A stretch of DNA of 64,000 nucleotides from Spinellus fusiger (lineage: Eukaryota; Mucoromycota; Mucoromycetes; Mucorales; Phycomycetaceae). The stretch covers positions 682,001 through 746,000 of the forward strand of contig JALLLS010000006.1 in the NCBI GenBank assembly GCA_025094145.1. The letters are read 5' to 3'. Positions 1 through 64,000 of this stretch are shown piece after piece. The first letter of the stretch is position 1. Every line of letters begins with the position of its first letter. The notes under the pieces are model-generated. The model made no database searches. It worked only from the letters and a program-made list of their open reading frames with translations, and was not told where the DNA came from. Made by a program: the position numbers and the translations under genes.

Positions 1-1
1 T

Positions 2-52
2 GTTGAAGATGACACAGGATTAATACCAGAGTCCTATGTTGAATTTACATAA
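2..52 (+). CDS. C-terminal end of an SH3-domain protein (partial)
   Basis: Frame 2 reads VEDDTGLIPESYVEFT and then TAA. This is the final beta-strand of an SH3 domain, where the GLIP-x-SYVE pattern is typical of F-BAR/SH3 adaptor proteins such as Bzz1, CIP4 or FNBP1. Only 16 codons lie in the window; the rest of the gene is to the left. What is seen is the motif and the stop; membrane-actin adaptor function is inferred. It is unrelated to the second F-BAR/SH3 gene at 34.9-38.2 kb. Confidence 0.6.
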   Translation, partial: VEDDTGLIPESYVEFT

Positions 53-3000
53 ACATGTGCTATTTAACAGTTTACCCACAGTAAAAAGAAAAAAAGAAGA
101 AAAGAAAAAGAGTAGAAAAGGTTTTATTTTATTTTGACGAATGTTTATCTTTATAATATATCTAATGTTTATTTGTGTTTGTTTTATCTTGATACTTGTC
201 ATTATAAACACATATCATCCTAGAGAAAAGTGGATTGATGAAAGAAAGAAAGAAAGAAAAAAGACAGATTTTTTTTTATCTTTTTGAATACAGTAGAGAG
301 TATTCTGTGCGTGCCTGTTGTAAATTGATAATAAGTAACCACCCCATGAAACCATAAGAAATATAAAATATACGACATGAGAAATAATTATCAATAGACA
401 AGTGAGAGTTCAATTCATTCAACACTACAAGAAAGAAAAGGATAAAGACAAGACATTGGATTCACAGAATGAGACTTTTGAACAAATTGGGCATCGTATC
501 TTTCTCAAGTTCAGATGACTATTTATCATTCGGATCTTTCATGTCATTCATGCATTAGGTTTGCTAGCCAGTCTATGGGAGCCTATGAGAGATTAGAGTG
601 TAAAGGAACTATGGAAGTACATAAAGAAGAAAATAAGATACAAAGTAAGAATAGAGCAAAATATAAAGTATTAACTATTTCAATAAATGATAATACATGG
701 GGAGTGTAGAGAATGAAAATATCAAAAGGCATTCATATTGACAGGAGAATACATTACACCAGACAGATAAACAACTTCCTGTAGTGATTGATACCAGAGA
801 ACAATGCCACTGAATAATTGGAAAATCCCAAGGACAGACATACAACCACCACACTAGCAACCTCTGGATCTGATCGATAGGACAAGAATAGGTGATAATG
901 TGCAGGTTTGGAGTTTTTTTTTTTTGTTTGGTGAAAAGTACTTTGTACTTTATGAAGATTATATCATGCCTACGCAACATATCCACCAACAGTCTCTCAT
1001 GGTACTTGATGAAAGAGGAAATACGCCTATCAGTAGTTGGATTATAATTATTGCAGATGCATTTGTCATAATAAACATATATTATATTATTAAAGTATCA
1101 TTCAAGGTTCCCTATTCTGCTCCTATACTTTTTTTATACTTTACTTTCCTATTGCTGCCACTCCATAAAAAGGTTATGTGGAGATATTAGAGCCTTAATC
1201 AATAAAATTAGTAGAGTATTTCAATACGAAGATAAATTGCATTACCATTAATAATAAAGTGATACAATGGTGGCCTCATGAAGATAAAAAGGGTACAGAT
1301 GCAAACCAAAGAAGTATATAGCCTATTCCTATAGAGTAGTGTATGTTCATTATAATAAATAAATTATCAATCAATCTATTTCAACTATTGATAAGTCCAT
1401 TCTCTTTCTTTATTGATCATTAAGAGCTTCTCTCTATTCTACTTACAAAGTGATAATCCTATGCAAATATAAACTATAGAAAGTAAAGATCTCCCCGGAA
1501 TTCTAAATGGTATCATCATTAAGTTATGGCAATCCACTTAAAGGTAGTAAATAAGAAAAAGACTACATGTAACGTTAACTTATGTAATCTTTTTGGTCAT
1601 TCTCTTACTTGATTGAATACCATGGAAACCCAGGTAAAGTAGACACATGGAGTAGAAATGCCCTTACCCTGTCCTGGTACACTCTATTCATTGTAATACT
1701 TTAATACCTTTATTCGCGAGTGCAATTTAGGCAGACACATGAGAAACATGGACACTTTGATAGTATCATCATAGAAACAGTAATCCACATGGCACTTTCT
1801 TGATTACTAATAAAGAAAAATAAGAAAAGGCCTTTTTTTTGTTCAGATATTAAACATAGTTTATAGGAGAATAGGAAAGACAAAACCCAAGACGCGTGCA
1901 ATACCACGTGTTGGAGCCTTTATAATACTACAGCATGGCAAACTGCTTGTCAAGACACAATCATATTCTACTGAAGAAATAATTAATAGACTGTGCATAA
2001 TTTCTGTATTGATGAATTTTACACACAAAGTCATCATCCTTTTGTTGGAATCACCTGTATTGTTAATTATTACTAACACATGGAATCAATAGATCAATCA
2101 TCATTTCATTTAAATAAAAAGACAGGTACTGTGCATAAACATAAGTATTCTAGAAGTGGCCCTTAATGTGTATTCCTCTCGCTTTCTATTCTTTAGAATA
2201 TTCAATGAAAATAAACTTATCATGGGCTTATTGTTTGTTCCTTGCATCTCTATTGAATCTATCATATAATAACATGCAAACAGAGTAATAGATTACTAAA
2301 GTTAAGGAGAATTACTTTTTATTTGAGTCATTTAATGAACAAACATGTCTATAAAAAGACAATTCTGGGAATATAAATAAGGGGGAGTTTTTTTTTATAG
2401 ACAAAAACATTTCTATTCATTATTTCGATATGAAAATAAAGAGGAATAAGAAAGGGATTTCTTTAAATTTCTAATCGAGCGAGATATATGTATAAATATA
2501 TAAGCAAAATATATAAATATAAATATAAGGGGGGAAATAATATAATTGAAAGCAAAGTGAGTATAAGAAGTTATGGAGAAATGAGTAGATGTTGAATATA
2601 GCCTTTATGTGTGTATAACTTTGTATTGATATATTAATACAAACATCGATGTATTTCTGTAGATTTGCATTTATCAATGTATAAACTGCATTGTAGAATA
2701 GAAATGCTGTTGAACAAAATGATAAAAGTGATGATCAACAAATAGAAACTAGCCAAGTTATCTATCCAGTATTTGTATGAAAAGCACATCCCACGTGTAA
2801 TCATCCAATGTGAGTGGCATGCAAGTAATAACAGACATTTTCTATACTTATTTTAAACTCGGTTATTCTTTTAGTACTATTCTACATATAAAATGGCATG
2901 ACGTTATTTTTTATATAGATCAGGCTGTTCCCAATCCTTGGTTTTGATCTTGATTTTGTTTTAAAGTCTAGCTTCAATGTAATACCGATTTTCTTTTAAA

Positions 3001-3513
3001 TAATATTAAATGTGTTTTTTAATATAATAAATGAAATACTGAAGGCACATACACAGGTATTAATAATAACAACAACATTTACTGTCAGTATTAGGGATAA
3101 AAATAGGGATGCTATTGAAATGGAAATGGAAATGACATATCATAGAACAATATGGAAATGAAAAAAAAATTACATGATAAAACATAATGAGTCAATACTA
3201 ATAGTAAGATTAGATAGATAATAGGATTGGTTATTCAATAGAAAGCATAAGAGGGCCGATAAAACAATAAAACAATAAAACATGAAGATAATGAGTCATG
3301 ACAAGCAAAGGTCACAAGTAGAAAAGAAAAAAAAGAAAAAAAAGAAAAAAAGTCAATGTACACAGACCTGCCATTGCTAGTGTGGTAGGGGTGATGCTAA
3401 GAGTGAACTTTAACATTCAATGAATGGCCACAGATAATAGGTATAAGTTATTGCGAGTGTCTGCGTGCCAAAGTATTTGCACTTTCTTTTTTCTGTCTAT
3501 TTTCATAGTGAGA
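53..3513. other. AT-rich intergenic stretch, no supported gene
   Basis: About 3.5 kb without a recognisable coding region. Open frames are short (under 105 codons), low in complexity and without splice-consistent partners. Small A/G runs occur at 240-265 and 3320-3352. The minus-strand frame at 1861-2079 is the least implausible, but I recognise no family in it. The left part should hold the 3' UTR of the SH3 gene and the right part that of the homeobox gene. Confidence 0.5.
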
Positions 3514-4353
3514 TTATATCAAATCCCGGAATAAGACTGGATGATATGTATCTGGACTAGGAAAAGAAGAAAGACTTGGACTAAGAGGCATGGAAGAAGG
3601 TGGTGAAAGTCGGAGGGGTGGTAGTGCTATAAGAGAGGTAGATGGATCAGAAACACCAATGTTAGGAAGATGGGAGAATTCTAGTGGATTTTGATAGTGT
3701 TGCTGATAGGCAAAAGAAGAATACAAAGAAGAAGAGGGAGGAAGATGATGAGGAGAAAGGGGAGGAGGGCGAGAAACAGAATCACCAGTAGGTGAGCGTG
3801 GTGGAGTCAATAATGGAATAGTACGAGGAGGATAGATGGGCTGATATCCATTGACATGCTGATCTTGAAGATAATCATACTTATCGAGTGATTTACCGCG
3901 AGTGCGTAATGCCTGACGCTTGTTTTGAAACCATATCTGAACAGTACGAGGACTCATGTTTAATTGTTTTCCAAGAGAAATGCGAAGTTCGGTGGATGGA
4001 AAGTAGGTTTGGTTAAAGACACGGTTAAGGACAGAAAGCTGAGATGCAGAAGCTCTTCTACGCTTGGCTTTCAATGACTGAGGGTTGTAGGAGGATGTTA
4101 AAATACAAGCAGACTGAGACTGGGACTGAGACTGAGACTGAGACTGAGACTGTAAATTGAAGAGTGGTGAAGGTGACCAAAGATAAGGTCGAGACAGTAT
4201 ACCAAGACTTGAATCGGGATATTCAGATACAGAGGATGTAGGAGATACTGTTGCTATTGTTGGTGCTGTGGGCAGTGGTGGTAGTGATGGCAGTGGTGTT
4301 GGAGAAAGTAAAAAAAGGTCAGAAAGCGAAGGAAGTATACAGTCAGATTTCAT
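3514..4353 (-). CDS. Homeobox transcription factor, single exon, 279 aa
   Basis: A homeodomain lies at about residues 96-153. It begins with the basic AKRRRASASQL, and recognition helix 3 carries WFQNKRQ (about residues 141-147), including the invariant Trp, Phe, Asn and Arg. This predicts a sequence-specific nuclear DNA-binding protein, resembling fungal YOX1/PHO2-type homeodomain regulators. The flanks are disordered and rich in Pro and Ser. A Gln-Ser dipeptide run (about 69-81) comes from a 6-bp GAGACT-type repeat at about 4110-4152. The start is the first ATG of the frame. No intron is needed. The target genes cannot be inferred. Confidence 0.9.
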   Translation of the reverse strand: MKSDCILPSLSDLFLLSPTPLPSLPPLPTAPTIATVSPTSSVSEYPDSSLGILSRPYLWSPSPLFNLQSQSQSQSQSQSQSACILTSSYNPQSLKAKRRRASASQLSVLNRVFNQTYFPSTELRISLGKQLNMSPRTVQIWFQNKRQALRTRGKSLDKYDYLQDQHVNGYQPIYPPRTIPLLTPPRSPTGDSVSRPPPLSPHHLPPSSSLYSSFAYQQHYQNPLEFSHLPNIGVSDPSTSLIALPPLRLSPPSSMPLSPSLSSFPSPDTYHPVLFRDLI

Positions 4354-5154
4354 GGTAGTGTTTTGTGTGGTGTTGTCTTTTGCCTTGTGTTTTTTTTCTA
4401 TTTTTCTTATTTTGAAGAGATCTGTAGTTAAACGATCAAGTCCTTTTATATAGTCTTGGATTTTTTTTAATATTAAAAGGTGGAATAAAAAACAAGGTAA
4501 AAAACAATATAAAAATAAGGTACGCTATAATCAAGGTTAGATCAATGTGAAGGCGTTGTCTCTCACTGTCTTTTTAGTAGATCTTTGTGTTCACTGTAAT
4601 TTATTGACAAGTCCTATACGTTCCCTATGTCAATAAATATAAATAGGAGAGGGAAATAGTCTAATACAGTAAAAGATAAGACTTGGGATATAAAACTATT
4701 TATTTATTTTCTTTGTACTCATAAAGGAGGGAGAGGGGACGGTAGAGAATAAAGAGATGAGAGGAGTAGAGGAGGAGTTTGTTAAAAAATACAAGAAAAG
4801 AAGAGCATTAGGAAGATGATGAAGCAGAAAAGAATGAGACAGAGACAGGTGGAGGGGGTAGAAGAGGAGGAAGAGGAGGCAGAAGGGGAGGTAGAGGAGA
4901 TGTGAGGAGAGTATGAGAGGCAGAGGGGAAGAATGTAAACATAAAGTTGTAGAAAAAGACATGAAGAAAAGCCGAAATAGAGAGCGAGCCTAATATAAAC
5001 ACAAAGGTAATTTGCTTCTTGCCACACAGACGCCTTCACTATTAAATGTTATCTATGCTATGTCCATGTTAAATGTTAAATATTGTATCTATTCCTATAC
5101 TATCTACACTGTTTTATTTAAATGTACCTTTATTTTAATACTGTAGTTATTTAT
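4354..5154. other. Intergenic, with a strongly purine-biased tract
   Basis: This spacer lies between the homeobox start and the BUD13 stop. From about 4720 to 4985 the + strand is almost entirely purine (GA-rich, with AGGAGG and GAAGAGGAGG runs), so the minus strand is C/T-rich. The open frames over it (Ser/Pro/Leu-rich on the minus strand) are what such composition produces and I do not call them genes. It may be homeobox promoter or 5' UTR sequence. Confidence 0.5.
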
Positions 5155-6699
5155 TCACATATCTTCTGTAGACCACATATGAGCTTCTGTTGCCCTTGAT
5201 TTTTTCTGGTTCAAGTGAAGAAGGAAGGTGTCTTCAAATCCACTAGAGCGATCGACACCATCCCACCGATAGCCAGGTGGAATCATAAATCGATTGGGCT
5301 TCCATGGTCCTTTATAGCTTGGCCTTATGACACTTTTTCCTTTTGTCTTTGTCTTTTTCTATAAAGGACATATATATTAGCAATCTATCCATGTGGACTG
5401 TTGATTTTCCTACTACTTCTTCTTCCTTTTTTTATACGAGTCTACTTACAGTTAAAAATCCAGCAGCTGGATCATTCCACCGGTCTTTGTCTTTAAGATC
5501 TTGATTAAGATCTTCATCATCTGCATATCTGTTTATCATTATAAGATTAATATTACCCTTTATACTGACATGTAGACTATAATTCATAGTGCTATCCATA
5601 GGTATGGCCCTAATATTATGCTTTGTAATAGTATCAAGGCGTAGGTAAGCAATTTGCTTTGCCTTGTCCAACAACTATTCTCTCCCAACTATCCAAGTTT
5701 TTCCCCCCACTTTACACTATTCACCCCCACTTTCTTTTTTAAGGTTTCTTATATTGCTTGGTGGCTCCTAAAACACTATTCAAGTAGAGATCATCCCTCC
5801 CTCGCCTTTTCTCTTCTTTACCTGACACATTTTTACGCTCTCTAATGGCCCACCTTTGCCTGCCTCTTATATACATCCCCCACCCCTTGTCCAACAATAG
5901 AAAGCAAAAAAGAGAGATTAAAAAGGGCATTTTACCTTGCTAATGGCTTGTCTTTTTCCTCCTTCAGTCTTTGTAATGCAGCTGCAGCTTCTTCACGCTG
6001 AACCAACCCCTTGCCCCACTCCATTCGCCTTGCTTCTTTCTCATCTGCTTCCTTCTTTGCCCGTGCCTCCTCGGCTCTCTTAATCTTCGGATCTATCTTT
6101 CGACCTGAGGCATCTCTATAAACAGTCTCATGTGTCTGAGCTCCATTTTCTTCTTTAAGTTGTTGTAATGTTTGTTGCTCCAATGCTCGTGTTCTCAATG
6201 CCTCGGCCTTAAGGTCATCACTTGTCAATAAGCCTGCCTTTTGCCCACTTGACATTCTTGGACCTCCTGCATCTTCTTGCGATACTACCACGGGTTTGTC
6301 TTCGTCTGACTCACTCTCTTCCTCTTCCTCTCTTTCTCGAATGGTCTGCCAGGCCCCTGTGCGTGGTGTCGTTGCTGTCGTGGAGGTGTGCTGATCCCTA
6401 TCATTGAGTTTAGCCGAGTTCAAGAGCGAGTACTGTCTAAGCTGCTCTTTATCTATTTCATTGTCGTCGTCGTTGCTTTCACGGGTACCAATACGCTTCC
6501 ACCCTGACTCTTCTTCATCGACAATGCCAATATTGCCTCTGCGAATCTTATTGGGAGTTATCTTTCTCTTCTTCTTTCTCTTCTCATCAGTGCCCGAACT
6601 CAAGTATTTGTTGGCAATGTATTCTTTTGTTGCTGTGTCGCCTACTCCCTTTGCAAGAAATATCTGTTTTGCGTGATCACGGCTCTTTTTTATGTCCAT
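5155..6699 (-). CDS. BUD13: BUD13 homologue (Cwc26), spliceosome RES complex
   Basis: Three exons: 5936-6699, 5450-5528 and 5155-5358, giving 1047 nt and 348 aa. The C-terminal block is the Bud13/Cwc26 signature: [11 protein letters not shown], then [41 protein letters not shown] and the C-terminal WSTEDM. The N-terminal half is charged and disordered. Bud13 with Snu17/Ist3 and Pml1 forms the RES complex, which binds activated spliceosomes and supports splicing and nuclear retention of pre-mRNA. The first intron (407 bp) is unusually long for this window. It is transcribed divergently from SAS10. Confidence 0.95.
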
Positions 6700-7061
6700 A
6701 GTGTTCTTTTCTGCGTTGACAATGCAAGAGGGAGGGTTACGCGTGACTATAGAAAAGGTGGAGAGTCAGTGAGTGTGACTTTATATTCTATTTATAGAAA
6801 TAATAAGCCACTCTATCTATCTATACTCCTATTTTCTTTTGCCGCTTTCCCTTTGTCTGTCTCTTTACAAAGGCTTTGCTTGCATTTGTTAGTTCTCTCC
6901 TTTCATTTCTATTATTGGGTCGAAAGGTGGGTTCTACTTTTTATTTTATTTTTTAAAATAGAAAAAGAAAAGAATAAAAAAGAAGAAAAAGAAGAAAAAG
7001 AAAAAGAAAAAGTCTATTGAAAGCTAATGCATAAGAACCTTAGCGAGAAAAAATAACAGTC
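6700..7061. promoter_or_regulatory. Shared divergent promoter region, BUD13/SAS10
   Basis: Only 362 bp separate the two start codons, so the promoters must lie here or overlap the genes. The SAS10 side ends in an A/G-rich run (about 6951-7014) typical of fungal 5' leaders. No unambiguous TATA box was assigned. Co-regulation of a splicing factor and a ribosome-biogenesis factor is inferred from the arrangement only. Confidence 0.5.
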
Positions 7062-9371
7062 ATGGGGAAAAAGAGAACACCTGTGTTTCGTAAAGGAGCC
7101 AACACAACAGATCAACCGAGCCATAACATCAAAGCTATCCAAACATGGGACGACATTGAACATGAATCAGAAGATGAGTGTAAGTCAAGATCAAACAAAA
7201 TACAGACCGATATAAACATGGCAGATCTCGGGCTCTATAGTCCACGATGCAAGAGAGAAGGTCATGTTGGGGGATACGAGTCACAATTACAAGGATCAGG
7301 ATGGTAAGTGAATAGAGTCAACTCCCAGAAAACGATACACACACACACACACACACACACAACAATGGAATAAATTTTGACACTTTTTTTCCCTTTTCTC
7401 CTTCTTTCTCCAACAGACAATGACAGCATAGAAGAAGTGTATGGCCTTGAGGGCCTTGATTCTGAGGAAGAACTCTCCGAAGATGATATTATGGGTGATG
7501 GTGATGAAGAGGAGGAAATGGTAGAAGGTAAATTATACTATCAATAGACATCGGGAAATAGAATACTTATACACCTTCTACAGATAAAACATGGGGTCAA
7601 TCCAAGAAGGCATACTATAATGCAGATGAGGTGTCTGATTTGGAGGATATGCGTGAAGAAGAAGAAGAAGCCATGAGAATCCAAAAAGAGCGTTTGGCTG
7701 GTATGGATGAGTCTGATTTCGTAGACGATGCCATGTCAGGCTGGGGATTAGGAGGTGAAAAGGTAAGAAACAAACAAATAAACAGCATCCCTTTATATAT
7801 ATATAAGTACAAGTGGATAATAAACTTTAATGTATTATTTTCAAAGGATGCAGACATGGATAGACAGCTTGTGGATGATATGAATAAGGATCTAGAGGAG
7901 ATTTCATTCGAGTAAGTAAAGAAAGAAATACAGTGGATACTCACACTGTGGCATCAAAAGTGTATCAAGATCAGTAGCCAAACGACGAAGTAATTTATCT
8001 GTACCTGAGAAAGTGAAGATTCTTTTGAACGAGTCGCCTGAATTACTTGACTTGCTGAACGAATTCAAAGAAAAGGGTGAACTGCTGGAGGCATTGAATG
8101 AGCTTGTCGAATTGATCCATGAAAAGAAACAGGAACAATCGATTGAAGCCAAACTGTTTTTATTCAAGCACCGTAAGCCATAAAAGATACACCTTGGAGA
8201 GAGTGACAGTAGTATTAACCTACGATGGTTTGATAGAACTACTGATGAATTATATGGCCAATGTGTCGTTTTATTTTGTTCTCAAGTCTTCTGGAGCAGA
8301 AGATGTACGCCATCATCCTGTGATTCAGGCACTTGTGGAGTTGCGTGGCCAATTTAACAAGTTGGATCAGGTGGAAGTAAAGCTGAGACGTCAACTCGAA
8401 CAGTTCACAGACAGTCTAGAAGAAATGGATGAAGCAACTGATGATGCAGGAGTATCGGTAGATAAGCAAACAGACATTCAAGAGGAAGGCCCGACCTCTG
8501 AAGAAGAGGAAGAAACATATGAAGAGGAAGAAACATATGAAGAGGAAGACTATGATGAAGATGAACTGAACGAAATTATTGACATTGAGGAAGAATTCAA
8601 GAGTCTGAAGAAGGCCAACAAGAAGCGCAAGAGAACAATCATAGACGACTTTGGTGATTTGGATGTATTGGACGAAGTGGATATGGAAGACAAGTTGGCA
8701 AAGAAGAAGTCAATAAGAGACTATGTTGCAAAGATTGACTCTGTAAGTCTTATATGTCTAGGGTAGAGTGGATGCATAGACTGTGGTTCGTATAGAACAA
8801 TGTCATTCTTACTTTCATCTTTTTTATTATTATAAAGAAACAGGCAAAGATGGCATCAAAATACCATGGTGACTCTGATTTACCTTATAGAGATAATAGC
8901 AAGTTTAACAAAAAAGGTGTTCGCCAGCCCTTGGATGCTTCCGCTGACTTGGATGGTGCTGACTGGGATGTAGAAGATAGCAAGACAGCAGATTCTGTGC
9001 GTAACGGTCAAACTACTCAGGAAGACGACGACGATTATTATGAAACAGTGGCTCATGATAAGGCTGCTAAACGAGATGCCAAGCAAGCCGAGTACGAAGA
9101 AAATATAATACCTATTATAGACGGCAACTTCAAGGTCAATGATGGTCATAAGCGATTAGCATCTTACCAAATATTGAAGAACAAGGGTCTAACACCTCAC
9201 CGCAAGAAGACTGTCAGAAACACTCGTGTTAAGCACAGAAACAAGTTCGAGAAACAGGTCAAGAAACTCTCTTCTATCAAACAGGTCGTCAAGACTCAAA
9301 GTTCTGGTTATGGTGGAGAGTCGACTGGTATCAAAACCAATGTTGCTCGCTCTGTTAAACTTTCGCATTAA
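7062..9371 (+). CDS. SAS10: SAS10/UTP3, U3 small-subunit processome protein
   Basis: Eight exons join in frame: 7062-7179, 7241-7303, 7417-7527, 7584-7762, 7847-7911, 7970-8172, 8237-8742 and 8844-9371 (590 aa). The first intron is hidden because the frame stays open through it; splicing restores the family motif SEDEFHDAREKVMLGD. Other family marks are the acidic stretches, the Sas10/Utp3 domain (SVPEKVKILLNESPELLDLL, then LLMNYMANVSFYFVLK) and the C-terminal Sas10 block (NKGLTPHRKKTVRNTRVKHR, GYGGESTGI). It acts in the nucleolus in 18S rRNA processing. The last acceptor could instead be 8837, adding KQ. Confidence 0.95.
7339..7361. repeat. (AC)n microsatellite in a SAS10 intron
   Basis: An AC dinucleotide run of about eleven units lies inside the intron between SAS10 exons 2 and 3, upstream of a clear pyrimidine-CAACAG acceptor at 7416. 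Confidence 0.9.
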
Positions 9372-10815
9372 AGAGTTAGCTTTTATTTGTGTATTTGTAT
9401 GTACGAGAGTATGCTTTTTTTGTTGTTGTAAATTTCTCTTTTCATCCCTTAATAAAATAGTCATCACTTTTTAGAGTGTGGTCATATACACCCGAGAATG
9501 TGTAAATGTGGGTCATTGAACTGTTATAAAAGATACAGTGTAAAGTGATGAGACAAAAGAGGTTGGAGTTTGTAAACATGGATTTCCTTTAGTTTTATAC
9601 TTTGTCTTACTATTGTTATAGCTTTATGAAATCATTGGATATAAATGCACAATCTTCTTCCACTTTTTGGAAATGCTTTGTGTAGGCTAGTCCTTTGGTA
9701 GTGTCTGACTACAATACCCTCATATTGGGGTACTGTGTTGGGTAGGTGGGCCATACCATTGATGGGCTTGTTGTTAGTCATGTATTTGTGTAGAATAGAA
9801 GAATGAGCCTGTAACTTTGTTTATCTTTCCGTATCAGTATAGATCTTGGAAAATACACTGGAGGCGTTAATAGAAGGACATGAGAGAGAATGTAATGATA
9901 AGAAGCAACATCAATAACATATAGATTTATTAAGATCAATGCCTGGAATATAAAGTTAATTAGAAATATATTGACCATAATTATAGACATAAAGAACCAC
10001 AGCTTGTATCTTTGATAAATAAAACTCTTTCTACCAAACACTTCTTTTGCTCCTGGTTCTTCTGAACAACACTATTGATAATAGCCCAAAGAAGCATATC
10101 ATATTTCCGAGGTATAGGACACACAAATCAATAGAAACTCCTATTACTAAAAGTGTACTTTTTATCTGATGAAGATTTGAGATTCAAACTGATAAGAAAA
10201 AGTGATGGCGAGGTTTTAAATATAGGCTGTTTTATAATAAAATATCTATACGCTATTGTTCTTGTTCTTGTGTTTCTTTTATGATAACATCTTTCTTGTA
10301 TTATAAATGCTATTTTATTTATTCAATGACATTCAAAGGTTTAACTATAAGAAACTCTTAGAGATTCTATTTCTTCTTATTTCTTTTTTTAATATATATA
10401 AAAACATACACTTGAAAATCGCTATTGCTTTCTCCCGTTACTTCGAATACGGTATTTTTAAAGCATTCATCTTCAGAACACTTATACAAACTGTTATTAA
10501 TTTCATCACACAATACATTATACACCTTTATTTTTTACCGATGATCAATATTTATTCATAGTAATATTTATTAAATCCTTGGCTCAAGGACTAAACATCT
10601 ATTAAAAGTTGTTGGTAAAAGACACTGAGACTATAAATCTTTTTTTTTATTGTATTCTATATTCAAACCTAAAAACTGAATGTGCAAAGAATAGTCTCGG
10701 GACACAAAATAAATAAATCAGATACGCAAATTGTTTGCAAATAATAATAATGATAATAATGATGATGATGATAATGATGATGATAATAATAATAATAATG
10801 ATAATAATAATAATG

Positions 10816-10870
<55 letters not shown>

Positions 10871-12205
10871 TAATAATAATAATGATAATAATAATAATAA
10901 TAATATTACTATCACTATCTTATGAGTTATTTAATAAAAAGGAAATACAGTCGACTCACAAGACTTTTCATGTATATATTCTTTTCTTCCATCGACATTT
11001 TTTTTTATTTTATTTTTTTTATAATAAATTAAAACTCGGGCTTCATTATAGACAAAACAAAACAAAAAACATCTTTTTAAAACATGATACTGTTTTTAGT
11101 ATACATAAAACAAACCATTGGTAGTATTATAATTCAATAAATAAATGGCATTGTTACACCTAAAGGCTAACTGGGAGGGTCTTCATTAGTATTAAGATCA
11201 AAGACAGAAGTAATTGATTCTAATGATTTGAAGGTACTTACTCTTATCATCTGGATGCCAACATTAGTGAATACACATTCGTTATGACCTTGATAAAAAT
11301 AAATACGAGTCTATTAAAGTATATCTTTCCAGGTATTTTACAAAGCACAAAGTAGATAGTCTATGACTCCTTTTGTATTAATGTATTGTGTTTGGTATAA
11401 GGTAGATTCGTCGTCTCCATTCACTCGTCAGTAACTACACACCTAAAGATTTTTGGGATATAAAAGTAAATATACGGACAATAAAATAATACTATTACTC
11501 TAATTGGCTAATGTGTTTTAAAAAGGTATTTTCGCTATCTAAATGAACTATTTCAAACTCTGTCTGCCTATCCTAGCAATAGCTACACTATCTTCATAAA
11601 GTATTGGTGCATCTTTGGGGAAATTATAGTATAGAAATGTAGTATGATTCAAAAAAGACTTACATGTATCTTAGTTTAGTGCAGTGATAACTACACCGGA
11701 TTCTTTTTTTTTTTGATGTTTTGGTGGATTGGTTAATACTAACTAGATGTTTGTCTGATTGTTGATGATTAATAAAGATTAAAAGCTTCATTCTAAGAAA
11801 TGGGATTAAGCTAGTGACATTCTGGTTTTTCCACAGCAGGAGTAACTTTATATGAATAATAGTTATGCAACACTTGGGTAACTCTGGCTCTTTCCTCGAG
11901 GTATCTTGCAAACGTTTCACAATTGACTGTTGAAGATGTATGTCCTGATAGAGATAACTCGGCTTCTATTCAATACCAGTGATTGAGCTTTTTACTGCTA
12001 CAATCTTTAGAGCAGGTTCCATGAAGAAAAGAAAATAAAGACGAGTTGACCTTTTTTCTTTTTATACTATTTCTGTTTTATAACTGGTTTCCACATGCCA
12101 TTGATTCAATCCGTGATTTGAAAACCAAGAAGTTGTGCTAAAGCATAAAACTTGTATATCTATCAATGGAAACTGTGAATTCCATCGGTTTTCTATGCAT
12201 ATATA
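9372..12205. other. AT-rich intergenic, no supported gene
   Basis: After the SAS10 stop I see its AT-rich 3' region, then nearly 2.8 kb with no family-level similarity and only short open frames. The one conspicuous structure is the AAT/ATG trinucleotide array, listed separately. Confidence 0.5.
10735..10906. repeat. AAT-type trinucleotide microsatellite (~170 bp)
   Basis: A near-uninterrupted run of AAT units interspersed with GAT units at its 5' end and again near the 3' end. It is open in several frames (poly-Asn, poly-Ile, poly-Leu), so any coding prediction across it is an artefact of periodicity. Confidence 0.95.
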
Positions 12206-12663
12206 CAGTCCCATACAATAAATGAGTTGACAGAATTCTTTTTTTTTTCTTTTGAAAAATAAAGGTACATCTATCAGTCAAAGATGTTCATAATAAAAAG
12301 TTCATGGAATAACACGGGATTTGGAATAGTTTTTCTAACTGATTGTCTACATTTTTATTATAAAGATATTGCTCAGTGCTTTGTAACAGAGCCTTTGTTT
12401 TTATACAATAGGACATTCTTGCACACTGTGCTCTTTGGGAGGTCGAAAGTGTCAGCAATCTCTTGATAAGTAGCATGTCTTTTCCATTGTCCTATGATTT
12501 GATCTCTAATAAACATATTATGCTCTCTTCTTTTGATGGGACTATCTTTATGTTCTTGTCTAAGAGTTGGTTGATTTTCATTGCTTGGTGTCATTGTTTG
12601 AATAGATTATAAAATAGAAATAGAAAATTGATTTGCTGTCCACTCATTTATTGCCTGGGACTG
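12206..12663. mobile_element. Internally deleted Tc1/mariner-type element
   Basis: Inverted repeats of about 28 bp bound this segment. The left end begins CAGTCCCATACAATAAATGA; the right end, read in reverse complement, begins CAGTCCCAGGCAATAAATGA. Both continue to GACAG with few mismatches. TA dinucleotides flank both ends (12204-12205 and 12664-12665), the Tc1/mariner target-site hallmark. At 458 bp it is far shorter than an intact element (1.3-2 kb) and keeps only the transposase N-terminus on the minus strand. Confidence 0.75.
12373..12594 (-). pseudogene. Tc1-like transposase, N-terminal HTH fragment
   Basis: A 73-residue frame contains a helix-turn-helix of the Tc1/Tc3 transposase type: RDQIIGQWKRHATYQEIAD, then FDLPKSTVCKNVLLYKNKGS. 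The catalytic DDE domain is missing, so it cannot encode a transposase. It lies within the TIR-bounded element 12206-12663. Confidence 0.75.
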
Positions 12664-13323
12664 TATACCTCACCAGAATAAGAATATTTTTTATTCTTTG
12701 TTCTTGTTATTATCTTGTTATTTCCTGCACTGCACATACAACTTAACACCCAAATACTCATCAAGATGAGCATAACTGAGCAAGTTAATGTGCCATTATT
12801 AACAAAGAAAAACAATAAAAGGAAGTTTTAGGCACTACCAAAGACTGTTCTGAAAGTAAAAAGGTAAGCAGTGTCTTTATCTGGGCTTGAGCTCAATGTA
12901 TTCCACAAGGCACTCATTGCATTATTTATAAATAAAGACTCCATTCAAGTCAGTCCCAGGTGGTCTTCTACAAGGTCAATAATGTCTAGGGTATACTCCT
13001 GAGCATGGTTTTCTATCTCCCAAGGATAAAGCACAAAGCCTTTAGGGTCTAGATTCTATTGTTATGAGGGAATGCACTTGGGCAGTAGCTATAGTACATA
13101 GTATAGTATTAGCTATACTATTGCAATAAACAATTCTATTCATCAACACTATATTCCATTGATAATATAATCTGATAGTGAGGTATACTACAAAAGGAAA
13201 TAATAATCTAGATACTTGCAAACCTTTGATTTTAAACACAGTTCCATAGAAGGGCAAAATTCGGGATAGACGTAAAAGGAAGGAGATATCACCGCTTAAA
13301 GGCCAGAAAAATCCTTGGGTATG
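12664..13323. mobile_element. Partial copy of the Fanzor-bearing element family
   Basis: Homologous by eye to the right arm of the copy at 21160-23740 and, in reverse, to the left arm of the copy at 54191-57196. Shared blocks include GATGAGCATAACTGAGCAAG, GTCTTTATCTGGGCTTGAG, GATACTTGCAAACC and the terminal AAGGAGATATCACCGCTTAA. It ends near 13323 beside TA. The Fanzor-coding end is absent. It starts exactly where the Tc1 fragment 12206-12663 ends. Confidence 0.7.
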
Positions 13324-13784
13324 TAGTAATTCATTCTATTGATCGGTAAGCAATATATTCTTATAAATCAAAGCGCGATCACTCTTTCTTTTATGTGGTG
13401 TGTTTATCTATTCAATGAGATATAGAGCTTATTTTATTCGTATTCTCAAAGCGAATTTTACTAAAACAATGAATATTATTAGCGAAATTTTTATAAATCA
13501 TATACTTGATTTTACAGTGCATGAAGGAGAAGTGTATTTTCAATGGCTTTGTGACAAAAGATAGCTAGAAGTCAAAAAGATCTTTGGGTGTATAAGAACA
13601 ATAGTTAGTGCTACCAACGTCTGGACTCCACTATGACTATATTCTTGCCCTATACTTTTAATGGGGCCATTGATAACCTTAATCGGAGTCTTCTTCCTAG
13701 CCAGATCATGGGAGTTTGTCAGAGCATAGATAATGTTAAAATTTGCCTAAATAAGTTTCATAGATTAATCATATGAAAACTCAC
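13324..13784. other. AT-rich spacer, nothing recognised
   Basis: No gene, repeat end or RNA was identified in this 460 bp between the partial Fanzor-family copy and the truncated MITE. Confidence 0.5.
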
Positions 13785-13859
13785 ATTCGCTTGTCACATC
13801 TACGTATATATTGTATTATAAATATTTATGAAACGTAACATTACTTTTTGAAAATAGTG
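13785..13859. mobile_element. MITE copy, left-truncated
   Basis: Matches the right three-quarters of the MITE at 13904-14006 (shared CACATTCGCTTGTCACATCT and the AAACGTAACATT block). It ends in ATAGTG beside TA, but the left terminal repeat is missing. Confidence 0.75.
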
Positions 13860-13903
13860 TAGTGTCTATTTACAGTCATACATCGCACTGAGACAGATGA
13901 TTA

Positions 13904-14006
13904 CACTATTTCCGAAAAAAAATAAGGTCACATTCGCTTGTCACATCTGCGTATATATTGTATTATAAATATTCATGAAACGTAACATTGCTTTTTGGAA
14001 ATGGTG
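13904..14006. mobile_element. 103-bp MITE, complete, TA-flanked
   Basis: The left end CACTATTTCCGAAAAA pairs with the reverse complement of the right end (CACCATTTCCAAAAAG). TA lies immediately outside both ends. The element is non-coding. Its size, TIR and TA target fit a non-autonomous Tc1/mariner derivative. The nearly identical copy at 15041-15142 supports the boundaries. Confidence 0.85.
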
Positions 14007-14183
14007 TACACTAAACCTACAGTCAAGAAGTTTGAGCTGAGCAGAAATTTCTTGACTGTGAGTGTGTTTTCATAAATATGGAATGGCCCATGATCATCCT
14101 GGGAAACTTCCACAAACAATGGCAAATATTGTAACTGCTTCACACTCTTGTTTAGTCAAACATGATTTTTCTATTTATAAATA

Positions 14184-14971
14184 CACTGTTTTCAGAAAAT
14201 ATTGGCGCATTCTTGGGAAAAAATATTGTTGCCTTAATAAATAAAAATTGCTTATAATTGTGAAAAACAGTGTCGCATAAAGTAGTAAATTGGTATAGTA
14301 TAAAGAAGTAATAAATTGGTGTAGTATAAAGATTTAAACTGTCATATTTTGAGCAACTGCGTGTTCATTGATGAAACAGATTCCTATATCAATATGAAGC
14401 GATTATTTGCTTGGTCAAAGATTGGAACTAGGGCTGTAGTAAAAAATAATAATCCCAAAGACTAGAGCAAGAACTATAGTGATCTTGGGCGTGGTATCCT
14501 CTCATGGCCTTGTCAACATAAAGGTCAGACAACCACGGGCAATGACTCTATTCACACCAATAGTAATATCAAAAGGTTCATTGAAATTCTTGGCTATAAA
14601 TGCATCCATCTTCCTCTATATTCAGAGTTGAATTCAATTGAACAACTCTAGTATGCTTGTAAAAGTAGGTTGAAAAGAGAACTACTTTTGGAGGAGAAAT
14701 TATTGTCTTTAAGAGTTGCAGATGCATCCAACTAAATCCTAATCAATGACCTCAAAGGTTTCTGTGGATATTCTGAAAACTAGTTTGATGATTATTTGAA
14801 CAAAAAGCCTATTTAATAATAAAGTCATATTGTCGCATTTGGCGTATTCAAATGATCTGCTAATTTACTACTTCTTTATGCGACTGTTTTTCATAATTAT
14901 GAGCCAAAGAATTCTTGTTAGTGCGCCAATACTTTTCCCCAAAAATGCGCCAATATTTTCTGAAAACAGTG
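14184..14971. mobile_element. Tc1/mariner-type element with long TIRs (788 bp)
   Basis: The ends are CACTGTTTTCAGAAAATATT and its inverted copy, flanked by TA. The inverted similarity extends inwards for about 120 bp (GAAAAACAGT and GCATAAAG blocks on both sides) and 8 bp outwards past the TA, so the target was either palindromic or part of a longer repeat. The interior retains a transposase C-terminal remnant on the + strand. Confidence 0.8.
14500..14790 (+). pseudogene. Tc1-like transposase C-terminal remnant
   Basis: Around 14600-14652 the + strand reads HLPLYSELNSIEQL, then a stop where Trp or Phe would be expected, then a lysine-rich helix (SRLKRE). This matches the Tc1/mariner LPPYSPxLNPIExxW motif just before the third catalytic residue. 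Stops and frame changes show it is dead. Confidence 0.7.
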
Positions 14972-15040
14972 TATTTATAAAACAATATAAGCTTCCTATC
15001 GCATTTATTCAATAGATACTAGCTATTTTACTTGCTATTA

Positions 15041-15142
15041 CACTATTTCTGAAAAGTTATATTGTATTCGCTTGTCAAATCTGCTTGTATATTGTATTGT
15101 ATTTATTTTTATGAAACGTGTCATTACTTTTTGGAAACAGTG
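15041..15142. mobile_element. 102-bp MITE, complete, TA-flanked
   Basis: Second complete copy of the MITE at 13904-14006, in the same orientation. It has TA at 15039-15040 and 15143-15144 and terminal CACTATTTCTGAAAAG with the inverse at the right end. It lies 70 bp from the end of the 788-bp mariner-like element. Confidence 0.85.
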
Positions 15143-17369
15143 TATCTATATGACACTATTGCAAGGGTCGAGTGTATGTTCTTAGATATTATATCTCTTT
15201 GAGTCTAAATTTTCTTAAGAAAAGTGTTGTTGGTAGTCCGTTCTATCTTTGGCTCTTATCCCGCTCTATTCCAATTGTATCACTCTGTTCTTTATTCTAT
15301 TTTTGTGACAGAAGAGCTTCTTTTCTTTACTGTAAATGTCTTTTCAGTATCACACAACATTACTATGATGATAGATGATATTGAAAATGAAGATCGGTAT
15401 TCCAATTATAGTAATAACAAAAGAGTTGTGGTAGTTAAACCATCGATTTCTGTATTTGCTTTAGTGCAATGACTTGAACAATGAAAAATGCAAATGATCT
15501 TTTATTTAATAGAGCACTACTTAATTTCATTGTGTTTCTGACTAAATTCAGAAATATCACAACTCTTGTTTTTGTGTTTCTCTATTTTCTAATTTATTTA
15601 TTTATTTTTGGATTATGTATTTTATATGAGAAAATATAGCTGTTTATCTAAATCTGACATAATTTGTAGATTGGAGACCAAATACTCAGACGGCATCAGA
15701 ACATTTGCAGGAATAATGAGATGAGAAGAAGACACAAGCCCAATAGTGTATCTAGATATTGATCATAACACAACTGAAAAGTGAGACACAAAGAAAAAAA
15801 AGAAAATGGAAAATATATTCAAAAGCAGGCTTAGTAAATATAGCCCAAAAGCATTTGATACAGAAAATATGCCAGACCTCGAGTTTAACCGGCATTCATA
15901 GAGAAGGTAAATTTGGAGGTCAGTGGGGAAGTTTCATAGGAGACAAATGTCAGTGGTAGAGTAGAATGGAGAATAGAAGAGGCCTTCGTGTGTAAGACAG
16001 CTTTTTATGATTTGGTTAGTTTAAACTGATTCAAGATTTTCTTATTTTGACTGAAGAAATTGCTTTCATTTATCAGAATACTATTAAGAAATTGAATTTG
16101 CTATAGTTTCTTATGGCCCGGAAAAGCCTTGGTGTATATAAGAGATGTTAAAGTAGGGCAATTATAAATAGATAAATAACAAAAGTGAACAAAGAAAAGA
16201 CTTTTTAGCAGATGTGTGATTCAGTAGAAACAATGTGCTTGGCCAATGAATCTGAACAATGAGTTTTATAGACACAACCAGAGTGAAGAAGAATAGGAGC
16301 ACCAAACAAAACAGCAATGTAATTTAGGATAGCAATGGAGGTAAATGAAATAGTATAAAGAATTTCAGTGTCCCAGTAATACAGACTTTAGTAAAATGCC
16401 TCTATATAAGCTTTCTGGATTATGAATTGAATAAAAGTAGTTTTATTCAACCCCTGAGTTCATTTTATTTTATTGTATTATATTTTTATTTTTTATGGGG
16501 TTTAAGAGTAAGAAATAATTGGATAGAATTGAATAGAATTGAATATCAAAATTTAAACTAAAAAAAAATTAACTTTTTGAGGGTTACATGGACAATCTTA
16601 TTGTTGAGGATATAGAGGGATTTGACCCACACATTCCAAGAGACATTGCTATTGTATGAATCAGATTAATTTAACATAATATGAAAAGTATATAAGTAGT
16701 TATAGTTGTTGTAGTATAGAACTTTGAGAAATTCAACTCTTTTTATTACCAAACACATCTCTTGTTCCTGTTCGTTTCTGAACAATATAAATAGGATCTT
16801 TCATTTACTCACATATTTCACTATGTCTTAATCTCTATTTCCTATACAAAAATGCCTCAAAATAAGTAACAGAAAAAAGCTTATCAAATCTCTTAAGAAT
16901 ATAATCATTACCAAGATAGTTGCATGCATAATGAGGGTACTCAATAGCTTATCATGCTTAAGTATTTCTATTGGATAATGTTTAAATCTCAGAAAACAAA
17001 AACAAAACAGAGGTATTAAGGCCTTCTATTGAGTCTTATTATGCAAAAATACTATAAAGCGGCTAAGATACTATTTCTCCATCAGCGATTGTTTCCAATA
17101 AAATATAAATACCATAATAATGACTTATATATATATTTATAGTCTGGGTCTGAATTAGGTTTATAATCGAATCATAGTATTACAATATTAGAGATTTGAG
17201 TTCACAACATAGCCTAAGATAATATGTACAGTTATAAAACTATGGCTTATAATGAAAAAGGAAATTTGGACTAACCCTAGGCAATCCCAGTGTGATGTAG
17301 GACAGAAGAAGGGTGTTGTAGAGTTGCTTACCTAAAACATCATCTCAAATATACAATGATAAAGACTTG
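15143..17369. other. AT-rich spacer, no supported gene
   Basis: More than 2 kb with short open frames only (longest about 82 codons, around 15224-15472, no recognisable motif). It may contain older transposon debris that is no longer identifiable by eye. Confidence 0.4.
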
Positions 17370-17458
17370 CACTATTTCCATAAACCATTTATCCACTTTT
17401 TGAAAAAATAAAAAATAAAATAAAATAAAAATGGATGGTTAAATTGTGAAAAATAGTG
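17370..17458. mobile_element. Small palindromic MITE-like element (89 bp)
   Basis: Begins CACTATTTCCATAAACCATT and ends with an imperfect inverted copy (TGGATGGTTAAA ... AAATAGTG), with an A-rich AAAAT/AAATA centre. The outer ends match those of the 102-103 bp MITEs, but the interior differs. The TA target is not obvious on the left side. Confidence 0.55.
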
Positions 17459-17856
17459 TGTAAAATACAGACAGTGTGTGGCACTAAGAGATAGTTCTAC
17501 TATAAGGTATATTTACACAGACTAGTGTATCCATAATAATAGGAAATAATAAGAAATAAAGACTATATAAGAGAATTCAGTCCATTTAATACATAGGCAG
17601 AGTTTAAATATCTATTGACTGACAAGATGCCTTTGGATTGAAAGCCATTAACAATAAAGCCAAGAAATGTGTAACTGCTCCTGTTAGTTAGGCACAGTTC
17701 TAACTCTTAAATCACACTAGTTCTTACATTAAATGTACTACCAACCTTTATAAAGATATGTAAGATTTTAGCATAATTTTGTAGTCAAAGTTTTCATCCA
17801 TTAAAGTAAAATAGAATAAAATAATAATATATAAATAAGAGTAAAAGAATACTTAC
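17459..17856. other. Upstream region of P450 gene 1
   Basis: AT-rich, no gene. TATA-like sequence (TAATATATAAATAAG) at about 17823-17837 lies roughly 25-30 bp before the first ATG of the P450 frame and could be its TATA box. Confidence 0.35.
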
Positions 17857-20020
17857 ATGTTTCACTTATTTTACTCTTTACTATCCATGTATTCTATCCC
17901 CTTTGTTGACAGCCAATCTTCTCTTCTTGGTCTTTTCAAAAACCACCCCCTTCAGAGTGTGGGTGCTATAGCTGCCAGTGTAGCTCTGTATACAATTTAT
18001 TCTAGTTCCAAAGATAAAAAAGATGGATTTGAAAAAATACCTATGCCAAAAGGAAAATATCCCTATATCGGTAAGGATTCAACTAAAATAAATAAACAAA
18101 TAGACAAGACGATTGACGATTGTATTGTCTAGGCCATATGCCACATCTATGTGAAAACTTCTTTCTAAAACTTCATCAGTGGCATAAAGAACTTGGTAAC
18201 TATAATTTTTATTTTTATTCAAATTATAGTCATCATCCCTTTTTATTTTTTTTATTTTTTACTTACTCTTTTCTTACATATAGGTCCCATTATTCATTTC
18301 AAGATGGGTGTCCAGGACTTTTTATATATTTCTGATCCTACTATTGCCCATGAGATATTCAATGTCAATGGCAACGTCACATCCTTACGACCATCCAACA
18401 AATTCTGTGAAGAATATTACAGTATGAATGGAAGGTAGTGTTTATAAATATCAATGTGTGCAAATTATTCAGCAACTCATTACAATGCATATTGAAAAAC
18501 TTAGAGGACTGGCCTTTTCTGTAAATAAGAAGCAGAGAGAAGCAAGATCTGTTGGTAAATGATGATAATGGAAGATACTATGTGGATAAATGATCGTATT
18601 AATGCTTTTACTTTAGTAAATAGCTACCTAAACCCCAAGACAGTGGGTCAGTTAAATGATGTAATCGAGTATGAGATGAACAGTCTCATTGACAAACTGA
18701 TAAAACATGGAGACACTGCAGAAGGGGTGGATCCATCCCAACATATAACCTTCAGTTTCTGCAATGTAATGGCAAGAGTCTGTCTTGGCACTCCCTTTGA
18801 ATCAGAAGACGATCCAAGTTTTGCAAAGTATATTGAAATCAACCATCTGTCGGCCTTATATTCTGGATTCATTGAAAACATCGATTCATTTCTTCCAGCT
18901 CTTAGCTTCCTAGACTACTTCTTAGACAAGGAAAAAAAGAGAAGTTGCTTTGTCAATAATCTACGCAATCCTGTCTTTAAAGGAATGATAGCTAAGGCTC
19001 TTGAAAGTGATAAAGACTGTCTAGTGAAGAGAATGAAAGACGCAAACAAAGACAATTTGTATGATGAAGACGACATTCTGATGATCTTTAGTAAGTTAAA
19101 ATATACTAGTGGTTTATGGTTAGAAGAAAAATTAACTTTTATTTTTATTTTTTCAAGATGATATGCTGCTGGGTGGAACAGGGACTATTTCTGTGACACT
19201 TTCATGGGCTTTTGTCTTTTTATCTCATCATCCTAAAGTTCAGAAGAAAATATGCGAAGAAATTGATACCTTTATTGCCAAATATAAGCGATTACCAAAG
19301 TTTACTGAGCGTGAAGAGTTTCCTTACATGATCTCTGTTCAAAGAGAACTTATGCGTCTTTATACAACTACGCCTTATGGAGTACCTCATGTAGTTGATG
19401 AAGATTGTAAGTGGCTTTTTACTATATTGTACTGAAACAACACTAATCTCTATTTCTAGTTATATTTAATAATTATTTGATTAAGAAAGGAACAACCTTA
19501 GTCAGTGATATGTACAGCATGCACAGAAACCCTGATGTCTATCCTGATCCTGAAAAATTCATTCCTGAACGCTTCATAAATAACAAGTCTACACTTCATG
19601 CATCTGCCAATGGAAATACAAAAGAAAGAGACCAGTTTAACTTTGGGTGGGGAAGGTAATGAACTGATTATTATAATTATTTGCTAGCTATTAACATACT
19701 AATCTATGTGTTTTTAGACGCACATGTCCTGGAGTTTATCTGGTAAGTATTTTAGTGCAAACTCAATTCTCTGTACAGAGTTGACCCATTGGCAGTGAAA
19801 ATGGTGTATGAATGAACGCATCTAAACTTACACCCAATAGGCTGAAACTGATCTATTTATCGCATACACAAGAATATGGGCACGTTGTACTGTTGAGCCA
19901 GGACTTGACTCTAATGGTAATCCTGTGTATCCTGACATCAACAGTTTTGTTGATAGTGGACTGGTTAATCTACCCAAACCTTACAAAATTCGACTTGTTG
20001 AGCGCCCTAATAGATTTTAG
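17857..20020 (+). pseudogene. Cytochrome P450, probably frameshifted
   Basis: Exons: 17857-18070, 18133-18195, 18284-18434, ~18536-19090, 19158-19406, 19460-19655, 19718-19742 and 19841-20020 (~540 aa). Visible P450 marks are an N-terminal membrane segment, GPIIHFKMG, I-helix LLGGTGTISVTLSW, ExxR (ELMR in QRELMRLY), FIPERF and the haem loop FGWGRRTCPG with its Cys ligand. It resembles the Mucorales CYP509-like group, which is a loose match. Near 18589 the frame shifts by one base (NGRYYVDK, then DRINAFTLVNS out of frame), and exon 3/4 splicing there is unclear. Either it is a young pseudogene, a sequencing error is present, or I have mis-spliced it. It lies inside the transposon-rich zone. 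Confidence 0.75.
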
Positions 20021-20345
20021 AGATATCTAGCTATTCATATACTTTACACACTATACTTTACATATTATACTTTACATACTATCATCTAATAAAGTTCTAT
20101 ATTCTTTTAGCATCAACACAATTTTAACTATACTACTGAAACTTTAGTGTCTGTCATTAGTTGTTATGGTCTATGTATAAAAAGTAGGCCAAAAACATAT
20201 CTTCAACAAAGAAAACTAACTGTGTGAAAGAGAAGATTTAGACAATAAGAGATTTTTCATTTCCCGACAAAGTAGAAGTCAGAAAGAAAACAAGCTGGAG
20301 AGTTTATAATCAACAAATGTACAGTAAAGGAAAGGGTCCTAATTA
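20021..20345. other. 3' flank of P450 gene 1
   Basis: 325 bp of AT-rich sequence with a short ACTTTACATACTAT-type tandem repeat at about 20040-20085. No gene seen. Confidence 0.4.
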
Positions 20346-20505
20346 CACACCAGGATATTTTCTGGCCTTTAAGCGGTAATATCTCCTTCCTTTTACGTAA
20401 AAGAAAAGACGCACCTTCTATGGAATTGTGTTTAAAATCAAAAGGTTTGCAAGTATCCAAATTATTATTTTTTAAGGATAACTCAATAATAAATTGTAAA
20501 GTGAC
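20346..20505. mobile_element. Solo terminal segment of the Fanzor-bearing element
   Basis: Starts CACACCAGGATATTTTCTGG beside TA (20344-20345), then carries CTTTAAGCGGTAATATCTCC and GGTTTGCAAGTATCC. These match the left arm of the copy at 54191 and the inverted right arm of the copy at 21160-23740. Similarity fades near 20505. It is a detached end with no coding part. Confidence 0.75.
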
Positions 20506-20639
20506 CCGACAAAAGTAATGGAATTTTTTCAAATTCCAGGATATTTTTATACCAAAAAAATAGACACTATCTTTTTTTTTCATGACACTTCTTTTCTTAT
20601 AATATCTGACTTATCCAACACTATGAATATCTTCACCAA

Positions 20640-20985
20640 GACCCTTGAGATGTATGGGAAATAGACCAGCTTTGAAACTCACTCAGACATCTTTCATGAG
20701 GGACTGAGCCTGAGATCTACTCAGATCGAAGCATCTCGCATGTTCAACGTGCCTGATTCTACTGTGAGAGACATAGCAAGGCACCACAAGAAAACCAACC
20801 AAGTTGAACCCTTACCCAGGAGTGACAGAAAAATAAAATTCGATAAAAGAGTCTTCCAGTGGTTGAGAAGAACAGTAATGAACAACTCCCACCAGACCAA
20901 AATAGCCATCATGGTAGGCATGGGGCGGAGATGCCAGGCAGTGATAGATGCCAAGGGTGGCCACAGTGGTTACTAGGCAACCTTA
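20640..20985 (+). pseudogene. Tc1-like transposase N-terminal fragment
   Basis: The + strand reads LRSTQIEASRMFNVPDSTVR, then DIARHHKKTNQVEPLPRSDR and KIKFDKRVFQWLRRTV. This is the paired HTH arrangement of Tc1 transposases (HTH, a GRPR-like linker here PRSDR, then a second HTH). The frame then degenerates and no DDE domain follows. It sits between the solo end at 20346 and the Fanzor-family copy at 21160. Confidence 0.7.
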
Positions 20986-21289
20986 CAATGAAACTAATGT
21001 TATTTATTTCAATAACTATTCTATGTATCTATTGAAACTTTTACGTTTCTAGCTAATACATTCATGAAGTTATAACACTATTAAGAAAAGTATGAATCTA
21101 AAGAAAGAAATCTGCATTTGAAAAAAAAAATCCATTACTCTTTGATGGTCACTTTACTACACGCCAGGAGGTCTTTAGGATATAAAAGGAAATAGTCGAA
21201 ATACAATTGTTTAGAAATGACAAATCGATTTGAAAAGGAGCAAAAAAAGTGAAATATATTCATGTTAGTTCTTAAATAAAGATTATTAT

Positions 21290-21356
21290 GTAAATTTACC
21301 TGTAAATATCTAAATCCCGAAGGAAACCACTTTCGATGTGGCGATATATAATATGA
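21290..21356 (-). ncRNA. Candidate guide-RNA scaffold of the Fanzor element
   Basis: On the minus strand, just 3' of the Fanzor frame, are two adjacent potential hairpins: CCAC-ATCGAAA-GTGG (21327-21341) and TCC-TTCG-GGA (21315-21324, a UUCG-type tetraloop). About 65 nt around them match the same position in copy 2 (57000-57056) with one difference, whereas flanking sequence has diverged much more. A guide-RNA role is inferred from position and structure. The alternative is a coding C-terminus (frame ISPHRKWFPSGFRYLQV). Confidence 0.4.
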
Positions 21357-21384
21357 ATGCATCAAAGAATATCTATTCTTATGT

Positions 21385-21870
21385 GACTGTATAGATACCC
21401 TTTGATGCATTCACATCTCTGTTCTAAACAATTCCGCAACTTTGGCAAGCGCGGATATTGTTGAAATTCACTAATACCTCAGTGAGGATATTTGTGTTGC
21501 AAGTATGGCAGATCTTGAGAACAAAAATAAGAATAACTGTTAGAAGAGCTTTTTATATTGGGTAAGAGGTCAATCATGCTTACCCTCGATGTAAAGAACT
21601 CATCGACATCAACCAGAAGAAAATCACCATCTTTCTGTCTCTTTTTCAGTGATTGATATAATATTTTTGTCAAACCAACACGATGGCCTTTAAATTTGAC
21701 AGCATTCTTTCCTTTCATTCCTGTGCCATAGGCAATGACTGGCAGCTTGGTAGGATCATGCTCCAATCCTTTTAGGTGCCAATAACCCTTTTCAATAATA
21801 GAATAGTAGTAAGAATAATTAGTTCGAGATGTATTAATGTAATCTAGGTGTGTGTCGTATTACTCTTGCA
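21385..21870 (-). pseudogene. Fanzor (TnpB-like nuclease) C-terminal region, copy 1
   Basis: Reading on the minus strand: LPVIAYGTGMKGKNAVKFKG, then GDFLLVDVDEFFTSR, an intron (21514-21583, GTAAGC...CTCAAG), then ICHTCNTN, RACQSCGIV and NRDVNAS. These are the late RuvC segments and the interposed CxxC/CxxC zinc ribbon of TnpB/Fanzor proteins: DEF-x-TSR with the Fanzor-type glutamate, and the final RuvC Asp in NRDVNA. A stop replaces the Trp expected before NRD, and the frame ends soon after. The N-terminal half (RuvC-I) was not found. RNA-guided DNA nuclease function applies to the family, not to this dead copy. Confidence 0.75.
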
Positions 21871-23740
21871 CTGGCACCTTCTTGCCTTTGTAATGGATTC
21901 ACTGGGTTTACTATAGTAAAAAAATATACAATAGAAACTGACCAACATGTAAGACATAATAAACATACACAAACACTCACCAGATCACAACTGTTGGTTT
22001 ATATGCCAGACAAAGACAAACATGTTAAAGAGGGTAGAAGTTATGGAGAAAAACAGACAGTGTGGTTGGCAGGTATTTATATCCGAACAGAAGAGAACAA
22101 AACGAAACTTCACAAGTCATTTGCTTAATCAGAACTACCAAAGTAATGCAGACTACAACAACATTTTAGAAAGAAAAAGAATTGCTTAAAGAACAGTTGC
22201 CTAGTTACCAGTTGTATTCAAATCGTGTGTTGTGTCCCTGTTTATGTACCCTCTTTGATTTCCCTAGATCAGCCTTTGTATCCAAACCTATATTTCTTCA
22301 TCCCTGCTAGAGACCGAACTACTATCAATTCATCTATCTAGTGGTCCTGTTGATAACCTTAGTACTCTTTATTACAGAATAAAGGATACATTTTACAAAG
22401 TTACATAGTATAAATCTTGAGGCTACTTTTATATATTTTTAAGCCATAAGGATCAAAGCTATACGATAATAACATCTCTGTAAATTCAGAGATGGATCTC
22501 ATTCTCTTGTTCTATGTATGTTTTAAGGGAAGAGATAAACTTTATTTACAATAAAATCACTTTATTGAATTCTATGGACTTGAAATACAGGACCAAGATT
22601 ATACACACTGTAGGATAGGACAGTTACCCTTCCCAGTCTGATTGGATGTTCTATGAGGACCATAGCTATTAATTGAGAATAGCAAAATAGTCAATTTCAT
22701 AGTCAAATTCATAGTAAAAGAAATGCCAAACTAATATAAAAAGTGTAATTGTCTACATTCTTAATAAAATAGACTTTAATCCAAACAGCTTCCTAGAGTA
22801 TAAACAAGATAATCTTTAGGAACTTGAGTAGCTGACTGTTTCTTATTCTCGACTTTTTTTCTTTGGTTGGCTAATGTGTTTGAAAAGAACCTTCTCACTG
22901 TCTGTCTGTCTTAGCATTGACTATGAACTGTGTAATTAAACACTATAAAGTTGGATAAAAGGAAGAAGTAGACCTGACATTACAACTCAATCACTGTATT
23001 GATTGTTTAACATGTGCTATCCTTAAGCCTACAGTATAACACTCAAGTACTCGTCAAGATGAGCATAACTGAGCAAGGTAATGTGTCATTATTAACAAAG
23101 AGAAACAATAGAAGGAGGTGATATACACTACCAAGGACTATTCTAGTGATAAAAAGGTAAGCAGTGTCTTTATCTGGGCTTGAGTTCAATGTATTCCATA
23201 AGACATAGTATTGACTCTTCTTCTAATAGATGATATTGGCTTATTATTCTTAAGACAAGTATTAAGTACAAGGTAAGCATACTATCTCTCTTATTGAATT
23301 ATTACTAATACACTCTTCTGTTATTAGATAAGTAAAGACTCTTTCTCAAGTCAGTCCAAGGTGGTCTTCTTCCTTCTATACTGTCTAAGGTGTCTAGGGT
23401 GTCTAGGGTATACTCCTGAGCATAGTTATCTATCTCTCAAGAATAAATCACAAGGCTTTTAGGGTGTATATTCTGTTGCTATGAAGGAATACACCTAGAA
23501 CAGCAGTAGCTATAGTAATAGTATAGTATTAGCTACAGTATTATTAGTTATATTATTACAATAAACAATATATTTTACTGATAATACAATTTGATATTGA
23601 GGTATCCACAAAAGGAAACAATTATTTAGATACTTGCAAACCTTTTGATTTTAAACACAATTCCATAGAAGGTGCGTCTTTTCTTTTACGTAAAAAGAAG
23701 GAGATATCACCGCTTAAAGGTCAGAAAATATCCTGGTGTG

Positions 23741-23984
23741 TAGCAGCCATACATCGGCCCACAACAGGAACTTTGCAACCTACGCTTTGATTCGGGGAAA
23801 ATTTACCCTTTGTAACGGGCTGTGACTTCTATCCCTTTGGATGTGAACATCAAGCCAATGTTTATCAGAACTGTGTATTAGAACTGTGTATCATAACTGT
23901 CTATTAGCACTGTGTATCAGAACTGTGTCAGAACTGTGTATCAGAATTGTGTGTTTTACAGTGTTGACATCTAATTTGGGATCC
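23741..23984. other. Spacer with short GAACTGTGTATCA-type repeats
   Basis: Around 23868-23952 a 10-18 bp unit (AGAACTGTGTATCA with variants) is repeated imperfectly about six times. No gene. Confidence 0.5.
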
Positions 23985-25600
23985 AGATTCCGAAGTAGCA
24001 TTGTAGGGGACCCTATTTTCAGTCTCAAGTGGTGATGAGAAAGTCCGCATGGGTTGTTGTCTTTGGCTTCAACCAAAGGAAGTCCGCATGGTTCAAAGAG
24101 TAAACAAAGTCTGATCTTTATTTACTCTTTTGCACTTGTTTTATAATTTTCTAATTGATACTACATAATAATTATAATAAAAAAGCCCTCTCTTGCTAAA
24201 GTATCATCTCTTAGATACATACCTTGTTAACTAACTCTTCTTCTATTGTGTGGTCCCTTTTAGGTAGTCTGTGTTTCTATTGACGGGGATGATGGATATC
24301 TCTATCTATGGCAAGTGATTATCCGCTTGGGTTTATGCTGGAGATACTCTGCTGGAAGATCCATGGCATCTAATTTATCTGTGAATGCTTTATCACTACT
24401 GTGAAAACTAAAGCCTTCTCCAAAAGGAATTTTGTCCATAATTTAATCATTGATCTGAGGTACTATTGCTACTGATAACCCACAACAGTAAATATAGAAG
24501 TATTTGTACTTTAAATAACTCACACACTATTTATAAGATTATATGGTCAATTTTCCATATATCTTTATAGTATCAGATCATTCAAGTAACCTAAAGATAT
24601 AACAAAAGCAGTTGAGATACATCAAGAAAATTCAGATACAACAGCTCTACTTCAGACATACTAATTATGTTTTATTAACAAACTCTTTATTATCCAATAT
24701 TTAATTCAATAATCTGTATCATCAGATATTTAAATGCATTTGGTAGATATATGACATGGATTAAGAATAACAATAATGCTTCTCTGTATAACATCAGAGT
24801 GTTTTGGTGTAAGTATAGCTTTTGTAGTTACTTGGTCTCTTGTGTATGATGGCAGTGTGTCATTTTCAGGATGTAACATGCTACCATGGATTGTATCTGT
24901 TAAATTATTCATTTCATGGTGTGTTAGCATCATACCATCAGGAACTCTGATCAATTCTGAGTTTCCTACTGTCTGAACGCTTCTATTGCCAACATCAAGG
25001 AGGTGTCTTGAGAACTGCTGTAAGGTGTTTGCAAGTATACTGTTTTCGGGTGATATGGCTTGCTCAATATGTGTATTCACAACTAACTTAAATATTTTTA
25101 TGAAGCTCCAAGTGGAAGATCGGTTTATACACTGATCAACACTATCCATCATACTTCCTTTGTGCACTACTGGAAGCACTTGGCAGATATCACCACCAAA
25201 TAAAGTAACTTTGTCACCAAAAGGTACGAATCCTAATGTAGGCTGTTGAACTTTCATGATATCTCTGAAAGATCTATTCACTGCATCAAATACACTACGA
25301 CTTAGCATAGATACTTTATTCCAGACTATTGATTTTGTAACCGTTTTTTTACAGACTGCTAACTGTTAGTCTCTCGTTTTTAGTGTATAAGATCTAAGGC
25401 AACAACATCTTGTATACTGCTTAGTATGTCTCTTCTCAGTGTGTCTTGTTTATGCCATATATAGTTTAGGTAACCTTGCTCAACGTTAGCATATACTCTA
25501 TACTGATAAAAGAGCTTTCCAAATAAATGCAAGTGGTTGGAGTAATTTCTGTACATCAATCTGAAGTAGTAGTGTTTCACTGTGCTTATCTTGAAATTTT
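23985..25600 (-). pseudogene. Helitron Rep/Pif1-helicase remnant
   Basis: In minus-strand order: 25380-25580 carries a Rep-region motif (LFGKLFYQYRVYANVEQGYL, then QDTLRRDILSS). 25340-24730 carries Pif1-like helicase motifs (VSMLSRSVFDAVNRSFRDI, TLFGGDICQVLPVVHKGS, AILTPKHSDV). About 24480-24380 gives FHSSDKAFTDKLDAMDLPAE, and about 24060-24000 gives LKIGSPTMLLRNLDPK. The order matches a Helitron protein. The long Rep-helicase linker is deleted, the Walker B acid pair reads NK rather than DE (WNKVSML), and stops and insertions interrupt it. It is a rolling-circle transposon fossil. Confidence 0.75.
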
Positions 25601-25989
25601 GGTTATTGACTGAACAAATATTTATAGTCCAATCTAACTATCCTATAAGAAAAAAAGTACATAACTCATAGGATTGTATGACTGATTCATTTCACTCATT
25701 ATTTGGACATCTGCAATGAGTTTGCGCAAATAGCCATAATTATAACAGCTTGTATATCTATTTTGACGATGGCTCACTCAAATAATGCTATTGGGTATAT
25801 GATTATGATTAACATACTTGTTCAAGAAAGTGTTAATACAGCCACACTCAATTCAATTGAATACCTTTGAGTATGAATATCAGGATGAAATAGATAGGAC
25901 ATGTTCAACATTAAATAAAACACTTTACATTTGATTTAAAAGCTTCATACTTAAGCTCAACAAAGCTTAATATCTTTAATTATAGAAAA

Positions 25990-26845
25990 TAGAATAATAA
26001 TACAGTTAATATTTTGTATGGCCTTCTTTGGCATCAATGACATCCTGGCATCTGTCTGTCATGCTCTGAACTCATCGTTGTGCAAGTTCAATACTAACTT
26101 TCTACATTGATAATAGATACCCTTCTTTCTTCAATTCATATTTCCAAGGCGTATCAGACATGTTCAATTGGGTTCAATTCAGGGATTTGTGTAGGCTAGT
26201 AATCAAAGAACCCTAATCTGATGTGTCTCTTTTCACCATCCAGCATAGGCCCCAATATGACGGTTAGCACCCTCTTCTTGTAACAGAAACTTTCTGTTTT
26301 CTTTCTGATACAATTTCATGAACCAAGGATGGAATCCACTAACTAAAACAATGATGTATTCGTCTTGGTTTACAGTGCTATCAACAACGATTAATGAGCC
26401 AACTCAATCCACCCAAAAACAGCTCTAAAACATTACAACATTACCACCAAACTACATTGTTGGAATAATAGGGTTATAACTATACCGTTCTCTAACTATT
26501 TTAATGACACAGGCATCTCTATTGCTCTTTTTCATAATGTATGTTGACTCATCAGACTAAATGATACCTCTCCACTGATCACTTGTCCAACTGGCATGTT
26601 CCTTAGCCCAACAAAGCTGTTTCTCTTTGTGTGTTTTTCAGTGAAGGCTAGCTTGTGGTCTACAGAAAATGATCCGAACCTTAACTGATTGCAGTAGCTG
26701 ATAAGGGTGTTTCTACATACATCCACCTCAAACTTAAACATTCCCAATTTCAGTTGATTGTATGAGGCAAATGGATCCTTTCTAATAACATCTTTCCATG
26801 TGTCTTAAATCCATCTCATTCACTTTTTAGGGTTTTCAATGATTC
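25990..26845 (-). pseudogene. Tc1-like transposase remnant (DDE domain)
   Basis: On the minus strand, with several stops: KEHASWTSDQWRGII, SDESTYIMKKSN (first Asp region), YNPIIPTM followed by FGGNVVMF, and a later decayed IEPN with RLGNMN-like tail. This is the Tc1/mariner order D-D-E with the ...SDE-x-x-F/Y and GGxVM motifs. In-frame stops make it non-functional. No clear TIRs were found around it. Confidence 0.7.
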
Positions 26846-27600
26846 TCCAAATGCAATAGTGATCCACACTCTTTGATGTTTTTAACACTACTTTAAACTA
26901 TAGGCTTTATTTCAATCACACACACAATCACAGCCAACTCTATTCCAGTCATAAAGAGGCAACAAATACCCTATCATCTTCCATATTTTGTCTTTTCCTA
27001 TTCTCCACAAATGTAATATTCTGAATATCCATCTGAAATACTGTGTTGACCTAACACTATTGAGAAAGAACAGAGCTCCATACAATAGAAATAAGTCTCT
27101 CTTTTCCCTTTTATCATCATGCTTCCAAACAAATATTAAATAATAAATTCAATAAATGTGACTGTGCATTGTCCATCAACCAATCAATGTATAAATATAA
27201 GAGCACATAACGCATTTGACAGAAGAGTGAAAGGATGATAAAACATGACAATGAAAGATTACTTAGCTAGCTAGCTTCAAGTACATATTAAAAAAAACAA
27301 AAAATCCGAGCATTACAGCTACTTTGACCAAAAAGAATTTAAAAAGGCCAAGCCAAAGAGTAGATAAGAGACAAGGAGCAGTAAAAGTTGATGTAATAAA
27401 TGATACATTACAATATAATGTTCTTCATTTTAATTTCATCATTGAAGTCAAGAGATAGTTTGTATCCTCATCATTGAAAAGTCCATGGCCTTGTATATAA
27501 ATACATACATACATATATATATATATTATATAGAGTATGGTTTGTTGGGATACACAGAAACACACACAAATAACAAGGGGTTCTTGTTTAGGAATGAGAT
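26846..27600. other. AT-rich spacer
   Basis: No gene recognised. An AT/ATAC microsatellite lies at about 27496-27532. Confidence 0.5.
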
Positions 27601-27634
27601 TATATGAGAGAAAGAAAATAGTGCCATAGAAGAA

Positions 27635-28789
27635 CTATCCACTGTATCTACAAAGAATATTTTTAGGCATAAAAATCCAATACACATAAACCACTACTGA
27701 ACTAAGAAAAACAGAGTGTAGTAAAGACATAGCAAGAAAACAGTTCTCATTAATATATGACCCTAAACAGTCTGATGAGAGCAAAAAAATGGGCAAGGAA
27801 GTAGTGCTGTTTAGATAATCTTTCAAAGTGCAGAAAGAATTAAATACCTGACAATGATGACACCACTAGAAGCTGAGAGAAGTGTTTGATTATATATGTT
27901 AGTAACAGAATGTATATCTACAGGCAGTGTGAGCCTAGACTTGATAACAGTTGAGTAAATATTTATGGTAGACTGAGGCAGTAGAGTGCGTAAGACAAAA
28001 AAATAAACTAAGCTGCTATGCCTGTATTCAATAAATAAGGCTGCTAGTCATGGAGAGCATTAGAGTGTCATCACTAATGTCTTCAGTAGTACAGCTGCTA
28101 TAGAACATTGTTACAGGCTCAACCAGACTAAATAGCCCCTTATTGACCAAAACATCAACGTTTTTGCATTACAGGCTGAACTCTATTCTGTAATGAGATT
28201 GAAAGTGTAAGCGGCATTTACTATTATTCGCTGTCAATCATAGTCCAAAGCCTTTACAGATTATATTGGTGGAGAGTGTATTGAGTAAATAATACATACA
28301 CTCTTTAAATATTCTATTGTATGATTAGTATGTCCCCAGTAGTTATATATATAATATTTTGAAAAAAACTTGCTTGCCTTTTATTATTCTCTTGATAGTT
28401 TTAGACACTGTCATAGATGCCATATCAATAGGGTCTAAGGAGAAAAGGTAATAGCCTTTTAAAATAGGAAGACTACAATCATGAAGCAACTCACTTGTAT
28501 CTACCCCACAGAACAGCCACAATGCAGAGCCAGCTCCTACAACCCTCAAAGACCTGAAGATAGAGGGGAGCAGACGAGATATTTATACAGTTTAAAAGAA
28601 TAGCCAAGAATAGTGACAATAAGCCTTATGTTCTTAATACACTGAGATTGATAGGTCAAAGAACAAAATATTGCAGCCTCTTCACTCAACATACCATAGC
28701 CAATTAACTAAGAACTCTTTCACACCAGAAGAATTTAGACCATAGAGATATTCCTTTTAATATTAAATTTCATAGTCTTATGAATACCT

Positions 28790-28790
<1 letters not shown>
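27635..28790 (-). other. Possible multi-exon gene of unknown function
   Basis: Several minus-strand frames look coding but I could not join them. 28376-28552 follows a CAG acceptor and reads SLRVVGAGSALWLFCG, then SLPILKGYYLFSLDPIDMAS and TIKRIIKG. 27868-28022 reads LLPQSTINIYSTVIK and VDIHSVTNIYNQTLLSASSG and ends at a GT donor. 27635-27830 is hydrophobic and Ser-rich. An isolated YGLNSSGVKEFLVNWLWYV lies at about 28690-28750. No family was recognised. They could be a decayed gene or chance frames. Confidence 0.3.
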
Positions 28791-28824
<34 letters not shown>

Positions 28825-28825
28825 G
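28791..28825. repeat. (AAT)n microsatellite
   Basis: About eleven uninterrupted AAT units, directly after a potential CAG-type acceptor on the minus strand. Confidence 0.9.
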
Positions 28826-29098
28826 AATTAAAGAGAGTTTTATCGTCTTTTGATTCAGACAAGAGATGAGGATCTGCGACTTAAATAGGGACTACCGAAT
28901 GAAACACAGAAATCAATCATTGAAGATAGGAGCAAACGTGAATAGCTGTTATAGTAGTGGAATCAAGAGAAAGGTTTATTTTCTTATAAAAGTTTCTGTG
29001 TTTTGATTGATTTATTCTATTGATTAGTATCCATAATAAATCATTAGTTTATTAAATTGATCATCAGGCTGTCTTGGTAGCAGAAGAAGTGATTCATG

Positions 29099-29675
29099 TT
29101 ACTGGAAAGGGGCATTGACAAAGGAAGAGTCTATTCTGTAGTCCCACTGAGTGCATTGTCTTCTTTGTATTTCCTTCTCAGCCATCCCAGTACAGCCAGA
29201 GCACTTGGGTGTGAGTGTATGAGTTAGACAAATAAGCTGAACAGTGGGGGTTGGATACAGGGGTTTAACCTAAAATGAGACAGCTTTAATGAGTAAGACG
29301 ATTTCAATAAAGATGACACATAGAGAAACATACATGATTGTTCAATGATCCATACCGTATCTGGGGTGGATGTAGGAGTGACTGCAAAAGAAGATAGAGA
29401 TGAACAACACCAATCTCACTAATGCCTACAATGGTCTATACTGGTAAACTGTTCAAAGACACTCTTTATTTCTTAGAATTGATAGTGGTTCTCACCCTCC
29501 AATGTCATGGTGTTATTATTATCATCTATAGGCTTTATGATAAGGCAGGAATAGGGCAATGGAGTTCAGAAAAGAAAAAGGAACAGTAAAACACTGATAC
29601 TTTAATTTAACTGTATTTTATCATTTGTTCTATTGATTCACCTTGTTCATCACCAGGCCTTTTGGGACACTCCAT
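29099..29675 (-). CDS. Small unrecognised four-exon gene, 86 aa
   Basis: Exons 29642-29675, 29496-29525, 29356-29381 and 29099-29269 join in frame to 261 nt. Every junction has GT/AG with plausible pyrimidine or CAG/TAG acceptors. The protein starts MECPKRPGDEQ, has an Asn/Thr-rich segment, then KPLYPTPTVQLICLTH, KCSGC and QRRQCTQWDYRIDSSF, and ends NAPFQ. Five cysteines, including a CxxC, suggest metal or disulphide binding. I recognise no family. The phase-consistent splicing of two very small exons is the main evidence; the model could be partial. Confidence 0.45.
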
Positions 29676-29940
29676 GACAATTAAATGAATCCATAAAGAA
29701 TCAAAATGATAAATAAATAAATAAAAAAGTTATACTTATTGCAAGTACCAAAAATATAATTGTCATTTAGAATAGCACGCCAGCTATTGATCCATGCAGA
29801 TACTATATATTACAGAAACAATGCAGCAACATTATCAATCCCTGGTCATTTTCTAGTTCACATACCTCACCTAAATATTACTATAATTTCTTGGGGCTAT
29901 TGTACAGAGGATGATTCGATATCTCAATTGCCACATATTC

Positions 29941-29996
29941 CATAGTAGTTCATAGTAGTTCATAGTAGTTCATAGTAGTTCATAGTAATTCATAGT
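29941..29996. repeat. 10-bp tandem repeat CATAGTAGTT
   Basis: About five head-to-tail copies of a 10-bp unit, the last ones degenerate. Confidence 0.85.
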
Positions 29997-30564
29997 GAAT
30001 AGAGCCTCTTATCTAGAAGTGTTCTTGTTGCCTAACCTGCCATGTTCAGTTTCTTTCACCTATAAAAGTGCTTTCTTTGATTTAATAGATGGACACAGTA
30101 ATATACAGCCATCAGCCTATTAGCATGGCCCCACTACTATTGACAAGTGATTAGTTGTTCTTGAATCTAGTTTGGTTAAATTGTATAAGCTACAGGCACA
30201 TAACTTTGTTTTAAACTACTATTTTAGGTTGCCGTTTTAATCACCATGGATACCCCGCCATCTTATAAGTCCAAATCAAGAAGAAGAAAAAGAGATATGG
30301 CAGGGTAATGAGGAAGAAGACAACGCATTGTAAGAGGTCGGTTTTATTGCCATGGAGAGTACTATGATTGGATACTCTTTACAATCGCCGACAATGCTGT
30401 GCCTTGAATCCAATGCTTCTCATCTGCACTCACCACAGTCCATACTTTATAAGATACTCTGAGCCCATTTATAACCAATAAAGAGCCCTACAGACAGAAT
30501 TAATCAGCCTCCTCTTTATGTTGATCACTTGATATTCCATAAAAGATAAAAAGATCTTATCTCA
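29997..30564. promoter_or_regulatory. Upstream region of the adenylate kinase gene
   Basis: 568 bp with no gene identified. It contains an A/G-rich patch (30275-30330) and leads into the kinase start region. Specific promoter elements were not resolved. Confidence 0.3.
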
Positions 30565-31828
30565 ATGGAGAACCAAAATGAAATAAAAAGGCCAACGCTC
30601 TTCCGCCCCAACCAAATTTCTCGTCTGCTTCTTTTGCTCGTCTGCTTCTTTATGTTATCTGCGCTGTCACCTCTCAAACTCCTCTGTCGTGCCAAACCCT
30701 CCTCCCATGTGCGCCGTATCCATGACTGTGCCCTGAGTGATGCTCAGCCCATGAGAATTCTATTGCTGGGCAGTCCTGTAATGCACATTTCTCTATTCTT
30801 CTGTTGATGGGCTGTCGTGGATGGAATTGTAGGACTGACCCTGTTCTTTTTCTTTTTCTTTCTGCTGTTGATTCTAGGGTGCTGGAAAAGGCACTCAGTC
30901 TGAACGTCTAGTTAAGAACTTCTCGGTGACTCACTTGTCCAGTGGTGATCTATTGCGCAAACACATTGCACAACAGACCCCTACGGGCCGCAAAGCAGCC
31001 GAGAGTGTGGCGAGTGGAAGACTTGTACCAGACGAGCTGATTCTGGGCATTATCAACACAGAACTCTCTACTACACCCAATCCTGTAAGCCTATTCCCAC
31101 TCCTCTCCTACCAGCAAAGGAGAGAGTAAATAGTAAAGTAGCTCATGTGTGTGGCGTGTTTCTTGTATTTAGCACTGGCTGCTGGATGGCTTCCCACGTA
31201 CACAGACACAGGCACAAGCACTGGATGTCATGCTGAATAAGCGCAGACAGCCATTGAACCTTGTGATTCATTTGGAGGTACCAGAACAAGTGATCTTGGA
31301 GCGCATTATAAGTAAGTGCCGTTCCCTCGCTACAGCCGTGGTAGAATAGTAAGAGAGATGGAGGTGGGTAAGACGGGATACCCTACAATCTTACACCCTA
31401 TGGTATCAGATCGTTGGGTGCATGTTCCCTCTGGACGCGTCTACAATCTTTCCTATAATCCTCCCCGGGTTCCTGGGATGGATGATGTGACGGGTGAGCC
31501 ACTCTCCAAGCGCCCTGATGATTGTCCTGAAGTGTTCCAAGTGAGATTGGCCCAGCACAAGGCCATGACAATGCCACTGCTGGACCACTACAGTTCGATT
31601 GTAGCCAACCTAAAGGGCAACACAAGTGACGAGATTTATCCACAGATTGAGCGTGAAATTGTCAATAGGCTGGGGATTCTGCCTGGATCCCTCCCACCTC
31701 CTCCTATGTCTCTTTCCCAAGTAGTGTCCACACTCCACCAGCAACGACAGCAGAAAGTACAACAGACAATGATAAATAATGAGGCTGAGGCCCTAACTGA
31801 GACCCTTTCTGTGGGTGCAAGCCAATAA
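30565..31828 (+). CDS. Adenylate kinase, AK3/Adk2-like (GTP:AMP type)
   Basis: Four exons: 30565-30777, 30878-31084, 31173-31311 and 31410-31828. It transfers phosphate between nucleoside triphosphate and AMP. Seen: P-loop LLLGSPGAGKGTQ, AMP-site HLSSGDLLRKH and DGFPRTQ, LID-domain RWVHVPSGRVYNLSYNPPRV with DDVTGEPLSKRPDD, as in long, mitochondrial AK3/AK4/Adk2 enzymes. The catalytic core starts at Met 30751. In-frame upstream Mets at 30565 and 30652 would add 62 or 33 residues. The shorter extension (MLSALSPLKLLCRAKPSS...) is basic and could be a mitochondrial presequence. The C-terminal tail of about 70 residues beyond the LID/core is Gln-rich. The residue before the LID RW is Asn where Asp is common. 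Confidence 0.92.
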
Positions 31829-32731
31829 GAACCCTTTGCCATGTTCCTTACCAGCCAACCAAAGAGGAGAAGAGGAGAAGAAGAAGAGGGGGATGTTGAT
31901 GAAAAAAAAGGACCCTTATTTGATGGGGGAGGGTGCTATACTTTATGATGAAACAAACAGCAGCCAAATCAGAGGCCAGAAAAGGAAGTGTTATGTTATT
32001 TATGTGGGGAAGACAGCACTCTATATCTTGCATTTCTCCATGTCTGTTAGATAAGGGATACAGCTGTCCTTTTGCTAAACAATCTACTCATCTATACTTT
32101 CTATCTATCTACACTTTCTATCTATATACTTTCTATCTATATACTTTCTATCTATATACTTTCTATCTATATACTTTCTATCTATGTACTTTCTATCTAC
32201 AAAACAAACAAAGCAGGTCATACATGGCTTAAATATAATTAGGCTACCCATCCCAAAAGAAAGAAAAAAGAAACCTCTGTACATAGCACACAGCTCCATC
32301 CAATGCTGTAACACTTTCTCCTCTTCATTATTCATCACTACACTCTAATAAAATTGCCATTTTCCGAGAATAGCACACGAATTCTGACAAAGTGCACAAA
32401 GACATGGAGAAGAAATGACAGCTACACGTAAGAGTAATGTGGCTGTGATTGGCCTGCCATCATCCACTCTGTACCACCTGAATACAACCTCCCCTACACA
32501 TACACACATACACACACAGCCCTCCCTCCATTGGCCTGTTGTCCAAATTTACAGTCCTGACAACAGAGGGTTGGGTGTCACTGCTTTTCTTTGCACACAA
32601 CAAGACAGGCCTAGTAGGACCAATCATAGAAAGAATGACGTAGACTAATAGACCAGTGGCTTAACCTGCCTTTTTGATTCGTCTTTATTCTCCTTCTCCT
32701 TCTCCCTCCGTTTCCTACTTCTCATTGTACC
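31829..32731. other. Intergenic between the kinase and RRM genes
   Basis: No gene. It contains the kinase 3' end, the 15-bp repeat array at 32096-32198, and a C/T-rich leader (32685-32725) directly before the RRM gene start. Confidence 0.5.
32096..32198. repeat. 15-bp tandem repeat (CTATCTATATACTTT)
   Basis: Six to seven head-to-tail copies of a 15-bp unit with minor variants. Because 15 is a multiple of three it stays open in several frames, so predicted peptides over it are periodic artefacts. Confidence 0.9.
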
Positions 32732-34208
32732 ATGGACAGACCTGTGATTGATCCCCGCGGCTCGCCTTTACCCCCTCCTCCTCCTCCTCTCCAACCCTCC
32801 CAAACACCCTCTTCTGACTACCCACAGCCACTGAGACAAGAGCGTTCTCGTGACCGCTCCTTTTCTCCTCGTCGTCCTTCGCGCTATGAAGAACGCAGGT
32901 ACAGTAGAGACGATGATCGCTACGGTCCCAGTGCCAGTGCCAGTCGTGGAGATGACCGTGGTGGTTACTACCGACGAGACTATTATGACCGTGGTGGCTA
33001 CAGAGATGAGCGTGAATACCCTCGTTCTGACCGATACGAAAGAGGCAGTGGGTACTATGACCGCTATGACCGCTATGATGATCGTCGTGGGTACCGTTCA
33101 AGCCCTCCTCCTCGACCCAGACACTCCAGAAGACCTGTTGATAGGTAAACAAAAACAAAAAGGAGCACCTGCTGTTTGTTGTAGAGGAACAAAAAAAAGA
33201 AGATACAAAAAGATACAAACACATTTCTACACTAGGGGAAGCGCAGAAGACAGAAAAACATCCTCTACCTTGTTTGTGGGTAATCTTCCTTATGCTTATC
33301 AAGAACGCGATGTAAGTCATGGAATTACATGCCTAGTACAATGGACTGACAGAATGGAGGATCTTCTATGCATCCATGGCATCGATTTGTACTCTCTTCT
33401 AAACCAAGGTGGCTGCCATGTTTGAACGCTATGGTCGTCTTGTCAAGGTGACAGTACCTATGGATGTGTTGACCAACAAGAACAAAGGGTAATTATTACG
33501 CGTCTGACATAAGAAAATGAAAATAAAATACTCACCTTTATTTTACTTTATTTTTTCAGTTTCTCCTTTGTGGAGTTTGAAGATCGTAGAGACGCAGAAG
33601 ATGCTTTTGATAAGTTCCAAGGCTTCAGTGTAGAAGGACGTCGATTGAAATTGGACTGGTAAGAAGAAAAAAGAAGAAAAAAAAGAAAAAGAAAAAAGAA
33701 ATGGATTCAAACGAAGGGTGGTGGTGGTTCAATGGGATTGTTATTGTGATGAGAGAAGTATTTGACTTGTATATATATATATATTATCATAGGGACATTG
33801 GGTTGAGCAAAAAAGACAATTACCGTGCACCTCGCTATGGTGCTCCCTCAGGATCTCGCAATGAAGAAGCACCTTTGGAAGACGAACCTTCGCGTGAACG
33901 GTATGTGAAATAAAACCCCCTCCACCATAGGAAAATGCCATCCACACTCTTCTATAGTAAGCCTCTTTTCTCCCCCTTCCCCTTTCCACCAAAAAGAAAG
34001 AAAGAAAGAAAAAACAATGGGTTTCTGATGCAATTTCTTTTTCTAGCTCTCCTCACCCTCCTGCAGATCCTTGTAAGTTCATAGTGTCATTCGACCACGC
34101 TAGAAAGGAACCAACAAAGCTCATCCACTCTCTGCTGTAGATGCTCATCCGCCACCCATGGAATCGCGTGGTTACAGACGTAGTTCTCCTGATGTTTACC
34201 GTCGGTAA
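32732..34208 (+). CDS. RRM protein with Arg/Asp/Tyr/Ser-rich N-terminus
   Basis: Seven exons: 32732-33144, 33236-33311, 33409-33488, 33560-33658, 33793-33900, 34047-34072 and 34141-34208. After a proline run, residues ~35-138 are rich in RS, RD and DRY (SRDRSFSPRRPSRYEERR). A single RRM follows: RNP2 LFVGNLPYAY and RNP1 KGFSFVEFED, with GFSVEGRRLKLDW closing the fold. The tail is short and basic (SRGYRRSSPDVYRR). This architecture fits an SR-like nuclear RNA-binding protein involved in splicing or mRNA packaging. The exact orthologue is not assigned. All junctions are phase-consistent. Confidence 0.88.
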
Positions 34209-34850
34209 ATTCAGTGATCTACCCAGCACAAGGAGACATGGAGAATGAATGAATGAAAAGAAAGAGAGAGAGAGAAAATATAGTGGATTTAGATTTCTTG
34301 ATGCAGTCATTCCTAGTGGACACACTCACATACACACCATAACACACCATAACACACAAAAAAAAGGAGGACACAACAGCTATTTGAAGATGAATTATGA
34401 ACCTAAAATCTATTGGAACCCCATGGAAAGATCATTTTACAATGTGGAATGGCGACACTGTAGAAAGGAGAGAGTGGAGTAGAGTGGAGTGGGAAATAGA
34501 AAAGAGAAAAAAAAGTAACGCTTAGACGACGTTGGGAAGCACCGAGATGAGATGAGATGAGATGAAATGAGATGTTGATTTGTTGATCTATCTAAGACTG
34601 AGTGGAGAAGAGGAGAGAAGAAGAGGAATGAGTAGAACCTGCGTGGAAAGAGGAGGGGTTGTGATTTTTTTTTCTTTTTTTTTCTTTTTTTCTATCTATC
34701 TTTCTACTTTTCCTTCGTTTTACAGGTAGGTTAGGTGAGTCGACAGTGCATTTCAAGACAAGAGCCAAAAGACAGCTCTGAATATAAAGTAGGAACCCCA
34801 CTCAAATCAATGGAAAGAAAGAGAGAAAGAATAAGATACATTGGCTTGCG
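34209..34850. other. Convergent intergenic region
   Basis: 3' ends of the RRM gene (+) and the F-BAR gene (-). Simple sequence: CACACCATAA repeats at 34318-34354, GAGAT repeats around 34548-34575, and a T/C-rich run at 34666-34720. No gene. Confidence 0.5.
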
Positions 34851-37800
34851 TTAGAGAGAGAAAGGCGCCTGGACGCTTTCCATATAGTTCCCTGGGACAA
34901 GGCCTTTGCTTAGATGCTTGGAGTGGATAGATTCAGCCTCCCACCAGCCATCGCGCTGCTTTCTAAGGATGGCCATCACATCTCCTTGCACAAACGATAT
35001 TTCACTGTCAATCTAAGTTGTGTAAGGAGAACTGGCTTGTCATTGATACCTCTTTACCTTTGCTTCGTAACTCCAGAGAGCCCGTGCTAGTAGAAAGCAA
35101 GTATAAGTGATACAGCAGAAAGAGAAAAAGAGAAAAGAGTCTGCTTACCATAGTGGAGAGGAGGAGGACCATGACTGGCAGGCAAGGGCGATTCGACTGT
35201 AGGCGCCTGTTCAATACTTACAGCTGTAGAGACATGTACAGGCTCAGAGGTCTCCTTTTTGGATTTGTCTTTCTTGCCGAACAGAGCGAGAGAGAATCTA
35301 CTGCCTTTCTTCTCAACGACTGTAGCAGAGGCATCCTTGAGCTTGTTAAGGGCAGACACACTGGCAGGTCGATTAAGATTGCCTGGTGTATGTGCACTTT
35401 GACTTGATGCCGGAGACAGTCCAGGATGGAGCTGGGGACTTGCATTGGTCGTGCCTGGGGTGGAGAACTGGTGCATGCTCTTACTCTGTGGCATGCCAGC
35501 AGTGGACGGTGCACGAGTAACAGATGGTTTGGATTGCCACTCATAGGACTTGCCTTCCTGTCCGTTGTCTTTGAGGTACCCCGTCTGCTGGGGAGGTGTG
35601 GGGAAATGAAGTTGGGCTCTGGCAGAAGCAATGAGGTTCCTGGCTTCGACCGGTGCTGGTGCTGTGGTTGAGTAAGGAAGAGTGTCTGTGTAGAGAGGCG
35701 AATGGGACTTGGAGACAGGAGATGCACGCAAAGAAGATTCCGAGGATAGACGAGATGGCATTGGACTGTCTTGGTACGGAATTGAATCCTGATGGGCTTC
35801 TTGTCGTTTTGGATAGGTATCGATTGTTACAGTTGGGCGAGCAAAGAGTTGTGTGTTTTGTGCACGCACTGGTACTTGTTGTGGACGACGACTGGTAGAG
35901 ATGATCCACTTTTCTTCTTGAGGTGGTCTTGTAGGCCTAGGGTATCTGGCCACTTTCTGACCATCACTATCATTGTCACTATCACTGTCACTGTTGCTAT
36001 TGCTATTGCTATTGCTATTGTTGTTATCATTCTCCACTAACTCTGGAGATGATTTCTCTTTCTTTTTTTCTGTGGTCTCATTCTCCATCACTATGGCTGT
36101 AATTATGGCTGTAGCTGTGGCAGCAGTGTCAATGGCAACGTCCTTAGACAAAGGTAGTGATGATGATGTGGATACACTTGTTATGGGTGGGTTCTCAATG
36201 TCAGCACTGGAGATAGAATGTGACTGTAACATGGATGAGTCAACAGAAGCAACCTGCACAGAGCTTGTTTGTAACAGTACTTCTTGGGGCAATATCTCAC
36301 TCGATAAAGACTGGCTTGACACTGGGATGGCAAGAGATGGTTGTATAAACATTGCATGTACAACTGCTATGTTGTCATTGATATCAGCAGCAGTATCAGC
36401 AGCAGTATCAGCAGTGATATCAGCAGTGATATCAGCAACAGTATCAGCAGCAATATCAGCAACAGTATCAGCAACACTATCAGCAACAGTATCAGCAGCA
36501 GTATCAGCAGCAGTATCAGCAGCAGTATCAGCAGCATACAGCAATAGTGCTTGTAGACATGTCCTTAACACTGATACTGTCCTGTGGAGTGTAGGCATCA
36601 GTGACAATGTTCTTGGAAGAGTCCTCACTTATGAATATAGGCTTATCCGTCTTATCTTTTCCATCAGAATCAATATCACCTTCATTCACGCCAAAGGGTA
36701 TAAATATATTCCTATTTGAACTTGGCTCGGAAGAAGGCGAGTAAGGGCGAGATCCAACATGGTTCAACATTGACTCTACTTCTTCAAAAGCATCCATCAC
36801 ATCTTGGCGGCTTTTTGTCACATTATGGTGGTCTTCTTCTTCCTGTGTCATGCGTGAAAGGACATGGGGCGATTTGTATTGAATGGACTCATAAGACTCA
36901 TATTGCACCAGCTCAGCTGTAGGTATAATGCCTGAATATTTCTCCATAAGCAAGGGACGGTCTTGTTCTACATCAGTGGCCTTTACTGTCACTCTCATCT
37001 TTTCACAGTTCTTCTTGCTGTTAGTGGCCAAACCTGTCTTGTGTCTTCTTTTACCTCATTGTCTACAGCATAAACGGTTGATAACAAATGAACAAATCTT
37101 GAACACACATTTAGTATATAGAAACGAATAGTAGTCATTCTTATGGTCTATGATCAATAGCTTACGTCCATAAACTGTCCTTGATAAAATCAATTCTTGT
37201 TTCTGCCAGGGCCCTAAACTCATCCAATGCTGCCTTCCAATCCCCATTGTACTTTGCTATAATATCATTCTGAGTGTCGACAGCCTCCTTATAAGCAATA
37301 TCTATACAAAATATGTGTTGAGTGAGTGGAATGCATTTTTCTCTATTGATAAGTAAGCTACCTGATGTATGAACAGCATGGGTTGACTCTTCAATGTCTT
37401 GTTTTAATTGCTGCAGTTCCTCCTGGGATAAGTATCCTTTTTGATCTGCCAGATGTTTTTCAAGTTGTTCTAACTGAAGACACTCTCTTCTGAAGATGTC
37501 TCTTGTCTATCAGGCAATTTGTTATAGATCTTCTTCAATGTAGACCCCCTCTTTTTGTTGTTGTTGTTGTTCTACTTACACGCACTACATTCTCATGATA
37601 AGTATTCTTCAACTGACGTGAGCTATCGATGCGCTGTTGTTGCTGTTGGAGAGTAAGCCATCGTCAGTAAGAACACACGGAACTTACTGCTGAGCTTTCT
37701 TCTCGGTGCTCAATCAAGAGGGTGTCCATAGGTTGTTCTAGACGGCGTCTCACTTGATCTGCCAAGTCAATATGGGCTCTTGCTGTGATTTCAAGTACAT

Positions 37801-38196
37801 TGGGAATAGTGGAAAGTGCCTGTCCCAACAATCCCTCCTCAGCATGGCCTTCCAGCACATGGTTGAGTTGTAAGAGACGCTGGCCATACTCTTGTTCTAT
37901 CTGAGCTCTATAGAAAGCATAAGGGGTTGTTTTGTTCTGCTGTTTTACTGTTTTATATATGTATATGTATATGTATGTATATCGATGGGTCTACCTCTGC
38001 CGATAGTATTCTTTGATGTCCTCACAAGTCCGAAGTCCAGTCTTTATGTTCTCAATAGCAATTGTAGACTCGTCCTAGACTCAAGTCAGAACTCCACTCT
38101 GCCTTGTTTCACTGCTTATGGGGTTGTATGTCTCTTCTTCCTCAATCTATTTACCTTAAAAGGCTCTCTTTTGAAAGGCTTCAAGCCAAATAACAT
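34851..38196 (-). CDS. F-BAR + SH3 protein (Cdc15/Imp2/Hof1-like)
   Basis: Exons from the start: 38155-38196, 37995-38074, 37688-37907, 37580-37642, 37362-37506, 37166-37301, about 37044 down to 35149, 35058-35086 and 34851-35012. The N-terminal ~300 residues form an F-BAR domain (TGLRTCEDIKEYYRQR, IEQEYGQRLLQL, a Gln/Glu coiled coil, then ALAETRIDFIKDSLW and NCEKMRVTVKATDVEQD). A Ser/Pro-rich disordered middle follows, then a C-terminal SH3 (ARALWSYEAKIDSEISFVQ, DGWWEAES, GLVPGNYMES). Such proteins bend membrane and recruit actin/septum machinery at the division or growth site. The long exon changes frame near 36.4-36.6 kb at a 9-bp repeat, so an extra intron or a frameshift lies there. Confidence 0.88.
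36380..36540. repeat. 9-bp minisatellite AGTATCAGC in the F-BAR gene
   Basis: About seventeen 9-bp units (AGTATCAGC and variants such as AGTGATATC). On the minus strand they read as an Ala-Asp-Thr-rich repeat in one frame and give stops in the upstream gene frame. The repeat therefore sits exactly where the F-BAR gene must switch frame. Confidence 0.85.
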
Positions 38197-39546
38197 GATG
38201 GTATTCGTTTGTTAGTGGATGTCTTTTATATATATAGTTATATATAGTTATATATTTATATATTTATATATTTATATATTTATACAGGCTTGAAGGGAGA
38301 AAGAAGGAAAAGAAACAGCCAGACACAGGTAAGTTATTTTACCATTCACTTTTTTACTATGTCAAGAAACTTTTTTTTTTTGCTGCTGCATTTAAATTCC
38401 AAATCAGAAAATGAAATAAAAAGGTAAGAGTGGTGCGATGATTGAACCTGCAGCCGTGCATTCACTCCAAGCCAATCATAGAAGCAGATTAGCAAGGCAA
38501 TGTTGATAACCACCTTTTGGGACAGAAACACTGCTTTCCTTCAGTGTCCAGTTTATTATTATTTATTTTATTATTTTGGGGGAGAGAGAGTTGAGTGACT
38601 TTATTTCTTATCCAATACATTTGCCCAAGTTATATATGCCTTTTTATCTAATGATTCTTCTCTCTTCTCTCTTCTCTCTTCTCTTTTCTCTAGTATGTAG
38701 CACCACAGGAATATCTGCCCAATAAGAGTCGCTGGCTAGAACTCGCTGTAGATGTACACCTGCATTATCAAAGTAGATTAGAGTAGAAAAAGAAACCACC
38801 TTCCATGCCAAGACAGAACATTCTGCCCTCAAGTGGTGCCCTATTCCTGGGTAGAGAAGTGTGGGATGAGGAAAATAAAGGAAAACCACGGATCTACGTA
38901 AAGCTAGCGCCATGCACAATGCATAGAAACACAGGGAGAGTCAAAGCGATGGCTCCTCTCATATTAGACCAATGAAAATGCAGGATAGATTATTGGCCAT
39001 ACACTGTGTCTCCTTACCTACCTTATTACGGTGAGGACTGCTCTCCACACACAGGCACTCGTTAGCGCATTGGCACGGATGGACACACAGCGTGCATTCA
39101 CTAACCCGTGATATATCAATAGAAGAACCACGTGAATATACGCCATGGATTGGACTCTAGTTTCTCACCAAGAACACCTGGCAGACTCCAAACAGACAGA
39201 GAAAAGAAGACAGAGAAAAGAAGCAGAAGGGTTGACTTGCTTGTGGGTCATCTTTGAATAGAAATCAACAATCACTTTTGGCATATGTATCTATTGATTT
39301 ATCAGTGGTCTCTGTCTACACCACTGTATAAAAAGGGGCTCTTTATGCACAGTGCGTGGACAGAATTGAGTGCCGCTAGAAAGATGGAGAATAGACACCT
39401 GTGTTCTTATTGACAGAATTAAGATTCCTACTAATTGTTTCGAGTGATCTATAATTGTCTCTCATTGCCTCCAATGATCTTGCATCGTCTTTAATGAAAT
39501 GAGCTATAATTACTTGTGAATTGGCTCAAGAGACACTAGAAGAACA
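38197..39546. other. Intergenic with weak coding signals
   Basis: An AT-rich 10-bp repeat (ATATTTATAT-type) lies at 38226-38284. Around 38696-38788 the + strand has a pyrimidine-rich TCTCTAG acceptor followed by an open stretch YVAPQEYLPNKSRWLELAVD ending at TAG. It looks like a terminal exon, but I found no convincing 5' exon and no family. Nothing else is supported. Confidence 0.4.
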
Positions 39547-39547
39547 C

Positions 39548-39556
39548 TATATATAG
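39548..39556 (+). promoter_or_regulatory. TATA box candidate
   Basis: TATATATAG lies 39 bp before the ATG at 39595, with a GAGAGAGGTACACAG leader between. Good spacing for a TATA element of the small gene downstream. Confidence 0.5.
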
Positions 39557-39594
39557 AGAGAGGTACACAGAGGAAATAGTCTTTCTTTCTTAAC

Positions 39595-39795
39595 ATGGAT
39601 CCTGGACACTCTCTTCTTCAACACATCAAAACCATTCCTAATCTTATCAATGAGGATCCAAACACAGTGACACCCGAGAACACTGCCTTTAAGGATATTC
39701 CTTGGAGCGAGCTGACATCTGCATTTCAAGGCAAAGGATCCACTACACAAGAAGTACCTGAAAAACAACACCAAGAAGAATTAACCACTTCCTAG
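39595..39795 (+). CDS. Small intronless protein, 66 aa, unknown function
   Basis: The frame starts MDPGHSLLQHIKTIPNLINE, has a central FKDIPWSELTSAFQGKG and ends in a Gln/Glu-rich tail (EVPEKQHQEELTTS). It is soluble and mildly acidic, with no membrane segment and no cysteines. A TATA box sits at suitable distance upstream, and the codon usage looks like a real gene rather than the surrounding AT-rich spacer. No family is recognised. An upstream transcript model or expression would be needed to be sure. Confidence 0.5.
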   Translation: MDPGHSLLQHIKTIPNLINEDPNTVTPENTAFKDIPWSELTSAFQGKGSTTQEVPEKQHQEELTTS

Positions 39796-40129
39796 GCCCT
39801 GTGTTGGTATTCTGTAGGCACTCCACTGTCCTATATCTTTTGGTAGAAGGAAAAGAACATGGCTACATTTATCACTCTCAACCACACATACTCTTTCTTC
39901 TTCTTTTTCTTTTATTCATACCGTTATAGTTTATATATTGTTTTGTTTTGTTTTGTTCTGCTTGAGAGTAGATCACTCTTCATTGATATAACCATGTCAT
40001 GACTACTCAGTGGATAGAAAAAGACAAGGCTACCAAGATAGACTGTTGAATAGACTTAGAAACAGGTGATTATGCCACAGTGTGTTTGATAGATCTAAAG
40101 CAACAGAGTGAGTCATTGAGGTTCGCTTT
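39796..40129. other. Convergent spacer between the small gene and NOT1
   Basis: 334 bp with no gene. It holds a TTTTG pentamer run (39940-39960) and the presumed 3' ends of both genes. Confidence 0.5.
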
Positions 40130-43024
40130 TTATTTCTCTTTACTACTACAGTGATTAGTATTAGTATTGTTATTATTATACCTAGAGACATTATCAAAAA
40201 GACGCTCAATGTCAGGAGAACAGCGAATAAACTCATGTTTCCAGAAACTCGGGTCTTTGATCAACTCAATAAAGGAGGCCAACAGTCCCCAAGGATGTGG
40301 ACGGTTCACAATCAATCGCTCCAATAGAACCCTAGTGTGAACTGTTGATCAATAGACATAGGAGGGCATGACAGATAGATCCATCCTTTTCTTTCTTTCT
40401 TTTACCTTGTAATCTGCTCCTTGACAGTTTCTGACTGTTTATCAAATAAATACAGCAATGCCTTACTAAAGAAGTGGGTGTGGCTGTTTGGATATCGCAA
40501 ATGATCTGCAATGGCATTCAGTAAAAGATAGCGGCCTAGACATAAAAAACATAAAAGACATAATAATAAAAGGCATAAAAAAACAAATGAATATAAACGT
40601 CAGAAACATCATTTACAAGAAAATAGAAACATCTGTTCTTTCTTACCTTGTGGCTCCATATGAGAAAGCATAAACTGGAATACAGTCACAGCAGCATTCT
40701 CCTTCATTGGAGCATTGGCACAGGAAGAAGATGTTGTCCTTGAGCCAATATAAAGCACAAAAGAAGTCAGAAATTCCTGACATGCAATTGTGTCTCCTGT
40801 AGTATTGTTAATGTGTTCCATGATAGAGTCAAGAAACTGGATGTCTTGGCCTTGGCTCTTTGTATAAGCATCAATAGCTGCCTTTACATTGTTTTCTAAC
40901 AAGATGACTTGGTAGCCTTCATCCAGCACAGGCTCCTCCTTGTATTCTAATATACTCTCCAGCTGAAGATCAGGTGTAAAGGGATCAGGCAAGTGCATCA
41001 CACGAGGAAACGCACTGAGCACCAGGTTGCGCAACTGGATACACGAGTGAGGAATGGCCTGTACAAATACCATGTAATTGTTGCAGAAGAATTCAGGGAA
41101 ATCATGGAGAAGTACAACAAGAACACGCAGAGTGCCTCTGTAGAATGTCTTTGTTGCATTCTGAAGAGACCGCTTTTCAAGAAGAGGACCAAGGAATTTG
41201 AGAAGAGAGAGAACAAGGCCTTGGCACATGGTCCAACCTTTACTGTCATTCACCACCATGAGCTGAGGAAGGAAATTGCGATGAGAGATGAGCTGTAGCC
41301 AAGAAAAGGCAAATCCGGGAAATTGAATCGGCTGTAAAGTGTAAAATGCATCACTAAAAGAAATGAAAAAAGAAAAGGAGGAAACATTGGCTGTGAGTAT
41401 TTTCATAGTTTCATAGTTTCATAGTTTCATAGTTTCTTTCTTACCTAAAGGCTATCATCATACTGGAATCTGTGGAATGAATGTCAAGTTTATTTACTTC
41501 TGTAAACAGAGAAGACAATAAACGTAGGAATGGTTTTTGATCAAAGTTGGTGCCTCTTCTTTCATGGTGGTTGGCCAGCACAAGAATGATCACAGAAAGA
41601 GCATCACTCAGGAGTTTGACTTTGGCTTTTTGATCTTCACCACCTTCCATGGCAATCATACTGCTCACTAGTTTAGAGAACTGATCAATCATAGAAGCAA
41701 CACGTCCTTGGTGAGATACGCTGTTGGGACTAAAGGTGACATAATAATTGACACATGTCTCTATGCATAATCTGAAGAAGAAGTATTTTCCCTCTTCACT
41801 TTGGGTTGTTTTTAGTACCTAGAATAAACAGTGGATAGAATGTCAATTCAGTCTGTGATGAGCAGGGTAGATGCTGGAAGTAAAGATATCTTACCTTTTG
41901 TGTAAGAGTAGAATACAAAGACTGGGGTCCCATAGGATAATGACATAAACGGATCCATTGAGCAAGCAGCATTCTTAGCTCAAGACAATCCACTTTAAGT
42001 GGGATTTCTTCATAGGGAAGACTGAACTGTTTCTTCAGGTTCTTCATCAGTAGTAAAACACTACAAGAATAAAGGTAAGAAAACAGACAAAAAAAAAGAA
42101 AAAGAAAAAGAAAAAGAAAAAGAAGAAAGAAAGAAAGAAAAAGGGATCTTCTTGTATCCACTGTCCAGTCCAATGTTACCTTTCTGGTGCCTCTTCTTCT
42201 TTCACCAGCTTATCAAGGGCAGCTACTGTAAGAATATGATCCTCCAGACAGGTTACAGGGGTGTTGGTTAATAAGCATAAACGAATAAGGTGGGTGGAAA
42301 ACTCAATGATACTGTCAGCTTTCACAGTAATCAATTTAGCCAGTTGTACGTCATACTCTTCCAAGGGCAACAGTTCATAACGTATTAACATGGCTATTAC
42401 TGGAGCATTGTATTTTCGCTAAGCATTTATGCGTACAAGAAAAAGAAGCAAAAGAAGAAAAGGTAAGCAAAAGAATAAACAATAAAGAGACCACTGTCTC
42501 TTTTCATTTTACCTCATCATCTGCATACACCAACCATGCCAGTGCTTCTTTTGCTGCTTCTCCTGACAAGTCAAAGAGAGATTGCAAAAATGCAGTATAA
42601 ATCTCTAGTGCAAATGTAGTGACACTTTGATAAAGCATAGCAATAACTCTTTCTGAAAACAATATCACTGTCTTCAAAGGATTTGTGCTTTGAGACATCA
42701 TCACTGGCATTTGACGAATAAGTAGACATATAGCATGGTTGGGTGGTAATTGAGCACAGTTTGGAATAGTTGACTGTTGGATTTGTCTATTCAGTTCTAC
42801 CCAGACTTGCTATTCAGCCAAGATATATGTCAAAAAGATGATAAACTGCCATGCAATGTTGGATATTTACCTCTAATTTCTCCATAATGCCATCTTGAGC
42901 AGGTTCTCTCGAGAGACGTAATGCTTCTCTTTGATGATCTTTGTCATGGTGGGTTAGAGAAGATGTATCAGTAGATACTCTTACCTGTAAATATGTCATG
43001 GAAAGTGTCGTAAACTTGCATCTA

Positions 43025-43065
<41 letters not shown>

Positions 43066-46000
43066 GATGAGTGGGTGGATACTTTCCTAGAAGAGAGAAA
43101 CTTATTAGAGTGCTTCTCTTACCTGTTTTTGGGTGATGTTGGAGGTGGGTTGTAGTGATTCAGGAAGATTTATCTTTCTTGAAGAGCCATAGTTTGCATC
43201 ATGATAACCACCTGTAATACCACGCTAATAGGAATAAGAGACAGATAAACAGACAATGATGAGTATATTTGTTATATATATATATAAAAACAAGGACGTT
43301 GATTCTTTACCTCTCTGTGCGTTATTCTACTTGTATAGGCTGCTAAAAGGACATTATCAATATCAAGAGCTACTTTTGTCTGTGCAATATGCTCTGTAAA
43401 CCAGCAGACAATATCAATGTTATCCGCAGCAACAAGAGCACTGATTTCTTGAGCAAGCGACTATCCACCGTGTAGTGTAGTATACAAGAAGAATAAGAAT
43501 GAGGAATATAAGTATGTATTTATATCAGCAAGATAGATCAACATTGAATAAGACAGCCTCACCTCAGGTAGACCAATATGAATCAAATGCATTTGAATAG
43601 CTGATAGTATACTTTTATACAATGCATCTTTACAAGTAGCCACAGCCAGATTAGCAGCCAAAGGTTGTACCATGGCATGAGCAGCCTTTCTTAATTTAAC
43701 TTCTTCTGCCTCAGTAGCAAAGTCCTTGAGAACAAGTTCTTTTGTGGATGCCACAACAATATTACAAGAAGTAGCAATCACAGGAGGAACTACCTAATGA
43801 ATTTCACCCCATGGGTTTTTTTTTCTTTCCTTCATCAATACTATCCCACAAATAAAATCTATAATATACTATTACCTCTTCAAAAGCCTCTGAAATGGCA
43901 CGAAAGATGGCTGCTTTGGCTACAGGCTGCTTCAGCATGAATTCGGCAATAGCAGGTCCAAACTGAAGTTTTGCTAACAATAGTGTAAGATCCACCTCAG
44001 GAATTCCCTCTAGTATCACAAACATGCCATGGGATTAGGGATGAATTAGAACATGACATGACTCATTTTACCTGTTAGTGCGTTAGACACACTTTCAATA
44101 TGTTCTAATTGTTGCTTGATAAGACGTCGGTTTTCGTCATCTATATCAATACCGGGAGGTAGCCTTTTCTTTAACAGTGACGATGGTTCTGTGTCTAGGG
44201 TCCCAGAAGAAAGAAGAGGGTTAGTTGTGTTGTACATGTAGCATCATAGTATTGTTACCATTCAAGTTAACATCCAATGCCTTGTACACAATTTCAATTT
44301 CAAACTTTAGCACAAGCTTCATGTTATCCTTCCAGTACAGCTCGGCCAACAGTTTGAGAATACTCATGATCCATGGATTGGGTGGTTTGAATATTTTACT
44401 CTCACTGGCATGTTGTAATACTTTACAAGTAAGAGGAATAGCTACCGTAAGACGGTCTCTGTCATAAGCATCTAACAATAAATCCTACATTTGATGAATG
44501 GATTTGTTCACGGAATATATTTATCTATCTACTCGTCTATCTACTCGTCTATGTATCAATAGATGAATACAGCTATGTCTCTAGTGTTGGGTGCAGCTAC
44601 AGACTCATCTCTCTCTAATAAATCTAATCTATCTATGGACATGTCTATCTATAGAACTACTCTATTGATTTATTTACCTTGAACGACAGATCTTTGTGTC
44701 GAATAGGTTTATTCCTACCCAGTGTCATTCTCCCCAACCAACTTCCCAAGTGCTTCAATATGCTTTTATCAGCTGTAGCATCTGTGATACTGTCAGACTG
44801 TAACAGCAACTTGATGCTGTTATAGGTCTCTTCCACTACAATATCCACTAATGTCACCATGTCTAAACTTTTTAATAAAGAAGAATACAGTTCATGATTG
44901 TTGGGTTCAATGCTCACACGACGGACGACAAGATAATGTCCAAACCATTCCCATGTTGACTCTTCCAGCAACTGGGCTAACTCTGTCTTTTTGCTCTCCA
45001 TATTAATGATGGAGAGATTGTTGATCAAGAAAGACACACGCTCCTGCACTTTTATACTAGGTGCCTGGACAGCTGTGTCAGAAAAGGTGTCCAGCAAGAC
45101 ATCTGCTGTGGCTCCCTTTTCCTTCCCATGGCCTGGGGGTTCTCTAGGGCCAATGCCATGGTGGGGTGGTTCTGTCGTGCCAGATGAATGGAGTGACAGC
45201 TGTTCAAGTGTAGTGGTAAGGGTCTCTGTCCAACGAGAAGAGCTGCGTAGTGCATCAATGCGTGAGAGAAGAAGAGTGTACTGGGGCCATTCAGGCAGTC
45301 GATCTTTGAACTGTGCAAGGGCATGAGAGCCAAAGTTGAACATTTTGGAGTGGGGTGGGTCGTTGAGGGCGTCTAGGATGTATTTGAGAGAAGAGCGCAA
45401 CAGATCAAATGAGACAGAGTGCTGATGAATCAAGAGTCCCAGCAGTTCTCCTGTAGCCATCAGTTCATTGTCAGGGTATTGGTTAAAGAAGCGTGCTTCA
45501 TCTAACTAAATACCGAAGCAATGACAATAGGCAGAAGAAGAAAAAAGGCAAACAAAAGGAATCAATGAATCAATGCATAAGAGATGGAAAAAAAAGGTAT
45601 GGAGATAAACACACACTTACCAGGGTATGGAGCGTACAGTGAAAGAAGTCTATTTGGCGTTGTTCTTTTGACTCTTGGCATGCCTTGAGAACAGTAGCAA
45701 ATCGAGTGGCACTGATGTTGTTGGTGTAGAGTCTCTCGAAATAGATACGCACCATCTCTTCTACTTCAGGTGAATAGGATCGATCATTGTCTCCTTGTTC
45801 TGTGTTGGTACTCTTCTCTACGTCTAGTCTAGTATCTCCTAGCTGTGGGTACAACTGAGTACAAATCTGAACAAGTTTTCCGATCTTGGCAGATTCACCC
45901 GAGGGCATAGGTCTATGTAAATAGAAAGAAAAAGAGGTTATTCTTTTTCTTTTTCTTTTTATACATCTCTTTTTCTATAGATTACCTTTGTGTTAAGACA

Positions 46001-46269
46001 TGGAAGATGGTCTTTATCACCTCCATAGAGAGTTGTAAAGTTGGCAAATGGGTTGTGCCTGATCTTCGTGACATTTCAATTGCACATTTTGTTTCCAGGA
46101 ATCCAATGCATGCTACAACAAACGGAATGCCTTTGGCTGATACTCTCTCATTGAGCCACTTTTCCATATTCAAATGCTGTCTTCTAGCTGCCAATGCTGC
46201 CATATCCAGTACAAAGAAAGGTGCATCTGTTCGAAGGATATGGGAGAGGATCTAAGTTCCATCCATAAG

Positions 46270-46303
<34 letters not shown>

Positions 46304-47457
46304 CTGACATACCTTTGCTTCTTGTGATAGATCCAAAATACGAGAGATGGAGGTTGGATCTTTTTTGTACATATCAAGAAACCCTTCTAGTAAGAGGGCT
46401 GGATTGATATTCCACAGCAGTACCATTACCAACACAGAATTAGCGTGTCCAATGACAAAGAGATGAAAGAGTCTTAAGAGCAAATCTCGGTTGTGTTCAT
46501 GCTTTATAGGCTATAGGCAGTCCATCAATATGGGTGTGTTTGTATTTATGTTTGTTTGGAAACCCACCTGAATCTGTGCCAGTCCAAGTAAGAGTAGTTC
46601 AGGTGCTTGAAGAACAAGTCTATCCATTAACAATCGCAAGTCTTCTGTAATGGCTGTATCTTTAATTTCCATCAAAGCCTCCAATAGATCCAAACAATTG
46701 AGCTGTTGTGATGCCAAATGAAGCAAAGTAGTACGCATACTCATTGGTAGTGCCTGAATATGAGAGGTCTGAAGAATCTTTCTCAGTGGTAGCTGTGTAA
46801 GATCCAATACATCAGGAGAGCCATAGACCATCTGATACAGAACACTTAGTTGTGCCCTTGCATTTCTCCATGGCTGCATGAATGTATGAACTGGGAAAGG
46901 AAGGTGGGTATCCTTTAGTAGGTGAGTGTAGAATGTAGAGTGTGTGGATAGATACATTGGTAAACAGAAAGAGAACCATTAGACAAGAAGAGACAGGCCT
47001 AGTATAGAATAACTTACCTTTTGGCTGCAATACCATGCATTCACTAGTAGTTTGAATCCTATAGCATCGTAGACAATAAACTCTGGACTGTCGAGCTCAT
47101 TCATCACTGCCTTCCAATCCAAGTCGGGTGCCTACCAAAAAGAGAGAGAGAACACGCCTAGAGTTAAGAGAAGAAGAAGAGAGAAAAAGGACAGGTTCTC
47201 TTGGCTATTCCACAGGGCTTTACCTTTTTCTTGGCAGCTACTACAAAATTCTCCACTTCCCAAGTAGAACCGTCGTTTGTAGAATGAGGAAGTGTGTGTG
47301 TCTGTACCATCATGATAAGGACGCGTGCTACCGTCATAGCATTGACTTGTTTGTTTTCCATGACCCGCATGGCGTCTTCTGGTGTGCTGCAAGAGGAATA
47401 TCCTTGTTCGAATATCACTTTGCTTAACTCCACTCCATCGGTTGTTGGTCTTGACAT
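40130..47457 (-). CDS. NOT1: NOT1/CNOT1, scaffold of the CCR4-NOT complex
   Basis: A large gene of roughly twenty exons and an estimated 1,900 or so residues. In order: an N-terminal HEAT block ([56 protein letters not shown]); the MIF4G domain that binds the CAF1 deadenylase (45.0-44.2 kb: [59 protein letters not shown]); a CAF40-binding DUF3819 region (~44.2-43.3 kb); and the C-terminal NOT1 superhelix that docks NOT2/NOT3 (41.4-40.1 kb, ending [20 protein letters not shown] and [10 protein letters not shown]). Introns carry (AAT)n at 43025-43062 and (CT)n(GT)n at 46270-46302. The start is uncertain: the first ~200 residues of human CNOT1 have no counterpart here. Confidence 0.93.
43025..43062. 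repeat. (AAT)n microsatellite in a NOT1 intron
   Basis: Twelve or so AAT units within the intron following the exon that starts near 43000. Confidence 0.9.
46270..46302. repeat. (CT)n(GT)n compound microsatellite in a NOT1 intron
   Basis: A CT run passes directly into a GT run. On the gene strand this is an AC/AG-rich intron start. Confidence 0.9.
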
Positions 47458-48810
47458 GAGAAGAATAAGGAGGTGTGGATTCTAGTTTTGGTAGTGCAGT
47501 TGTTTGTTGTAGAGTGCCAGATGATGAGCCAAAGATGAATAAGACTAAGGTATATACTTGACTTGTTATAAATAACAAGAGAATTTTTCTCTCTTTCTCT
47601 CTTTCTTTCTTTCTTTCTTTCTTTCTCTTTTGTTTATTAGAGTGGATGAAGTTACCTTTTGAGTGAGTGAGTGAGTGGGTGAGTCAGTCAGTCAGTCAGT
47701 CTATAAGGGGCACAGAGTATCCGGAATAAGTTCAAAGAACAAGACGCTTGTAGAGAGAGAAAAGAGAGAGAGAGAAAAGAGAGGACACGGCTGGATTCCA
47801 ATGGAGCTTACCACAGGAAGAGAAGAAAGAAGAGGAGAGGAAGTGCAAAGTGGCTTTATGAATTTGAGTTTTATTGAGTTTTTTCACTGCTACTCAAATC
47901 TACAAGGGAGAAAATGTCACAAGAATGAGAAAATAGCATCCAAATGCCTTCAGGGCATAACATAATAAAGCACAACTTGCACTAAGAAACAGTGTCTGTC
48001 TAAAATAGACATCTCTACTGTTGATTGTAAGAGAAAAGAAGTTTCTATGTTGATTCGCTAGGGCTATGGACGCGTTTTCATAGAGTGTCTATTCTGTGTA
48101 TACTGTCTATTCTATACACTGTCTATTTTGTACACTGTCTATTCTATACACTGTCTATTCTATACACTGTCTATTCTACCTTTGAACAGTCTTGTCCACG
48201 TGTTCTAGCGTACCTTGATAAGAGTCCAAGGGCAATAAAGCACGATGAAAAAGGACAAGACAAGAGGTGTGCTTCTATGGATCTATGGATATAAGACTAA
48301 GATGACATAAGAACTCCTCATGTCCCACTTCTCCTCCTACTATGGTGGTAAATGCACTACAAATTGAATTGCTGAATTACCCCACACTACAAACAAAAAC
48401 ATCCTTATATAAGACACCTTAGCGGATAGATTGCCATGGTAACCTATTCTTTCTCTTTTTTTCTTTCTTCTTTCTTTCCTTGGGCATAAATGGCACTCAA
48501 CCCACTTATCCTTTCTTATATGACTGCATGGCTACAGATACTTATGTTCTTTTGTCTTTCTAATTTAGGCCATCAAGTTACACCCACCCACACACACATA
48601 CACATACATACACACCCCTCTCTACATCTCTTTACTGCGGCTACCTTGACGTGTGTGGAGTTTGGAAGAAGACCAACACTTTTCAACAGGACTCGCTTTT
48701 TTATTATTAAAAATAAATAAATAGATATTACTCTATATAAATATATTTATTATTTCAAGGCTACTTTCATTGTACCTTGTTCTTTCTCTCTTTCCCTCTC
48801 AATCCTTCCT
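47458..48810. promoter_or_regulatory. Head-to-head region between NOT1 and HEL2
   Basis: 1.35 kb of simple sequence. On the minus strand a GTAAGC donor at 47811 and a CTAG acceptor near 47489 could bound a 5'-UTR intron of NOT1. The region includes (CTTT)n at 47600-47630, GTGAGTGA/GTCAGTCA runs at 47660-47700 and the 16-bp array at 48085-48178. The HEL2 side has a C/T-rich leader (48775-48810). No protein gene seen. Confidence 0.45.
48085..48178. repeat. 16-bp tandem repeat (ACTGTCTATTCTATAC)
   Basis: Five to six head-to-tail units with one TTTTGT variant. Confidence 0.9.
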
Positions 48811-51447
48811 ATGGCGTCCTCTTCTCCTTCTGTACCTACTGTACCCACAGCAGCACCCGCCGCCAAAAACAACCGCCGCCACCGTAAACCAAAGCAGCCT
48901 CTCGAACCTAGTCCCAGTCACGACTCTCCTGACTCAGTAGCAAGTCTGTCTTCAGGGCCTCGTTCTTCCCACCGCCACCCACCTCGCGAGAAGAAAGACA
49001 AAAAGACGACACGAGAGAAGAAGACAGAAGAAAAGACGACAGAAGAAAAGACGACAGAAGAAAAGACGACAGAAGAGGAGGAGAAGGAGGAGGAATTGTG
49101 CTATATATGTACAGAGCCTATTGTTACTTATGCTGTATCTCCGTGTGATCACCGCACTTGTCACTTATGTGCTGTTCGCTTAAGATCCCTCTACAAAACA
49201 AGACACTGTGCTTATTGCAAGGTAGCTTCTATAAGATAGAAAGAGAGAAAGAAAGAGCCTCCTCCAACAGGCCACAGGTGCTTACCAAGTCCCTCCTTTC
49301 TCATTACCCTTCTCCTCTTGTATTGTTAGGCAGAACAAAAGACAGTAATTTTTACAAAGGACCCTCAGAAACCATTCGATAGCTATACACGACACGACAC
49401 ACCATTCTATCACCGTAAACTCGGTGGTCGTTTCGAAGAAGAACAGACCTACCAAGACACCCTTCTGATTCTTCAATTCAACTGTCCAGAATCCACCTGC
49501 CAAGTGGCCTGTGAGAATGGATGGGGTGAATTAAAGAAGCATGTGAAAAAGGCCCATGATCTTAATCTATGGTAAGTCCTCTGATAGATAGCTTCCACTC
49601 CAGGGAAACTTATTATTATTATTACAAAGTGATCTATGCACACGGCATAAGAAGATCTTTGCCCATGAACACACACTCTACACCTACACCCAGCTTCAGA
49701 AACACTGTAAACAAGGGGACAAGGGGGTGGCTAAAGACGACGATACTGGATTCAAAGGACATCCTGAATGTCAGTTTTGTAGAATCAACTTTTATGGCAA
49801 CGATGAATTGTATGAACATTGTCGTGATAAGCATGAAGAATGTCATTTGTGTGTAAGAAGGGGAATTCGACATGAGTATTTTGTAAACTACGAAAAGATG
49901 GTAAATAAATACAAATACAAATATAAACACAAATATAAACACAAATATAAAGAAGAAAATGTCAATGGCATGACACCAAGAAAAGGGCGGGTATTTCTTT
50001 ATTATTCATGCAACCCTCTTTCTATAGGAAACACATTTCAAAAATGAACATTTCCTGTGCTTATACCGTGAATGTCTCGAGAAGAAGTTCGTTGTCTTTG
50101 AAGGAGACATTGATCTTAAAGCCCACGAGGTAGGATTCTTTCCATCATTCTATCTATAGCTTCCTAGAGTGCTCTACATCCAATAGAAGACTAATAAAGA
50201 CAGGTGGAAGAACACGGTGCATCAGTGGCACATCTTCCACGTGCAAAACAAGCAGAGGCTAGACGTGTGGAAGTGGAGTTTGACTATAACAGTACGTCTC
50301 GTCACCACCACCACCAAGAGAATAGACCCAGAGAACGAGTCCAGCGCCACCAGCCAACACGGCAGGAAGAACGCCTTCCACTGTCATCGAGTGATTTCCC
50401 CAGTATAAACAACAGGGGCCAATCTTCTTCCTCTTCTTCTTTAGGAGAAAACACACAGCCAAATCAAAGCAAAAGACATCTTTATCATAGATCCCATGGG
50501 TTGAGTCCACTGGGAAGAGAGAACAATTGGCCTAGTCTAGGAGAAAGCAGCCAGGTTGTCTATTTGCCTGTAGCAGCAGTAGATCCACCTGCACCCACCT
50601 ATGCTGTGTCTCGTCAGGCAGCCTTCCTTGACAAAGTAGGCACCATGATGAAGAGTGTAGAAAAGGTGGTGCAGTTGAGACAGATGGCAGCTTCTTATAG
50701 GGACTCCATGATCAGTGCACGTAGTTTTGTGGATGGAGTGTGTGATCTATGTAATAATCCTGAACACAGTGCTGCTATTTTCCAGAGTGATGATTTTATA
50801 GAGGAGGAGGAAAAGAGATCAGAAGCAGTGCGTGTATGGAGACAATTACAAAAGGTAGACTATTGATTGATTGACTTGGCATTGTTCTGTAGTATAGCTA
50901 GTATCACTGGACTCAGTGGAAGACTGTGTGGATCTTCTTTGTAACTGACTCTTCTGTCTAGTCAACCTCAAAGACATCTGAGGAGGCTGTGGGCCACACA
51001 ACTTCTCCGCGTGTCAAGGTCATCAAATCAGTCAATACACGCACAGGAGGCAACCGCCCTACATCGCGTATAAATGTATGGGATAGAGTAGCCCATGCAG
51101 CAGAAGACGCAGAATCTTCTTCTTCATTGACACCTCTTGTCTCCCTTCCCAATGGCCGGTCCAAGACAGCATGGTCTACCCAGCAGCAGACATTCTCCAC
51201 CTACACTGGAACAGCAGAAAGGGAATCCACCCTCTCTGCACCTCAGCAGCACTTCCCCTCTCTGCCAGCTGCACCTCCCAGGTATGGGGCAGGTCTACGT
51301 CAGGCAACACGACAGAGCAGTGCATGGACGTCAGGCATAAATGATACCCATGCAAGTGAATTCTCCGTGCCAGAGAATGTAGAGACCCCTACAGACAAGA
51401 AAAGGAAAGGAAAAAAGAAGCAGGTGCTTTTCCGTGTGGGCCTATAA
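48811..51447 (+). CDS. HEL2: HEL2/ZNF598, ribosome-collision E3 ubiquitin ligase
   Basis: Six exons: 48811-49221, 49330-49571, 49630-49900, 50028-50129, 50204-50854 and 50962-51447, giving 720 aa. After a disordered Lys/Glu repeat (EKTTEEKTTE), a RING finger (CYICTEP, CDHRTCHLC, CAYCK) ends exon 1. C2H2-type fingers follow (CPESTCQVAC with KKHVKKAHDL; CDLCTRHKKIF; CQFCRINFYGNDELYEHC; CHLCVRRG; FKNEHFLCLYREC). The C-terminus has FPSINN/WPSLGE/FPSLPAA motifs and the family-typical basic end (KKRKGKKKQVLFRVGL). Hel2/ZNF598 ubiquitinates 40S proteins on stalled, collided ribosomes to start quality control. It is divergent from NOT1, another mRNA-surveillance gene. Confidence 0.95.
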
Positions 51448-51469
51448 AATGCTTACTGTCAATCCAAGC

Positions 51470-51783
51470 CAATTCAATTCAATCCAATACAATACAATAC
51501 AATACAATACAATACAATACAATACAATACAATACAATACAATACAATACAGTACAATACAGTACAATACAGTACAATACAATACAATACAATACAATAC
51601 AATACAATACAATACAATTCAATCCAATCCAATCCAATTCAATCCAATCCAATCCAATCCAATCCAATCCAATCCAATCCAATCCAATCCAATCCAATCC
51701 AATCCAATCCAATCCAATCCAATCCAATCCAATCCAATCCAATCCAATCCAATCCAATCCAATCCAATCCAATCCAATCCAAT
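51470..51783. repeat. Biphasic pentanucleotide array (AATAC then AATCC)
   Basis: A ~310 bp array made of two homogeneous blocks. About 51483-51616 is (CAATA)n with rare CAGTA variants. About 51618-51783 is (CAATC)n with two early TC variants. It lies between the HEL2 stop and the YEATS gene 3' end, so it is probably within or next to both 3' UTRs. Open frames over it (Ile-Gln-Tyr-Asn or Leu-Asp-Trp-Ile-Gly periodic peptides) are artefacts. Confidence 0.97.
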
Positions 51784-51977
51784 AGAGCCAAAAGGACAAT
51801 AAACACTCGTTGCATATATTAAAAAGAAAAAGAAAAAGGCATGTTTATAGATGTATGTATGCAATTGTATACAGTGTGTACACTTGTATCATAAGTAGAA
51901 ATGCTCCTTAGCAAGTACAGAAGATGAACGGTTCATAAGATTCAAAAGATCACTTTCTTTTTCTCCTTTCTTTAGTC

Positions 51978-53821
51978 TTATGAATCTTCCGTTTCACTCT
52001 CTTGATCGTAGGCATTAAAGTGTGGCGATATCAAGAGGGAGTTGTAGGTAGTGATCTTTTCAGAGTACTCCCATAAGCGACTCAGAAGAATGGGACCCAG
52101 AGAATAGAGCTCCAAGACAAGTTCACCTATAGAAAGAGGATTTCTTGTCATGAGCCAATTCTCTCTTTTCTCTTGGAAATTACTCCTGCTTACCTTCTTT
52201 CTCTTCAATCACCATATCATCTGTAATGCACTGCTTTACAATGTCATGGAACTCCTCTGCTTGTGCCTCTGTCATATGTGTCAGGCGCCGTGCTAATTCC
52301 ATCATATCGAGACCCTTGAACATTGTTTTTGTTTGTTTGTTTGTTTGTTTTAAATAAAATAAAATAAAAAGCATTTAGCCTAGGGTGCACACGCCCAGTG
52401 CCGTCCTTACCTCGGGTATTCCCCATGCACGACGTGTCTCTGCATCCAGTGGCATACTATGAATAGGATTGACATTCTTCAAATCACTCTCCTCATATAC
52501 ATCGTCCACAATCGCATCTTCTCTGTCTCCCTCTTCTCCCTCACTCGACTCATAGGTAGGACGGAACCTGTGCTGGTAGTCTGGAAATTCATACTCCTCA
52601 CTCTCATAGCCTCGTTTAATAGAGGATCCCGAAGAAGCACTCTTCCTCTGGCTCTCGTCACTAAGGCCTGATAGATACGGCACACTGTCATGTTCAGAAT
52701 AGGCCTGAGGTATTTTGGCCTGTCCATAATCAAAGGCAGGCGAGATGGGAAGAGCAGGCGAGTCAAAGGAGGGCGAGAGAGGGGACCCTGAGTAGGTAGA
52801 GGCTATTGGATACTGCACTGTCTTGTTGGAATAGAACGAAGGTGTGGAGGGGGAGGCAGACGTGCCCATCTCATCATACTTGTGAATGGCTGGTGAATGG
52901 GTGATCTTTGTCTCTTTTGTGATAGCTTTGTTGGAGGGATTGGATGTGCTGGGGCGTCTTTTCTTGGGGCCATTCATGGATCCGTTCATGGATCCGTTCA
53001 GAGATCCGTTCAGAGATCCGTTCATGGATCCGTTCATGGATCCGTTCAGAGATCCGTTCATGGATCCGTGGCTGTTACTATAATGGCTGCTATGGCTGCT
53101 GGTCGTGTGCGTGGTGTCTACTACTGGATCCATGGACAGCAGTGCCTCCAGTTCGGGCGATGGCATGGGAAAGACCTAGAGAAGGAAGGGGAGAAGATGG
53201 GAGAAGAAGATCATTGAAAAAAAAAGATTCGCTTGAGGAGCAAAAAAAAAAAAGAGCAGTGTATCTACCAGCTTATGATGTACAGTGTAAGTCGAGTGAG
53301 CAAAGTTGAGGTCAAAAAGGACAATCTCTGGGTCAGCAAGGTCGCGGGTAAAGTAAAGCATAATCCTCATATCAAATTCTCCCCAGCCTTTCTCTTGAAG
53401 CAGATAGGGTTCCTTGTTCATCACTTGTTATTATATATTATATATTATATATTATTATTATTATTATAGTATAGTAAAGTAGGATAACTCTATGTTCCTT
53501 CTTTGTTTTGTTTTTTTTGTTATTGTTTTTGTTATCTACCTCTTCTTGGATTTGCAAATGTCGGATGAAGGATATATTCCACACGGTCCAACAATGCCGA
53601 TAGTTTTCCCTTTTTCTCTTTGTTTCCATCCATAGCCACCAGTTTTATTTTCCAGTTTCTCAAAGGATGTCCGTCCACCGAGGTTGCATGAGCTCCTTTG
53701 ATAATACTGTTTTGACATATAATTTTGATGTCCTGACTTGCCTCGGTCTAGATTTAAACAAGTCGATACAGACTAAGAAGCTTATTCCCTATGCTATCAG
53801 GGCCTATAAGTGTATTACCAT
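51978..53821 (-). CDS. YEATS-domain protein, AF9/ENL-like
   Basis: Six exons: 53819-53821 (the ATG alone), 53540-53747, 53269-53423, 52411-53175, 52194-52314 and 51978-52126, giving 466 aa. The YEATS domain spans ~10-120: KGAHATSVDGHPLRNWKIKL, VEYILHPTFANPRR, then EKGWGEFDMRIMLYF and PEIVLFDLNFAH. It binds acylated histone lysines. A Ser/Pro-rich middle with NGSM/NGSL repeats (~135-160) follows. The C-terminus (DMMELARRLTHMTEAQAEEF ... GELVLELYSLGPILLSRLWEY) matches the hydrophobic AHD of AF9/ENL, which recruits elongation factors such as AF4-type scaffolds. A role in chromatin-coupled transcription elongation is inferred. Taf14/Yaf9 are alternatives, but the AHD-like end favours AF9/ENL. Confidence 0.88.
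52973..53070. repeat. 12-bp coding repeat (TTCATGGATCCG) in the YEATS gene
   Basis: Eight units of 12 bp with two variants (TTCATGGATCCG and TTCAGAGATCCG), encoding Asn-Gly-Ser-Met and Asn-Gly-Ser-Leu. The unit is in frame, so copy-number change keeps the protein open. Confidence 0.92.
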
Positions 53822-54190
53822 GTTTCTTTGTGTTGAAAATAGTCAATGAGAGAAAGATCTAGGTGAAGGACTAAGTGTCAGTTGGAAATCAATAGAGATC
53901 TATATCAGTGCAGGCTATCGACTGTCATGATGAACGAGAAACTCCTTTAAGGTTCCTTTTTTGTTTATTCTAGTGGTGATGTACCTGTTTTTTTAGTTGT
54001 ACTGTCTATACTCAAAGCAATAAGAGAGAATGGGGTTGTTTTGAGTGATAGAATGATAGGGAAGAAAATAAGCAGGACCAGCAAGACACAAGATCAGCTC
54101 CTTTGTAAATGCTTCTTTCGGGAATTGAAATATATGAGTAAAGCATTTCGACGTCACACCCAGTACTGATTTTTGCTAAGTTCAAGTCTA
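53822..54190. other. Upstream region of the YEATS gene
   Basis: 369 bp without coding signal, between the YEATS start and the Fanzor-element copy 2. It must hold the YEATS promoter; no element was resolved. Confidence 0.4.
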
Positions 54191-56395
54191 CACACCAGGA
54201 GATTTTTCTGGTCTTTAAGCGGTGATATCTCCTTCCTTTTTAGACAGAAAATATATTACCTTTTATGGAACAATGATTAAAATCAAAGGTTTGCAAGTAT
54301 CCAATTTATTATTTCCTTCTGTAGAATACCTCACTATCAAATTGTATTATCAATAGAATATAATGTTTATGAATAGAATTGTTTATTATAATACTATAGC
54401 TAATACTATAGTATGTACTATAGCTACTGCCCAAGTGCATTCCCTCATAATAATAGAATCTATACCCTAAAGGACTTGTGATTTATCCTTGGGAGATAGA
54501 TAACTATGCTCAGGAGTATACCCTAGACACCCTAGACAGTATAGAAGACTACCTGAGACTGACTTGAAAGGAGTCTTTACTTGCCTAATAACAATACAGT
54601 GAGTGTCTTGTACATTAGAATAAGCTATAGCCCAGATAAAGACATTGCTTACCTTTTTATCACTAGAATAGTCCTTGGTAGTGTCTACAACTTTCTTTTA
54701 TTGTTTTTCTTTGTTAATAATAGCACAATACCTTGCTCAGTTATGCTTATCTTGACGATTACTTGAGTGTTAAGTTGTATGTGTAGTGTGAGGAATAACA
54801 AAAGGAAGGGATTATCAAAAATAATAATACTTCATCTATTATTCTGGTGAGGTATACACTATAGCCTCTACTCATAAAATCTATAAAGTACTATTGTTAA
54901 TACCAATTACAATAACATAGTTACTGAGGTGATTATAAATATTGAGTCAATGAATGGCCATACTGTTCTTAACACAAGTAAGCTTGGTTCTATTTTATGG
55001 ACAATGATCACTAGAGTTAATTTTATAAGTTCTATAATAAATCTCTCTCAAGCAGCGTCATACTGCAAATACTGTGAGTTTATGGATAACACATTATGTT
55101 AAACAATAAATTCAGTGATTGAGTTGTAATGTCAGGTTTACTTCTTCCTTTTATCCAACTTTATAGTGTTTAATTGCACAGTCCATAGTCAATGCTAAAA
55201 CAGACAGACAGTGAAAAGGTTCTTTTCAAACACATTAGCCAACAAAACAAATGGTGTGATTTCATTGTTCGTATATTTCTTTATATATCCCAGAAATATT
55301 CTGTTGATATAAGACAAGAGACACACAGGACCTCTTAAGGCTGGTTACTCATACGGAGATTGACAGAAAAGAGAAGGGTGGGGCTGACAGAAGGCAAACT
55401 AATGGTTGTAATAATAATAGTACTCTATGGGAATACAGAAAGAAAACAGGTCGAGAACAAGAAACAGTCAGCTGCTCAAGTCCTTAATGCCTATCTTGTT
55501 TATACTCTAAGAAGCTGTTTGGATCAAAGTCTATTTTATTAAAGATGTAGACAACTAAACATTTATATTAGTTTATCATTTCTTCTTTGACTATGAATTT
55601 TTCTAATTTGCTATTCTCAAGCAATAGCTATGGTTTTCATAGAACATTCAAGCAGATTGGGAAGGGTAACTGTTCTGTCCTATAGTGTATATAATTCTGG
55701 TTTTGTATTTCAAGGCCATAGAATTCCAGAAAGTGATTTTATTGTAAAAGAAGAAGAAAAAAGGTTTCTCTCTTCCCTTGAGATATACATAGGACAAGAG
55801 GAGGGAATCTATCTATGAATTTACTGAGATGTTATTATCGTATGACTTTGATCCTTATAGCTTGAAATACGTATATGAGTAGACCCAAATTCATGCTATA
55901 TAATTTTGTAAAATATATCCTTTATTCTGTAATAAAGGGCACTGCGGTTATCAACAGGACCACTGGAGAGATGAATCTGTAGTTGTTTGGTCTCTAGAAG
56001 GGACAAAGAAATAGAGGTTTGGATACAAAGGCTGGTCTAGGGAAATCAAAGAGGGTACATGAACAGGGACACAACATACGATTTGAATACAACTGGTAAC
56101 TAGGCAACTGTTCTTTAAGCAATTCTTTTTCTTTCTAAAATGTTGTTGTAGTCTGCATTACTTTGGTGGTTCTGATTAAGCAAATGACTTGTGAAATTTC
56201 GTTTTGTTTTCTTCTGCTTGAATATTAATACCTGCCAAACACACTGTCTGTTGTTCTTCATAACTTCTACCCTCTTTAACTTGTTTGCCTTTGTCTGGCA
56301 TATAAACCAAAAGTTGTGATCTGGTGAGTGTATGTTTATTATGCCTGACATGTTAGTCAGTTTCTATTGTATGTTCTTTTACTATAATAAGCCCA

Positions 56396-57000
56396 GTGAA
56401 TCCGTTACAAAGGCAAAGGCAAGAAGAAGGTGCCAGTGCAAGGGTAATACGACACACACATAGAGAGTACATTAATACATCTCGAACTAATTACTTTTAC
56501 TATTATTTTATTATTGAAAAGGGGTATTGGCACCTAAAAGGATTAGAGTATGATCCTACCAAATTACCAGTTGTTGCTTATGGCACAGGAATGAAGGGAA
56601 AAGATACTATCAAATTTAAAGGTCATGAAAATGGTTCGACAAGAATTTTATATCAATCATTGAAAAAAGAGACAAAAGGGCGGAGATCTTCTTCTGGTTG
56701 ATGTCGATGAGTTCCTTACATCGAGAGTAAACATGATTGACCTGTCAAATAATATGAAAAAGCTCTTCTAGAAGTTACTCTTTTATTTTTGTTCTCAAGA
56801 TCTGCCACACTTATAACACAAATAACCTCACCAAAGTATTCATGAATTTCAACAGTATCCACGCTTGCCAAGGTTATGGAATTGTTTGGAACAGGAATAT
56901 GAATGCATCAGAGAATACCTATAAGATTGCAGAAGAGGCTTTCAATGGTCGCCACAGACCAGTTCCACTGTGTCGAGAAGAATGGATATTTGTATTCATA
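56396..57000 (+). pseudogene. Fanzor (TnpB-like nuclease) C-terminal region, copy 2
   Basis: Reads YDPTKLPVVAYGTGMKGK, then LVDVDEFLTSR after a one-base insertion near 56670-56680, then an intron at the same place as copy 1 (56727-56799, GTAAAC...CTCAAG). Next come ICHTYNTN, HACQGYGIVWNRNMNAS, YKIAEEAFNGRHRPVPLCRE. Late RuvC and zinc-ribbon order is retained and the RP-x-x-x-CR tail is family-typical. Key residues are lost: one Cys in each CxxC is Tyr, and the last RuvC Asp (NRD) is Asn. An upstream piece (NPLQRQRQEEGASAR) joins through an intron ending near 56520. The copy is dead. Confidence 0.78.
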
Positions 57001-57056
57001 TTATATATCGCCACATCGAAAGTGGTTTCCTTCGGGATTCAGATATTTACAGGTAA
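57000..57056 (+). ncRNA. Candidate guide-RNA scaffold of the Fanzor element
   Basis: Two adjacent potential hairpins: CCAC-ATCGAAA-GTGG (57011-57025) and TCC-TTCG-GGA (57028-57037). They sit directly after the Fanzor C-terminus and about 140 bp from the element end. The segment differs from copy 1 by one base across ~65 nt. The position matches where TnpB/Fanzor guide RNAs are encoded (3' end of the gene to the element end). The RNA role is inferred; no transcript evidence is available. Confidence 0.4.
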
Positions 57057-57196
57057 ATTATAATAATAATCTTTATTTGTTTAAAAACTAACATGAATAC
57101 ATAATTTATTTTTGCTCCTTTTCAAATCGATGTGTCATTTCTTAAACAATTATATTTCGACTATTTTCTTTTATATCCTAAAGATCTCCTGGTGTG

Positions 57197-57598
57197 TAAA
57201 TGAAAGGAGTTGACTGCAGTTTCCTGTAGCTGTGTGTTAGTAGTGGTATTAGTATTAGTATCAATACTACTACTACTATTATTATTATGACTTGTCACTA
57301 TCATTTCTCAACCATTGATAAAAAAAAAGTATTCATACACATTAGATTATACCTTTATAACAACAGTTAAATGATAATAAATAAACAACAACAACCATAA
57401 TCTATGGAGTGAACCAAAAAGAAAAGAAAATGGTTCATCAAGTAAAGTCTCTGTCTTTATGTTATAGCTCTCCGAAGCATCCTACATTGACCTGCTATTT
57501 ATTTATAAAAAAAAAGTAGAGTGGGTGAGGCAGTGTTTGTAGTTTGTAGTTTGTAGTTTATGCTTTCTTTCTTTCTACTTTTCCTTCTTCCTCCTTGT
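57197..57598. other. 3' flank of PSY2
   Basis: 402 bp with no gene. It contains a TAGTAGTATTAGTATTAG-like patch (57236-57290) and a GTTTGTA repeat at 57536-57560. Confidence 0.5.
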
Positions 57599-60505
57599 TT
57601 AACAGCGTTGCTTCTTTTTAGTTTGACTTGGCGGAAACTCTTCCGTGTCATTTAAAGGAGATGTTCCTAGAGTCTCTTCATACTTCCTGCGCAAGTTCTT
57701 GAATGTGTCTATGTAGGTGAGGGTGCTCAACACTGAACCAAATTCAGATTGTACATAGTGTGCTAATACTTTGCTACTTTGCTATTAAAAGTGTTGGTGT
57801 TGTAGTATAACATGGGCACTTACATTAGTAATAAACTCTAGCAGACTTAGACAAGATGAATTGAGAAGGTTATCAGATCCGTGAGTTTCTAACAGTAGTC
57901 GGGTGGTGGATTGAAGTAGATTCTTGTCGATAATGTGTCGGTTATAGGTCTCGTCAACCAGCTCAACACATGTCTTGATAACACGTAAACCAGCTAAGAA
58001 TAAGAATAAGACAAGAGACAAGACTCTACAGCCTACCTGCTTTGATAATGGCTCTGTTGCATCGGTAAAGCTGAACTACTTTTGAGAGACAATTGGATGA
58101 GAACAGTAGATGTTTACTACGGAATCCATGGAGTCGCACCATAGGCAATAGTAGATCACTAATGTAAAGGATAAGGTCTGTTCTAGATTGAGAGAGGATC
58201 AATGGCTTCATAGGTCCTGTAGAATACTAAGTCAGTTCTTTCTTTCTTTCTTTCTCTTTACCAGAGAGGTCTACTGTTTCTGTTGGAAGAATAAGAAGAG
58301 GCTGGAGAAGCAGTAGCGCATATCTCTCATAAAATACAGGTAGGAACCCGTCACTGTCCTGATCCTGTCGACTGAGACTCTAATAGCAAGGCAGATGAAT
58401 AAAGAATCGTATGCCAAAGAGTAGAGTCTGCTTACATCCGACGTTAGAGAGACACCTGAAGACATATGATCACTCAATCCCAGCAGTGTTTTAATCATTG
58501 TCGCATATTGACATTTGTAATCCTGATCACGATCTGATATAAACTGCTCAAGAATGACTTGGAACAAATGCTTGGTATTTGTATCTTGTCTTGTTTGTTG
58601 AATAATATAGCTTCGAACAAGACATGTATCCAATTCAATAATAGAATCCAATAAGCTGAGTCCAGCAGCACGCATTTTGACGTCCTTGTCATTAAGAGAA
58701 ATGTTGAAAATATCAAATAATCCATAAGGTGCAAGTGATCTAACATGAGTGAATAAGTACCAAGTACCAAGCACTGTTTTTTTTTGTTGTTGTTGTTGAT
58801 GGTGGTGTTGGTGTTGTTGGTGGTATTATTTTACCTGTACAAACTTTCTCGATAGGCTTTTTGTGTTGGGATAGTAAGAGAACATAGTTGTTGGATATAA
58901 TGAACAGCTTCTCTCTTCTTCTCTTTGTCAGATTCTTCATATTGTATAATACCAAATAGTTCCGTCAGTAATTCATCATCATTCTGGACATGGCTGATGA
59001 TAGCAACATGATTATCAGAGATCATAGAACGCAATGAAGCAGCAATGAACTCATTCAATGCACCCTTGAGCACAACATCCTTTAAATACTGTATGCGAAA
59101 TGTCTGGTAAATCTTTGTCATGATGGCCTCGTCTTTGATCGTGACAATCTGATGGTGTCTTTCTGTCAATAAAAAAAAGGTCTCCTAATGCTGTCTATAG
59201 TCTACCTGTTCCTTCTTAGAATGTTCAGATAAATACTGCCTGTATTCTGCTTTTGTGTCTGGTGTTTCTGGGTTATCTACAGTGGTTCCATGAAGATCTC
59301 TTGTAAGCTGACATGCTATACCACTACAGATACACTTACATTCCAGTATACCCATCACTCCATCGACAACACCATCACTGACAATGAACTCGATGATGGC
59401 AGTACTATTTAATAAAACTAGTCCACACAGTTTGATGAGCCTATACTCACTCACAAATAGAAGGAGTGTCTGAAGAGGGGAGGGGAGGGTCTTACTGATT
59501 GCTTTCATAATAGTGTATAACAAGTGTAAATCATCAGTGCTACTGAGATCTTCAAACGATTCAAAGAGTGGCAGTAGTTTATCAATGTAGTTCTTTCCAT
59601 GTAAAACACAGATCAACCCATGAGTCCACCTTGTCTGTTATCTTCTTTTATGATGACTACTACCACTACTACCTACTTCATTCATAATGTACGATGCCAA
59701 ACAATCCTTTTTCTGTACAGAAGTAATGCCAGTGACAATTGTAGCAATGTCAGACAGATTCGACATCTCAGGTGCAGGCAATACAATGTCCTCGGTGGAT
59801 TCTTGTTGGTAGTCGACATGAGGAATGGTGTTTTCAATGTCTGAAAGCGACACATTCTCGCTGTTAGTGATACGCTGCCTAATAGAAAGAGGAAGAGATG
59901 AGGATCGACACATAAGTCCATGCCGAATCAGTAGTCTACTGTCACTCTATCCCTCTATTTCTATCTTTACTGCAACCGTGAAACAGAACCGAGAAAGAGA
60001 GAAAAGGTACATGCCATATATCCTCACAGCCCTCGGGTTCCTGGAAGCTCAGTGCATAGTCCTGTCCGCCCTCATCACTCCAAACAATCAGAGTACCTAA
60101 TAAAGAGAGTGTCTTTTTCTATTAACATGATGGCTAGAAACATGGCAAGGAGACGACGGATGTTCTGCTCGCATTACCTTGTTGTCTCTGGTATTTTCGC
60201 TTCTCTTGTACTTTAAAGGTAAACAAGACGATAGAGTCATTATCAGATCGCACCATAAGCTCATCTGACTCTCCTTCTGAACCCTACAATCACTTTAAAA
60301 TGAGCTGCCATGTCATACCATGGAAGAGTAGAATACACTGGTTATCTCTCATAATAGTAGGCGTGGCTACTGGGGGCCAGTGTCTGCATCATCCCGAATT
60401 CAGAGAAAGTGTAATTACCACTACATAGGTACAATAGCCCGTGCCTTGATCTATCCAAGAATTGTCTATTCTGAGCTTATACACTTTTACACGCAGACTG
60501 GCCAT
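57599..60505 (-). CDS. PSY2: PSY2/PP4R3, regulatory subunit 3 of protein phosphatase 4
   Basis: About ten exons and roughly 700 residues. The N-terminal EVH1/PH-like fold starts at 60505 (MASLRVKVYKLRIDNSWIDQ), with SIVLFTFKVQEKRKYQR, TLIVWSDEGGQDYALSFQE and GCEDIW. The long armadillo-type SMK-1/Psy2 region follows: YIDKLLPLFESFEDLSSTDD, CKCICSG, FRIQYLKDVVLKGALNEFIA, MRAAGLSLLDSIIELD, FLPVFYERYALLLLQPLL. The C-terminus is basic and ends KKKQRC. It targets PP4 catalytic subunit, with PP4R2, to substrates in DNA-damage recovery and centrosome/spindle control. Exon edges were not fixed individually. It is tail-to-tail with the Fanzor element and head-to-tail with P450 gene 2. Confidence 0.93.
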
Positions 60506-61314
60506 GGTAAAAAGATAAGGACAGGGACAAATAAAGCAATTTGTTTCTTTTTTTATTGACCCCAGGCGCATGAAATACGCGTCTCTTTGACAGTCCCAAA
60601 TGAAACAGGGAGGATGGAACTAAGCCACTCTCTTGAGGAAGAGAAGGTGTAGATAGGAAAAATAGGAAAAAGGCAATGAAAAGAATGTGTTTTTATTATT
60701 GTTTAGAAGCCTTGTCTTTTTTGGGTGTTGGCTTGGAAGGAAACTTGTCTCTTCACTCGACAAAGTAAGCTTAGGGTAGTACAGAAGGGAGAGAGTGTCT
60801 GTACGATGAATAACAGTCACTCTTTTCTCCCTAAAGAAAAAGGGAGTTGAGAAATGTGAGCCAAAATAGAAGGAAACCAAAGTGGAGTGGAAGAGACCAA
60901 GGAAGAGACCAAGTGAATGGATTCAAACTCAGTGCACTCTTGATGAAGATGGGGCTGTAGGTGGGTTGTGTTGTGGGCAAAGGGGGGTTTTTTTTCATCT
61001 TCAGTAGAGAGTATAATAAATAGTGCTCTTCCTGCACACCCAAAGCCCATGTGTGCTGTGGTTGAACCTGCATATCTGTCATTCATTGGGTAGAATAGAC
61101 CAATCAATGGATCAATCAAGGGGATAAAGAGCATAGTCTACATGTGGCATGGGATGGAACACTTTATTATGAGGAATATTTTTATACAAACATGCTAATT
61201 AGTACCTATGGAGTTGTATTGGCAGTGGAAAAGAGAGTGGAAAAGAGAGTGGAAAAGTGCACAAGTGAAGGACATAGGATATAAAAATATAAGTAAGATG
61301 TTGATAGAAGAGCC
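60506..61314. other. Intergenic between P450 gene 2 and PSY2
   Basis: No supported gene. Minus-strand open frames (60817-61134 and 60620-60880) lack any recognisable motif and overlap the presumed 3' UTR of the P450 gene. A GGAAAAGAGAGT repeat (three units) lies at 61225-61256. Confidence 0.45.
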
Positions 61315-63503
61315 TTAAGCCACAGTAGATCGCTTTTCAAGCTTAAGTCTTCCCCAGGGAATGGTGGAGGAGTCTCCAATAGGGAAGCCAACATCTCCAA
61401 TGGCAGATATCTTGTAGGTACGGATAAGCATACTAATAATAGTCTGCATCTCTTGAATAGCAAACCAACGACCAGGACAGGCATGTCTGCCCATACCAAA
61501 AATAAGGAAATCTTGTCCTACTTTACTACTCTCTTTGCTTTGAGAAACAAAACGCAAGGCATCAAATGTGTCACTGTTGGAGGAGCCAGGTTGACTTCCT
61601 TCGACATGGTTAGCCCACAGATTCAGATAGACCATTTCTCCTATAAGTGAGGGACAGGTGTGAGTAACAGCAATAAAGATATACTTCACAGTAACAGTGG
61701 ACCTGTCAAACCTACCTGGTAAGATAACACCACCAGTGCTCAGTACAAAAGGTGTGGTTCCCTTGTAATAATGGGGCAAGTTAATATAGTCGTTTCTCAT
61801 GCGCATGGATTCACGGCAGAGACTGTCGAGCTTCACAAACTTTTTCAACAAGTCGCGTGTAAATACTTCAGGGCCAGAGTTTACATCCAGTCCCTCGGCA
61901 GCAATGATATCATTTTGTTCTTCAAGAAGCTCATCCATAAGATGTGGGTTCTGCATCAGACGGTAAAGAACAATGCTCGAGTTCTCACTGGTAGTATGGA
62001 TGGCAGCAAAGATCAGGCCAGAGATCAACCTGACAAGGAACCCAGCTATGTCATTGCTATTGCGGCATTCCTTATACTCTAGGACATCTTGGAGAAGATC
62101 ATTCTGTTGATGAGGTAAAATGAGATAAGCATTTCTAAAAAAACAAAAAGAGAAAACCCTTACAGGTCGAGCCCAGGTGGGGTCATTTTCCATATGGTCA
62201 AGGCGTCTTTCAACTGCTTTCTTCAGACAACTGTGCAACTGTGCTTTGTGTCTGGCTACGTTCTTTGAGGTCTTTCCAACGTACCTAGTTTCACAGGTAA
62301 TAAAATGAGCTATGGAGTCTATTGATCTATAGATGAAAGAACCTACCACATACGGAGTCTTTGGAGAGAGCCAAAGGGCTCTAACCATGGGTTGGGCTTC
62401 AATTCACTGCCAACATCTATGACCATGTTCTTGAAGGAATCAACAAGAAGTTTATCTTCAGAAAGCTCCTCTCCAACTAAGATAGCAGCACTTGTTTTGG
62501 CGACCATTGACTGCACCAATGGGTAGACATGGTCAAGCTCGGTGGTTTCTATACATAAGAGAGAGAGAGAGAAAGGGGGATCTTCTTTAGCTACTATGCT
62601 CTTGTATTATTATTTTTCTCTTTATTCTTACCTGCATTTCCAAGCATGGCATAAGCACCATCCTTTAACTGTGTACAAGATGTGTGAATTCCAAAGTAAG
62701 ATGCATTGGCTTTCTGCTAGCCTGTCTGATTTATTTCTACTTACAGCTTTTACAACACGACTAGTGTAGGCATTGAGGTTGGGTGTCAAGTGCTTTGTAA
62801 TGATCTTGCGCACAAATTCAGCATCTTTTAAATCATCACCAGGTTCGAAACCTAACAATAGGATTACGTCGAATTTCTACAAAGGTTTCTTTTGATTAGA
62901 TGTATGCCTATGGAATACTCTATCCTCCCAATGACAGATGAATTGCTTTCTCTTACCGTTTTTAAACCAAGGATAAAGTCGAAATTCTCGTTTAAAAGGA
63001 TCTCCTTTACTAAGGGGCCAGAAACAACGACGCTTTCCTATAGTCTGTGTCAATATTTTTTATATAAAAAGAGGATACCACATAATGGCTGTAGCAAGAT
63101 ATTTCTGACTTGTTATCACTTACTCCTCCCAACAAATGAGTACGGAAAACAGGGCCTAATTTACGATTCCATTTCTTGCAGAACTCAACAGGATTCTTGC
63201 GGTATTCAATATTGGAGCCAACAAAAGGGATAGTGTAGGGAACACACGGAATACCATAGGAAGACTAATAAATACAAAAGGGGGAGCAGTCATTGGATTA
63301 AGCAGACTGTCGACGGATCTGTTTGACCTTGGCTTTGTAAATCTTACCTCACGGTGTGTGTATTTGTTATAGCCAAACAGTGTGGCTAAACCAACCGCAG
63401 CAGAGATGCCAACAACACCATACTTTGTAGCCACCAGGTCTTTACATTGATCGAGTGTCTTTGTGTCGACTCGGTCAATGAATTCTTTTACATATTGCAA
63501 CAT
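61315..63503 (-). CDS. Cytochrome P450 monooxygenase, intact-looking
   Basis: Multi-exon, roughly 500 or more residues. Exon 1 is 63348-63503, starting MLQYVKEFIDRVD, with an N-terminal membrane anchor (GVVGISAAVGLATLFGYN). Exon 2, from about 63265, carries YGIPCVPYTIPFVGSN. Later: I-helix GLIFAAIHTTSENSS, ExxR (ESMR), and haem loop FGMGRHACPGRWFA with the Cys ligand. It ends ...LKLEKRSTVA. The AAIHTT I-helix and GRHACPGRWFA loop recall the fungal ent-kaurene-oxidase-like group rather than the P450 at 17.9 kb, so the two are not recent duplicates. An ER-bound haem monooxygenase; the substrate is unknown. Confidence 0.88.
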
Positions 63504-64000
63504 TGTTGATATAGATATAGAAAGAAAGAGTTGGGAGGTAGTTAGGGGGGGAAATAAACAAGTAGAGGATAGAGGATAGAGATAGAGAAAAAAAAAGAGA
63601 AAGACTCTTATAATATATGATAATCTTAGGCCAATTTACTTTGTTTTATACGAAGACTGTAAAAGTTTATACTAAAACTGTGTTGATAGACCGGTAAAAG
63701 GAATAGTCCGATAGATCGATTGGCTAGCACAGTAGATATGCACTGAGTATAGAAATAGAAATGAATGTAAATATAGAATAGGCAGGGAGAGAAGAGGCGG
63801 GAAAGCACATGCCATCACTTCATGGAGTGTGGGTACACCTGTTTTCTAACTGGTTTGGCTGCAACTGTAGCTATTCTATTTTCATCCTGTGTTCATCTCA
63901 TGTTGATTCCAATTTTGGTTGTGAATATTAACATGGCTAAACAGTCAAGCTACGATACAGTGCACAGAATGCCAATATCTACTAGTATTACTATAAATCC
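63504..64000. other. Upstream region of P450 gene 2
   Basis: 497 bp without a gene. A GGATAGA repeat and A/G run at 63564-63600 precede the P450 start and may be leader or promoter sequence. Confidence 0.4.

Follow-up and report, generated by a model that had tools for sequence, protein, structure and literature searches.

Fanzors are DNA-cutting enzymes related to the ancestors of CRISPR, and why eukaryotic transposons carry them is an open question. Fanzor1 genes have been described in the Tc1/mariner elements PUl-1 and PUl-4 (Pythium ultimum), PGv-1 and HMa-1 (Bao and Jurka, 2013, PMC3627910). In the sections of that report available to us, PUl-4 codes for Fanzor only, has the ends of confirmed mariners and is flanked by TA duplications, and the Fanzor1 elements of Rhizopus, Phycomyces and Mucor are of MuDR type, with terminal inverted repeats and 9-bp duplications. 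For Spu-1 of Spizellomyces punctatus, the available text gives 42 loci with a full or partial gene and 134 ghosts, and states that no transposase was found between the inverted repeats (Saito et al., 2023, PMC10432273). The SfAV element, as far as its description is accessible, is present in two copies in an insect virus, where inverted repeat and target duplication form part of the Fanzor1 guide RNA (PMC10711439). A literature search on Fanzor in Mucoromycota located no report and one on Fanzor MITEs returned other subjects, although such families may still have been published.

The window, i.e. the whole stretch of 64,000 nucleotides of Spinellus fusiger DNA that was analyzed, contains three broken copies of an element and one leftover end. 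They belong to a real, large Fanzor-carrying transposon family, and the copies read here are broken. With a probability of about 0.8, these are deletion derivatives ("ghosts") of a Fanzor1-carrying, TA-target, Tc1/mariner-like inverted-repeat element that would be moved in trans. According to this explanation, a TA-target inverted-repeat Fanzor1 element would have multiplied in the genome, for the most part in the form of non-autonomous copies with internal deletions. The gene for Fanzor1, an RNA-guided nuclease, would be present in fuller copies, with the C-terminus adjoining the right end, and a transposase, presumably of the Tc1/mariner type, would act in trans on the common ends (CACACCAGGAGAT) to cut and paste all copies at TA. 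Two of the window derivatives retain only the C-terminal Fanzor exons and an R1 end, one retains an N-terminal frame, part of the RuvC-I exon and an R2 end, and the last is a stub.

Direct reading of the ends confirmed that the two long copies exist, are inverted with respect to each other and are flanked by TA, as reported in an earlier note on this DNA. Copy 1 is a complete L..R1 element of 3,006 bp (54191-57196, + strand) with TA on both sides, its left end (L) at 54191-54230 (+) and its right end (R1) at 57161-57196 (-). Copy 2 (21160-23740, -) is a complete element of 2,581 bp, inverted relative to copy 1 and likewise with TA on both sides. What had been taken for a partial copy at 12664-13323 turned out to be the left third of another complete element of 1,886 bp (11438-13323, -), which has TA on both sides and ends in a third end type, R2. 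The solo left end is real; it spans 20346-20498 (+), matches the copy 2 left end at 91% identity and is cut off after 153 bp, at the start of a decayed Tc1-type element with unrelated ends (AAGTGACC..GGTCACTT) that lies outside the family (20499-21155, +, limits by eye). This Tc1-type element carries a transposase N-terminus at 20665-20973 with an HTH_SB match (0.0016) below the cut-off of that model. Genome-wide, at least 123 stretches match copy 1 (40 of 1,829 candidates scored). The window further contains a PIF1-like helicase fragment at 24730-25365 (-; PF05970, 1.1e-23), which possibly derives from a Helitron-type element, and a long simple repeat at 51360-51785 (+) with an open frame in which IQSNPIQ recurs.

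The two ends of one element have their first ~13 bases in common (CACACCAGGAGAT) and then diverge into the types L (..TTTTTCTGGCCTTTAAGCGG), R1 (..CTTTAGGATATAAAAGGAAATAG) and R2 (..TTTTTGGGATATATAAGG, at 11438-13323), R1 and R2 being alike mainly at the tip. Tc1/mariner-type terminal inverted repeats are present, but they are short, and the shared termini of the earlier note hold for these ~13 bases, beyond which L and R1 are not the same sequence. The 20-mer given there is the R1 end; it is exact only at 57177-57196 and has three mismatches at the 54191 end and two at the 21160 end, making three matches in the window versus 0.01 expected. In the 38.08-Mb genome, the same 20-mer with up to three mismatches, at which it also catches L and R2 ends, gave 585+560 = 1,145 matches, compared with 3+1 = 4 for the reversed-pattern control. 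An L 30-mer with up to one mismatch matched 205+223 places (reversed control 0+0), and an R2 36-mer matched 133+122 places with no control match.

When ends were paired without regard to their flanks, all 26 resulting rows, two of which are the window copies appearing again as loci, were TA/TA. A set of 27 bounded elements was assembled from 24 selected by their ends alone and three added by hand, namely the window element 11438-13323, the element at C35 and that at locus L069, whose ends were sought with TA required. All 27 have TA on both sides, in agreement with the TA-flanked, inverted-ended architecture originally proposed; a duplication longer than TA was seen at the TA in 0/27, and beyond the TA a 4-base match occurred in one of the 27 (0.04 expected) and none was longer. 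No empty site was found among 29 flank joins searched against the sequence in hand, so that the reading of TA as a duplication draws on pattern and precedent. Locus L005 (1501-2941) has an R1 end (~98 bp) and an R2 end (~100 bp) with a 1,240-bp L..R2 element placed at a TA between them, which looks like an insertion of one family member into another. An alignment of 200-nt R1 ends displays a near-invariant, splice-donor-like CAG|GTAAAT ~140 bp before the R1 tip.

Both long copies carry Fanzor/TnpB C-terminal coding sequence at one end, as had been proposed. In this class, exon A (GYWHLKG..TSR) begins ~680 bp before the R1 tip and is followed by a GT..AG intron and by exon B with the zinc ribbon and RuvC-III. 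The intron measures 70-81 bp in all 61 rows (59 loci, some of which overlap, and the two window copies) and 70-73 bp in the window copies themselves. Both window Fanzor regions are broken. In copy 1, exon A (56522-56726, +, GYWHLKG..DEFLTSR) has frame damage before KKRQK, and after the 73-bp GT..AG intron (56727-56799, +), exon B and the open frame that follows it (56800-57063, +) read CHTY, CQGY and NRNMN, i.e. two of the four zinc cysteines are replaced by tyrosine and the RuvC-III aspartate by asparagine. In copy 2, exon A is open (21584-21787, -) and exon B (21382-21513, -, end approximate) keeps all four zinc cysteines, with an in-frame stop just before NRDVN.

The HMM check suggested for these exons bears out the assignment. 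The C4 zinc ribbon of a spliced relative (L049) reaches PF07282 at 4.4e-13, and copy 1 itself scores 2.6e-5 (24.8 bits), just under the cut-off of 26.3. At least 150 genomic matches to PF07282 were obtained, 147 of them over the curated cut-off (150 of 457 candidates scored), and exon A likewise has at least 150 matches, the weakest at 1.2e-31 (150 of 619 candidates scored). Among 30 loci selected by PF07282, an R1 end lies downstream in 28 (up to nine mismatches of 36), as compared with none in shuffled loci; its distance from the zinc-ribbon match is 314-344 bp in 27 loci and 287 bp in one, and TA stands beyond the R1 end in 26 of the 30. Against PDB, the C-terminal exons matched TnpB-like and Cas12-like chains and left the Fanzor1 chains unmatched, and a protein search of a large database with the C-terminal part returned 48 candidates, none at E ≤ 0.001. 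Since the PDB Fanzor1 chains were unmatched, the two halves of the protein could come from different Fanzors.

The R2 class carries N-terminal material. In the element 11438-13323, a reading frame with a helix-turn-helix (MTPSNENQ.., 12376-12594, -) matches HTH_23 (4.9e-4) and HTH_SB (8.6e-4), both under their cut-offs. Its structural model has three helices with a mean pLDDT of 82-90 in blocks over residues 21 to 60; a Foldseek search with this model gave no match below 0.001, and the frame has no match to the Parasitella Fanzor1 chain at E up to 10. At least 150 matches to the frame exist genome-wide (150 of 374 candidates scored). Further along the element lies the second part of a RuvC-I exon (11814-11969, -, AELSLSGHTSSTVN..), which is similar to L003:2587-2937 and whose place in the genome is C154:693862-693966 (91%). 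The full RuvC-I exon of L003 (KCVLVDPGRRDVLYC.., DPG motif) matches the Fanzor1 proteins of Parasitella (2.8e-21) and Spizellomyces (4.8e-11) in PDB, while Pfam and NCBIfam returned nothing telling for it. It lies ~420 bp from an R2 end, and the stretch between exon and R2 end recurs in all 40 candidates scored (of 906), the window element included. By its likeness to the L003 exon, the third element is judged to carry part of a Fanzor1. A second Fanzor1 group is 45-49% identical at RuvC-I and has open frames of up to 663 aa; its members at C110:854754, C2:337199, C121:237315 and C171:124452, which are 46-49% identical to L003 and have open frames of 491-663 aa, possibly represent intact Fanzors of another element.

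The two N-terminal pieces share a strand and keep their order. The 150 listed helix-turn-helix places were compared with 52 RuvC-I and 81 remnant places; neither pairing list includes 17 of the 150 listed RuvC-I rows, which are split or partial matches. In eight pairs, a RuvC-I exon follows the helix-turn-helix frame within 4 kb on one strand, five of them at 1,890-1,909 bp, with one pair each in the opposite-strand and reverse-order controls. A shortened RuvC-I remnant follows the frame in 31 pairs, at distances of 514-1,418 bp (controls 0 and 0). At C110, a RuvC-I exon (205184-205483) lies in a 479-aa open frame and an exact L end stands at 208104; the distance from the exact L end to the start of the helix-turn-helix frame is ~718 bp there and 729 bp in the window. 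The spacing of 1,890-1,909 bp would accommodate the REC and WED part of a Fanzor1 and would leave hardly any room for a Tc1 transposase as well. REC and WED comprise ~480 residues in the Parasitella protein, as estimated from the position in the PDB chain with a tag length that we assume for it. No listed DDE_3 match (150 of 1,544 scored) falls between the frame and the exon. It is conceivable, if somewhat unlikely, that this Fanzor1 has the helix-turn-helix frame as its N-terminal domain, i.e. a transposase-like DNA-binding domain fused to an RNA-guided nuclease.

No copy among those examined has both Fanzor halves together: RuvC-I was seen in L003 and RuvC-III in R1-type copies. Among the matches listed (150 of 619 C-terminal and 150 of 185 RuvC-I), C-terminal and RuvC-I places were never same-strand neighbors within 6 kb, and three such pairs within 6 kb lie on opposite strands. 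The earlier note had put forward a check for a full-length copy in which the same inverted repeat encloses every RuvC acid and both CxxC pairs; none was found among the copies examined, and by coordinates the best candidate for one is at C110 (RuvC-I exon at 205184-205483, exact L end at 208104). Copies that keep the ends and lack the zinc-ribbon frame, which the same note had named as counting against its reading, do exist (L005:1599-2838 and window 11438-13323); as the family has internal-deletion derivatives, however, such frame-less copies do not refute it.

These observations leave appreciable room, at somewhat more than one part in three, for a chimaera, an L..R2 element to which a second segment with R1 at its end was added. 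The C-terminal exons would then have come from another Fanzor element and would have been acquired as the old R2 end ceased to work and a right end farther out came into use. Copy 1 indeed holds a fossil R2-type right end at 55269-55308 (+), which has 10 mismatches of 40 and has lost its outer tip. Such an R2-like stretch stands upstream of the Fanzor exons in six of 15 distinct long copies with 10-12 mismatches of 40, where the best of 20 shuffles for each of the six reached 16-18 mismatches; in the other nine it is unrecognizable above chance. The limited likeness of R1 and R2, the TnpB-like and Cas12-like rather than Fanzor1 matches of the C-terminal exons and the missing same-strand neighborhood point in the same direction. 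On the other hand, the constant distance between zinc ribbon and R1 resembles what is seen at the 3' end of an ordinary Fanzor, short matches in PDB say little about lineage, and the neighbor comparison covers only the matches listed. The preferred explanation, in contrast, would derive both classes from one ancestor with both halves; since no examined copy has both and no transposase of its own was found, this single ancestral element is a reconstruction.

Of the proposal that this is a mariner-type Fanzor carrier, the Fanzor coding sequence, the TA flanks and the inverted ends stand, while a transposase with these ends was not found. None belonging to the family turned up in the loci examined or in the DDE_3 search (150 of 1,544 candidates scored), which agrees with the earlier observation that none is visible inside the elements and leads us to infer movement in trans; a DDE_1 search gave no match, and as its controls were silent too, it is uninformative. 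We accordingly file the family as mariner-like only. That the Tc1-type transposases inside or beside family elements (L069, L070 and L074) are the family's own is improbable. At L069, the two family ends do enclose a broken DDE_3 gene, the spacing of which is DD34E by eye count. However, relatives of this transposase in L070 and L074-L077 have different inverted repeats of their own, and the transposases appear to occupy differing positions in the family element (L069 ~171/262, L070 ~116 and L074 ~62), as nested insertions would; for these reasons, L069 was rejected as an autonomous partner. At C35, a DDE_3 family of 440 aa is located beyond the neighboring Fanzor element and has its own different end, and the window Tc1 fragment 20499-21155 was dismissed as a partner because of its other ends. 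A decayed DDE_3-type transposase fragment in the window (14352-14891, +) is related to the L069-L078 and C35 families. At least four L..R2 elements of ~4.1 kb were paired by eye from the coordinates of the first 100 places listed for each type of end (C1:524040-528148, C30:13573-17727, C41:44715-48793 and C111:302849-306947), and this class, known by coordinates alone, is the best candidate place for a transposase.

Parts required for nuclease activity are missing from the Fanzor pieces in the window. We give very little credence to the idea that the C-terminal fragment is under selection as a working short protein. The dN/dS ratio is 0.44 for both exons (bootstrap 0.31-0.62), 0.37 for exon A and 0.56 for exon B, but wrong or non-coding control frames range over 0.44-1.33, and as they reach the same 0.44, selection on the exons is not demonstrated. 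Both exons are open in nine of 51 distinct copies, a share that is probably too high, as the copy set was partly chosen by protein score. Stops occur in many copies, and tyrosine replaces a zinc cysteine in 27 of the 51. Mapped on the tree, this loss takes 11 changes, compared with a mean of 17.2 and a minimum of 11 after shuffling, and it was mostly repeated rather than inherited. The rate of C-to-T change is 0.155 at CpG, about twice that at CpA (0.073) and CpT (0.081), and 0.042 at CpC. With regard to RNA structure, 32 right ends yielded 25 pairs, one of which has two-sided change, and five single right-end folds did not outperform those of shuffled sequences (z 0.15 to 1.81). Among solved Fanzor1 proteins, the closest comes from Parasitella, a fungus related to Mucor, Rhizopus and Phycomyces, which would favor a MuDR-type element. 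With duplications longer than TA, 9 bp included, in 0/27 elements, such an element, as the available text describes for the Fanzor1 of these three genera (PMC3627910), is barely credible here.

The presence of hundreds of copies in separate N-terminal-only and C-terminal-only classes suggests that these parts are dispensable for spreading, and an intact Fanzor may once have helped the family. By providing a natural set of ends and fuller copies, the family allows one to ask whether an intact Fanzor raises copy number. The part worth following is the possible helix-turn-helix Fanzor. If real, such a protein could attach to the ends of its own element and thereby couple guided cutting to transposition; a helix-turn-helix beside or in a Fanzor, should the two form one protein, would be a concrete link between the nuclease and the element ends.

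Fanzor-only mariner elements and Fanzor ghosts are already in print, going by the portions of these reports at hand, and the family described here is a large further example. Like PUl-1, PUl-4, PGv-1 and HMa-1, it is TA-flanked, has inverted repeats and carries Fanzor1, but unlike these elements, as they appear in the available sections of PMC3627910, it has no transposase-bearing partner that we found, and it is a large family whose deletion classes keep different protein parts. It resembles the SfAV element in being non-autonomous and having inverted repeats, and the accessible description has the latter coding for Fanzor1 alone (PMC10711439). The closest solved relative of its RuvC-I exon is the Fanzor1 of Parasitella parasitica (PDB 9cf0; PMC11423790, seen in part; E 2.8e-21), in whose chain the helix-turn-helix frame has no match. 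With Spu-1 it shares a fungal Fanzor1 element with inverted repeats and many gene-less copies that keep their ends; unlike Spu-1, it gives no RNA structure signal at the right end, and whereas the Spu ghosts, in the text available, are without a Fanzor frame (PMC10432273), many of the derivatives described here keep part of it.
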